From Chloroflexota bacterium (GTDB lineage: Bacteria; Chloroflexota; Chloroflexia; Chloroflexales; Chloroflexaceae): a DNA stretch of 49,618 nucleotides. A program made the translations under genes and the position numbers. The notes under the pieces are model-generated. The model was not told the origin of the DNA, did not search any database, and saw nothing but the letters and a program-made list of their open reading frames with translations. This document shows, piece after piece, positions 1 through 49,618 of the stretch. Position 1 is the stretch's first letter; each line of letters starts with the position of its first letter. The stretch lies in the NCBI GenBank assembly GCA_030550625.1, contig JAUQOZ010000117.1, positions 1-49,618 of the forward strand, written 5' to 3'.

Positions 1-282
1 GTAGGCGGCGGCTTAGCGGCCAGCGATCTGGCCTGCCAAATTCAAGCCGATCTGAGCGGGGTGACGCTGGTGCGCGCTCGCGATACCGAAACCACGGCCC
101 GCGGCGTGGCCCTGCTAGCTGGGATTGGGGCCGGTGTGTGGTCGCCGCAGACCTTGCCGGCGCTGGTTGATGATACGGCGATGCGGTTTGAGCCGCGCAC
201 AACCGCCGCTGAACGGGAGTCCCGCGCTGAACGGTGGCGGATGGCCATTGCCCGCGTGCAAGGGTGGCAACCGGTGCGCTGA
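1..282 (+). CDS. glpK: Glycerol kinase / FGGY carbohydrate kinase, C-terminal fragment (5' end outside window)
   Basis: Frame +1 open from base 1: VGGGLAASDLACQIQADLSGVTLVRARDTETTARGVALLAGIGAGVW resembles the FGGY C-terminal domain. Confidence 0.75.
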   Translation, partial: VGGGLAASDLACQIQADLSGVTLVRARDTETTARGVALLAGIGAGVWSPQTLPALVDDTAMRFEPRTTAAERESRAERWRMAIARVQGWQPVR

Positions 283-295
283 GCCATCTCTGTAC

Positions 296-315
296 AGCCG
301 CACGGCTGTGCGGCT
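296..315 (+). terminator. Hairpin, possible terminator of the FGGY kinase
   Basis: AGCCGCAC-GGCT-GTGCGGCT perfect 8-bp stem followed by TCTTT. Confidence 0.5.
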
Positions 316-435
316 TCTTTGCAGGCGGCAGGGATCTCTCTTGCAAACACACAGCTATGCCTCTCCTTCGATAATTTATGCTAGATCAACAAAAACGCGA
401 AATCCGCGTAGCTATTCTTTGGCGCCTTGATACGG

Positions 436-464
436 TTGCCGAAGCGAACAACACCTTCTATAAT
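436..464 (+). promoter_or_regulatory. sigma70-like promoter for the kinase/PP2C/VWA/FHA operon
   Basis: TTGCCG - 17 nt - TATAAT, about 60 nt upstream of the kinase ATG. Confidence 0.6.
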
Positions 465-526
465 AGAGGAACAAACTTGCCAATATGTCTCACTATCGCT
501 GGCATAACCAATGGACGAGGTGACTC

Positions 527-2638
527 ATGGGCTTGATCAAACGGGTTGGCACCAAATCTGTCAACGCACAACCTCCCGAAAGCGGCGCTGCTGATGATGG
601 CACGCGCCAGATCAGCCCATCTACGCCGTCGTCTGCGCCTGACGATGGCACGCGCCAGATGGCGGCACGGCCCCTTGGCGGCGGCGACGATGGCACGCGC
701 CAGATGGCGGCGCGGCCTATCGGCGAAGGCCACCATGGGACGCGCCAGATGGCGGCGCGGCCCGCTGGTCAGCCGGCGCCGGTAGCGCCGGTCATGCTCA
801 GCGCTGGTACCGTTCTCCAAGGGCGTTACCACGTTGAGGGGCCAATTGGTATTGGCGGTATGAGCGTCGTCTATCGTGGGCGCGACTTGCGGTTCAAAGA
901 TGTTGTCCGCTATTGTGCGATCAAAGAAATGGCGCAGAGCGCGCCCGACTCACAAACGCGCCTGTTGAATCTCAAGAACTTTCAGCGCGAAGCCGGCTTG
1001 CTAGCGACCCTCCAGCATCCCGCTATTCCCAAGGTGTACGACTTCTTCGAGGAGAATGGCAAAGTCTATCTCGTCCTCGAATTTATCCCCGGTAAAGACC
1101 TTGAGACGGTGTTGGAAGAGCACGGCAAGCCGCTTGACGAAGCACGGGTTGCGCGGTGGGCATTGCAAATTTGCGAGGTGCTGTCATACTTGCACAATCA
1201 CAAGCCGGAACCGATCGTCTTTCGTGATATGAAGCCATCGAACGTGATGGTGGTCGGTGATGATCGGATTGTGCTCATCGACTTTGGCATTGCTCGCAAC
1301 CTCAACCGCAGTGATCGCAAGGGCACCATGATCGGTACCGAAGGCTACTCGCCGCCCGAACAGTACCGTGGCGTGGCCGAGCCGGTCGGCGATATTTATG
1401 CGCTCGGCGCGACGTTGCACCATCTGCTCACGAATACTGATCCGCGCCTCGAAACGCCGTTTACGTTCCAAGAACGCCCCATCCGCCAGATTAACCCCGC
1501 GGTTTCGCCAGAGATGGAAGCCGTGGTGATGCGCGCGCTCGAATACGACATGGCGGCCCGCTGGCAGAGCGCCGAAGAGTTCCGGCAGGCGTTGCTCACC
1601 GTGCCATCCTTGGCCGAGACGGTGGGGGTGAAGCCGGTAATGGCTGTGCCGGCAGTCGGGAAAGGGAAAAGCGCGCAAACGACCGAGCTGGTCTGGCGGT
1701 TTAAGTGCGAAGACGAGGTGCGATCGTCGCCGTTCGTTAGCGGCGGCTTAGTCTTTGTCGGCTGTTACGATACCAATATCTACGCCGTTGATGCCGCTCG
1801 CGGCGAGTTCCGTTGGAAGTATGCCACCCAAGGCGGCATCAGCTCGTCGCCGGCAGTCTGGCAAGATATGGTCTATATCGGTTCGGAAGATGGTTCGCTC
1901 TATGCGCTTGATATGCGGCGCGGCACTCCTCGTTGGACGTTCCGCACCGATAAGCCGATTCGCTCATCCCCCCGGATCGAAGACCGCGTGATCTTCGTTG
2001 GTTCAGATGATCAACACGTGTATGCGATCGATGGTCTGCGCGGCACGCTGATCTGGAAGTATCGCACATGGAATCCGATCCGCTCGTCGGCCTGCATTAA
2101 CGGTTCGTCGATCTTTATCGGCGGCGATGATGGCAATGTCTATTGCCTCGATGTGCGCACCGGCGCCGTCAAGTGGAAGCAGCGCACCCAACAGCCGGTG
2201 CGTTCGTCGCCAGCCTGTAGCGATGGGTTGGTCTTTGTCGGTTCGCTTGACCAAAACCTCTACGCGCTCGATGCCGAAGGCGGTTGGCCGGCGTGGCGCT
2301 TTCGCACCGGCCATTACATCAACTCCTCGCCGTGCGTGGTCGGTACACGGGTGTTTGTCGGCGGCGTCGATGGCAATATGTACGCGCTCGACACCAAAAA
2401 CGGGCGCTTAGTCTGGAAGTATGAGGTTGGCAGCCAGATCACCTCGTCGCCACGGGTCGAAGGTGGCCGGCTCTATTTTGGCGCCGTCGATCAGGCGGTC
2501 TATTGTCTCGATGCCGGTAGCGGCCAGTTGATCTGGAAATACCTCACCGACGGCCCGATTGTCTCGTCACCTATGATTGTCAACGGTATCGTGTATATCG
2601 GTTCAATGGATCATCATCTCTATGCGCTTAAGGCATAA
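527..2638 (+). CDS. Ser/Thr protein kinase with N-terminal DGTRQ repeats and C-terminal PQQ-like beta-propeller
   Basis: GIGGMSVVYRG P-loop, FRDMKPSN catalytic loop, IDFGIAR, GTEGYSPPEQY; eight W-x-[FY]...SSP...[FI]G..D...YALD blades. Confidence 0.95.
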   Translation: MGLIKRVGTKSVNAQPPESGAADDGTRQISPSTPSSAPDDGTRQMAARPLGGGDDGTRQMAARPIGEGHHGTRQMAARPAGQPAPVAPVMLSAGTVLQGRYHVEGPIGIGGMSVVYRGRDLRFKDVVRYCAIKEMAQSAPDSQTRLLNLKNFQREAGLLATLQHPAIPKVYDFFEENGKVYLVLEFIPGKDLETVLEEHGKPLDEARVARWALQICEVLSYLHNHKPEPIVFRDMKPSNVMVVGDDRIVLIDFGIARNLNRSDRKGTMIGTEGYSPPEQYRGVAEPVGDIYALGATLHHLLTNTDPRLETPFTFQERPIRQINPAVSPEMEAVVMRALEYDMAARWQSAEEFRQALLTVPSLAETVGVKPVMAVPAVGKGKSAQTTELVWRFKCEDEVRSSPFVSGGLVFVGCYDTNIYAVDAARGEFRWKYATQGGISSSPAVWQDMVYIGSEDGSLYALDMRRGTPRWTFRTDKPIRSSPRIEDRVIFVGSDDQHVYAIDGLRGTLIWKYRTWNPIRSSACINGSSIFIGGDDGNVYCLDVRTGAVKWKQRTQQPVRSSPACSDGLVFVGSLDQNLYALDAEGGWPAWRFRTGHYINSSPCVVGTRVFVGGVDGNMYALDTKNGRLVWKYEVGSQITSSPRVEGGRLYFGAVDQAVYCLDAGSGQLIWKYLTDGPIVSSPMIVNGIVYIGSMDHHLYALKA
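593..765 (+). repeat. Four in-frame DGTRQ[IM] repeats within the kinase N-terminus
   Basis: DNA core GAYGATGGCACGCGCCAGATGGCGGCRCGGCC repeated, units starting near 593, 641, 685 and 731. Confidence 0.9.
1691..2635 (+). repeat. Eight tandem 120-bp (40-aa) propeller blades in the kinase C-terminus
   Basis: Blade starts at 1691 + 120n; all blades align without gaps. Confidence 0.95.
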
Positions 2639-2664
2639 GTTGTCCAGCGAGGAAGGTTGCCGCT

Positions 2665-3621
2665 ATGCCGGATGAAACCGTTTCTTCTCCTGATGAAACG
2701 CCTACTGAACCACTTGATTTAGCTTCTATCGAAGTGGAACGGCAGCGGCAAATGATGCTGACGCCTCCCGAAGAAGATGGCACTCGCCAAATTGGGCAGG
2801 ATTACCAACCGGCATTGACACTGCATCGCTCGGCGCAGGGTTTTGCCGCTGCCGCGCTGCGCGATATTGGCCGGGTGCGGGAAACGAATCAAGATTGCGT
2901 GTTAGCAATGATTATGACCCTGCCGCGCGAAGGTACTGATGTGCCGGTGGGTTTGTTTATCGTGGCTGATGGCATGGGCGGCCATCAAGGCGGTGAAGTA
3001 GCCAGCCGGTTGGCGGTGCAGACGGTGTTGACCAGTGTGCTGGAACGCCTTGTCTTGCCGGTGATCGAAGATGGCTTGTTTGAGGCGTTGCAACCGCTGA
3101 TGATCGAATCGGTACAAGAGGCGAATGCCGCGATTTGGCGTGAAGCGCAGGCGCTCGGTTCCGATATGGGCACGACCTGCACCGCGGCGCTCGTGATTGG
3201 CCATGGCCTCTATGTCGCTCACGTCGGCGATTCACGCTGCTATGTGTACGAGCCGGGCGGGTTGCGCCAATTGACTACCGACCATTCGACGGTGGGGCGG
3301 TTGATTGCGCTCGGCCAGCTTGATCCTGATGAAGCGCGTGAGCATCCGCTGCGCAACCAGCTCTATCGCACGGTTGGCCAACAGCCGCAGGTCGCCGTCG
3401 ATTTCGTCTATCACCAGCTCAATAATTGCTCACATATCGTTCTGTGTAGTGATGGCCTGTGGAGTATGGTCGAAGAAAAGGCGATTGAACGGGCATTGCA
3501 GCATAGTCCATGGCCGCACGATGTCTGCCGCGAGTTGATCGCGTTAGCCAACTTGGCCGGCGGCGATGACAATATCTCAGCGGTCGTGGTGTCGTTGCCG
3601 CTCGATGAGGGTCAGCGATGA
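2665..3621 (+). CDS. PP2C-family Ser/Thr protein phosphatase carrying one DGTRQI motif
   Basis: VADGMGGHQGGE, VGDSRCYVY, CSDGLW, GGDDNIS motifs. Confidence 0.95.
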   Translation: MPDETVSSPDETPTEPLDLASIEVERQRQMMLTPPEEDGTRQIGQDYQPALTLHRSAQGFAAAALRDIGRVRETNQDCVLAMIMTLPREGTDVPVGLFIVADGMGGHQGGEVASRLAVQTVLTSVLERLVLPVIEDGLFEALQPLMIESVQEANAAIWREAQALGSDMGTTCTAALVIGHGLYVAHVGDSRCYVYEPGGLRQLTTDHSTVGRLIALGQLDPDEAREHPLRNQLYRTVGQQPQVAVDFVYHQLNNCSHIVLCSDGLWSMVEEKAIERALQHSPWPHDVCRELIALANLAGGDDNISAVVVSLPLDEGQR

Positions 3622-4874
3622 GCAAGGTTGAGGTGCGCATCACGCCAAGCCGTAGTGTGTTGCCGGCGAGCGCCGAGCCGCAGTTGCTCTATGCGCTGAT
3701 CGAGTTGTCGGCGCAAAGCGGTGCGACCAAGATGCCGCGCTTGCCACTCAACCTCTGTTTGGTCATTGACCGCAGCTCTTCGATGCGCGGCGAACGGTTG
3801 CAGCAGGTTAAGCAGGCGGCGATGCAGATCCTCGACCTGCTTGGCGATAACGAAAGCTTTGCGCTAGTGACGTTTAACGATCGCGCTGAGGTGGTGGTTC
3901 CGGCCCAACTCGCGCGGGCACGGCAGGAAATAAAGCGCCACATCAGCGCGATTGAGGCTGCCGGCGGTACCGAGATGGCAACCGGCTTGGCGCTGGGGGT
4001 GCAAGAATTGCAACGGGCCATGATGCCGCGCGCTGTCCATCGTTTGCTCTTGCTGACCGATGGCCGCACCTATGGCGATGAGGGTCGCTGCGTTGAGATT
4101 GCCCGCCGCGCGCAGTCGCGCGGGATCGGGATTACAGCGCTGGGTATCGGCAGTGAGTGGAATGAAGACTTGCTCGAGACGATCGCTGCCCGCGAAAATA
4201 GTCGCACCCACTACATCACTTCGGCTAGCGAAATTACCAAAATCTTCACCGCTGAAGTTGAGCGCATGCAGAATCTGTTTGCGCAAGATGTGCATGTGCG
4301 GCTGGCCTTACCGCCGCAAGCGTTGGTGCGCTCGCTCGATCGGGTGCGTCCCTTTATCGGGCCCCTGCCAGTGATTGAAGAAGCTGATTTTGTCTGGACG
4401 GCGGCGCTCGGCGATTGGCCTGAGAGCGACACCCAAGCGTTGTTGCTGGAAATGGTGGTGCCGCCATTGCCGGTTGGCCGGCATACGTTGGTTCGCTTCA
4501 ATGTGCGTTACCGCACACCGGGCAGCGATAGCGCAACTCAAAGCCACGAGCAGACGTTGCCAGTCGCGTTTCGCGACCCTGCTGAGGTTGGCGATGATGT
4601 TGACCCCACGGTCAAGCACTGGCTGGAACGGCTGGTGGCTTACCGGCTGCAAGCCAGCGCATGGCAAGCTGCCGAAGAAGGCAGACTAGAAGAGGCGACC
4701 CGGCGCTTGCAAATGGCCGGTACGCGCCTCTTTGAAGCGGGGCAAGTTGAATTGGCCCGCACTGTGCAAGAGGAGGCGACCCGCTTGCTCCGGTCGGGGC
4801 AGGCGAGCGCTGAAGGGCGCAAGCGGATTAAGTACGGCACGCGCGGTTTGATGGGGCGTGACGAGCAATCGTAG
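3618..4874 (+). CDS. VWA-domain protein
   Basis: MIDAS VIDRSSSM, GGTEMATGL, LLTDG; ATGA overlap with PP2C stop. Confidence 0.9.
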   Translation: MSKVEVRITPSRSVLPASAEPQLLYALIELSAQSGATKMPRLPLNLCLVIDRSSSMRGERLQQVKQAAMQILDLLGDNESFALVTFNDRAEVVVPAQLARARQEIKRHISAIEAAGGTEMATGLALGVQELQRAMMPRAVHRLLLLTDGRTYGDEGRCVEIARRAQSRGIGITALGIGSEWNEDLLETIAARENSRTHYITSASEITKIFTAEVERMQNLFAQDVHVRLALPPQALVRSLDRVRPFIGPLPVIEEADFVWTAALGDWPESDTQALLLEMVVPPLPVGRHTLVRFNVRYRTPGSDSATQSHEQTLPVAFRDPAEVGDDVDPTVKHWLERLVAYRLQASAWQAAEEGRLEEATRRLQMAGTRLFEAGQVELARTVQEEATRLLRSGQASAEGRKRIKYGTRGLMGRDEQS

Positions 4875-4891
4875 GCCGGAGTCAATGACCC

Positions 4892-5413
4892 ATGATCATC
4901 TGCAGTTACTGCCAAGCCCAACAACTCGATGGCACGATCTTTTGCACCGTCTGCGGCGCCAGCCTGATCAATACCAAACCGCAACGCCAAACCACCGCTT
5001 CGCTGAATCGAGCGGCTGCCGAAGCAGCGCCACTGATTGAAGACGAGCCAACCGTTCTGCCGGCGCCGGCGAACCCGGCGACTGGGCCGGCGATTGCGCT
5101 GGTGGTGCTGAGTTCGGGCCGGCGGATTGAGTTGCCGGCGGCGCCGGAATTGCTGATTGGGCGCAAAGACCAGCAGCGCGGCTTTTTCCCCGATGTTGAT
5201 TTTAGTCTCGATGGCGGGTATGATGCCGGCGTCTCGCGCCGCCATGCCCGGATCGTGTGTTCCCAAAATCATTACGCCCTTGAAGATCTCGGTAGCTCGA
5301 ATGGGACGTTTCTCAACCGTCAGCGCCTGCCTCCCGGCCAGCCAATGCCGTTGCAGCACGGCGATGAGGTGCAGTTTGGGATGTTATTGGTGCGGTTTGA
5401 GGTGAGTTCATAA
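4892..5413 (+). CDS. Zinc-ribbon + FHA-domain protein
   Basis: CSYCQ..CTVCG zinc ribbon; LIGRK..VSRRHARI..LEDLGSSNGTFLN FHA motif. Confidence 0.95.
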   Translation: MIICSYCQAQQLDGTIFCTVCGASLINTKPQRQTTASLNRAAAEAAPLIEDEPTVLPAPANPATGPAIALVVLSSGRRIELPAAPELLIGRKDQQRGFFPDVDFSLDGGYDAGVSRRHARIVCSQNHYALEDLGSSNGTFLNRQRLPPGQPMPLQHGDEVQFGMLLVRFEVSS

Positions 5414-5442
5414 GTGGTTGATATATTCGCGGAGGCTTCTCT

Positions 5443-5688
5443 ATGCCGAAAACAGTTATTCTGCATCTTACCGGCGAAGATCCGCTGCTGGCCGATATGG
5501 ATCAGGAACCACAGCCCGGCGATCTCTTCATCAAAGTTACTAATATGCGCAAGCGTGACGGCAAGCCGGTGCCCTATCTGGCCGCTGGCGTGCAGGCGGT
5601 GATCTTTCCATGGCATCGGATCACGTTCATCGAGCTGATGCCAAGCGAAGAGGAACGCAGCCAAGTGATCGATTTCTTCCGCCAGTGA
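5443..5688 (+). CDS. Small conserved-looking hypothetical protein (81 aa)
   Basis: ORF in the operon with GTGA overlap to the next gene; ggaggcttct upstream. Confidence 0.7.
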   Translation: MPKTVILHLTGEDPLLADMDQEPQPGDLFIKVTNMRKRDGKPVPYLAAGVQAVIFPWHRITFIELMPSEEERSQVIDFFRQ

Positions 5689-6635
5689 CTTCGCTATTGC
5701 AACAACTCATTCCTCCGGCGAGCGATCTGTTCTATCGCCGTGATGACCCTAACGACCGGCGGCTGGGTGAGGTGGTGATCCCCGGTGTCGCCGGTTATGA
5801 TTCTGCTGCGGTGGTGATCCTCGGTTGCCCGCAAGACGTTGGCGTGCAACGCAATCGGGGCCGGGCCGGCGCTGCCCAAGGGCCAACCGCGATCCGGCGT
5901 TGCTTCTACCGGCTCGGTGTGGCCGGGATGGTCGATCTGCCCATCTGCGATCTCGGCGATGTGCCGGTTGATGGCGATCTAGAGGCGATCCATAATCACC
6001 ACCGCGCGATCGCCACTCGGATTATCGCTGACGGCAAATTGTTGATCAGTCTCGGCGGCGGCAATGACATCAGTTTCCCCGATATGGCGGCGTTGGCTGC
6101 CGTCGCGCCGGCGCCGCCATTGGTGATCAATATTGATGCTCACTACGATGTGCGCGCCGATCAACCGGCCAATAGCGGCACACCTTATCGCCAATTGATC
6201 GAATCTGGCTTGATTGACCCACGCCGGTATTGGGTGATTGGCGCGCAACCGCATGCCAATTCGCCAGTGTATACTGCCTATTTGCGCGAACGCGGCGCAA
6301 CGATCGTCGAGCTGAGCGAAGCGCGTCGCACCGGTGTTGCGGCGACGGTGCAGGCATTGTTAGCCGCCAGCGATGCGGCTAGTATTGGCTGGGGCTTCGA
6401 TCTGGATGTGGTACAATCTGCCGAAGCGCCCGGCGTGAGTGCGCCCAACCCGCTCGGTATGCGCGGCGATGAGCTGGTGGCGCTGGCGATGGTAGCCGGC
6501 GCTGATCCGCGCACGCGCCTGATCGAGTTTAGCGAACTGAATCCGCAGTACGATATTGATGACCGCACTGCCCGGCTGGCGGCGGTCGCTCTATGGTATG
6601 CGCTGGCAGTATTTGCTGAGCGCAGGCGTGCTTGA
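5685..6635 (+). CDS. Arginase/agmatinase/formimidoylglutamase superfamily protein
   Basis: INIDAHYDVR, GFDLDVV...APGVSAPNP; GTG start overlapping upstream TGA (start inferred; ORF track gives 5610). Confidence 0.85.
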   Translation: MTSLLQQLIPPASDLFYRRDDPNDRRLGEVVIPGVAGYDSAAVVILGCPQDVGVQRNRGRAGAAQGPTAIRRCFYRLGVAGMVDLPICDLGDVPVDGDLEAIHNHHRAIATRIIADGKLLISLGGGNDISFPDMAALAAVAPAPPLVINIDAHYDVRADQPANSGTPYRQLIESGLIDPRRYWVIGAQPHANSPVYTAYLRERGATIVELSEARRTGVAATVQALLAASDAASIGWGFDLDVVQSAEAPGVSAPNPLGMRGDELVALAMVAGADPRTRLIEFSELNPQYDIDDRTARLAAVALWYALAVFAERRRA

Positions 6636-6650
6636 CGTAAAGGATGAGCT

Positions 6651-7835
6651 ATGCAAACCCTGACTGTTACGCACCGGCGCGCGGTGCAATTTATTGTGTT
6701 GATGGGGGTAGTGAGCCTGCTGGCCGATATGGTCTATGAAGGCGGGCGGAGTTTGAGCGGGCAGTATTTGGCGCTGCTTGGGGCAAGCGGTGCAGTGGTG
6801 GGCATCACCGCTGGCGTTGGCGAGCTGATCGGCTATGGTTTGCGCTTGGTGTTTGGTTATCTCAGCGATCGCACCCGGCGCTATTGGCTCATGACTATTC
6901 TTGGTTATACACTGACAATCATCGCAGTGCCGATGCTGGCGCTGGCCAATGCGTGGCCGCTGGCAGTTGGTTTGTTGATGGTCGAGCGGCTTAGCAAGGC
7001 GTTGCGCAGCCCGGCTAAAGATACGCTGATCTCGTATGCCGCCGATCGGGTTGGTTCCGGCAAAGGGTTTGGCTTGCACGAGGCGCTTGATCAGGTGGGA
7101 GCAGTGGCGGCGCCGCTTGCGTTGGCGGCGGTGCTGGCCGCTGGCGGCAGCTTTCAGCTTGCATTTGGGATTCTGATCGTGCCCGGCTTGATCTGTCTGG
7201 CCGTCTTGTTGGCGGCTAGAGCCATGTTTCCGCAGCCGGCTGATTTGGCTGGCAAGACGCCGTCGTTGACTACAACCGGTTTTAACCGTCGCTTTTGGCT
7301 CTACATTGTCAGTGTGAGCTTGTTTGCCGCTGCCAGCGTTGATTTTGCGCTCGCCGCCTTCCATTTCCAGCGTATCCAGCTCTTGCCCGCTGCCGCGATC
7401 CCGGCGCTCTATGCGCTGGCCATGGTGGTTGATGCGGTGGCGGCGTTGGGCTTTGGTTTCCTCTACGACCGGATCGGTTTGCAGACGTTGATTGGCGTGA
7501 CGGCGCTGGCGACGTTGAGCGCGCCGCTGCTCTTTGGCGGCAGCCTGATTGCGGCAGTGCTCGGCGTGATGATCTGGGGGATTGCACTTGGCGCGCAAGA
7601 ATCGATTTTGCGCGCAGCAGTGGCCCAGTTAGCGCCGGCTGAGCGCCGTGGCGCAGCTTATGGTCTGTTTAATGCTGGCTTTGGCCTGAGCTGGTTTGTT
7701 GGCAGCGCCGTGCTCGGTGTGTTGTACGATGTCTCGCTGCCGCTCTTGATCGGGGTAGCGGTCAGTTTGAATCTGGCCGCGGTGGTGGTGTTGTGGCTGA
7801 TGGTACGCCAGCCGGGGGCAACGGTTAAACGCTAA
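6651..7835 (+). CDS. MFS transporter
   Basis: 12-TM-like hydrophobic pattern; FGYLSDRTRRYW loop motif, FLYDRIG. Confidence 0.85.
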   Translation: MQTLTVTHRRAVQFIVLMGVVSLLADMVYEGGRSLSGQYLALLGASGAVVGITAGVGELIGYGLRLVFGYLSDRTRRYWLMTILGYTLTIIAVPMLALANAWPLAVGLLMVERLSKALRSPAKDTLISYAADRVGSGKGFGLHEALDQVGAVAAPLALAAVLAAGGSFQLAFGILIVPGLICLAVLLAARAMFPQPADLAGKTPSLTTTGFNRRFWLYIVSVSLFAAASVDFALAAFHFQRIQLLPAAAIPALYALAMVVDAVAALGFGFLYDRIGLQTLIGVTALATLSAPLLFGGSLIAAVLGVMIWGIALGAQESILRAAVAQLAPAERRGAAYGLFNAGFGLSWFVGSAVLGVLYDVSLPLLIGVAVSLNLAAVVVLWLMVRQPGATVKR

Positions 7836-7840
7836 TCGCC

Positions 7841-8033
7841 TGCGGCAGCGCCACTACCGCGTTGCAACGACACCGGGCGTTATGGATTGCGGCAGTAGCA
7901 CTGCCGCGCGGCCACGGCGCTAGGCGTTCTGGAGTGCGGCAGGGCCACTGCCGCGTTGGAACGGCGCTGATTACTTTGCGGCAGGGTCACTGCCGCGCTG
8001 TAATACGGTTAGTGCGCGGTAGGGCCACAGCCG
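7841..8033. repeat. Cluster of five imperfect palindromic units TGCGGCAG-nnn-CACTGCCGC
   Basis: Units at about 7841, 7888, 7935, 7977 and 8015 with similar spacers. Confidence 0.85.
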
Positions 8034-8055
8034 TGTGGCGCTGCCGTATAGCCTT

Positions 8056-11025
8056 ATGAATGAGATCCTGTACGTTGGGTTGACTCTGTTTGTCGCCAGT
8101 GCCCTTGCCCTCTGGAATGGCTGGGGCTTAGCGCGGTTGTTGCTGCCGGCCACTTTACAACCGTGGCGGGCCTTGCTGGCGCCCTTGTTAGGCTATGCCC
8201 TCACCATCCTCGTTGGCTATTGGGTGGTGCGGTTGGTGGGCGGGTTGGGGCTGGCGTTAGGGTTGCTATTGCCGCTCGGCGGCCTGCTCAATGGAATAGC
8301 ATGGCGACGATACGGCCCTCCCAACCTCGCCGCGGCGCTGCGCATGCATTGGCCGGCGCTGCTGGCGGCGCTGATCGGGGTCGCCATTGGCGTCGCCCCG
8401 CTCTTCAGCTATGGGTATGTGGCCCCTATTGGCGGCGGCTGGGATGTGGAGAACTACTGGCCTACGGCTCGTTATCTCACCCGCGGCCCGGTCAGCGCAA
8501 TTGCAACCGCACCCGCCAACCCCTTGCGCGATATTAATGCTGACCCTCCCCGCATTGGCTTGACGATCGGTTTCAGTGTTTGGCAAGGAAGCGTTGATCT
8601 GCTTAGCGGCAGCGAACCGTTGCTGAGCTTTGCCCCGCTACTGGCATGGCTGCGCGCGCTTGGTGTGATCGGCATCTATGTGCTTTTACAGGCGCTGTTT
8701 GAACTACGGCGCGGCCCGGCAGCCTTCGGCGCGCTGCTGGCTGCGCTCAACGGCCTGTTGCTCTGGACGAGCTTTTTCAATTTTGGCATGCAACTGGCGG
8801 CGTGGCCGCTCATCCCGCTGGCGCTTACCCTTGGGTTGGCCGCGGTGCAGCCGGCTCCCGGCCAGCAGTTTAATGCCTTGATTGCTGCCGCCATCGGCTT
8901 GGCCGCCATTCCAGTCGCCTATTACCCGGCCCTTGGCCCGATCGGGTTGATGGCCGCCGGCATCGGGGTTGTCACGCTCTGGCAAACGCGCCCCCGCTGG
9001 CCGCTGATCCAGCGGGCGCTGCTCCTTGTTCTTCTCACCCTCGTGCTGGCCGCTCCCACCATTCCCGACTATTTTGCCGGCTTTAACTATCGCTACAGCT
9101 TGCCCATGACCACCCTCGGTCTGTTTCGCTTTGTGCCGCTGAGCGATATTGTGGGGTTGACTCTCTTCCGCCTGCGCGAATCGCCTGAACCCCTGTCTCC
9201 GTTCACTTGGTTGGCAGCAATCACGTTAGCCGGTTTCGCCGGTTATGGCCTGCTAGCCGGGCCGCAGCGCGGTCGCTGGCTTGGTCTGCTGGCCGGCGCA
9301 AGTGGGTTTCTGCTCTACTTGCGCTTTGGCGCGGAATACCACTATGGCTACCTCAAGGCGGCGGCATACGTGGGTTGGCTGGCCGGTGCGCTGACGGCGA
9401 GCGGGTTGCAGGCGACGCTCGAACGCCTGCATGCGCGTCCGCAATGGCTGCGCCGGTTAGCTGCTAGCGGCGCAACCGTGATCATCGGTGGCGCCGTGGC
9501 CTTCACCGGCGGGCGAGTAGTGGCCGATCATTGGTCACAACCCGGCCTGTTTGCCAACGAATTACCTGCCCTGCGCGCATTGCGCCGAGTGGTGCCTGCC
9601 GGCAGCACCGTCTGGCTGACCGGCGACCCGCGGGTGCAAGGTGTGACCAACGGTCTGGCGGCCTATCTGCTCGATCACGCTGTCGTCTGGGGTGATGTGC
9701 GCACCGGCTACGCCTCATCGAGTGCGGGCGAACCCGATGCCGTCGCCGATTATGCTCTTTTGCAACGCGACGAAGACCCGACCCTGTGGGGCTATGCCGA
9801 TCCGCCGATTTGGAGTGGCGGATCGTACCGGCTTTACCAGCGACCAGAAGGGTTGCTCTCCCATGTGCGGCTGGCGCAGGTGGTGGATGGGGGGCAATCC
9901 ATCACCATTCCGCTGTTCGCCAACCGGCTGTCTCTCGCCACCCCATTGCCCAACCAAGAGCAGGCAACGCGCTGGATTCAGCTCCAAACCGTCACCCTCA
10001 CCCCGGCTGAGCTGATCATTGATGGCCAGCGTTACGTGGCGCCGGCAGGTCTCGGCGCAATCACGCTTGGGCCGCTGACCACGCCGCACACCCTTGCCAT
10101 CCAAGCCGGCGCTACTCCCATCCGGTTGCGAGCCGTGAGTCTGCTGGATTCCCCGCTTGCCAGCGCCGGAGTGATCGCTCACAGCGTCGCGCTCAGCGCG
10201 ACCAGCGTGGCCGATGGGTTGCGCATCGCTACCACGATCGAAATGCTCAATCCTGACAGCGGGCCGTTGGTGGCGGCGCTCGAACTGTGGGATCGGCGAC
10301 AAGGAACGCTCTTTGGGCGCTACGGCCTGCGCTTTGGGCCGGCGGCGACAACCCAATCGGCAACGGTGGCAATTGATCTTGCGACCGGTGCGTCGTTCGC
10401 CTACGGCGCTGCCGGTGAACCATTGCCGTTGGGGGTGCAGCAAGGTGCGGTTTTGCCCGGATCGTACACTGCTCGCTTATGGGTCGGTACCGACCAACGG
10501 GCGCTGCTCACCCCGGTTGACCTCTTTGCCTTCACAATCGATCGCGCCGGTGGTATCACCATCGATTGGGTGGCCCAATACCCGCTCATGGCCGCGCGCA
10601 TTGATCGCCCGCTGCAACCGCTGGCAGCCCAATTTGGCGACGATATGCTATTGCGCGGCTACGATCTGCTCGCCGAACGAGTCTCTGCCGGCGATACAGT
10701 GGCCATCACGCTCTGGTGGCAGGCGTTGCGCAGCAATTTTGACGAACGCAGCATCATGCTCCACCTGCGCAACGAGCGCGATGAGCGGATCGCTGATGCC
10801 GATGGCCCGCCGGCGGCTGGCGGGCGACCGACCAGCCTGTGGCAAGCCGGCGAAGTGATCATTGATGATCGCCGGTTGGCCATTCCCGCCGATCTGCCAC
10901 CGGGACGCTACTGGCTAGTAGTGGGCAGTTACCGCTGGCCTTCGCTCGAGCTGGTGCCATTACGTGACGCCAGCGAACCGGTGTGGCGCGTTCCGGTTGA
11001 GGTCATCGCGCCGGATGATGCCTAA
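8056..11025 (+). CDS. Large multi-TM membrane protein (glycosyltransferase-39-like N-terminus) with C-terminal extracytoplasmic beta-sandwich-like domain
   Basis: Long hydrophobic N-half; C-term FGDDMLLRGYDLL...GDTVAITLWWQAL. Start uncertain (8035 or 8056). Confidence 0.75.
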   Translation: MNEILYVGLTLFVASALALWNGWGLARLLLPATLQPWRALLAPLLGYALTILVGYWVVRLVGGLGLALGLLLPLGGLLNGIAWRRYGPPNLAAALRMHWPALLAALIGVAIGVAPLFSYGYVAPIGGGWDVENYWPTARYLTRGPVSAIATAPANPLRDINADPPRIGLTIGFSVWQGSVDLLSGSEPLLSFAPLLAWLRALGVIGIYVLLQALFELRRGPAAFGALLAALNGLLLWTSFFNFGMQLAAWPLIPLALTLGLAAVQPAPGQQFNALIAAAIGLAAIPVAYYPALGPIGLMAAGIGVVTLWQTRPRWPLIQRALLLVLLTLVLAAPTIPDYFAGFNYRYSLPMTTLGLFRFVPLSDIVGLTLFRLRESPEPLSPFTWLAAITLAGFAGYGLLAGPQRGRWLGLLAGASGFLLYLRFGAEYHYGYLKAAAYVGWLAGALTASGLQATLERLHARPQWLRRLAASGATVIIGGAVAFTGGRVVADHWSQPGLFANELPALRALRRVVPAGSTVWLTGDPRVQGVTNGLAAYLLDHAVVWGDVRTGYASSSAGEPDAVADYALLQRDEDPTLWGYADPPIWSGGSYRLYQRPEGLLSHVRLAQVVDGGQSITIPLFANRLSLATPLPNQEQATRWIQLQTVTLTPAELIIDGQRYVAPAGLGAITLGPLTTPHTLAIQAGATPIRLRAVSLLDSPLASAGVIAHSVALSATSVADGLRIATTIEMLNPDSGPLVAALELWDRRQGTLFGRYGLRFGPAATTQSATVAIDLATGASFAYGAAGEPLPLGVQQGAVLPGSYTARLWVGTDQRALLTPVDLFAFTIDRAGGITIDWVAQYPLMAARIDRPLQPLAAQFGDDMLLRGYDLLAERVSAGDTVAITLWWQALRSNFDERSIMLHLRNERDERIADADGPPAAGGRPTSLWQAGEVIIDDRRLAIPADLPPGRYWLVVGSYRWPSLELVPLRDASEPVWRVPVEVIAPDDA

Positions 11026-11213
11026 CAACCCGGTTAGACCGGCTGGAGGCGTTTTGGAGCAAGCCTGTGCAATCTGTAACAACTTTTGGTACAATAGCAT
11101 TAAACCACAACGCCATATAACATGCGTGCCGTCGCTGTCGAGCTGCCGGCATCAGCGCAGACGGCCAGACGTATCAATGGCGATGCAGTCGTAGTAAACG
11201 AAAGAGCACGGCT

Positions 11214-12500
11214 ATGAGTAAGAACACCCTCACCGTTACCGACAATCGCACCGGTAAGACGTACGAGATCCCGATTGAGAATGGCACCATTCGCGCCACC
11301 GACTTGCGCCAGATCAAAGTTTCTGATGACGATTTCGGCCTGATGTCGTATGACCCGGCCTATCTCAACACCGCTTCGTGCAAGAGCAGCATTACTTACA
11401 TTGACGGCGATAAAGGGATTTTGGAGTATCGCGGCTACCCGATCGAGCAACTAGCCGAGCAAAGCTCGTACCTTGAGGTGGCGTATCTGCTGCTCTACGG
11501 CGAATTGCCCTCGAAGGAGCGATTGGCGTGGTGGGAATACCGCATCAGCCGGCACCTCTTCCTCCACAACAGCCTCGTTGAGCTGATCCAAGCCTTCCGC
11601 TACGACGCGCACCCGATGGGCATCCTGATCAGCTCGGTCGCGGCGATGTCAACCCTCTACCCCGAAGCCAAGAATATTCACGATCCGGCGGTGCGTGAGA
11701 AGCAGATTTGGCGCATTATCGGCCAGATTCCGACCATTGCCGCCTTCGCCTACCGCCACCGGATTGGCCGGCCCTTCAACCTGCCCGACAGCTCGCTCAG
11801 CTATACCGCCAACCTGCTCTATATGATGGATTACATGAACCAGCGCGATTACGAGGTCAACCCGGTGCTGGCCAAAGCGCTGGACGTGCTCTTCATTCTG
11901 CATGCCGATCACGAACAGAACTGCTCGACGTCGGTGATGCGCAGCGTCGGGTCAAGCCATGCTGATCCCTACAATGCGCTGGCGGCGGCGGCGGCGGCGC
12001 TGTACGGCCCGCTCCACGGCGGCGCCAACGAGGCAGTGCTGCGGATGTTGCAGCAGATTGGCCACCCCAAGAATGTACCGGGATTCATCGAGCGGGTGAA
12101 GAAGGGCGAAACGCGCCTGATGGGCTTTGGCCACCGTGTCTACAAGAACTACGACCCGCGGGCCAAGATCATCCGCAAGATCGCGCACGAGGTCTTTGCC
12201 GCGACGGCGGCCAACCCGCTGCTCGATGTGGCGATGGAACTGGAGCGGACGGCGTTGGAAGACGAGTACTTCATCTCGCGCAAGCTCTACCCGAATGTGG
12301 ATTTCTACAGCGGCTTGATCTATCAGGCCCTGCGCTTCCCAATCGAGTACTTCCCCTTCCTGTTCGCCATTCCGCGCGCGTCAGGCTGGTTGGCGCAGTG
12401 GCTTGAGATGCTCAATGACCCAGAGCAGAAGATCACGCGCCCGCGGCAGGTGTACATCGGCCCGCAGCGGCGCGATTACGTTCCCGTCGATCAGCGGTAA
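11214..12500 (+). CDS. gltA: Citrate synthase
   Basis: GILEYRGYPIEQLAE, LHADHEQNCSTSVMR, GPLHGGANEAV, GFGHRVYKNYDPRA. Confidence 0.97.
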   Translation: MSKNTLTVTDNRTGKTYEIPIENGTIRATDLRQIKVSDDDFGLMSYDPAYLNTASCKSSITYIDGDKGILEYRGYPIEQLAEQSSYLEVAYLLLYGELPSKERLAWWEYRISRHLFLHNSLVELIQAFRYDAHPMGILISSVAAMSTLYPEAKNIHDPAVREKQIWRIIGQIPTIAAFAYRHRIGRPFNLPDSSLSYTANLLYMMDYMNQRDYEVNPVLAKALDVLFILHADHEQNCSTSVMRSVGSSHADPYNALAAAAAALYGPLHGGANEAVLRMLQQIGHPKNVPGFIERVKKGETRLMGFGHRVYKNYDPRAKIIRKIAHEVFAATAANPLLDVAMELERTALEDEYFISRKLYPNVDFYSGLIYQALRFPIEYFPFLFAIPRASGWLAQWLEMLNDPEQKITRPRQVYIGPQRRDYVPVDQR

Positions 12501-12510
12501 ACCGTCGTAG

Positions 12511-12587
12511 GGGCAGAGCACTGCTCTGCCCCTTGTGCCGGGTAACGCAACACTCGTTTGTATCAGGGGCAGAGCGTCGCTCTGCCC
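12511..12587. repeat. Two GGGCAGAGC-nnn-GCTCTGCCC hairpins between convergent gltA and eno
   Basis: 12511-12531 (loop ACT) and 12567-12587 (loop GTC), perfect 9-bp stems. Confidence 0.9.
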
Positions 12588-12601
12588 CTTCGTGCCCCTT
12601 C

Positions 12602-14080
<1,479 letters not shown>

Positions 14081-14121
14081 CTAGAAATACGGGAGCAAGG
14101 TATTGGGAAGGAGTAACCTTC

Positions 14122-14772
14122 ATGCGACCGCGTGAGCACTTTGATCAGGAATTGGACGCCCTGCGCAAGCGGGTGGTGGAAATGGGGCGCGCCGTGAGCG
14201 CGGCGCTTGAGCAAGCCATTGCAGCGCTAGAGCGTGGCGATGTCGAATTAGCCAAGGCGGTGGTGGCTGGTGATGCAGCACTCAACGCAGCCAAAGATGC
14301 GATCGAGCAGCAGGCCGTCAATCTGATCGCGACCCAGCAACCGGTAGCGCGCGATCTGCGCCGGATTGTGGCGGCAATGGCAATAAGTTACGAGTTGGAG
14401 CGGATCGCCGATTATGCCAAGAGCACTGCCAAGATGGTAGCCGGCAGTCCTGATCCCAATCGGGGGCCATTGGCCGCGCCTGACGAATTGGTGGCGTTGG
14501 GCAAGACGGCGCGGGCGAATCTTGATCGCACATTGGCGGCGATCGAGAACGGCGGCGCTGATGCGATCAAAGACATTATCGCTCACGAAGATGAGATCGA
14601 CCATGAGTACAAGCGGTTGAAGCGTGCGTTGGTCGCCAAACTCACCCCGCCCGAAACCGCCGATCTGCTCTTCATTGCTCACAACTTCGAGCGGGTTTCC
14701 GACCGGGCGCTCAACATGGCCGAAAAGATCATCTTTACCTCTAGCGGCGATCAAGTCGAATTGAACGATTAA
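14122..14772 (+). CDS. phoU: Phosphate transport system regulator PhoU
   Basis: MRPREHFDQELDALRKRVVEMG..A; two PhoU three-helix repeats; SD ggaaggag before ATG 14122. Confidence 0.92.
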   Translation: MRPREHFDQELDALRKRVVEMGRAVSAALEQAIAALERGDVELAKAVVAGDAALNAAKDAIEQQAVNLIATQQPVARDLRRIVAAMAISYELERIADYAKSTAKMVAGSPDPNRGPLAAPDELVALGKTARANLDRTLAAIENGGADAIKDIIAHEDEIDHEYKRLKRALVAKLTPPETADLLFIAHNFERVSDRALNMAEKIIFTSSGDQVELND

Positions 14773-14788
14773 CCTCTCTCTTCGGTAC

Positions 14789-14897
14789 GGGCACAGCGGC
14801 GCTGTGCCCGTCTGGGCATAGCGTGCTATGCCCCTTTGGGCTGCCCCCTTCTGGGCACAGCAACGCTGTGCCCGTCTGGGCATAGCACGCTATGCCC
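14789..14897. repeat. Four tandem GGGCAYAGC hairpins between convergent genes
   Basis: 14789-14809, 14814-14833, 14853-14873 and 14878-14897; perfect 9-bp stems. Confidence 0.92.
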
Positions 14898-14902
14898 CTT
14901 CT

Positions 14903-16432
14903 TTAATCCGCATTAACGTTTGTTTCCCGCGCTTGCACTTGGCCCTGCGCGCCGATCTGGATTGGCCCGATCGGCGTTAGGCTGCAGCTTGCGCAAAGAT
15001 CGGTAATCGCCGGCAAGGCTGTCGGCGCCACCAGCAAGACGAGCCGGTCATTTGGTGCAAAGACAGTGCTGCCGTTAGGGATAATATAGCCGCCTTCGCG
15101 TTGAATTTGTACGACCAGTAACCCGCGCGGCAGATCAGCGTCGATCAGCGATTTACCCACTAGCGCCGAGTCAGGCGGAATGTGCGCTTCCAGAATCTGG
15201 CTAGCCCCGCTGACTTCAGGCACAAACAGATGGCTCTCGGTCTGTTCGGGTTGGGTGCTCATCACACCCAGCCGGCGCGCAACCCAGCTTATCGAAATCC
15301 CCTGAACTAACACTGATATCAACACGATAAAAAAGACAAGGTTGAACAGGAGTGGCGCGTCGGGTACGCCGGCTAGCAGTGGGAAGGTTGCTAACACGAT
15401 TGGCACCGCGCCGCGCAGGCCGGCCCACGAGATCATCAGCAGTTGCGCTAGCGAGCGCCGTTTCCAACCAATTGCGATCATGACCGACAATGGCCGGGCC
15501 ACAAAGACCAGCCAGAGCGCCATGGCCAAACCTTGTCCAGCTACTGCCGGCAGTTGTGACGGGAACACGAGCAACCCGAGAATAAGGAACATTGCAATCT
15601 GGCTGAGCCACGCGACACCGTCGTGGAAGCGCAAGATCGAGCGTTTATGCACGATGTTGGCATTGCCAAGCACAATCCCGGCTAGATAGACCGCTAAAAA
15701 GCCGTTGCCGCCGATAAGCGCAGTGAAGCCGTAAGTCAGCAGCGTCAGCGCCATCGTTAACACGACGTACAACCCCTCTTGTTGCAGCCGGATGCGGTTA
15801 ACCACCCAGATCATTAAGCGGCCAAACGCATAGCCGCCGGCTGCGCCCAGCACCATTTGGAAGATGAAGGCTGGCACAAGATCAAGGATGGACGACTGCG
15901 GGTTGATGAGCAATTGTGTCAGCCCAATGGTGAGAAAGACCGCAATCGGATCGTTGCTGCCCGATTCGAGTTCAATCAGCGGTTCGAGCCGGTGCTTGAG
16001 ATGAATGCCGCGCGTGCGCATCACGCTAAAGACTGCTGCTGCGTCGGTTGATGAGACGATTGCCCCTAATAACAACGCTAGCGGCCAGTCGAAGCCGAGG
16101 ATGAGCCGCGCCCCTGCTGCGGCGATGATCGTGCTAACTAATACCCCGGCATTCGCGAGGAGCAATCCCTCGGTGAGCACCGGCTTGATGATTGGCCAGT
16201 CAGTATCGAGCCCGCCGGAAAAGAGAATGTAAATCAGGGCGATAACGCCGATGAGTTGGGCAAGCGCGGCATCGTTAAAGACAATGCCGCCCGGCCCATC
16301 AGAACCAGCCAGCATGCCGACCGCCATAAACAGGATCAGCGCCGGCACGCCAAACCGGTTCGAGGCACGAGTGGCGGCGACGCTGATAGCCAGCAATAAG
16401 CCTGTGATTAGTAACAATGGTTCGGTTGCCAT
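14903..16432 (-). CDS. K+/H+ (cation:proton) antiporter, CPA1/NhaP2 type with TrkA-C-like C-terminus
   Basis: ALILFMAVGMLAGSDGPGG, LSSTDAAAVFSV-like motif, C-term IPPDSALVGKSLIDADLPRGLLVVQIQREGGYIIPNGST. Confidence 0.9.
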   Translation of the reverse strand: MATEPLLLITGLLLAISVAATRASNRFGVPALILFMAVGMLAGSDGPGGIVFNDAALAQLIGVIALIYILFSGGLDTDWPIIKPVLTEGLLLANAGVLVSTIIAAAGARLILGFDWPLALLLGAIVSSTDAAAVFSVMRTRGIHLKHRLEPLIELESGSNDPIAVFLTIGLTQLLINPQSSILDLVPAFIFQMVLGAAGGYAFGRLMIWVVNRIRLQQEGLYVVLTMALTLLTYGFTALIGGNGFLAVYLAGIVLGNANIVHKRSILRFHDGVAWLSQIAMFLILGLLVFPSQLPAVAGQGLAMALWLVFVARPLSVMIAIGWKRRSLAQLLMISWAGLRGAVPIVLATFPLLAGVPDAPLLFNLVFFIVLISVLVQGISISWVARRLGVMSTQPEQTESHLFVPEVSGASQILEAHIPPDSALVGKSLIDADLPRGLLVVQIQREGGYIIPNGSTVFAPNDRLVLLVAPTALPAITDLCASCSLTPIGPIQIGAQGQVQARETNVNAD

Positions 16433-16517
16433 TAGTCTGCTCCCCTCATCCATACATGAGTAGCATAGCACGGGTTGCGGGAGAGCCTGAGCAATTGTAC
16501 AGGAGTTTTGACGTTAT

Positions 16518-16538
16518 TAATGATATAATGTATCATTA
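16518..16538 (+). promoter_or_regulatory. Inverted repeat overlapping a -10 element; Fur/Zur-like operator candidate
   Basis: TAATGATA-TAATG-TATCATTA; contains TATAAT; upstream of CobW-family gene. Confidence 0.5.
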
Positions 16539-16578
16539 TTGAGCCTACGTTGATGAAGCTACGCTTACGGAGGTCATC

Positions 16579-17772
16579 GTGTTGCCGCTTCCTGTTACGG
16601 TTATTTCGGGTTTTCTCGGCGCTGGAAAAACGACCTTGTTAAATTATGTTCTCAACAATCGGGCCGGCAAGCGGGTGGCTGTGATTGTGAATGATATGAG
16701 CGAGGTCAATATTGATGCGCAACTCGTTGCTGGTGAAGCGGTGCTGAGCCGCACCGATGAAAAGCTGGTCGAGATGACGAATGGTTGTATTTGTTGCACG
16801 CTGCGCGATGATTTACTGCAAGAGGTGGCCCGGCTCGCCCAAGCTGGTCGCTTTGACTATCTGTTGATCGAATCGTCAGGCATCTCCGAACCGCTCCCAG
16901 TGGCGATGACGTTTACGTTTCCATTTGCTGATCGGGCAAGTTTGTCTGAGGTGGCGCGTCTCGATACGTTGGTGACGGTGGTTGATAGCGCAAGCTTTTT
17001 GCGTGATTACATCTCGGCGCGCCAGTTGCGTAGCGAAGGTTTGGCTGCCGGGCCTCAGGATTCGCGGACTCTGGCCGATCTGTTGGTTGAGCAGGTGGAA
17101 TGTGCGAATGTCATCGTGCTGAACAAGATCGATGTCGCACATCCGCGCGATCTTGATCGCACCGAAGCATTGTTGCGCACTCTCAATCCTGATGCGGTGA
17201 TTGTCCGCGCTGAGCAAGGGCGAGTGCCGCTGGATATGATCTTCAATACGGGTCGTTTCGATATGGAACGGATTCGCCATTCACCGGGATGGTTGAAGGA
17301 GTTGCGCGGCGAGCATGTGCCTGAAACTGAGGAGTATGGCATCCGTAGTTTCGTGTATCGCGCGCGCCGTCCCTTCCACCCCGAGCGATTGCATTCGGTT
17401 TTGCTTGGCGCTACGCTGCAACAGGTGTTGCGGGCAAAAGGAACGTTTTGGCTGGCCAGCAGGCTTGGACGGGCCGGGATCTTGCAGAAGACCGGGCGGT
17501 TTGTCGCGTTTGGCCCCGGTCCGGTATGGTTGGTTGCGATCCCGCCCGCTGAATGGCCGCAAACGCCAGAGGTGTTTGACTATCTTGAGCGTTATTGGGA
17601 TGCAGAGGTGGGAGATTGCCGGCAAGAGTTAGTGTTTATCGGCATCAATATGGATGAAACAGCGATCCGTTCAGCGCTCGATCAGGCATTGCTCTCCGAG
17701 GTTGAGATGGCGCTTGGCCCTGAGCATTGGTTTGCATTTCACGATCCGTTTCCGGTTTGGCCGCGGATGTGA
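16579..17772 (+). CDS. CobW/COG0523-family GTPase (putative metal chaperone)
   Basis: GFLGAGKTTLLN P-loop, GCICC metal motif, ESSGISEP, NKID. Confidence 0.93.
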   Translation: MLPLPVTVISGFLGAGKTTLLNYVLNNRAGKRVAVIVNDMSEVNIDAQLVAGEAVLSRTDEKLVEMTNGCICCTLRDDLLQEVARLAQAGRFDYLLIESSGISEPLPVAMTFTFPFADRASLSEVARLDTLVTVVDSASFLRDYISARQLRSEGLAAGPQDSRTLADLLVEQVECANVIVLNKIDVAHPRDLDRTEALLRTLNPDAVIVRAEQGRVPLDMIFNTGRFDMERIRHSPGWLKELRGEHVPETEEYGIRSFVYRARRPFHPERLHSVLLGATLQQVLRAKGTFWLASRLGRAGILQKTGRFVAFGPGPVWLVAIPPAEWPQTPEVFDYLERYWDAEVGDCRQELVFIGINMDETAIRSALDQALLSEVEMALGPEHWFAFHDPFPVWPRM

Positions 17773-17828
17773 TGCAGAGGCGGGGCGCTTAGCGGGGTTC
17801 TGATGGGCTGCGTTGATGGAGGGGCAGG

Positions 17829-18236
17829 ATGGATGAGCAACATATTGCTTGTTCCCAGCCGGCCAAACCGAAGCGGTTGCTGCGCTGGCTTTTGCTCGGC
17901 ATTGGCTCGCTATCGCTGGGCATGGCCGGCTTGGGGCTGGTCTTGCCCGGTTTGCCGGTGACGCCGTTTGTGTTGTTGGCGGCTGCCTGTTATGTGCGTA
18001 GTTCCGAACGGCTCTACCGTTGGCTGGAGAGCAATCCGGCCTTTGGGCCAGTGATCACAACGTGGCGTGAACAGCGTGGCTTGACATTGAGCACAAAGCT
18101 GATCACCCTCGCCTTAGTCTGGTTGATGTTGGGTAGCGCCGCGCTGTGGCTTGTTGAGAGTGTCTGGATGCGGGGGGTATTGATCGGGCTTGCTATTGTG
18201 AAGACTGGCGTTCTCTGGCGGATTCGCACCGTCTAA
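17829..18236 (+). CDS. YbaN/DUF454 family inner membrane protein
   Basis: GLVLPGLPVTPFVLLAAACYVRSSERLYRWLE. Confidence 0.85.
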   Translation: MDEQHIACSQPAKPKRLLRWLLLGIGSLSLGMAGLGLVLPGLPVTPFVLLAAACYVRSSERLYRWLESNPAFGPVITTWREQRGLTLSTKLITLALVWLMLGSAALWLVESVWMRGVLIGLAIVKTGVLWRIRTV

Positions 18237-18352
18237 GCCATTTCAATCATCGTGGCGCGCTTGGCGTTGATCTGCCGGCGTTCGCTGGGCTGTCAGGGTG
18301 AACGCTCACTCCCTATTGCCTAGCGCAGCAATTGCGTACGTGGGTGCGCATG

Positions 18353-18404
18353 GAAACCCTCACCCCTCTAGTCCTATCAGTGGGAGGAGCGGGATGAGGG
18401 TTTC
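18353..18404. terminator. Inverted repeat between convergent ybaN-like gene and gcl
   Basis: GAAACCCTCA ... TGAGGGTTTC, 10-bp arms. Confidence 0.45.
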
Positions 18405-18415
18405 GCTGGCCATCA

Positions 18416-20152
18416 CTAATCGGCGGCAACTGGATGTGCTTCCGGCAGCGGATGCCATTCGCGAATTTGGTCAATCCGCGTGCCCATGGCCGCGTTCTCT
18501 TCGGCTTCCGTCATGATTTCCACCAGCGCCGGCAAGCGCCGGTGATTGCTCTCGCGAACGGCCCACTCGAGCGCTGGGCGAATCTGATCGGGGGTGGTGA
18601 CGCGCGTCGCGAGCGCTCCCATCGCTTCCATCACTTTGCAGTGATCGATGCCATACGTCGTGCCTTGTTCGGTCTCGTACCCCAGCTTCACTTCGTAATT
18701 CATCTGGTACGGGAGTTCAGCCATGCGGATTAATCCCATGTAGGTGTTATTGATCATCACCAGTACGAATGGAACCCGGTATTGCACTGCGACTGCCACT
18801 TCTTCCATCAAAAATTGGAACGAGTAGTCGCCGACTACGCCGACCACTTGTTGGTCAGGGCGGGCTAATTTGACGCCGGTGCAGGCGCTGACTTCCCATC
18901 CGAGCGGGCCGGCTTGCCCGCAGACCATGTAGTGGCGCGGTTTGTAGGTCTTTTGGAATTGACCAGACCAGATTTGGTAGAGCCCGATTGCAGTAACGAA
19001 GATGGTGTCGCGATCAAAATACTCGTTCAACTCGCGGAAGACGCGCGGCGCTTTGATCGGGATGTCGTCGAAATCGTCGCGCCGTTGCAGCGTTTGTTTC
19101 AGATGTTCGACTCGTTCTGTCCACACCGAAGGCTGGCGCGGCGGTGTGACCGCTTGCGCTGCGGCTAGCAAGCCTTGTAGGGCGAGTTTGGCATCGCCAA
19201 CGATGCCGAGATCAGGTGGGAAGACCTTGCCGATTTGAGTTGGCTCAATGTCGATGTGGATGAATGTGCGGTCGCCGCGGTAGACATCGAGCTGGCCAGT
19301 GTGGCGGTCGGCGAAACGCGCGCCGATTGCGAGCACGCAATCGCTTTCCAGAAAGATGGCGTTGGCGAAGCGTTGCTGGGTTTGGATGCCGACAATGCCG
19401 GCATACAGCGGGTGGTCTTCGGGAATGGCGCCCTTGCCCATGAGTGTCGGTGAAACCGGAATCTGGAGGTACTCGGCAAGCGCTAGCAATTCGGGCGCAG
19501 CATTGGCCAAAATCACGCCGCCGCCGGGCATGAGGATGGGCCGCTTGGCTGTTAGCAGCAGCTCGATGGCGCGGCGGAGGGCTGGTTGTGGCGGCGCAGG
19601 GCGGTACACCGGCAGGGGCGTGTCGAGCGTAGGATCGTACTCAATCGTTTGCTTTTGCACGTCAACTGGCAGGTCAATCAGCACCGGGCCGGGCCGTCCT
19701 TCGCGCGCAATCTGAAAGGCGCGGCGGAACACCCACGGCATCTGCGCTGCTTCTTTCACTTGCACTGCCCACTTGGTCACCGGTTTGGCAATCTCGACGA
19801 TATCCACTGCCTGAAAGGCTTCTTTGTGCAGCGCATCGCTGCGCGCTTGGCCGGTAATGCAGATGATTGGGATTGAATCGGCCATTGCAGTGTAGAGACC
19901 AGTGATCATATTGGTGCCGGCTGGCCCGCTGGTGCCCGCACAAATCCCGACATCGCCAGTGGCGCGCGCATAACCGTCGGCGGCGTGCGTGCCCCCTTCT
20001 TCGTGGCGCACGATGAGGTGCTTGATCTGCGTGCTCTTGCGCAGCGCATCGTAGAACGGCAAGATGGCCGCTCCCGGCACGCCGAAGATGTAACGCACGC
20101 CTTCGCTCTCTAACACCTTGATGACCGCATCCATCACATTCATGCGTGGCAT
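18416..20152 (-). CDS. gcl: Glyoxylate carboligase (tartronate-semialdehyde synthase)
   Basis: ThDP enzyme MPRMNVMDAVIKVLESEGVRYIFGVPGAAILPFYDAL, adjacent to glxR and hyi; start 20152 inferred. Confidence 0.93.
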   Translation of the reverse strand: MPRMNVMDAVIKVLESEGVRYIFGVPGAAILPFYDALRKSTQIKHLIVRHEEGGTHAADGYARATGDVGICAGTSGPAGTNMITGLYTAMADSIPIICITGQARSDALHKEAFQAVDIVEIAKPVTKWAVQVKEAAQMPWVFRRAFQIAREGRPGPVLIDLPVDVQKQTIEYDPTLDTPLPVYRPAPPQPALRRAIELLLTAKRPILMPGGGVILANAAPELLALAEYLQIPVSPTLMGKGAIPEDHPLYAGIVGIQTQQRFANAIFLESDCVLAIGARFADRHTGQLDVYRGDRTFIHIDIEPTQIGKVFPPDLGIVGDAKLALQGLLAAAQAVTPPRQPSVWTERVEHLKQTLQRRDDFDDIPIKAPRVFRELNEYFDRDTIFVTAIGLYQIWSGQFQKTYKPRHYMVCGQAGPLGWEVSACTGVKLARPDQQVVGVVGDYSFQFLMEEVAVAVQYRVPFVLVMINNTYMGLIRMAELPYQMNYEVKLGYETEQGTTYGIDHCKVMEAMGALATRVTTPDQIRPALEWAVRESNHRRLPALVEIMTEAEENAAMGTRIDQIREWHPLPEAHPVAAD

Positions 20153-20162
20153 AGGATATTCC

Positions 20163-20197
20163 TTCCGTATTATGGAATTGCTTTCCATTAAACAGAG
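20163..20197 (-). promoter_or_regulatory. Operator pair upstream of gcl
   Basis: TTCCGTATTATGGAA at 20163-20177; TTCC half-site at 20183 (20 bp offset). Confidence 0.65.
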
Positions 20198-20208
20198 ACA
20201 AAAAAAGA

Positions 20209-21081
20209 TCAACCGTGCTGCCCAACGGTGAGCGCAAGCGCCGAGTGATCGAGATCGCCGTAACCCTGCTCGATCAACTGTTGGAAATGGCGGCTCGCGA
20301 GTTCGCTGAACGGCAGATGCAACTGGTATGCTGCGGCAGTGGCGTGAATGATGCCCATATCCTTCTGGTGCAGACGCACGCGGAATCCCGGTGTGAATTC
20401 GTGACGGGCCATCGTAGGGCCGCGGAGTTCGAGCACCCGGCTTTGCGCCAGCCCGCCACCCAGTACCCGCAATACGATCGCAGGGTCAATGCCGGCTGCC
20501 GTGCCCAGCGCCAGCGCTTCGGCAACGCCGGCAATCGTCACGGCGACTGCGATCTGGTTGCAGGCTTTCACCACTTGCCCCGCGCCGCTTGGCCCGCAGT
20601 GGGTGATGGTCTTGCCCATTGCGTGGAAGAGGGGCAAGGCGCGCTCGAAAGCTTCCGTGTCGCCGCCAACCATGATCGAGAGCGTGCCGGCGATAGCGCC
20701 TTTGTCGCCGCCGCTCACCGGCGCGTCGAGCATCGCTATGCCGCGCGCGTGCGCGGCGGCGGCCAGTTGGCGGGCCGTTTCCGGCGCGATGGTGCTCATA
20801 TCGATCAAAAGACTGCCGGCTGCCATGTGGTTGAGCAAGCCATCTGGCCCGTGTACCACTGCGGCCACATCAGGCCCGTCGGGCAGCATTGTGATCACGG
20901 CTTCGCTGTTCCGCGCCAGCGCCGCGAGCGATTCGGCAAGCCGCAGCCCTTCGCCAGCCAGTTCATCCATGGCCGCTCGCGACCGGTTCCAAACCGTGAC
21001 AGTAAAGCCGGCCCGGTGCAGGTTGCGCGCCATGGGTTTGCCCATTACGCCTAGCCCAATAAAACCTACTCGCTTGATCAT
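20209..21081 (-). CDS. glxR: 2-hydroxy-3-oxopropionate (tartronate semialdehyde) reductase
   Basis: FIGLGVMGKPMARNL, DAPVSGGDKGA, GQVVKACNQ. Confidence 0.9.
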   Translation of the reverse strand: MIKRVGFIGLGVMGKPMARNLHRAGFTVTVWNRSRAAMDELAGEGLRLAESLAALARNSEAVITMLPDGPDVAAVVHGPDGLLNHMAAGSLLIDMSTIAPETARQLAAAAHARGIAMLDAPVSGGDKGAIAGTLSIMVGGDTEAFERALPLFHAMGKTITHCGPSGAGQVVKACNQIAVAVTIAGVAEALALGTAAGIDPAIVLRVLGGGLAQSRVLELRGPTMARHEFTPGFRVRLHQKDMGIIHATAAAYQLHLPFSELASRHFQQLIEQGYGDLDHSALALTVGQHG

Positions 21082-21102
21082 TGTGCCCTCCTCAGCGTGT
21101 GC

Positions 21103-21918
21103 TTATGCTTGCCAGCGCAACGTAGCCGGGTCGATCGGTTCGCGCCGGTTGGCCGGCAGCCAATCAAAGCAGGTTGCCAATTCGCCGCGCGGCACGAACT
21201 CTAACCCGATGTAGCCGGTATAACCACTCTCGGCGATTGCGCGGAAGATGAAGGGGAAGTGCAATTCGCCGGTGCCGGGTTGATGCCGGTCAGGCGCGTC
21301 GGCGACTTGTATGTGCCCGATCCGGCTGATATGCTGGCGAATGGTGCGGGTAATGTTGCCCTCCATCAACTGCATGTGATACACATCGTATTGGTAGCGC
21401 AGATTGGGCGCGCCAACCCGGTCGAGCAGCGCGAGCGTCTCGGCTGTGGTCGTCAGCAGATAGCCGGCATTTTCCCACGCATTGAGTGACTCGACGACGA
21501 CTTCAATCCCGGCTGCCGCTGCTTGCTCGCATACCCACGCCAGATTGTCGCCAACTCGCGCCAACTGCGTCTCGCGTGACTCGCCGGGCAGCAGCTTGCC
21601 CACCAGCGCATTCATCTTCCGGCACCCGATCTGGTGGGCGAAGGCGAGCGCTTGCGGTACCGCATCCCGCCATGCGTGCTGGCGATCAGGATGGTTCAGA
21701 AAGCCGCGTTCACCTTGGGCGAGATTGCCGGCAGGAAAATTGACCAGCGCGACCGCTAACCCAGCATCGCGGATAGAGCGGGCGAGCGCGGTCAGATCGA
21801 CGCCATCCGGCCACCAACATTCAATCGCGCCAAACCCCAAGCGGGCAGCGGTGTCAATGCGTGCGGGCCACGGTTGCTCGCGTAATGTGAGCGAAATGTT
21901 GAGGGCAAAGCGAAGCAT
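21103..21918 (-). CDS. hyi: Hydroxypyruvate isomerase
   Basis: TIM-barrel; FGAIECWWP, ESLNAWENAGYLLTT, YQYDVYHMQLMEGN, HIQVADAPDRHQPGTGE. Confidence 0.9.
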   Translation of the reverse strand: MLRFALNISLTLREQPWPARIDTAARLGFGAIECWWPDGVDLTALARSIRDAGLAVALVNFPAGNLAQGERGFLNHPDRQHAWRDAVPQALAFAHQIGCRKMNALVGKLLPGESRETQLARVGDNLAWVCEQAAAAGIEVVVESLNAWENAGYLLTTTAETLALLDRVGAPNLRYQYDVYHMQLMEGNITRTIRQHISRIGHIQVADAPDRHQPGTGELHFPFIFRAIAESGYTGYIGLEFVPRGELATCFDWLPANRREPIDPATLRWQA

Positions 21919-21927
21919 AGTCTTTCT

Positions 21928-21962
21928 TTCCGTATTATGAAATTTAATTCCGTAATGTGATA
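21928..21962 (-). promoter_or_regulatory. Operator pair upstream of hyi
   Basis: TTCCGTATTATGAAA at 21928 and TTCCGTAATGTGATA at 21948 (20 bp offset). Confidence 0.7.
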
Positions 21963-22467
21963 CACAGCATAGCCGAAGCGCGCGGCCTTGTCAAGAGGGA
22001 TCTTACCAGCATTTCGCAAGCGCCGGGGGGCGCGCCGGCGTGTGTGCGGATGCGCGTGAGCTGCGCTATGCCAGTCTAGGCCAGTCCTATCGCTCATCAG
22101 GATGCGCAACATGTTCCAGATCTGTGGCGCGAGGATAGTCTTTGGCAGCGCCAGTTCATCTGCCTTCCCAGCCCCTCTCCCGCATTGCCGCAGCGGTGAA
22201 GGTGATGCCAAGCGTTGCGTCATTCCAAGGCAGGAGTGGCTGTTTTGGTTGAGGGGCCGCTGTTTTGTTTGCCGCTGAAATGCGTGGATCGCGCGCTATG
22301 GTGAGCGGATGAGACCGTAAGCAACATACTGCGTGGAAGAGACTGCTCATACCGCTGTGCCAGACCTCTGCCCCAACCGTTGCTCTGATCGAGGGGCTGA
22401 ATGGATCGGGGCAAGTGCAGTCGAGCGAGTGATTGCTCTTGACAAGCCGGCGCAAGATCGATTATGA

Positions 22468-22502
22468 TTTCATTATCAGGAATAATTTTCCACAATACGG
22501 AA
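22468..22502 (+). promoter_or_regulatory. Operator pair upstream of glcD-glcE fusion
   Basis: TTTCATTATCAGGAA at 22468 and TTCCACAATACGGAA at 22488 (20 bp offset). Confidence 0.7.
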
Positions 22503-22509
22503 GAAAACG

Positions 22510-25362
22510 ATGAATATCGCCGATCTTGCTGCTGCCTTGCGCCGGTTGTTGGGCGCCGAACAGGTGATAGACGATCCGGCGCGTTTAGCGCCCTACCGTC
22601 ACGACTGGATTCCGGGTGATTATCGTCTGCCTGATCTGGTTGTGATCCCAACCGATCCGGCCCGCATCCCGCTGATTGTGCAACTTGCCCGGCAGGCCGG
22701 CATACCAATAGTTGCCCGTGGCGCCGGCACCGGTCTGGCTGGCGGCGCGCGCCCGCTGCACGGCGGCGTCGTGATTGATATGACCCGCTTAGATGCGATC
22801 GAGCAGATCGATCTACCCAACCGGCAGGCATTGGTGCAGGCCGGGATGGTGACGTACCAGCTTAGCGCGGCGCTCGCCGAACATGGCTGGTTTTACGCTC
22901 CTGATCCGGCATCGTGGCGCATGTGTACCATTGGCGGCAATATTGCCAACAACAGCGGCGGGCCACGCTGTTTGAAGTATGGGGTGACGGCCAATCACGT
23001 GGCGGCGGTAGAAGTAACGTTGGCTGATGGCCGCCAAACGTGGCTTGGCGATGGTACTACGACGTTTGCGTGGCATGGTTATGATCTGATCGGGCTGTTG
23101 GTCGGTTCAGAAGGGACGTTCGGGATTGTCAGCCGGGCCATCGTGCGCTTGACCCGCGCCGCAGAGGCGCATCGGGTGGCAATGGCGCTGTTCCCTGATC
23201 CGGTCGCGGCTTGCGCTGCGGTCAGCGCTATCTTGGCGGCTGGTTATCTGCCGGCAGCGCTTGAAGTGATGGATGCCACAACAATGTTGGCGGTCAATCG
23301 CGCGCAGGGGGCTGATTTGCCGGCAGAAGCCGGCGCGGCGCTGATCATCGAGATTGATGGGGTGAGAGAAGGGCTTGACGAAACGATGGCCGAGATCTGC
23401 GCGTTGTGCCAAGCGCACGGCGCATTTCAATTGCGCACGGCGGCTACTCCTGCCGAGCAAGAACGGCTCTGGTCGGCGCGACGCAGCGCATTTGCCTCCT
23501 TTCACACCATCGCTCCATCGTTCTACTTGGTTGATACGGTCGTGCCGCGCACCCGCTTGCCGGCAATGATGGCCCACGTCCAGCGGCTGAGCGCGGCGTA
23601 CCAGATGCCAGTGGCCAATGTGTTTCACGCTGGCGATGGCAATCTGCATCCGCTCGTGCTGTACGATCCCTCTGATCCTGATCAGGTTGCGAAAGCGCAT
23701 GCGCTAACCGCTGAGGTGTTGGATCTCAGTATTGCCGAGGGCGGCGCAGTCAGCGGCGAGCATGGGATTGGGATCGAAAAGCGCGACTTTTTGGCGCGTT
23801 TGTTTGGGCGAGATGAACTCGCAGCGCAGGCGCTCGTCTATGCGGTGTTTAACCCTGATCGCATCCTCAATCCGGGCAAGGTGTTTCCGGTCGCGATCGA
23901 TCCGTTGGCGTTGGCTGCCGAGCGCGCGGCGCAGTTGCAAGCGCCGGCCTCATCGGCGCCGTGGGATGATCTTGTGCGCCAACTGGTCGCGATCGTTGGC
24001 GCTGACTTTGTCCTCACCGGCGCTGCGGCGGGATCGTATGCCGTGCAGGATCAGGCGCCGCGTTGCGTCGTGCTGCCGGGCGATACGGAAGCATTAGCCG
24101 CTGTCATGGCGGCCTGCTATCAGGCGCGCGTTCATGTGGTTCCGTGGGGCGGCGGAACCCAGCAAGCGATTGGTCCGCTGGTTGAGCAACCAGAAGTGGT
24201 TGTCGTCACCCGCCGGCTGAATCGTGTGCTCAAGTATGAGCCGGATGATTTGACGATCGGCGTAGAAGCCGGCATGACCGTGGCCGAATTGCAGACGTTG
24301 CTGGCTGCGCATGGCCAGTGTTTCCCCCTCGAAGCGGCAGCAAGCGAACGGGCGACAGTAGGCGGGGTAGTGGCCACGGCTGCGAGCGGGCCGCGTAGCT
24401 TGGGCTATGGTACATTGCGCGATCTGGTGCTTGGTCTCACTGTGGTCCAAGTCGATGGCACGATCATCCGCTTGGGCGGTCAAGTGGTGAAAAATGTGAG
24501 CGGCTACGATCTGGTCAAACTCTTCACCGGCAGTTATGGAACGCTAGGTGTGATCACGGAAGTGCGCATGCGCACCTTCCCGCAACCGCCTGCAACGGTG
24601 ACATTGGCCGCCGGTTTTGCCGATCAAGCGGCGATGGCTGCTGCGCTAACGGCAATTGCTGCGACGCAGCTCTGCCCGGCAGCGGTTGAGGTCTACGATG
24701 CCGCGATGCAGATCGAACCACGCCTCGCTGGAGCAATGGTGGTTGTAGTGCGATACGAAGGCCATCCAGCCGCCTGCGCACGGGCCGTCGCCGAGCTGCG
24801 CGCGCTCGCGCTTGCGCATGGCGCAACCGCTGTATATGCCGAGAGCGGCTCGCAACAGGAACAGTACTGGCGTCCGGCGTTGCAATTAGCCGCTCTGCCG
24901 CACGATCATAGCGCATGGCCCATCCGTATGGCGGTCTTGCCCGAACAGTTTGCAACAGCGTTTGCCGATCTCCAGCAATGCGCTGCCCGCTACCGCATCA
25001 CCGCAACGCTAGGCGGGCGACCGTATCACGGTCTGGTGTATGGACATCTCTCCGGCGATCCCGCTCAGATTGGTCTCATGCTGGCAGAAGTTGCGGGTCG
25101 CTGGCCGCACACGCAAATCCTGTCTGGTTTCTTGCCGCCAGAGCAGGAACCGTTGCGTTGGGGGCAAGCGTCTACGCCCATCATCGCCGAACTCAGCGCG
25201 CGTCTGAAACGGGCCTTCGATCCTTACGACCGGCTCAACCGGCGGCGCTGGCCGTACAACGTTGATGATGAGCCACCGATAATGAGTGCTAGCGTCGCCC
25301 AGCGCAATGAGGGCATTCAACCTTTTGCAGAGCCTTACTGCCGGCTGGCGCCCAACACTTGA
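22510..25362 (+). CDS. Fused glycolate oxidase GlcD-GlcE (two FAD-linked oxidase modules in one chain)
   Basis: First half GARGTGLAGG-type FAD-binding and VFHAGDGNLHPL; HGIGIEK; second half VPWGGGTQQAIG, GGQVVKNVSGYDLVKLFTGSYGTLGVITE. Confidence 0.93.
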   Translation: MNIADLAAALRRLLGAEQVIDDPARLAPYRHDWIPGDYRLPDLVVIPTDPARIPLIVQLARQAGIPIVARGAGTGLAGGARPLHGGVVIDMTRLDAIEQIDLPNRQALVQAGMVTYQLSAALAEHGWFYAPDPASWRMCTIGGNIANNSGGPRCLKYGVTANHVAAVEVTLADGRQTWLGDGTTTFAWHGYDLIGLLVGSEGTFGIVSRAIVRLTRAAEAHRVAMALFPDPVAACAAVSAILAAGYLPAALEVMDATTMLAVNRAQGADLPAEAGAALIIEIDGVREGLDETMAEICALCQAHGAFQLRTAATPAEQERLWSARRSAFASFHTIAPSFYLVDTVVPRTRLPAMMAHVQRLSAAYQMPVANVFHAGDGNLHPLVLYDPSDPDQVAKAHALTAEVLDLSIAEGGAVSGEHGIGIEKRDFLARLFGRDELAAQALVYAVFNPDRILNPGKVFPVAIDPLALAAERAAQLQAPASSAPWDDLVRQLVAIVGADFVLTGAAAGSYAVQDQAPRCVVLPGDTEALAAVMAACYQARVHVVPWGGGTQQAIGPLVEQPEVVVVTRRLNRVLKYEPDDLTIGVEAGMTVAELQTLLAAHGQCFPLEAAASERATVGGVVATAASGPRSLGYGTLRDLVLGLTVVQVDGTIIRLGGQVVKNVSGYDLVKLFTGSYGTLGVITEVRMRTFPQPPATVTLAAGFADQAAMAAALTAIAATQLCPAAVEVYDAAMQIEPRLAGAMVVVVRYEGHPAACARAVAELRALALAHGATAVYAESGSQQEQYWRPALQLAALPHDHSAWPIRMAVLPEQFATAFADLQQCAARYRITATLGGRPYHGLVYGHLSGDPAQIGLMLAEVAGRWPHTQILSGFLPPEQEPLRWGQASTPIIAELSARLKRAFDPYDRLNRRRWPYNVDDEPPIMSASVAQRNEGIQPFAEPYCRLAPNT

Positions 25363-26192
25363 TCAATGGCCTCTTGATAAACACGGAAGTATATCGAATC
25401 GACGTGCCTACCGCCTTCCAGCCGGTAGAACGAGAGCGGTGCAGTGACTTCGGCGGCCAGTTGTTCGCCGTCGGCAAACGGTATGACGTTATCATTCGTG
25501 CCATGGAAGATCACGACTGGGCAGCGCACTTGACCGATCCAGCTATACGAGCGCAACGGATATTTGAGCAAAAAACTCGGCGCCCATGGAAAGCGGCGGC
25601 GGGCAATCGCTTCGATACTGTAATATGGGCTTTCTAGAATGAGCAGGCGTGGTTGGTGATTGGCCGCTAACCATGAAGCGAACCCGCTGCCCAGCGAGCT
25701 GCCATAGAGCACAATTTGCGTTTCAGGGTAGCGTTCCATCACCCAAGCATAGACCGCTGCCGCATCGGCGAGCAGTTGCGCTTCGCTGCTGATGGCGCCG
25801 GTGCTGAGGCCATAGCCGCGGTAATCGGCCATCACCACATCGTAACCGCGTTCGATCAAATGGGGCGCTACGACCTTGGCAATTTGGACATTACCACCAT
25901 TACCGTGAAAATAGAGCACGACACCGCGTGGATCAGCGGTGCGGAACCATAAGGTGTGCAATTCAGCGCCTTCAACCGGAATAAAAAACTCTTCGTGCGG
26001 CAGGTCAAAGGTGTAGCGGGAGCCGGGAGGTAACCGTTCGGGAAAAAAGAGCAACCGTTCTTGCACCAGATACATCCCGATGCACAAGGTTCCATAGAAC
26101 ACTACCACCGTCACAATTAGGTATTGCAACGCGGTCAGCACGAACGAACGCCTCTGCTGAAATGCTGGAAGAGAGTGTTGCGGCGCAGCCAT
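25335..26192 (-). CDS. Alpha/beta hydrolase (BEM46/ABHD13-like, N-terminal TM)
   Basis: YFHGNGGNVQ, YRGYGLSTG, LYGSSLGSGFASWLA; start 26192 inferred. Confidence 0.88.
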   Translation of the reverse strand: MAAPQHSLPAFQQRRSFVLTALQYLIVTVVVFYGTLCIGMYLVQERLLFFPERLPPGSRYTFDLPHEEFFIPVEGAELHTLWFRTADPRGVVLYFHGNGGNVQIAKVVAPHLIERGYDVVMADYRGYGLSTGAISSEAQLLADAAAVYAWVMERYPETQIVLYGSSLGSGFASWLAANHQPRLLILESPYYSIEAIARRRFPWAPSFLLKYPLRSYSWIGQVRCPVVIFHGTNDNVIPFADGEQLAAEVTAPLSFYRLEGGRHVDSIYFRVYQEAIDQVLGASRQ

Positions 26193-26210
26193 GACCCATT
26201 CCTCTCTGTA

Positions 26211-26232
26211 GCGCCGCACGGATGTGCGGCGC
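26211..26232. repeat. Palindromic hairpin GCGCCGCAC-GGAT-GTGCGGCGC
   Basis: Perfect 9-bp stem. Confidence 0.8.
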
Positions 26233-26289
26233 CAACTGTCGGGTTTTTCGAGACCGTTGCAGTCCATGCGGCGCCGCCATCTGTTCCCA

Positions 26290-27267
26290 TCACCAACCAA
26301 GCACGAGCGCAAAGATTAAAGGCGCCACAATGGTCGCATCCGACTCAATAATAAATTTGGGAGTATCAACTGCCAGTTTGCCCCACGTAATCTTCTCGTT
26401 GGGCACCGCACCCGAATACGAGCCGTAGCTAGTAGTCGAATCGCTAATCTGGCAGAAATAGCCCCACACCGGCACCCCTTCGCGGCCCAAATCTTGGTGC
26501 AGCATCGGTACGACGCAGATCGGGAAGTCGCCAGCGATACCGCCGCCGATCTGGAAGAAACCGATCGAGGCTTCGGCTGAAGTGCGTGTATACCAATCGG
26601 CCAGATCGATCATATACTCGATGCCGGTGCGCACCGTATGCACGTTCTTGATTTCGCCAGTGATGCAGTGAGCCGCGTACATATTGCCAGTCGTCGAGTC
26701 TTCCCATCCCGGCACATAGATCGGCAGATTGCGCTCCATTGCGGCGTAGACCCACGAATCGCGCGGATCGATCTGATAGTACTGTTCGAGTTTGCCCGAC
26801 CGCAAAATGCGATAGATAAACTCGTGCGGGAAGTAGCGCTCGCCGGTCCGGTCAGCGTTCATCCACTCATCGAGCAGGGCCTGCTCAAGCCGCCGCATTG
26901 CCTCTTCTTCGGGGATGCAGGTGTCGGTCACCCGGTTCATATGGCGTTCGAGCAGTTCTTGCTCTTGCTGGGGGCTGAGGTCGCGGTAGTGCGGCACGCG
27001 CTCGTAAAAATCGTGCGCAATCAGGTTAAAGATATCTTCTTCCAGATTCGCACCGGTGCATGAGATGGCATGCACCTTCTCTTGCCGGATCATCTCGGCC
27101 AGCGAAAGACCAAGTTCGGCGGTACTCATCGCGCCGGCCAGCGTGATCATCATCTTGCCGCCTTTAGCGAGATGAGCGCGATAGCCATCGGCGGCATCAA
27201 CGAGCGCTGCCGCATTGAAATGGCGAAAATGGTGGCGGATGAATTGAGTGATAGCTCCGTTCGTCAT
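26290..27267 (-). CDS. Deoxyhypusine synthase-like protein
   Basis: LAGAMSTAELG, SCTGANLEEDIFN, GYFCQISDSTTSYGSYSGAVPNEKITWGKL; start 27267 by homology-style N-term and context. Confidence 0.88.
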   Translation of the reverse strand: MTNGAITQFIRHHFRHFNAAALVDAADGYRAHLAKGGKMMITLAGAMSTAELGLSLAEMIRQEKVHAISCTGANLEEDIFNLIAHDFYERVPHYRDLSPQQEQELLERHMNRVTDTCIPEEEAMRRLEQALLDEWMNADRTGERYFPHEFIYRILRSGKLEQYYQIDPRDSWVYAAMERNLPIYVPGWEDSTTGNMYAAHCITGEIKNVHTVRTGIEYMIDLADWYTRTSAEASIGFFQIGGGIAGDFPICVVPMLHQDLGREGVPVWGYFCQISDSTTSYGSYSGAVPNEKITWGKLAVDTPKFIIESDATIVAPLIFALVLGW

Positions 27268-27289
27268 ACTATGGTTCCTTTCGTGGCTG

Positions 27290-27310
27290 GGGCACAGCAG
27301 CGCTGTGCCC
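27290..27310. repeat. GGGCACAGC-AGC-GCTGTGCCC hairpin just 5' of the DHS-like gene
   Basis: Perfect 9-bp stem. Confidence 0.9.
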
Positions 27311-27485
27311 GTACTTTGTGTCGTGGGGGCCAGCGGCGCTGGGACCGTACACGGCGCTGCGTTATACCGCCGCCGATTATAGCACGCTGCCATGCACCAT
27401 GAGATCGTGAAGAAAGCCACACGAAACACGGGAAGAATTTACCGAAACTTTACACAAAACTTAACCTGCGCTGAAAAAGGGTTGC

Positions 27486-27513
27486 TACAATCATCTCACC
27501 GCGATATGAGATG
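27486..27513 (+). promoter_or_regulatory. -10-like TACAAT followed directly by inverted repeat CATCTCA-N8-TGAGATG
   Basis: Read directly; upstream of DUF4212/SSS operon. Confidence 0.4.
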
Positions 27514-27675
27514 CATAACTGGCATGTTGCGTGTGGTCATTGTGCCGTTTGTAGTTGCCGACCGTGTTCGTGGCACGCTTCACCCCGTTCGTGAGATTCG
27601 GTATGGTGATCGCAGCAACAGCAGGAATTGCATCGCCTGAAGGTGAGCAGTGCAGCGCATGTGTAAGGAGGTCCT

Positions 27676-27957
27676 ATGTCGGATCTGGCGAAGCTCCCGG
27701 CAGCGGAGCGAAATCGACGGTATTGGCAAGAGAACCTGCGCCTGATCTCGATTTTGCTCGTGATCTGGTTTGCAGTTTCGTATGTGCCGGTACCGTTTGT
27801 TGAGGCACTCAACAACATTGTGATTGCCGGTTTTCCCCTCGGCTACTACATGGGCAGTCAGGGTTCGCTGATCGTGTTCGTGGTAGAAATTTTCTATTAC
27901 GCCTACGCCATGAACAAGCTGGATGCGAAGTACGGTTTGAGTGATCGCGATCGCTAG
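27676..27957 (+). CDS. DUF4212 sodium/solute symporter small subunit
   Basis: RYWQENLRLISILLVIWFAVSYVPVPFVEALN..GFPLGYYMGSQGSL; AAGGAGGTCCT SD. Confidence 0.92.
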   Translation: MSDLAKLPAAERNRRYWQENLRLISILLVIWFAVSYVPVPFVEALNNIVIAGFPLGYYMGSQGSLIVFVVEIFYYAYAMNKLDAKYGLSDRDR

Positions 27958-27996
27958 TCTGGCATCAGTTTTCGTAGTTGCAGAGGAGAAACGCGC

Positions 27997-30162
27997 ATGT
28001 CTGCTTCGGCCCAGAGCCAGAGCGTCTTCCGCAACCGGATGGCGCGCTATTACGGTTACTTTACGATTGGTTTCATCGTCGTGAGCTTGATCATGCTCAT
28101 GCTCGAGGTCTTTGCCGGTCTGCCCACGCAGATCATTGGCTGGATCTTCCTGCTGCTCACGATGGCGCTCTATGCGACGATCGGCATTTTGTCGCGCACG
28201 AAAGCGCTTGACGAGTACTATGTCGCCGGGCGCAATGTGCCGGCTGTGTTCAACGGTATGGCGACTGGCGCCGACTGGATGAGCGCAGCCTCGTTTATTT
28301 CGATGGCCGGTACGCTCTGGCTGCTTGGTTACGATGGTCTAGCCTACATTATGGGCTGGACGGGCGGTTACGTGTTGCTGGCGCTGCTCTTCGCACCGTA
28401 CTTGCGCAAGTTTGGCCAATACACCATTCCCGACTTTGTCGGCGCGCGCTTCGGCGGCAACACCGCTCGCGTGGTGGCGGCGATCTGCGCGATTATCGTT
28501 TCGCTGACCTACGTGACGGCGCAGGTGGTCGGCGTCGGTCTGATCATGCAGCGCTTCGTCGGCGTTGACTATGCGATCGGTGTGGTGCTCGGCCTGTCGG
28601 GTGTGCTGGTCTGTTCGTTCCTCGGTGGGATGAAGGCGGTGACGTGGACGCAGGTGGCGCAGTACATCATCCTGATTATCGCCTACCTGATTCCGGTGAC
28701 AGCGCTATCGATCCAACTGACCGGCTTCCCCATTCCGCAGTTGAGCTACGGGCAGGCCTTGCAGCGGATTCAGGTGCTCGAGCAAGAGCAAGGTCTCTCA
28801 AAGACGAGCGAGTCGCCGGTTGTGCCGGGCAAGTTTATTACTACCGGCTACATTCCGCCTTTCAACGAAGGTCTGAGCAATGCTGCGGCTGTGGATGCGG
28901 TCAAGCAGCTCAATACCCAATTCGGTCTTAATCTGACCCCGCCGGCAGCGCAGGCTATCCCCGATGCCAAGAAGCCTGAGCTTGGCGACTGGCGCGGCAC
29001 GCCGTGGAACTTCCTCGCCCTCATGGCGTGTCTGATGCTGGGCACCGCTGGTCTGCCCCACATCCTTATCCGTTTCTACACCGTGCCAAGCGTGCGCGAG
29101 AGCCGCTTGAGCGTTGGTTGGTCGCTCTTCTTCATCTTCTTGCTCTACTTCACTGCGCCGGCTTACGCCGCCTTCTCGCGCTGGCAGATCCTTGAGAATG
29201 TGGTTGGCAAGCAGATCAGTGAGCTGCCGCAGTGGACGAAGACGTGGGCCAGCAACGGTCTGATCGTGATCCGTGACCTCAAGGCGATCGACGGAGTTGA
29301 GATTGGCAAGGAGCCGGGTTGGGTGAAGAACCTGATCAATGCCAAGACCATCACGATTGAGGATGCCAACGGCAACGGCAAGATCGACCTCGGCCCGTGG
29401 GAGGATATCGGTGATGGCAAGGCGCGCGCCGGTGAAGTTTCGGGTGCGGCGAGCTTCTTGACCAAGGCGCGGGTGGATGGTATCTTGCAGCTTAACGAGC
29501 TGGGCCGCGCTACTGCTGATGGTATTGACGGCGACCTTGTGGTGCTCTCGACGCCGGATATTGCGGGTCTGCCCTTCACGATCGGCGCGCTGATCGCGGC
29601 GGGTGGTCTGGCGGCGGCGCTCAGCACCGCTGACGGTCTGCTGGTGGTGATTGCCTCGGCGATCGCGCACGACATCTACTTCCGCACGATTAATCCCAAG
29701 GCGAGCCTCAATACTCGTATCGTGCTGGGCAAGTCGATGATCGTGGTGGCGGCTGTGATTGCAGCCTTGCTTGCGCTCCCGCGCCTTGCCCTGATTGCGC
29801 AGATGGTGGCGTGGGCCTTCTCGATGGCTGCCGCGACCTTCTTCCCGGTGGTGCTGCTTGGCATCTTCTGGAAGCGGGCCAACGGCCCCGGTGCGATTGC
29901 CGGCATGATTGGCGGTTTGGGTGTCACCCTCTTCTACATGTTCAACAACTATATGAACCCGGCGTTTAATGTGCTGGGCATTTCGCACCTTGGTTCGGGC
30001 ATCTTTGGTTTGCCAGTGGCGATTATCTTGATCGTGGTCGTTAGCTTGTTGACCAAGGAACCCTCGAAGGAAACGCAGGAGCTAGTCGAGAGCTTGCGCA
30101 ATCCCATCACTGACGATGAGGGTATGAGCAAGATGATCGACCGGACAGCGACGGCGAAGTAG
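27997..30162 (+). CDS. Sodium:solute symporter, large subunit (VC_2705-like SSS family)
   Basis: GMATGADWMSAASFISMAG, multi-TM, paired with DUF4212; hydrophilic insert. Confidence 0.92.
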   Translation: MSASAQSQSVFRNRMARYYGYFTIGFIVVSLIMLMLEVFAGLPTQIIGWIFLLLTMALYATIGILSRTKALDEYYVAGRNVPAVFNGMATGADWMSAASFISMAGTLWLLGYDGLAYIMGWTGGYVLLALLFAPYLRKFGQYTIPDFVGARFGGNTARVVAAICAIIVSLTYVTAQVVGVGLIMQRFVGVDYAIGVVLGLSGVLVCSFLGGMKAVTWTQVAQYIILIIAYLIPVTALSIQLTGFPIPQLSYGQALQRIQVLEQEQGLSKTSESPVVPGKFITTGYIPPFNEGLSNAAAVDAVKQLNTQFGLNLTPPAAQAIPDAKKPELGDWRGTPWNFLALMACLMLGTAGLPHILIRFYTVPSVRESRLSVGWSLFFIFLLYFTAPAYAAFSRWQILENVVGKQISELPQWTKTWASNGLIVIRDLKAIDGVEIGKEPGWVKNLINAKTITIEDANGNGKIDLGPWEDIGDGKARAGEVSGAASFLTKARVDGILQLNELGRATADGIDGDLVVLSTPDIAGLPFTIGALIAAGGLAAALSTADGLLVVIASAIAHDIYFRTINPKASLNTRIVLGKSMIVVAAVIAALLALPRLALIAQMVAWAFSMAAATFFPVVLLGIFWKRANGPGAIAGMIGGLGVTLFYMFNNYMNPAFNVLGISHLGSGIFGLPVAIILIVVVSLLTKEPSKETQELVESLRNPITDDEGMSKMIDRTATAK

Positions 30163-30182
30163 GTTCATGGTTTAGCGAAAGG

Positions 30183-30213
30183 CCACGGCGCGGGCAACTT
30201 GCTCGCGCCGTGG
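30183..30213 (+). terminator. Hairpin terminator downstream of symporter
   Basis: CCACGGCGCG - loop - CGCGCCGTGG then TTGTGTTTG. Confidence 0.65.
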
Positions 30214-30266
30214 TTGTGTTTGGGTAGACCGCCGGCAGGCGCTTGATCGTGCTATACTGCCAGTGT

Positions 30267-31529
30267 ATGGATACGATCAAGACTCTGCTCGTGCGTGTAC
30301 AATCGTTGATCGCGGTGACGCTGCTCGTTACCGTCGCTGCCTGTAGCCTGCCGCCGCCTGCTGAGCCTACGCCGGCAGTGTCAGCGACAACAGCGCCTTC
30401 GCCAACAAGTTCAATCTTGCCAACCCAACCGGCAGCCGCTACAGCTCCTGCAACTCCGGCCCGGCGCGGGCCGCCGCTTGGTACCTTCTTTTTTTACTGG
30501 TACAACTGCCCGCAACAAGAATGTAACGCTGACCAACTGCGCGCGGTGCCACCCGGTTGGTTGACGCCGCTGCCCGATGATCCCGATCCGCGTGATGGTC
30601 TCAGCTATTCATCGTATAACTACGACTGGTACGAGGAAGAACTGCGCACGATGGCCGCTACCGGGATTGACATCGTCTTTCCGGTGAGTTGGGGTGATCA
30701 TCCGCATCCTTGGTTTCAGCAAGATCGCATCAACTTGCTCGTGCAAGCGAATGGTGTTTTAGCGCGGCCCTTGCAGATCGGCATGTTCCTCGATACCACG
30801 GCCCAGCAAGGGATGTACCAAGAATTCTTGGGTAATGGCTACCGGTTTGGCCCGAACGTGCCGCGGTTGCCGCTGAGTGATCCGCGCAGCGGGTATTTCT
30901 TCTACAACCTGCATATTCGCGATTTCTTTCAGCGGGTGCCCCGTGAGATGTGGGCCACCATTGATGGCCGCCCGATCATTATTACCTATACGGCTCTGTG
31001 CTGCGATAATCTCGAATTGAGCGGCGCCTTGTGGCAGGCTGTCAAAGATGCCTTTCGCGCCGATTTTGGCGTCGAGCCGTGGCTGATCCTCGAAGAGACG
31101 TGGCTCAACCCGCAGGCGCTAGCCCCGCCAGCGGGTTTGCCGAGCAGCGCCGAGGCGGCTGATGGCGTCTATCGCTGGGGGACGGCGCTGGTCGGGCCGT
31201 ATACCGGCGAATTGCGCGGGTTTAAGGTGAGCAGCGCCGGGCCGGGGTTCGATAACTCGCGCATTCCGGGGGTAAGCGACCCGCGGGTGCAGCCGCGTGA
31301 TGAACCTCCCGGCGGCGGCCCTGTCGCCCCCGGCGCATTTCTGCGCGCCAGCCTTGCGGCTATCCCGACCGATACCGATCTGGTGCTGATCGAGACGTGG
31401 AATGAATGGCCAGAGAATACCGCAGTGGCGCCGGCGGCGTATACTGACCGCGATGGTCGCCCCCTGCCGCCCGATTTCTACCTACAAATCATTCGCGAAT
31501 GGCGGGCAACCTTTGGGCCAGCGCCGTGA
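30267..31529 (+). CDS. Lipoprotein with GH71/GH99-like catalytic domain
   Basis: Lipobox VTVAACS; FFFYWYNC, YSSYNYDWYEEELRTMAATGIDIVFPVSWGD, IETWNEWPENTAVAPA; start 30267 inferred. Confidence 0.75.
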   Translation: MDTIKTLLVRVQSLIAVTLLVTVAACSLPPPAEPTPAVSATTAPSPTSSILPTQPAAATAPATPARRGPPLGTFFFYWYNCPQQECNADQLRAVPPGWLTPLPDDPDPRDGLSYSSYNYDWYEEELRTMAATGIDIVFPVSWGDHPHPWFQQDRINLLVQANGVLARPLQIGMFLDTTAQQGMYQEFLGNGYRFGPNVPRLPLSDPRSGYFFYNLHIRDFFQRVPREMWATIDGRPIIITYTALCCDNLELSGALWQAVKDAFRADFGVEPWLILEETWLNPQALAPPAGLPSSAEAADGVYRWGTALVGPYTGELRGFKVSSAGPGFDNSRIPGVSDPRVQPRDEPPGGGPVAPGAFLRASLAAIPTDTDLVLIETWNEWPENTAVAPAAYTDRDGRPLPPDFYLQIIREWRATFGPAP

Positions 31530-31636
31530 AGTCGCTCACTATTGGGGTGTGTATCCTTTCCCTCGCTCGCAGCCAATAACGCTGGTACAATATTATGAAA
31601 CGAGGATTTGCGTTATACGTCTAGAAAGACGATCGT

Positions 31637-31954
31637 ATGAGTTGGACATTTTTGACCAACCATGCGCAAGTCTTGCTCTGTATTGCTCGCAACTCGCGGG
31701 TGACAGCACACGACATTGCGCAGACGGTTGGGATTACCGAGCGGGCCGTGCAGCGGATCTTGCACGATCTGCACGAGGCCGGCTACATTTCGCACGTGCG
31801 CGAAGGCCGGCACAATCGGTACACCATCTATGCCGATCGCCCGTTGCGCCATCCAGCCCAGCAAGGTTTGGCGGTGCGCGATTTACTTGCTATCTTGCTG
31901 AATGGGAAAGCGACCGAAACCGGCGAGGTGGCAACCGCAGTAGGTTCTGAATAG
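31637..31954 (+). CDS. Winged-helix transcriptional regulator (MarR-like HTH)
   Basis: TAHDIAQTVGITERAVQRILHDLHEAGYISHVREGRHNRYTI. Confidence 0.85.
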   Translation: MSWTFLTNHAQVLLCIARNSRVTAHDIAQTVGITERAVQRILHDLHEAGYISHVREGRHNRYTIYADRPLRHPAQQGLAVRDLLAILLNGKATETGEVATAVGSE

Positions 31955-31959
31955 CATAA

Positions 31960-31989
31960 GCCGGGGGTGAGCGAGCGCTCACCCCCGGC
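31960..31989. terminator. Bidirectional terminator-like hairpin
   Basis: GCCGGGGGTGAGC-GAGC-GCTCACCCCCGGC, 13-bp stem between convergent genes. Confidence 0.6.
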
Positions 31990-31999
31990 GCATAGCGGG

Positions 32000-32323
32000 C
32001 TAACAAACGTCTCTAAATAGCTCGATCAGCTCGTTGATTGTTTCGGCGCGGCAACGCTCGCTATCGCTCAAGCAATTTTGCGCATAGCATTCGAGCACAA
32101 CGCTATTGGCGCTGGCCAATGCCTGCCGGATGGCCGCGATCTGATGGACAATATCGCGGCAGTCGCGACCCTCTTCCACCATGCGCTGAATGCCGCGTAC
32201 TTGGCCTTCAATGCGCCGTAAACGGCGCACCAGTTCGTCGCGTCGTTCAGGCGTCAATGGATGGCAACCGGCGTTCATAGGCCGTTCACCTGCCGGGTTT
32301 GGTGTTGGTGGCGGAGTGCTCAC
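32000..32323 (-). CDS. CsoR/CstR/FrmR-family metal- or sulfur-sensing repressor
   Basis: RRIEGQVRGIQRMVEEGRDCRDIVHQIAAIRQALASANSVVLECYAQNCL; GTG start overlapping trx stop. Confidence 0.9.
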   Translation of the reverse strand: MSTPPPTPNPAGERPMNAGCHPLTPERRDELVRRLRRIEGQVRGIQRMVEEGRDCRDIVHQIAAIRQALASANSVVLECYAQNCLSDSERCRAETINELIELFRDVC

Positions 32324-32652
32324 GCCATTGCCAGCACTTTATCGAAGATCTCGCGATACATCGCTTCCGGTCGTGCGCCGATCAACCGTCCGACTTCCTT
32401 GCCATTCTTAAAGATGACCAGCGTCGGAATGCCCTGAATGCCGAGCTGGGAAGCATAGCGGACGTTATCGTCGGTGTTGACCTTGGCGATGGTGAGCCGG
32501 CCCTCATACTCGTTGGCCAGCTTATCAAGGATAGGGGCGATGACACGGCACGGCCCGCACCACGGCGCCCAAAAATCGACCACGACCGGCGTGCTCGATT
32601 GCAAGACCTTCTCGGCAAAATCGGAATCGTTTACGACGATGGGCTTAGCCAT
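32320..32652 (-). CDS. trxA: Thioredoxin
   Basis: VDFWAPWCGPCRVIAPIL, GIQGIPTLVIFKNG; start 32652 with GGAGGA SD. Confidence 0.96.
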   Translation of the reverse strand: MAKPIVVNDSDFAEKVLQSSTPVVVDFWAPWCGPCRVIAPILDKLANEYEGRLTIAKVNTDDNVRYASQLGIQGIPTLVIFKNGKEVGRLIGARPEAMYREIFDKVLAMA

Positions 32653-32715
32653 TGGTTCTATCCTCCTCAATAATTCGTAAGCGGCAGTTGCTTTACCGTA
32701 GTGCGGGTAGTGAAC

Positions 32716-32761
32716 ATACCCCCCGGGGGTATACTATACCCGGGACTGGGCCAGTTGTCAA
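32716..32761 (-). promoter_or_regulatory. trx-csoR promoter and CsoR-type operator
   Basis: Minus strand TTGACA (32761-32756) - 17 nt - TATAGT (32738-32733), then ATACCCCC-C-GGGGGTAT palindrome 32716-32732. Confidence 0.8.
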
Positions 32762-32871
32762 GAGGATGATGCTCTGTGTTATACTGAAAGCGTGATCAGC
32801 ACCAGCGAGGGTTTCCATAGATTTCATCGGCCCGTCAGTAGTTCGTATTTTGTGACCGGAAGGAGGCAACC

Positions 32872-33603
32872 TTGGCAACGCTAGGGCGTGATGTCACGAT
32901 TACACTGATTGGTCATGGCACCTTCCACCTAACGACGCCGGAGGGCCGCAATATCTTGATCGATGCGTGGGTTGACGGTAATCCGGCCTGCCCTGAGCCG
33001 TGGAAGGCCCGAGTACGTGAGAACTTGGCGGCGATCTTTGTGACGCATGGCCACTTCGACCACATTGCCGATCTGGTGGATATCGCGCGTGAAACCGGGG
33101 CGACGGTCGTTTGCCAATACGATATGGTGGCCTACCTTGAAGGCGAAGGCATCCCGGCGGCGCAAATTGTCGGCTTTAACAAAGGCGGCACGGTGACGGT
33201 CGCTGATGTGCGGGCAACAATGACGACGGCGCACCATTCGAGCACGATCTATGAGAATGGCCAAATTATCAGTCTGGGCACGGCAGCCGGTTATGTGTTG
33301 CGGTTTAGCAATGGCTTTACCATCTATCACACCGGCGATACCTGCGTGACGATGGACATGCAGATCATCGGCGAATTGTACCGCCCTGAACTGGTGATCT
33401 TGCCGATCGGCGATCACTTTACCATGGATCCGCGCCAAGCGGCGTATGCCTTGAAGCTGATCGGCGCCAAGTATGCGATCCCGGAACATTTTGGCACATT
33501 CCCTATTTTGAGCGGGACACCAGAGGCTTTGGTCGAACATTGCCGGGAGTTTGGCGTAACCACTGAGGTGATTGCGCTCAAGCCGGGTGAGTCGGTGAGT
33601 TAA
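32872..33603 (+). CDS. Metal-dependent MBL-fold hydrolase (UPF0173-like)
   Basis: LIGHGTFHL, THGHFDHIAD, HTGDT, LPIGDHFTM; TTG start likely. Confidence 0.9.
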   Translation: MATLGRDVTITLIGHGTFHLTTPEGRNILIDAWVDGNPACPEPWKARVRENLAAIFVTHGHFDHIADLVDIARETGATVVCQYDMVAYLEGEGIPAAQIVGFNKGGTVTVADVRATMTTAHHSSTIYENGQIISLGTAAGYVLRFSNGFTIYHTGDTCVTMDMQIIGELYRPELVILPIGDHFTMDPRQAAYALKLIGAKYAIPEHFGTFPILSGTPEALVEHCREFGVTTEVIALKPGESVS

Positions 33604-33627
33604 GCGAGGAGCGATGATGGCACGTTC

Positions 33628-33670
33628 GTTCTGTTTGCCGGTATCATTCCGGCAAACAGAACGGCTTTTT
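33628..33670 (+). terminator. Rho-independent terminator
   Basis: GTTCTGTTTGCCGG-TATCATT-CCGGCAAACAGAAC then GGCTTTTT, 14-bp perfect stem. Confidence 0.92.
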
Positions 33671-33706
33671 CACTTTTACGCGACATAAACACAGGGAGAA
33701 GAGACG

Positions 33707-34963
33707 ATGCTTGAACATTTGCGCGCAACTGACCCGATCATTGCCGATTTGATCGAGCGTGAAGCGCAACGCCAGCGCCAAGGGCTTGAGCTGATCGCCA
33801 GCGAGAATTACACCAGCCTCGCTGTGATGGAAGCGCAGGGGTCGGTGTTGACCAACAAGTATGCCGAGGGCTTGCCCGGACGGCGCTACTACGGCGGCTG
33901 TGAGTTTGTGGACGCAATCGAGCAGTTAGCGATCGATCGCGCCTGCCAGTTGTTTGGCACGGCGCATGCCAATGTCCAGCCGCACAGCGGGGCGCAAGCC
34001 AATATCGCGGTGTTCACTGCTCTGTTGCAACCCGGCGATACCATCCTCGGCATGCGGCTTGATCACGGCGGCCACCTCACCCACGGCAGCCCGGTCAATT
34101 TTTCCGGTAAGTGGTATAACGTGCAGTTCTATGGCGTCGATCCGCAGAGCGGCCAGATCGACTACGACGACTTAGCCGCCAAAGCGCGCGCGATCCGGCC
34201 CAAGTTGATTACGTCCGGCGCGAGCGCCTACCCGCGGATCATCGATTTTGCCCGTATGCGCCAGATCGCCGATGAAGTCGGCGCATTGTTAATGGCCGAT
34301 ATTGCTCATATTGCCGGGCTGGTGGCCGCCGGCGAGCATCCGTCGCCGGTTGGTCACGCGCACATCATCACTACCACGACGCACAAGACGTTGCGCGGCC
34401 CGCGCGGCGGTCTCATCCTGATGGGAGAAGAGTTTGCCAAACAGATTAACTCCAGTGTCTTTCCGGGGACGCAAGGCGGGCCGCTGATGCACGTGATTGC
34501 CGGCAAAGCGGTTGCCTTCGGCGAGGCGCTCCGGCCTGAATTCAAGCAGTACGCCGCCCAGATCCGGCTTAATGCGCGGGCGCTGGCGGAAGGGTTGCGC
34601 GGGCAGGGGTTAACGTTGGTTAGTGGCGGCACTGATAATCACCTAATGCTGGTCGATTTACGCAGCACCGGCCTGACCGGCGCGCAGGCGCAGCGGGCGT
34701 TGGATAAAGCGGCGATCACGGTTAATAAGAATGCCATCCCCGACGATCCGCAGCCGCCGATGAAGACGAGCGGGATTCGCATCGGAACCCCGGCAGTCAC
34801 AACGCGCGGCATGCGCGAGCGTGAAATGGCGCAAATTGCGGCGTGGATTGGCGAGGTATTGATGTATCCTGACGACGAAGCGCGGTTGGCGCGCATTGCG
34901 TCCGAGGTGGCTGACATGTGCCGCCATTTTCCGGTGCCTGCCGATATGGTACAGGTGCGCTAA
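33707..34963 (+). CDS. glyA: Serine hydroxymethyltransferase
   Basis: [44 protein letters not shown]. Confidence 0.97.
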
Positions 34964-34978
34964 CGTCCACTTGTTGGC

Positions 34979-35000
34979 GGGCCGCACCGCGGTGCGGCCC
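34979..35000. terminator. Hairpin between convergent glyA and protease gene
   Basis: GGGCCGCACC-GC-GGTGCGGCCC. Confidence 0.6.
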
Positions 35001-35001
35001 A

Positions 35002-36408
35002 TCACCACGCTTCCGGCGCGGGCCACAATTGGCGACCGATTAACCGGATTGCTAGCCCAGCCGCGCCAAGGAAGAGCAGGGCGGCGGCGAGGGTGCGCTG
35101 CTGTTCGGCAAGGCTGCGGCGCAGCGCTAAAGCGTTATCGCGCCGTACCTCGTCACCCAAAGCGGCAAACTCACGCGCAGCCGCTTCAGCATTCGTCTGC
35201 GCCCCAAAGATGTCAAACCGGCGGGCTTGTTCATCGGCCCGGCGCAGTGTCTCGCCGGCTTGTAACCCGCGCGCCACTCGCGTCCGATACTCGGCAAGCA
35301 CGCTTGCTTGACGGCGGTCATCGATCTCGCGGTAGGCTTGCTCGGCCTGCCCAATCAGTCGTTCGGCCTGTTCATAGTCTCCGTTAAGCAATGCGGTACG
35401 GGCAGCTTCGGTTAATTGATTGGCGCGCTGCCCGATCTGGGCCCGCGCTTGCAACGCAGCGATGCGGTTTTGCGTCTCGGCATCAGCAATTGCGTTAAGG
35501 CGTTCGAGTTCGCGCAAGGCGCGATCATAATCGCCGGCGGCAAGCAATGCCTGCACCGGCGCTAAATCGATCATTGTCGGGGGAATAGCAGCCGGTTCGA
35601 GCTGCAAAAACGTAGGCAGCCATGCCCGCCATTCGCTTTCAAGGGTAGTGGCCGAGACGCCATAGATTGCTGCCATTGCCGAACGGTAGCCGCTGCTTTG
35701 GGGTAATGTGGTGAGAAATCGGCGAAACTGCTCGAAGCCATCACGATCGATCAAAAAGGTCACAATTGACCACGTTTGCGGGTAGCTCAGTTCGGGTTGG
35801 CCATAGATTACGTTACGGTCATCTAACACGGCCCACGACCACAACGCCCCGCGCTGGGTAAGATCGCGCAGAATAGCGATTTTGTCGTCGCGATCCGGCC
35901 CCGGCAATTCCATGTACTGCGCAATCCCCTCTTGCAAACCAACATTCAACCGGCCATTACTGAGCTCGGCGGCGAAGATGTGGGTCAACTCGTGGCGCAA
36001 GTTGTTGATCTGAGCCGTCTCACTCTGGCGGCGCGCTCGCTCGACAATGACCACCACTTCACGGCGGCGAAAATCGGCATGAGCAATCACGCCGGGGACA
36101 TTGCGTGCGGCTGGATTCGCCGTGAAGTAGGATTCGCTAGTGGGGTAGAGGCGTAAGGTTAGCGGTGTCGTTGGTTGAAAGGCGAAGGTCGTGCTCAGTT
36201 CGTCGTACAGGGTGTCAATCATCGTGGCGTAACTGCTGGCAACCGCTTCGTCATCGGGAACATAGACGATGCGAAAATAGGCCGTGTTTTGCTCTGCCCA
36301 CGTTGGCTGAGCCAAAGCCACGCCGCCAATGAGCCATGCACATAATGCTGCCAGCGTGATCAGCCAGAGCCGTAATCTGATCATAATCTTTGCAGTAAGG
36401 TGATTCAT
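35002..36408 (-). CDS. Secreted/membrane-anchored peptidase-MA-like protein with coiled-coil/TPR-like region
   Basis: Signal peptide, NNLRHELTHIFAAEL zinc motif, EGIAQYME, C-terminal TM LAAALLFLGAAGLAIRLIG. Confidence 0.8.
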   Translation of the reverse strand: MNHLTAKIMIRLRLWLITLAALCAWLIGGVALAQPTWAEQNTAYFRIVYVPDDEAVASSYATMIDTLYDELSTTFAFQPTTPLTLRLYPTSESYFTANPAARNVPGVIAHADFRRREVVVIVERARRQSETAQINNLRHELTHIFAAELSNGRLNVGLQEGIAQYMELPGPDRDDKIAILRDLTQRGALWSWAVLDDRNVIYGQPELSYPQTWSIVTFLIDRDGFEQFRRFLTTLPQSSGYRSAMAAIYGVSATTLESEWRAWLPTFLQLEPAAIPPTMIDLAPVQALLAAGDYDRALRELERLNAIADAETQNRIAALQARAQIGQRANQLTEAARTALLNGDYEQAERLIGQAEQAYREIDDRRQASVLAEYRTRVARGLQAGETLRRADEQARRFDIFGAQTNAEAAAREFAALGDEVRRDNALALRRSLAEQQRTLAAALLFLGAAGLAIRLIGRQLWPAPEAW

Positions 36409-36537
36409 GACAATGGTAGTGTACCATGGTCATGGGGGATGTGCTAGGACATCTCTGGCGGAAGTGAGATCCTGCCTCATTGCCGCCAGCGCTTGCCCCG
36501 AGGTAACAAACTTCATTGACATCCTAACTAAACGGCT

Positions 36538-37731
36538 ATGACAACATCCTTTTTCGCGCAACTGCCACTCTTGACCAAGTTCAGCGATATTGCCGATTTG
36601 AACGCTTACCAGCCATTGCCTGATGATTGGACGGTCATCGTTTGCGATGTGCGCGGATCGACGCGCGCGGTGGCCGAAGGCCGGTATAAAGAGGTGAATA
36701 TGGCTGGGGCTGCCACCATCACTGCGGCGCTGAATGTGGCTGGCGACGTCGAGATCCCGTTCGTGTTTGGCGGCGATGGCGCATCGTTAGCCGTGCCGCC
36801 AGAATTGGTTGAGGGGACGTTACGGGCGCTCAGCGCAGTCAGCGGTTTGACGCAACAGGCGTTTAACCTTGAACTGCGGGTTGGGGCCGTGCCGGCAGAC
36901 ACAATCACGCAGGCCGGCTATCAAGTATTGGTAGGACGGTTGGCGTTGAACCAACAGGTGGCGCAGGCGGTGTTTAGCGGCGGTGGAATGAGCTATGCCG
37001 AGCGGTTGGTGAAAGATGAAAAGACGGCGGCAGAGGTGTTGGTCGCTCCCGGCAATCCTGACGAAGCGAACCTGAGCGGGCTCGAGTGCCGTTGGAACAC
37101 CATCCCGCCGGCGCACGGGGCGGCCTTGTGCCTGATTGTGCAGGTCTTGCCGCAGGCTGATCCGGCGGCTACGATGGCCGTGTACCGGATGGTCATTGAC
37201 GCGATTGAGCAGATCTATGGCGGCGATCAGGCCTACCATCCGTTGCACTATTCACGGATGCAAGCCAGCGCCAAGCCGGTAGCGCTCTGGCCAGAGGCGC
37301 GGCTGCGCGGCGGCGTAGGCCGGATGGCGCAATTGGCGTATTGGGCGCAGATCTACGGTCTCAATTTAGGTGTGCGTGGCTATCGGTGGCTGCAACAATT
37401 GCGCGGCGAGGATCCTTGGTGGGATCGCTACCGGCAGCATGTGGTGACGGCAGCCGACTATCGCAAATACGATGATGTGCTGCGTATGATCATATCGGGC
37501 GATGATGAGCAGCATGCACAACTACTCGCATGGTTGGAAGCGCGGGCCGCAGCGGGTGAGCTCGTGTTCGGCGCGCACCGCTCGCCAGAGGTGATGCTCA
37601 CCTGCGTGGTCTTCGAGCGGATGGGGCGCCAGATTCACTTTGTGGATGGCGCTGATGGCGGTTTTACCCTCGCCGCGCTTGATCTCAAGCAGCGGCTGCG
37701 CCAGATGGCGCCGGTCAGCAGCCGGGAATAA
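36538..37731 (+). CDS. DUF3095 family protein (nucleotidyl-cyclase-like)
   Basis: FFAQLPLLTKFSDI..PLPDDWTVIVCDVRGSTRAVAEGRYKEVN, FVFGGDGASLAVPP. Confidence 0.85.
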   Translation: MTTSFFAQLPLLTKFSDIADLNAYQPLPDDWTVIVCDVRGSTRAVAEGRYKEVNMAGAATITAALNVAGDVEIPFVFGGDGASLAVPPELVEGTLRALSAVSGLTQQAFNLELRVGAVPADTITQAGYQVLVGRLALNQQVAQAVFSGGGMSYAERLVKDEKTAAEVLVAPGNPDEANLSGLECRWNTIPPAHGAALCLIVQVLPQADPAATMAVYRMVIDAIEQIYGGDQAYHPLHYSRMQASAKPVALWPEARLRGGVGRMAQLAYWAQIYGLNLGVRGYRWLQQLRGEDPWWDRYRQHVVTAADYRKYDDVLRMIISGDDEQHAQLLAWLEARAAAGELVFGAHRSPEVMLTCVVFERMGRQIHFVDGADGGFTLAALDLKQRLRQMAPVSSRE

Positions 37732-39817
37732 TCCGGGCCGGGTCTTGGCTGTCGATCACCTCGTGGCCGTTGGGCGTCACTCGCACATACCGGCCATCAG
37801 GCTGCAGCTCGCGGGCGCGGAGGTTATCGTTAAGATAGGTCGTCAACAACGTCTCGGTGACATAGTGCATTGCCGCCGGATCGGTCAGCGGGAAGAGTTC
37901 CTCAACGCGGCGATCAAGGTTGCGTTCCATCATATCGGCGCTGCCGATGTAAATCTTGGGTCTGCCGCCGTGGTAGAAATAGTAGATCCGGCTATGTTCG
38001 AGGTACGGCCCGACGATCGAACGCACCCGGATATTGTCGGATAGACCGGGCACTTGCGGGCGGAGCGAGCACATGCCGCGCACGATCAGATCGATCTGGA
38101 CGCCGGCCTGTGAAGCGGCGTAGAGCGCATCAATAATCTTGCGATCAACCAATGCGTTCATCTTAAAGATAATCCGACCATTGCCGTGCAACCGGTGGAG
38201 GGCGATTTCCTCTTCGATCAGCTCGGTCATGCGCCGGCGCAGATTGACCGGAGCGACCAACAGGGTGCGATACTCCTTCTGCCGGCTGTAAGCAGTCAAA
38301 TAATTAAACAAATCAACCACATCGGCGGCAATTTCGGGCCGGCATGTGAGGAGACCGAGGTCGGTATAGACCCGCGCCGTCACCGCGTTGTAGTTGCCGG
38401 TGCCGAGATGGACATAACACCTGATGCCATCGCTCTCTTGGCGCACAACCATGGCCAGTTTGGCATGAACTTTGAGGCCAACCAAGCCGTAGACGACATG
38501 CACACCAGCGCGTTCCATTGCCCGCGCCCACGTAATATTGTTTTCTTCGTCGAAGCGGGCTTTAAGTTCGACGACCACTGTCACTTGTTTCCCATGCTCA
38601 CGGGCATGCATCAGGGCTTGCACAATCGGCGAATTGCGCCCCACGCGGTAGAGTGTCTGCTTAATCGCGAGCACGTTGGGGTCTTCGGCCGCAGCCTGAA
38701 TGAAATCGATGATTGGCGTAAACGAATGGTACGGATGGTGAAGGAGAATATCACCTTGCCGGATAGCGTCGAAGATATTAGCGCCGTTTTTCAACACTGC
38801 CGGCAGTCGCGGCACATACGGCGGATCTTTGAGATCAGGACGGTCAAGGCGAGTGAGTTGCATCAAATCGCTTAAGCCAAGCGGGCCGCGCACTGAATAG
38901 ATATCTTCGGGGCCTATCTTGAGATTGGCGGCGAGCAACTGGCAAATCCGTTCAGGCATGCCATCATCGATCGCCAGCCGCACTACTTCGCCGAAGCGAC
39001 GCTGTCGCAGGCCTTGCTCGATAGTCGCCAACAAATCATCAGCCTCGTCTTCTTCAATCTCAACATCAGCATTGCGGGTGACGCGGAAGGGATAGACCTC
39101 AACCACGTTCATACCGGGAAAGAGTTGTTCGAGATGATCGGCGATCACCTGTTCGAGCCAGACGAAGCAGTGGCAGCGACCGGGCGGAATATCGCCCTTG
39201 GGCGGGCAAAGTTCGGTAGGCAAAGGAATAAGCCGCGGCAAGACTTCGGGCACCTTGATGCGGGCAAAGAGCTCGCCTTTGGCCTGATCGCGGATGACCA
39301 CGGCCAGATTGAGGCTCAAATTCGAGATAAAAGGGAACGGACGGCTTGAGTCGAACGCCAGCGGCGTCAGCACCGGGAAGATCTGGCGGCGGAAATAATC
39401 GGCGACCCATGCCCGTTGAGCTTCGTTGAGGGCGACGGTATTCAGAATCGAAATACCCTGTTCGTGCAGCGCCGGGAGTAGATCGTTCAGTAGCAGATCG
39501 CGCTCTTGATCAAGAATCGGCAACAGGGTGCGGCGAATGGCGCTCAACTGCTCGCTGGGGGTTTGGCCGTCGGGTGATCGTTTCTGAACGCCGGCGCGGA
39601 TCTGTTGCTTAATGCCGCTAACCCGGATCATGAAGAACTCGTCGAGGTTAGAGGCAAAAATAGCCAGAAACTTCACCCGTTCGAGTAGCGGGTTGCGCGG
39701 ATCCATCGCCTCTTCGAGCACGCGGCGGTTAAACTCGATCAGGCTTAATTCACGATTGAAATAGCGCGACTCAATAACTGGCTGCACATCGGGCAGCGGT
39801 GTTGATGGAACCGTCAT
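37715..39817 (-). CDS. ppk1: Polyphosphate kinase 1
   Basis: YFNRELSLIEFNRRVLEEA, HHPYHSFTPIIDFIQAAAEDPNVLAIKQTLYR, HAKLAMVVRQE, HLGTGNYNAVTAR, RRVEELFPL. Confidence 0.96.
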   Translation of the reverse strand: MTVPSTPLPDVQPVIESRYFNRELSLIEFNRRVLEEAMDPRNPLLERVKFLAIFASNLDEFFMIRVSGIKQQIRAGVQKRSPDGQTPSEQLSAIRRTLLPILDQERDLLLNDLLPALHEQGISILNTVALNEAQRAWVADYFRRQIFPVLTPLAFDSSRPFPFISNLSLNLAVVIRDQAKGELFARIKVPEVLPRLIPLPTELCPPKGDIPPGRCHCFVWLEQVIADHLEQLFPGMNVVEVYPFRVTRNADVEIEEDEADDLLATIEQGLRQRRFGEVVRLAIDDGMPERICQLLAANLKIGPEDIYSVRGPLGLSDLMQLTRLDRPDLKDPPYVPRLPAVLKNGANIFDAIRQGDILLHHPYHSFTPIIDFIQAAAEDPNVLAIKQTLYRVGRNSPIVQALMHAREHGKQVTVVVELKARFDEENNITWARAMERAGVHVVYGLVGLKVHAKLAMVVRQESDGIRCYVHLGTGNYNAVTARVYTDLGLLTCRPEIAADVVDLFNYLTAYSRQKEYRTLLVAPVNLRRRMTELIEEEIALHRLHGNGRIIFKMNALVDRKIIDALYAASQAGVQIDLIVRGMCSLRPQVPGLSDNIRVRSIVGPYLEHSRIYYFYHGGRPKIYIGSADMMERNLDRRVEELFPLTDPAAMHYVTETLLTTYLNDNLRARELQPDGRYVRVTPNGHEVIDSQDPARIIPGC

Positions 39818-39953
39818 AAGTATGACCGTAAACGATAAGAAACCCGTTGGCTATGCAGTCGCTTACCGGCGTGGGTGAAGCGCGACATCGGGCTGATGAT
39901 GAAGCAAACAGTAGATGATCGTTCGATGATTGGCAACAGCTCTGTATGGGCAT

Positions 39954-39982
39954 AGTATAGCCGGGATCAGCGATTTGCACAA
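39954..39982 (-). promoter_or_regulatory. Predicted ppk1 promoter
   Basis: Minus strand TTGTGC (39982-39977) - 17 nt - TATACT (39959-39954). Confidence 0.65.
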
Positions 39983-40003
39983 ACCGGCCAGATGTGCTAT
40001 ACT
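39975..40003 (+). promoter_or_regulatory. Predicted tRNA-Val promoter
   Basis: TTGCAC - 17 nt - TATACT, 14 nt before tRNA. Confidence 0.75.
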
Positions 40004-40017
40004 CTTCGCCAGAACGC

Positions 40018-40094
40018 GGGCGATTAGCTCAGTTGGTTAGAGCGCATCGTTCACACCGATGAGGTCACTGGTTCGAGTCCAGTATCGCCCACCA
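40018..40094 (+). tRNA. tRNA-Val (anticodon CAC), CCA encoded
   Basis: GGGCGAT acceptor pairs ATCGCCC; anticodon stem CATCG-TTCACAC-CGATG; T-arm ACTGG-TTCGAGT-CCAGT; ACCA end. Confidence 0.95.
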
Positions 40095-40190
40095 CCCCAC
40101 CTGCGCGGCCACGTGGCCGCGCACTGATTTTCACACCGATCTTAAGGATCGCTCGCCGCGGATTGTGAGCCGATCAAAGGCAGCAGCAGC

Positions 40191-41429
40191 ATGCGACCGC
40201 TCATCTCGCGCGCCGAGTTGCGCGCGCTGGTACGCCCAACCGATGTCACTGAACGCAATATCCGCAACGTGTTGATTGATGGCATTGGGGTTGGGATCGT
40301 CACCGGCGTAAGTGTGTTTTTGCCCGTCTTTTTAGCCCGTTTGGGCGCATCGAGCCTGCTGGTAGGCCTGATTACCTCGCTGCCGGCGCTGGCCGGCGCG
40401 CTGTTTGCCTTGCCGATCGGGCGGTTCCTCGAACGGCAGCGCAACATTGTGGTCTGGTATTCGGGCATGCGGTTCTGGGTGCTGGCCTCGTATGCGGTAT
40501 TCGGCCTCTTGCCGTTCATTTTGCCGCTCACCGCAGTGCCGTGGATGATTATCATTATCTGGGCGCTAGTGACGATCCCCTCAACCTTTGTCAATGTCGC
40601 GTTTACGATTGTGATGGGCGGGGTGGCTGGGCCGCAGCGCCGTTATGCGCTGATGAGCATGCGCTGGTCGATGCTGGGCTTGGCGACGGCAGTAACGGTG
40701 GCGTTGATTGGCGGCGTGCTGGATCAGATACCCTTTCCGTTGAACTATCAAGTGGTCTTTATCGGCTCGGTCGCTGGCGGATTACTGAGCTTTTTCTTTT
40801 CGCGGGCGATTACGTTGCCTGAACGCGCCCCGACAGCGACTCAGCGCGGTGATAATTCGTTGCTTGTGGCGCTGAAGCAAGCGCCGCCGGCGTTTATGCA
40901 CTATGCGTTGAGCGCATTTGTGTTTCGCAGCGGCGTGGCGATGGTGATCCCGCTGTTGCCGCTCTACTACGTGCGCGAGACTGGGCTTAACGATAGCTGG
41001 ATCGGCTTGATCAGTATGGTCGGCAATGGGGTGCTGCTGGTCGCGTATGCAGTTTGGTCGGCGGCAGCGCCGCGGCTGGGCAATAGCGGTGTGTTGCTGG
41101 CGAGCAGCCTCGGTATGGCGCTGTACCCGTTTGGGGTGGCGCTGACCGATGCGCCGTGGTTGCTAGCCGTGCTAGCCGGACTGGTAACGTTCTGTGTCGC
41201 CGGCAACGATCTGGTCAATTTTGATTTAGTGTTGAGCACAATTCCCGCTGAGCGGCAGGCGACGTATGTTGGGCTGTTTCAAACCTTGCAAAACCTTGCG
41301 CTGTTTGTGATGCCGCTGGTGGCGACACTGTTCGCTGACGTGATCGGGATTGTGCCGATGTTGTGGGTGGCCGGCGTGATCCGGTTGCTAGGGGTGGCTT
41401 TGTTTGCATTGCTGCGAGTGGGGAAGTAG
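40191..41429 (+). CDS. MFS transporter
   Basis: Multi-TM; LPALAGALFALPIGRFLERQRNIV. Confidence 0.85.
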   Translation: MRPLISRAELRALVRPTDVTERNIRNVLIDGIGVGIVTGVSVFLPVFLARLGASSLLVGLITSLPALAGALFALPIGRFLERQRNIVVWYSGMRFWVLASYAVFGLLPFILPLTAVPWMIIIIWALVTIPSTFVNVAFTIVMGGVAGPQRRYALMSMRWSMLGLATAVTVALIGGVLDQIPFPLNYQVVFIGSVAGGLLSFFFSRAITLPERAPTATQRGDNSLLVALKQAPPAFMHYALSAFVFRSGVAMVIPLLPLYYVRETGLNDSWIGLISMVGNGVLLVAYAVWSAAAPRLGNSGVLLASSLGMALYPFGVALTDAPWLLAVLAGLVTFCVAGNDLVNFDLVLSTIPAERQATYVGLFQTLQNLALFVMPLVATLFADVIGIVPMLWVAGVIRLLGVALFALLRVGK

Positions 41430-41461
41430 GGAGTAGAGAGTGGGGAATAGGGAGTAGGGGA
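41424..41461. repeat. GGGAGTAG/GGGGAATAG short tandem intergenic repeat
   Basis: gggaagtagggagtagagagtggggaatagggagtagggg. Confidence 0.7.
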
Positions 41462-41599
41462 TGCCGGTAGCGCGTGGGATTTGGTGGCTGGATGTTGGTG
41501 GCAGTTTGCTACATTCCCACACCCTTTTGATACTTTGCGTCTTGCATTCATTAGATCAACCGCGGTAGCGATTACACATTGGCAAACTGTAACATCACT

Positions 41600-41887
41600 A
41601 TGGCACAACCATCACTTCGCACCATTTCAGTCATCCGGCGCGGGTATGGCCGGCGGTATACCGATTTGCCGGTTGATGAGCTGAGCCAACAGCGGATTGT
41701 GATTGATTGCGCTGGCGGCTATTTGCGCCCGGCGTTGATCGATTTGCGGCAAGGTGATACGGTCTATTGGCGTGAGCAAGAACGTTATGTGAGCGGGCAG
41801 ATCAGTCAGGTGCGGCGCGATGATCAGCGGGTGATTGCGATCTTGAAGGATGTGCAGGTGATGCCAGAGGACTTTTTTCCGTATTGA
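41600..41887 (+). CDS. Small hypothetical protein
   Basis: MAQPSLRTISVIRRGYGRRYTDLPVDELSQQRIVIDCAGGYLRPALIDLRQGDTVYWREQERYVSGQISQVRRDDQRVIAILKDVQVMPEDFFPY; plausible codon usage. Confidence 0.6.
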   Translation: MAQPSLRTISVIRRGYGRRYTDLPVDELSQQRIVIDCAGGYLRPALIDLRQGDTVYWREQERYVSGQISQVRRDDQRVIAILKDVQVMPEDFFPY

Positions 41888-41900
41888 GGCTATTCTCCGG

Positions 41901-42048
41901 TTGTCATTGCGCGCCGCGCGCAGCGCGGCGAAGCAAGCTCCTCCGAGTACGGGAGAGGTATCCTTTCCGCTGAAGGGGGAGATTGCTGCGGGCGCGTTGC
42001 GCCCGCGCAATGACATGCGGAAAGGCGCCCCCGCGCAATGACATGCGG
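41901..42048. repeat. Imperfect palindromic MITE-like element with TTGTCATTGCGCG / CGCGCAATGACA termini and duplicated right end
   Basis: Left ttgtcattgcgcg...gaagcaagctcc; right gggagattgctgc...cgcgcaatgacatgcgg repeated at 42031-42048. Confidence 0.75.
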
Positions 42049-42141
42049 TGGCAGGGAGAGAGGCTCTACGCTTGCCCTGCGTCTAGCGTTCGTGTACAAT
42101 GCCTGCGACTTCGATAAACATATCACGGCGCGCTGAAAGCT

Positions 42142-44586
42142 ATGTCGATGCCTGAAGCCGTTGCACGGCGCTGGACTCCTACAGTTGAACAGGTGGCCTA
42201 TGCGGTGATCGCAGTGCTCGCGATTGTGAGCCGGTTGTGGGCATTGGGTGATCGCGCGTTGCACCACGACGAAACGCTGCACGCCGCGTATTCATGGTAC
42301 CTCTTCAGCGGGCGCGGCTATATGCACGATCCGCTCTTGCACGGGCCGTTGCTCTATCACCTTGGCGCATTCTTTTTCTTTCTGTTTAGCGATAATGATA
42401 CGACTGCGCGCCTCAGTGCGGCTTTGTTTAGCATTGCCCTTACCCTTAGCCCGATCTTGCTACGACCGGTGATTGGGCGACCGGCGGCATTGATTGCTAG
42501 CATCTACCTGCTGATCTCGCCGGTGGCGCTCTATGTGGGGCGCTTTTTTCGGCACGACATTTACTCGGTCGTCTTTGAGATATTGGTTTTGGTGGCGATC
42601 GTTCGCTACGCCGCTGATCCGCGCCCGCGCTGGCTCTATCTTGGGGCGGCGGCGTTGGCGTTGATGCTGACCAATCAAGAGACGACCTACCTCTATATCT
42701 TGATTATGGCTGCGCCACTAGCGGCGATCTTCTGCTGGCAAGTGTACCGGCCGGGATTGGCGATCATTGGCGGGTTGGGGCTGGCGCTAGCGCTGCTGAT
42801 CTTTGTGTTGCCCGGAACTGCCGTGGTTGATGGCGGGCACCATGCCCAGCGTGACGCAAACGGCGCGATTGTGGTTGACCAGCCGGGGCCGATTTTTGGT
42901 TGGCCGCCGCTAGAGACCGAAGATAATGGGTATGCGCTGTTGGTGCGTAACCGGTCGGATAGCGACGGCGGGCGATCGGTGTGGGAAAACGGCGCGCGTT
43001 ATTTAGCCGACATTGGCCGGTTTGTGAACCATCCGGCGGTGATTAGCGCGTTGATCCTGCTCACTGGTGGGTTAGCCCTGCTGATCTGGCTGATTTGGCG
43101 CCGGCGCGATGCGAGCGGCGCGACGCCGTGGGAGCGAGCACGAGCACGCGGCGATCCGGCGGCGACGGTGATGGCGAGTCTGGCGGCGGATCGGCGTTGG
43201 CAAGTGGCGTTGGCTATCGCCGGCGCGATCTATGCGCTGCTGTTTACGGCCATGTTCACCAACCTGCTCGGCCTGATTTCGGGGGTGGCCGGTTCGTTGC
43301 TCTATTGGTTGGCGCAACATAATGTGCAGCGCGGCAGCCAGCCCGGCCATTATTATGCCGTGATCCTCGCTACTTACGAGCCGTTGCTGCTGTTAGGCGC
43401 GGCGGCTGGTTTGCCGCTGGCGGTGCAAGCGGTGCGCCGGCGTTGGCCGGAAGCATTTGCGATCGGCTTGATCGCGTGGTGGTCAGTGGCCGCGTTTGGC
43501 ATCTACACGTGGGCCGGCGAGAAGATGCCGTGGCTGACGATCCATCTCACGCTGCCGCTGACCCTGTTGTTTGCTTGGACAGTGGCGAAACTGGTGGCGC
43601 TGGCGCAAGCGCAGGCAGTGCGCTGGCAAGAGGCATGGGAGGCGGCGGCGACGCCAGCAGCGACAGAGGCGGCAGTGCCGGTAGACACAGCAGGCTCCGG
43701 TGATCTGACGCCTGCCCCTGTCAATGGCTGGCGCTGGCTGGATGAATGGCGTCCGGGAGCGTTGGGCCTGCCCAAGGGCTCGTTGCTTAGCTTTGGCTTG
43801 CTTTTCAGCTTGATCATCAGTCTGAGTTTTCTGTTGCTCTCGATCACGATTGCTGCCGGGCCGGCCTCGCCGATCCAGCCGTGGATGGCGGTACTGTTCA
43901 TGCTGACTCTGTTCACCTTGCTGGTGATCGGGGCCGGGTTGCGCTGGAGCTGGACGGTGACGGCGGCGCTGGCGGCGATCTGTCTGGCTTTAGCGATTGG
44001 CCTGTATACGGTGCGCAGCAGTGTGCGACTGGCCTATCAGACCGGTGATGTAGCCCGCGAGATGATGGTCTATACCCAGACTTCGCCTGACGTGATGCGG
44101 GTGATCCGGCGGTTGGAAGAAGCGGCGATGCGGCGCGGCGGCGGTACGCGCTTGCCGGTGATGTACGATAACGAGACGGTGTGGCTCTGGTATTTGCGTG
44201 ATTGGCCGGGAGCGATTGCTGTGCCGGGAGGCCGCTTGAACGGGCCGCCGGCGGAAGACGTGCAAGCGGTGTTGCTCTTGCAAGAGAACCTCGATCGCTA
44301 TCCCGAAAATCGGGCGTACTTGGAGGGATTCGTGGTGCAGCGTTATCCGCTGCGCTGGTGGTTCCCCGAAGATCAAGCGTATCGGTTGAATGGCAATTCG
44401 CTGCTCGACCGGCTGCTGCGGAACCCGTTTGATTATGAAACGTCGGCGCAATTGTGGCGCTACTTGATGTTTCGCCAGCCGCCGGCTGGGTTGGGTTCGA
44501 CCGATTTTGTCATCGCGGTGCGCCCAGAGTTGGCGCGGCAGATTGGGGTGGGGTTGGGCGGATCGCTGCGGATGCCGGAGCGGTAG
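42142..44586 (+). CDS. TIGR03663/Agl23-like polytopic membrane protein (GT39-like)
   Basis: HHDETLHAAYSWYLFSGRGYMHDPLLHGPLLYHLGAFFFFLFSDNDTTARL. Confidence 0.85.
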   Translation: MSMPEAVARRWTPTVEQVAYAVIAVLAIVSRLWALGDRALHHDETLHAAYSWYLFSGRGYMHDPLLHGPLLYHLGAFFFFLFSDNDTTARLSAALFSIALTLSPILLRPVIGRPAALIASIYLLISPVALYVGRFFRHDIYSVVFEILVLVAIVRYAADPRPRWLYLGAAALALMLTNQETTYLYILIMAAPLAAIFCWQVYRPGLAIIGGLGLALALLIFVLPGTAVVDGGHHAQRDANGAIVVDQPGPIFGWPPLETEDNGYALLVRNRSDSDGGRSVWENGARYLADIGRFVNHPAVISALILLTGGLALLIWLIWRRRDASGATPWERARARGDPAATVMASLAADRRWQVALAIAGAIYALLFTAMFTNLLGLISGVAGSLLYWLAQHNVQRGSQPGHYYAVILATYEPLLLLGAAAGLPLAVQAVRRRWPEAFAIGLIAWWSVAAFGIYTWAGEKMPWLTIHLTLPLTLLFAWTVAKLVALAQAQAVRWQEAWEAAATPAATEAAVPVDTAGSGDLTPAPVNGWRWLDEWRPGALGLPKGSLLSFGLLFSLIISLSFLLLSITIAAGPASPIQPWMAVLFMLTLFTLLVIGAGLRWSWTVTAALAAICLALAIGLYTVRSSVRLAYQTGDVAREMMVYTQTSPDVMRVIRRLEEAAMRRGGGTRLPVMYDNETVWLWYLRDWPGAIAVPGGRLNGPPAEDVQAVLLLQENLDRYPENRAYLEGFVVQRYPLRWWFPEDQAYRLNGNSLLDRLLRNPFDYETSAQLWRYLMFRQPPAGLGSTDFVIAVRPELARQIGVGLGGSLRMPER

Positions 44587-44623
44587 GGGGAAGGGAATCG
44601 TTTTGCGCTGAATCTATTGCCTA

Positions 44624-44644
44624 GGGCACAGCGGCGCTGTGCCC
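44624..44644. repeat. GGGCACAGC-GGC-GCTGTGCCC hairpin
   Basis: Perfect 9-bp stem. Confidence 0.9.
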
Positions 44645-44733
44645 GTACAGGATGGAGCTGGATAGGCAGGCGGGCGGGCAGTTTGCGCTCCAACGGATAA
44701 TATGAGCAATTTGACGGCTCTTATATTCATTCT

Positions 44734-47700
44734 ATGGCGACACAAACACTGACAACCGATACGTTGCTCGATCGGCGCCTGCGGGCCGGCTGGCTGCGGT
44801 GGGAGACGGCGCTCTATGCGTTGATCATCTTAGCCAGCGTGATCGCCCATCTGTGGGGGCTTGAGCGCATGGCGCTCCACCACGATGAGTCGATCCATGC
44901 GTGGTCGAGCTGGCGGCTTTACAGCGGTGCGGGGGCGTTCTCGTGCTGGAGCGGCCTTGACGAGAATGGCAATCCCCGTGGCGGTGTGTTTCACGAGACC
45001 TACTGCTATGATCCGGTTTACCATGGCCCGTCGCTCTACTTCCTCACTGCGCTGGCCTATTTTCTGTTTGGCGATGGTGATGCGCAGGCGCGCTTGCCAA
45101 TGGCGCTGGCCGGGATTGGGTTGGTAGCGTCGGCGTGGTGGTTGCGGCCATACCTTGGCCGGGCGGGAGCATTGATTGCGGCGCTTTTGCTCGGTTTCTC
45201 GCCGGCGTTGCTCTACTACACCCGGTTTGCCCGCCACGATGGCTTGATGGTGCTGTGGGAAGCGTGGATGGTGATCGGCGCACTGCGCTGGATTGATACG
45301 GGCAAGCGGCAGTGGCTGTACTTGACCGCGGCGGGGCTGGCGCTGGCGATTGCCACCCATGAGCTGTACTATATCTTGCTCTTTATTTTTGGCATCTTTG
45401 TGCTGATGCGGTTGCTGGCCGAAAGCCGGTTTGCCCGTTATCTCAACATCGTGCTGCTGGCGGTGATCGGCATCTGTGTCGCGCTCATGTTCATCAACCC
45501 GCCGCTGCCGTTTGGGCGCGGGTTGTATATCGGTGAGAAGGCCTTTCTGGTCGCTTCGGCCTTGGTGTTGGCATGGCTCTGCCAGCGCTTGTGGCCGCCG
45601 GAGCCGATCTTAACTACACGCCTCCGTCTGCTCTGGCAAGAGGATCGTCCAGCGCTATGGACGGCGCTGGCGATTTTGAGTGGCATCTATCTCGTCCTCT
45701 ACACCAGTTTCTTCACCTATCTACCCGGCGCCATTGACGGCATCACCGCTGGCCTGATCTACTGGCTGGGCAGCCAGCAAGAGTATGCCCGCGGCGATCA
45801 GCCGTGGTATTACTACCTGATGTTGCTGCCGCTGTACGAACCGCTAGCCGTGCTGAGCGGGATTGGCGTGGTGGTCGCGATGATCGTGGCGGTTATCCGG
45901 CGGTGGTTGGCGGGCCGGCGCGCGCCGCAACCGGCGGCGAAGGAGGCCGAGCAGGATGCGGCGGATGTTGACGAAACCGCGCGTCTTACGGCTTTTGCGC
46001 CGTGGCCGCTCTACCCCTTGCTGGTGGTGTTTTGGTTCTTTACCGCGATCATCATCTTTTCGTGGGCCGGCGAAAAGATGCCGTGGCTAGTCGTTCATAT
46101 GGCGTTGCCGGGGAACTTGCTGGCCGCGTGGGTGATCGGGCGGATGATCGATCTGATCTGGCGCGAACGGTCGCCGGCGCAAATCTGGTTGATCCCGCTC
46201 ATCGCGATCTTGCTAGCGGCAGCGATTGGCGTGACCTTCTGGCGGTTGGGCAGCGGCGGTCAAAATGCGTTCTTGCAGGCGATTATTCCGCTGCTGATCG
46301 TGTTTGGCTTAATCTACGCGCTGCTCACCTTGATTGGGCGGTTAGGTGTCAGGCCGGTACTCGCAGCGTTGGGGCTAACGGTCGCAACCTTGTTGTCGGC
46401 GTATATGATCCGCGCTTCGTGGTTGGTGGTCTATGACCACCCTGACGTGCCGATCGAGCCGTTGATCTACACGCAGACCGCGCCCGATGTGCCGCGGTAC
46501 GCTGCCGACATCCGCGATTTGGCGATCAACCTGACTCGCGGCAACCGTAGTCCGCAAGATACGACTGGCGGCTTGACAATGCCGCTCATTCTCGATGGCG
46601 GCGACCGCACCGCCGAGGGATCGCTGGCATGGCCGTTGCAGTGGTATCTGCGCGATTTTAAGAACATCGTCTGGGTGAATGGCAGTGAATTGGGGCGCGT
46701 GCCGTCGGTCGATCAACTGACGGTAACGATGCCGGACGGCAACCGTGATCTGGCGCCGATGGTTATGCTCTACCGGCCGTATGTCACCGACCGGTTGCGT
46801 GACATCTTGCGCGAGTCGTATGTGCAGCCCTACGGCAAAGCGGGTGTGTTCAATTGGTGGTTCCCTGAAGGCAGTAAATGCGCGCCGCGCAGTCCCGGTT
46901 ATAAGCGGTTTTACTACAGCACGTGGTCGGCGGCAGCGGCGCAAGAGGATTGCGGGCGCGACCTCAGCAGCGAATTGAACGGGCCGTTTGACGCGCTGTT
47001 GTGGCCGTTCCGGCGCGAGAACTGGCCGGCGCTGGGGCGCTATCTGCTCTTCCGCCAATTGCCGGAGCCGCTCGTGCCCGGCGCGCGCGAAGTGGAGGTG
47101 TGGCTGCGGCGCGATCTGGCCGGCGGCGTCGGGCAGACGACTACGACTGTGACTGCCGCGCCGGCGCTGCGGCTCGCCGCGCTCAACGAGATCAGGCTGT
47201 CGAGCGGCGGCAGCGGCGCGACCGGGATTGCGCTCGACCGGCAGGGCAATATCTACGTAGCCGATACGCTCAATCACCGGATCGAGGTCTTTGCGCCGGA
47301 TGGCACCTTGCTGCGCAATTTCGGCACGCAGGGCAACGGGCTTGATCAGTTCTACGAACCGCGCGGGTTAGCTTTTGACGCACAGGGCAACCTGTACGTC
47401 GCCGATACGTGGAATGCGCGGATTGTGAAATACGATGTCGGGTTGCGCCCGGTAGCGAGCTGGGGCAGCGGCGATCTTGATTTGGGCGATGGGCGGCGGG
47501 CGACGATTACTGAAGGCGATCCGGCCCGCAACGCTGCTGCGCCGCTCGGCTTCTTCGGGCCGCGCGGGGTGGCCGTTGATGCCGCCGGCAACGTCTATAT
47601 CGCTGATACTGGCAACAAACGGATCGTCGTCACCGATAGCAACGGCAACTTCCTGTACCAATTCGGCGGCGCCGGCAGCGCCCCCGGCCAATTCAACGAA

Positions 47701-48105
47701 CCGACCAGCCTTGCCTTCGATGCCGCCGGTAACCTCTACGTGGCCGATACGTGGAACGGGCGGGTGCAGGTCTTTACCCGCGCTGCCGATGGCCGGATCG
47801 ATCCCATCCCGTTGGCGACGTGGCCGGTGGCTGGTTGGCAAGCCAACACCTACGACGACCCCATGCTGGCGGTAAGCCCTGACGGGACGGTCTATGTAGC
47901 GGTGCCCTCGCGCCAGCACGTGCTGACAGCGAACGCCAGCGGCGAGGCGTTGTTACGCTGGACGGGGGTGGGCAAAGATGGCGTGCCGATTGTTAGCCCT
48001 AGCGGGTTGGTTGTCGCGCCAGATGGCAGCATCTGGATGGTGGATCGGATTGGCGGGCGAGCGGCTCGCTTTAGCTTACCGGCACTAGCGCCAGCAACGC
48101 CATGA
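44734..48105 (+). CDS. TIGR03663-like membrane protein fused to C-terminal NHL-repeat propeller
   Basis: N-term HHDESIHAWSSWRLYSG, multi-TM; C-term repeats GIALDRQGNIYVADTLNHRIEVFAPDG, GLAFDAQGNLYVADTWNARI, GVAVDAAGNVYIADTGNKRIVV. Confidence 0.9.
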   Translation: MATQTLTTDTLLDRRLRAGWLRWETALYALIILASVIAHLWGLERMALHHDESIHAWSSWRLYSGAGAFSCWSGLDENGNPRGGVFHETYCYDPVYHGPSLYFLTALAYFLFGDGDAQARLPMALAGIGLVASAWWLRPYLGRAGALIAALLLGFSPALLYYTRFARHDGLMVLWEAWMVIGALRWIDTGKRQWLYLTAAGLALAIATHELYYILLFIFGIFVLMRLLAESRFARYLNIVLLAVIGICVALMFINPPLPFGRGLYIGEKAFLVASALVLAWLCQRLWPPEPILTTRLRLLWQEDRPALWTALAILSGIYLVLYTSFFTYLPGAIDGITAGLIYWLGSQQEYARGDQPWYYYLMLLPLYEPLAVLSGIGVVVAMIVAVIRRWLAGRRAPQPAAKEAEQDAADVDETARLTAFAPWPLYPLLVVFWFFTAIIIFSWAGEKMPWLVVHMALPGNLLAAWVIGRMIDLIWRERSPAQIWLIPLIAILLAAAIGVTFWRLGSGGQNAFLQAIIPLLIVFGLIYALLTLIGRLGVRPVLAALGLTVATLLSAYMIRASWLVVYDHPDVPIEPLIYTQTAPDVPRYAADIRDLAINLTRGNRSPQDTTGGLTMPLILDGGDRTAEGSLAWPLQWYLRDFKNIVWVNGSELGRVPSVDQLTVTMPDGNRDLAPMVMLYRPYVTDRLRDILRESYVQPYGKAGVFNWWFPEGSKCAPRSPGYKRFYYSTWSAAAAQEDCGRDLSSELNGPFDALLWPFRRENWPALGRYLLFRQLPEPLVPGAREVEVWLRRDLAGGVGQTTTTVTAAPALRLAALNEIRLSSGGSGATGIALDRQGNIYVADTLNHRIEVFAPDGTLLRNFGTQGNGLDQFYEPRGLAFDAQGNLYVADTWNARIVKYDVGLRPVASWGSGDLDLGDGRRATITEGDPARNAAAPLGFFGPRGVAVDAAGNVYIADTGNKRIVVTDSNGNFLYQFGGAGSAPGQFNEPTSLAFDAAGNLYVADTWNGRVQVFTRAADGRIDPIPLATWPVAGWQANTYDDPMLAVSPDGTVYVAVPSRQHVLTANASGEALLRWTGVGKDGVPIVSPSGLVVAPDGSIWMVDRIGGRAARFSLPALAPATP

Positions 48106-49085
48106 TCGTCACTGACTTTCGCCATCTCAATCACTTCATCTCGCCGGCGGCGACCGAGCTGAGTGAAGCGTGGCAGCGCAGCCTGAGCCGGTTAGGCGAC
48201 TATACCGGCATGGTGGTGCGGGTGTTGAATTTGCGCCCGCAAGCGGCAACGCTTTACCGGCAGACCGAGCGACATATTCTTGTGCGCCTGACCTTGCCCA
48301 CCGAGCACGTCATCTTGCGGGTCGCACCGGAAGATGATCTGGCGGCGCATGTGGCGTTCTTGCGGGGAGTGGCGCTGGAAGGCGTGCCGGGAGCGCGTAT
48401 TATTCATCGCGATCTGAGTAAAACCTTCGTGCCGTTTGCGTATACGGTCGAGAGTTTTATTGCCGGACAGACGGCGGCAGAGCTGACCGATGACCATCTG
48501 CTCCACAGCATTGCCCGCCAAGCGGGGCGGGCCTTGCGGCGGCTGCACCGGCAGCGCATGCCGGGGGCGGGCCGGCCAACCATCAGCGGGAGGTGGCCGC
48601 GGCTCAGTTGGCAGCACGTCTTGAAAGCGATTGGCCAGCGGTTGGCTAGCCCGCCGGCGCCGCAGTTGGTCTTTAGCGCCCAAGAGGCGCAAGCATTGCA
48701 GACGGCGCTCGCCGATCCGCGGCTCGCTTGCCCAACGCCGGTATTGATCCACGGCAACTTTGGCCCGCAGGCGGTGCGTTGCACGGTAGGCGGCCAGCAC
48801 GTCCACTTAGAGGCATTGGAAGAACCGGGTTGGTTCATCAGTGGCGACGGTCTTTTTGATCTGGCGTTTGGCTTGCGGGCGCACCTGCCGGCAGCGTGGC
48901 GTGAGGGTTTGTACGAGGGCTATTGCAGCGCTGGCGCCTTGAGCCAAGCTGAGAGCGAGCGGTTGCAGATATTGCGCCTGCTCGCCTGTGCGTGGAGCGC
49001 CTGCGACCGATACGTGCGCGGGTTGCCGCACGAGGCTGACGCAGAAGCGGCGCGGCAGATGCTGGCTGAGCTGGTGGTAGTATAG
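48102..49085 (+). CDS. APH/choline-kinase-fold protein, catalytic motifs degenerate
   Basis: ILVRLTLPTEHVILRV, VLIHGNFGPQAVRC, DGLFDLAFGLR; ATGA overlap with upstream gene. Confidence 0.6.
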   Translation: MIVTDFRHLNHFISPAATELSEAWQRSLSRLGDYTGMVVRVLNLRPQAATLYRQTERHILVRLTLPTEHVILRVAPEDDLAAHVAFLRGVALEGVPGARIIHRDLSKTFVPFAYTVESFIAGQTAAELTDDHLLHSIARQAGRALRRLHRQRMPGAGRPTISGRWPRLSWQHVLKAIGQRLASPPAPQLVFSAQEAQALQTALADPRLACPTPVLIHGNFGPQAVRCTVGGQHVHLEALEEPGWFISGDGLFDLAFGLRAHLPAAWREGLYEGYCSAGALSQAESERLQILRLLACAWSACDRYVRGLPHEADAEAARQMLAELVVV

Positions 49086-49130
49086 CCACGAAAAGCCACA
49101 AAAGCCACAAACATTTTGGGGTTTTTTGTG
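49082..49130 (+). repeat. 49-bp direct repeat, copy 1
   Basis: atagccacgaaaagccacaaaagccacaaacattttggggttttttgtg. Confidence 0.97.
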
Positions 49131-49158
49131 GCGCTTCCCGGTTGCCGCAGAGGTGGCA

Positions 49159-49179
49159 TGCGGCAGTTTGACTGCCGCA
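49159..49179. repeat. Solo TGCGGCAG-TTTGA-CTGCCGCA palindrome, same family as 7841-8033
   Basis: Read directly. Confidence 0.8.
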
Positions 49180-49569
49180 CTCCATAAGGAAGGGCCCGTG
49201 TAGCGCCCTCGCTCCCACCTGACGGCGGGTTCAAGGGTGGACAGAACATCTATCTGGAAACCGGCCCTGAAGGGCCGGGCCACGGGTACGAAGCCCGCGG
49301 TGCGGGCTGATGCCCCCACCCCTTGCCCCTCCCCCGCTGGGGGAGGGGTGATGGGGAGCGCCGCACGGGGCTTTACGGCATCGCACAATGATCGACAGTT
49401 GTACTTGATCAAACGTTCTGTCCGCTCCTCAAGATCGGCGGGCAAGGGGGAGCTGCGCGATGGGTGAATTCGGCATGACAGGCACGATATGCAGCAGCGC
49501 CCCTCTCCCGCGCTAGAGGGAGAGGGGCTGGGGGTGAGGGTTATCAAACCCGCTGCGCGGGTTGAGGGA

Positions 49570-49618
49570 ATAGCCACGAAAAGCCACAAAAGCCACAAAC
49601 ATTTTGGGGTTTTTTGTG
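49570..49618 (+). repeat. 49-bp direct repeat, copy 2 (truncated by window end)
   Basis: Identical to 49082-49130 over all visible bases. Confidence 0.97.

Follow-up and report, generated by a model that had tools for sequence, protein, structure and literature searches.

A four-gene operon of Chloroflexales

The window analyzed here is a stretch of 49,618 nucleotides (positions 1-49,618, forward strand) of contig JAUQOZ010000117.1 from assembly GCA_030550625.1 of a Chloroflexota bacterium (Chloroflexaceae). It carries intact, almost abutting genes on the same strand for a kinase, a PP2C phosphatase, a von Willebrand factor A (VWA) protein and a zinc-ribbon/FHA protein, all four with the expected Pfam domains (Table 1) and followed by genes for an arginase and an MFS protein (Pfam). 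The same kinase-PP2C-VWA-FHA synteny is found in ~50 genomes of Chloroflexales and also in other Chloroflexota lineages, and this conserved operon has apparently remained undescribed so far; our literature search found no phosphoproteome for organisms that carry it. We rejected an assignment as a defense system, the PADLOC matches to the kinase being generic kinase-domain matches.

Table 1. Genes, domain and threonine tags of the operon (positions in the window).
Feature	Position	Strand	Remarks
Hanks-type Ser/Thr kinase	527..2638	+	703 aa; Pkinase E 5e-42
Kinase header tag GTKSV	548..562	+	aa 8-12; header in nearly all Chloroflexales orthologues
Kinase tag 1 DGTRQI (in DDGTRQIS)	596..613	+	read in the sequence
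Kinase tag 2 DGTRQM (in DDGTRQMAARP)	644..661	+	45-bp repeat unit
Kinase tag 3 DGTRQM (in DDGTRQMAARP)	689..706	+	45-bp repeat unit
Kinase tag 4 HGTRQM (in HHGTRQMAARP)	734..751	+	45-bp repeat unit
PP2C-family Ser/Thr phosphatase (Stp1-like), tagged N-extension	2665..3621	+	318 aa; PP2C_2 E 7e-17
PP2C tag A TEPL (in TPTEPL)	2704..2715	+	T-x-P-L class
PP2C tag B DGTRQI (in EEDGTRQIGQ)	2776..2793	+	read in the sequence
VWA protein: vWA, beta-sandwich, C-terminal helical bundle	3618..4874	+	418 aa; Pfam, model
VWA C-terminal tag GTRGL (in KYGTRGL)	4836..4850	+	Thr408
Zinc-ribbon, disordered linker and FHA protein	4892..5413	+	173 aa; FHA E 2e-21
FHA linker tag TTASL	4991..5005	+	Thr35
FHA domain	5153..5380	+	predicted pThr-site residues G90 R91, S115 R116 H118, N137 G138 conserved

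The kinase consists of a tagged N-terminal extension (amino acids 1-96), a kinase domain (amino acids 101-347) with readable RDMKPSN and DFG catalytic motifs, and a C-terminal PQQ-type beta-propeller, while the phosphatase scores 227.6 bits against the Stp1 model with its cut-off of 230. The VWA protein yields an AlphaFold model (pLDDT 90) in which all three domains are seen and which Foldseek matches to 4fx5 (E 6e-30), the ArnAB structure 8s05 (E 1e-25) and the VWA2 structure 5a8j (E 7e-22); as modelled, it folds like archaeal ArnB. The FHA protein, with its CxxC...CxxC zinc ribbon, carries an FHA domain whose closest counterparts among solved structures, in sequence as well as in fold, are those of GarA/OdhI. 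It is not a member of the curated OdhI family (47.4 bits against NF041660, cut-off 200) and reaches 46.6 bits against the TagH model TIGR03354 (cut-off 120.25). Because its FHA domain is GarA/OdhI-like and the VWA protein folds like ArnB, the pair resembles ArnA/ArnB.

Threonine tags on all four proteins

A previous sequence-only reading had noticed four DGTRQ[IM]-type peptides in the kinase N-terminus and one in the phosphatase, which can be read directly in the sequence, and we confirm that I or M follows at +3 of the Thr in all five copies. It had overlooked TPTEPL in the phosphatase, KYGTRGL at the VWA C-terminus, TTASL in the FHA linker and the kinase header, whose sequence at the extreme N-terminus, MGLIKRVGTKSV, represents a further tag of this type. 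This opening header follows the consensus M[GAS]L[IL]K[KR]xGT[KR]x[hydrophobic] and thus reads T-[KR]-x-hydrophobic.

We searched six of eight Chloroflexus genomes with an 18-base pattern corresponding to [DE][SGR]T[RS]Q[IM] and a reversed control. In the organism's own genome, the pattern matched only the tags of this operon and the same kinase gene at the end of a second contig, and the control gave 0-1 matches per genome in the six genomes, so that the sharing of DGTRQ[IM] between kinase and phosphatase is not due to chance. A use of the peptide outside the operon finds no backing in these six genomes, where matches beyond kinase and PP2C stay at chance level and fall into overlapping frames or one response-regulator-like open reading frame.

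Conservation of a Thr-x-x-hydrophobic pattern

Among 54 orthologous operons from 26 genera of Chloroflexales, the exact DGTRQ[IM] string turned out to be merely the genus-level version of a more general pattern, in which the flanks and the +1/+2 residues vary whereas the Thr and its hydrophobic +3 residue persist, both throughout the order and outside it. When z scores are calculated against shuffled sequences, with relatedness ignored and start codons guessed, I, L, V, M or F occupies the +3 position of Thr in 41% of cases in kinase extensions versus 14% in shuffled ones (z 13.9), with every other offset far below this peak and Ser at z -0.1. In the PP2C extensions, the corresponding fractions are 0.29 versus 0.15 (z 7.5) and Ser is depleted. 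The peak recurs for both proteins in three families (f1, f2 and f3), and that of the kinase is not significant in the shuffle test for a fourth (f4). Deeper relatives show it for the kinase (z 6.8), the FHA linker (z 5.3) and the VWA tail (z 11.2), with Ser flat in all three tests, and weakly for PP2C (z 2.4). The +3 rule is not strict, since GGDTRRGL- or GTKRGI-type repeats in genera g11, g12 and g14 place the hydrophobic residue at +4. The original interpretation of the peptide as a docking tag therefore holds insofar as the pattern behaves like a pThr/FHA (or kinase) motif, specific for Thr and with +3 kept, but not for the exact string.

Kinase tags 2-4 are near-identical 45-bp tandem repeats, and the four tags are thus not four independent observations. 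Their number varies between 2 and 4 within the genus, and the assembly contains a second variant: another kinase N-terminus at a contig end (G000:C229). We rejected the latter as a paralogue because the sequence preceding it matches the first 274 bp of the window at 98.5% identity; judging from this, it more probably represents strain variation, with a contig break inside the repeat. One might therefore view the repeats as a minisatellite that evolves neutrally within a disordered linker and resembles the phosphatase by chance or drift, all the more as, across genera, the kinase and PP2C from the same genome do not share exact +1/+2 residues significantly more often than permuted pairs do (P = 0.19). 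We consider this very improbable, given that Thr (not Ser) and the hydrophobic +3 residue persist in linkers that cannot be aligned, both across the 26 genera and outside them. Furthermore, the Thr, Arg, Gln and Ile of tag 1 are invariant in seven Chloroflexus species, among which the codons for Thr and Arg of tag 1 and for Thr and Lys of the header change synonymously only. A codon test of the whole repeat block (0.48 versus 0.56) is uninformative because the repeats align ambiguously. In the phosphatase, the nonsynonymous fraction of codon changes is 0.08 for tag B versus 0.40 for the rest of the extension, which indicates that this tag is under purifying selection.

Tag A of the phosphatase belongs to a T-x-P-[LIVMFY] class that is present in 45/54 Chloroflexales PP2C extensions and 27/35 deeper relatives, with a loss in one operon (L053). 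The phosphatase usually carries two tags rather than one, yet these are dispensable, since the PP2C of one genus (g4) has no extension at all. The Herpetosiphon kinase has ~10 tags and that of Anaerolineae-type relatives one or two, whereas the Roseiflexus kinase has none beyond the header. We thus reject a fixed kinase-to-phosphatase ratio of 4:1, and with copy numbers drifting in this way, the idea that this ratio sets avidity for the FHA protein is unsupported.

The residue at +3 matters for FHA binding (PMC6733907; PMC5549992), and a preference for this position could belong to the kinase as well. Sites of mycobacterial PknA are preceded by acidic residues and have Pro at +2 and Leu or Val at +3 (PMC7164672), a pattern that fits both DDGTRQI and the TAPL/TEPL tags of PP2C, and kinase and FHA preferences overlap. 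If substrate preference were the whole explanation, the tags would be auto- or trans-phosphorylation sites that regulate the proteins directly with no FHA docking. This seems rather improbable to us: Only 1/8 kinase orthologues are tagged in genomes without the VWA partner versus 84/98 otherwise, most tags lie in disordered tails outside the catalytic domains like docking sites, and the FHA gene adjoins with its predicted pThr site kept. Kinase preference and FHA docking are mutually compatible readings.

In the FHA protein, Thr35 is the sole invariant linker residue of our alignment (A2) and lies in a segment of predicted disorder (residues 29-48, pLDDT below 50). TTASL aligns with ETTSVF of OdhI (phmmer), i.e., the position of the GarA/OdhI switch. 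With its hydrophobic residue at +3, Thr35-A-S-L38 is a candidate phosphosite ahead of the FHA domain.

At the VWA C-terminus, G407-L411 are invariant in two alignments (A1 and A3), GTRGL is invariant across the order, and 92/93 complete VWA tails across the phylum have a Thr in a KYGTRxL-type context. The conservation of Thr408 may be structural, since the model places it inside an ordered helix (residues 398-409, predicted with high confidence). Along these lines, the VWA tail and the kinase header (MGLIKKxGTK) could be structural or targeting elements that match T-x-x-hydrophobic by coincidence, which would limit the code to kinase repeats, PP2C extension and FHA linker. The header indeed has conserved basic and hydrophobic residues besides its Thr, and Anaerolineae-type kinases without header are still tagged. 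We nevertheless judge this explanation unlikely: The phosphosites of ArnB, too, lie in ordered helices of a C-terminal domain that exposes its interaction surface once phosphorylated (PMC12852372), and a Ktedonobacterales locus (L266) with no FHA match in the stretch examined has lost the tail Thr (AIRNL).

A putative phospho-docking module

Taken together, the four genes probably form one self-assembling phospho-docking module joined by a common Thr-x-x-hydrophobic tag. This view builds on the observed tags, their conservation, the specificity for Thr and +3, operon linkage and fold relatives, from which we infer the steps of phosphorylation and binding. Since each partner carries a reader-type Thr tag, the four proteins appear suited to activating, binding and releasing each other via phosphorylation. 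Upon stimulation, the PQQ-propeller kinase would autophosphorylate the Thr of its own disordered N-terminal tags and phosphorylate the same class of tags on the PP2C extension, the VWA C-terminus and the linker of the FHA protein. The FHA domain might then dock on the pThr tags of kinase, VWA protein and phosphatase; on the VWA protein, as in ArnA-ArnB, the zinc ribbon would already hold the complex together, and docking would make it tighter. Phosphorylation of Thr35 would make the FHA domain close on itself and release its partners, as in GarA/OdhI, and PP2C, recruited via its own tags, could strip the phosphates and reset the cycle. More tentatively, and with slightly less than even confidence, we propose a phylum-wide module in which the phosphorylated partners (kinase, phosphatase, VWA protein and FHA reader) compete for a single FHA domain, i.e., a bacterial ArnAB counterpart with its own kinase and phosphatase.

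Comparison with known systems

The PknG-GarA/OdhI and PknB-GarA systems of Actinobacteria share with this operon a kinase with Thr sites in a disordered N-terminus, where autophosphorylation sites of PknG anchor the FHA domain of GarA (PMC8546545), and an FHA protein with an ETTSVF-type linker site and the closest solved FHA structures. Unlike these systems, our operon joins four genes, with a zinc ribbon on the FHA protein, a PQQ propeller on the kinase and tags also on phosphatase and VWA protein. The ArnA-ArnB pair of the Sulfolobus archaellum regulatory network likewise combines a zinc-finger/FHA protein with a protein of vWA, beta-sandwich and C-terminal helical domains (fold matches 8s05 and 5a8j) and phospho-Thr in the C-terminus of ArnB; the FHA domain of ArnA recognizes the phosphorylated C-terminal domain, and unphosphorylated ArnB is bound through the zinc finger (PMC12852372). 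By contrast, the operon described here is bacterial, with about 18% identity and no ArnB_C among the Pfam matches of the VWA protein at E 0.001, and includes a kinase and a PP2C on which the tags recur.

A kinase, a PP2C and an FHA protein also act together in the T6SS threonine phosphorylation pathway (PpkA-PppA-Fha), but we saw no T6SS genes beside the operon and the FHA protein scores far below the TagH cut-off. The AfsK-type kinases of Streptomyces, the best NCBIfam match, have the same architecture of Hanks kinase and C-terminal PQQ beta-propeller, though our kinase reaches only 252.7 bits against NF053615 with its cut-off of 1300. To the best of our knowledge, no such tags or VWA/PP2C partners are known for AfsK. 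Linked kinase, PP2C and vWA genes are also seen in TerY-P triads. Similar sets with a standalone vWA gene occur near conflict systems (PMC7159879), whereas here the genes stand alone as an operon that includes an FHA protein and is conserved order-wide, and no GTPase, MoxR or Ter genes were seen adjoining it in this window.

If correct, our reading would suggest a function for a conserved operon, link GarA-type with ArnAB-type signaling and offer a testable peptide code for these organisms. Actinobacteria provide a known case of phospho-dependent FHA docking on a kinase tail, and Sulfolobus one of FHA-VWA pairing; here, both appear to be joined in one operon that occurs across Chloroflexota, with the same class of tag on the phosphatase too.

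The operon and its tags in the source genome

The source genome belongs to Chloroflexus, with C. islandicus as the nearest named record (VWA protein 96% identical), and its four operon genes, which follow one another head to tail, encode a Hanks-type kinase whose C-terminus forms a PQQ beta-propeller, a phosphatase of the PP2C family, a VWA protein and a zinc-ribbon/FHA protein (see table). We indeed found all five threonine tags described in a sequence-only reading, each with I or M at +3, and a degenerate DNA pattern for this tag type matched nothing else in the genome besides the operon and a variant kinase start at a second contig end. The latter has DGTRQM repeats of its own, and its contig breaks inside the repeat. 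Given this break and a 98.5% match between the sequence preceding this start and the first 274 bp of the window, it is likely a co-assembled strain variant and, read this way, shows the kinase's tag copy number to be unstable. The proposal that four kinase tags against one in the PP2C set the avidity of FHA recruitment fails because tag numbers drift by tandem duplication. About ten FHA-containing stretches are encoded in this genome, so an FHA protein other than the operon's own could also read the tags.

Coordinates of the operon and related features
Feature	Location	Strand
Four-gene operon	window 527-5413	+
Kinase	window 527-2638	+
PP2C phosphatase	window 2665-3621	+
VWA protein	window 3618-4874	+
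Zinc-ribbon/FHA protein	window 4892-5413	+
Second linker Thr stretch	window 5042-5068	+
Variant kinase start (L118)	G000:C229:15177-15422	
Second cluster (L084)	G000:C184	
Second cluster (L085)	G005:C1:926000-939000	

Conservation of the tags

About 50 Chloroflexales genomes (Chloroflexaceae and relatives, Herpetosiphon, Roseiflexus) share this four-gene arrangement. The kinase and PP2C N-terminal extensions are difficult to align between genera yet share one property, a threonine with a hydrophobic residue at +3; it is this spacing that orthologous kinase/PP2C pairs conserve, and not the suggested tag sequence itself, which differs between genera (for example DDSTRQI, DDATRTF, PDATRGI, DETSTVGL or GTTKGI among kinases; DGTRQL, DATHQL, DGTNYL or DGTRPL among PP2Cs). 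With one vote per genus, the first 15 kinase residues excluded, I, L, V, M or F counted and z values that are descriptive because shuffles ignore relatedness, threonine precedes a +3 hydrophobic residue in 41% of cases in kinase extensions versus 14% in shuffled sequence (z 13.9; second-best offset z 3.5; serine 14%, z -0.1) and in 29% versus 15% in PP2C extensions (z 7.5; serine depleted). Two controls are independent of relatedness: the peak falls sharply at one offset, and serine shows no signal. Part of the +3 signal may be explained by the kinase's own substrate preference, since mycobacterial PknA sites combine a +2 Pro with Leu/Val in the +3 position (PMC7164672), though such a preference and reading by FHA domains are compatible and can both apply.

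Several tags had been missed. Chloroflexales kinases start with M[GAS]L[IL]K[KR]xGT[KR]x-hydrophobic, and most PP2C extensions (45 of 54, and 27 of 35 among deeper relatives) hold a second tag, T-x-P-[LIVMFY]. The VWA protein ends in IKYGTRGL, with G407-L411 invariant across the order. Phylum-wide, 98 tails included five truncated or frameshifted ones, and 92 of the 93 complete tails carry the threonine (89 by pattern; L049, L287 and L301 in slightly different flanks), with Ktedonobacterales locus L266 as the exception. L266 and L267 of this order have Ile or Met instead (KYAIRNL, KYAMRNL), and no FHA gene match was found within the stretch searched. The VWA tail lies in a predicted helix and may therefore be conserved for structure. 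In the FHA-protein linker, Thr35 of TTASL is the sole invariant residue among 24 sequences, reaches at least 90% conservation in another set and is disordered in the model; phmmer aligned the OdhI switch site ETTSVF with this stretch. The linker also contains DEPTVLPAP (within the genus also DEATILPAP and DTATVLPAP), which resembles the APTVIAPP repeats of a paralogous FHA protein.

Some lineages depart from the rule. Kinase repeats of three genera (g11, g12, g14) have the hydrophobic residue at +4, and in Oscillochloris/Viridilinea-type kinases (L065, L072, L073, L075, L076) GGDTRRGLTPP, with this +4 spacing, recurs in two to five near-perfect copies. PP2Cs of genus g4 have no N-terminal extension; those of Candidatus Chloroploca (L067-L069) have neither this extension nor tags, and SATPAM or SATLAV stands at the FHA linker site there. 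Roseiflexus kinases have little besides the header, the conserved extreme N-terminus.

The operon recurs in other families and classes with tags of different sequence but the same type: LDTQNI, LETRLF, LETKNM and MKTRPI in kinases, TTAPL in PP2Cs, IKYGTRAL or IKYGTRSL in VWA tails and LTTQNI or LTTQSI in FHA linkers. There too, threonine but not serine shows the +3 peak in kinases (z 6.8), VWA tails (z 11.2) and FHA linkers (z 5.3); in PP2Cs the peak is weak (z 2.4). Genomes of family f10 have a kinase orthologue with a short N-terminus, and no VWA protein was matched in them at the thresholds applied; T[RKQH]x-hydrophobic occurs in one of eight of these kinases, where it may lie 5' of the true start, versus 84 of 98 in operon-bearing genomes (Fisher P 3e-5, uncorrected for phylogeny). 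Chloroflexus also has a second kinase/PP2C/VWA/FHA cluster (L084, L085) of different gene order, with a kinase whose N-terminus is a zinc ribbon rather than tags, an APTVIAPP repeat in the FHA protein and a VWA end of RYATRRL.

Proposed mechanism and known systems

The operon is best read as a four-gene module that self-assembles by phosphorylation. The kinase would write phosphate onto T-x-x-hydrophobic tags on all four proteins, itself included. The FHA domain would read these marks, its pocket also being contested by the FHA protein's own linker tag, and erasing them would fall to the PP2C. Our search of mostly non-subscription literature found no paper describing this operon.

Among the best PDB matches of the FHA model are OdhI and GarA, and the first match of the VWA model was a Catenulispora VWA protein (4fx5), followed by the ArnAB complex (8s05) and by VWA2, a paralogue of ArnB (5a8j). 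ArnA is a zinc-finger and FHA protein that binds unphosphorylated ArnB by its zinc finger and phosphorylated ArnB by its FHA domain (PMC12852372). We propose the same division of labour for the operon pair, and the natural reading by this analogy is that the zinc ribbon would hold the unphosphorylated and the FHA domain the phosphorylated VWA protein. For the kinase end of the module, the closest precedent is the anchoring of GarA by N-terminal sites of PknG (PMC8546545).
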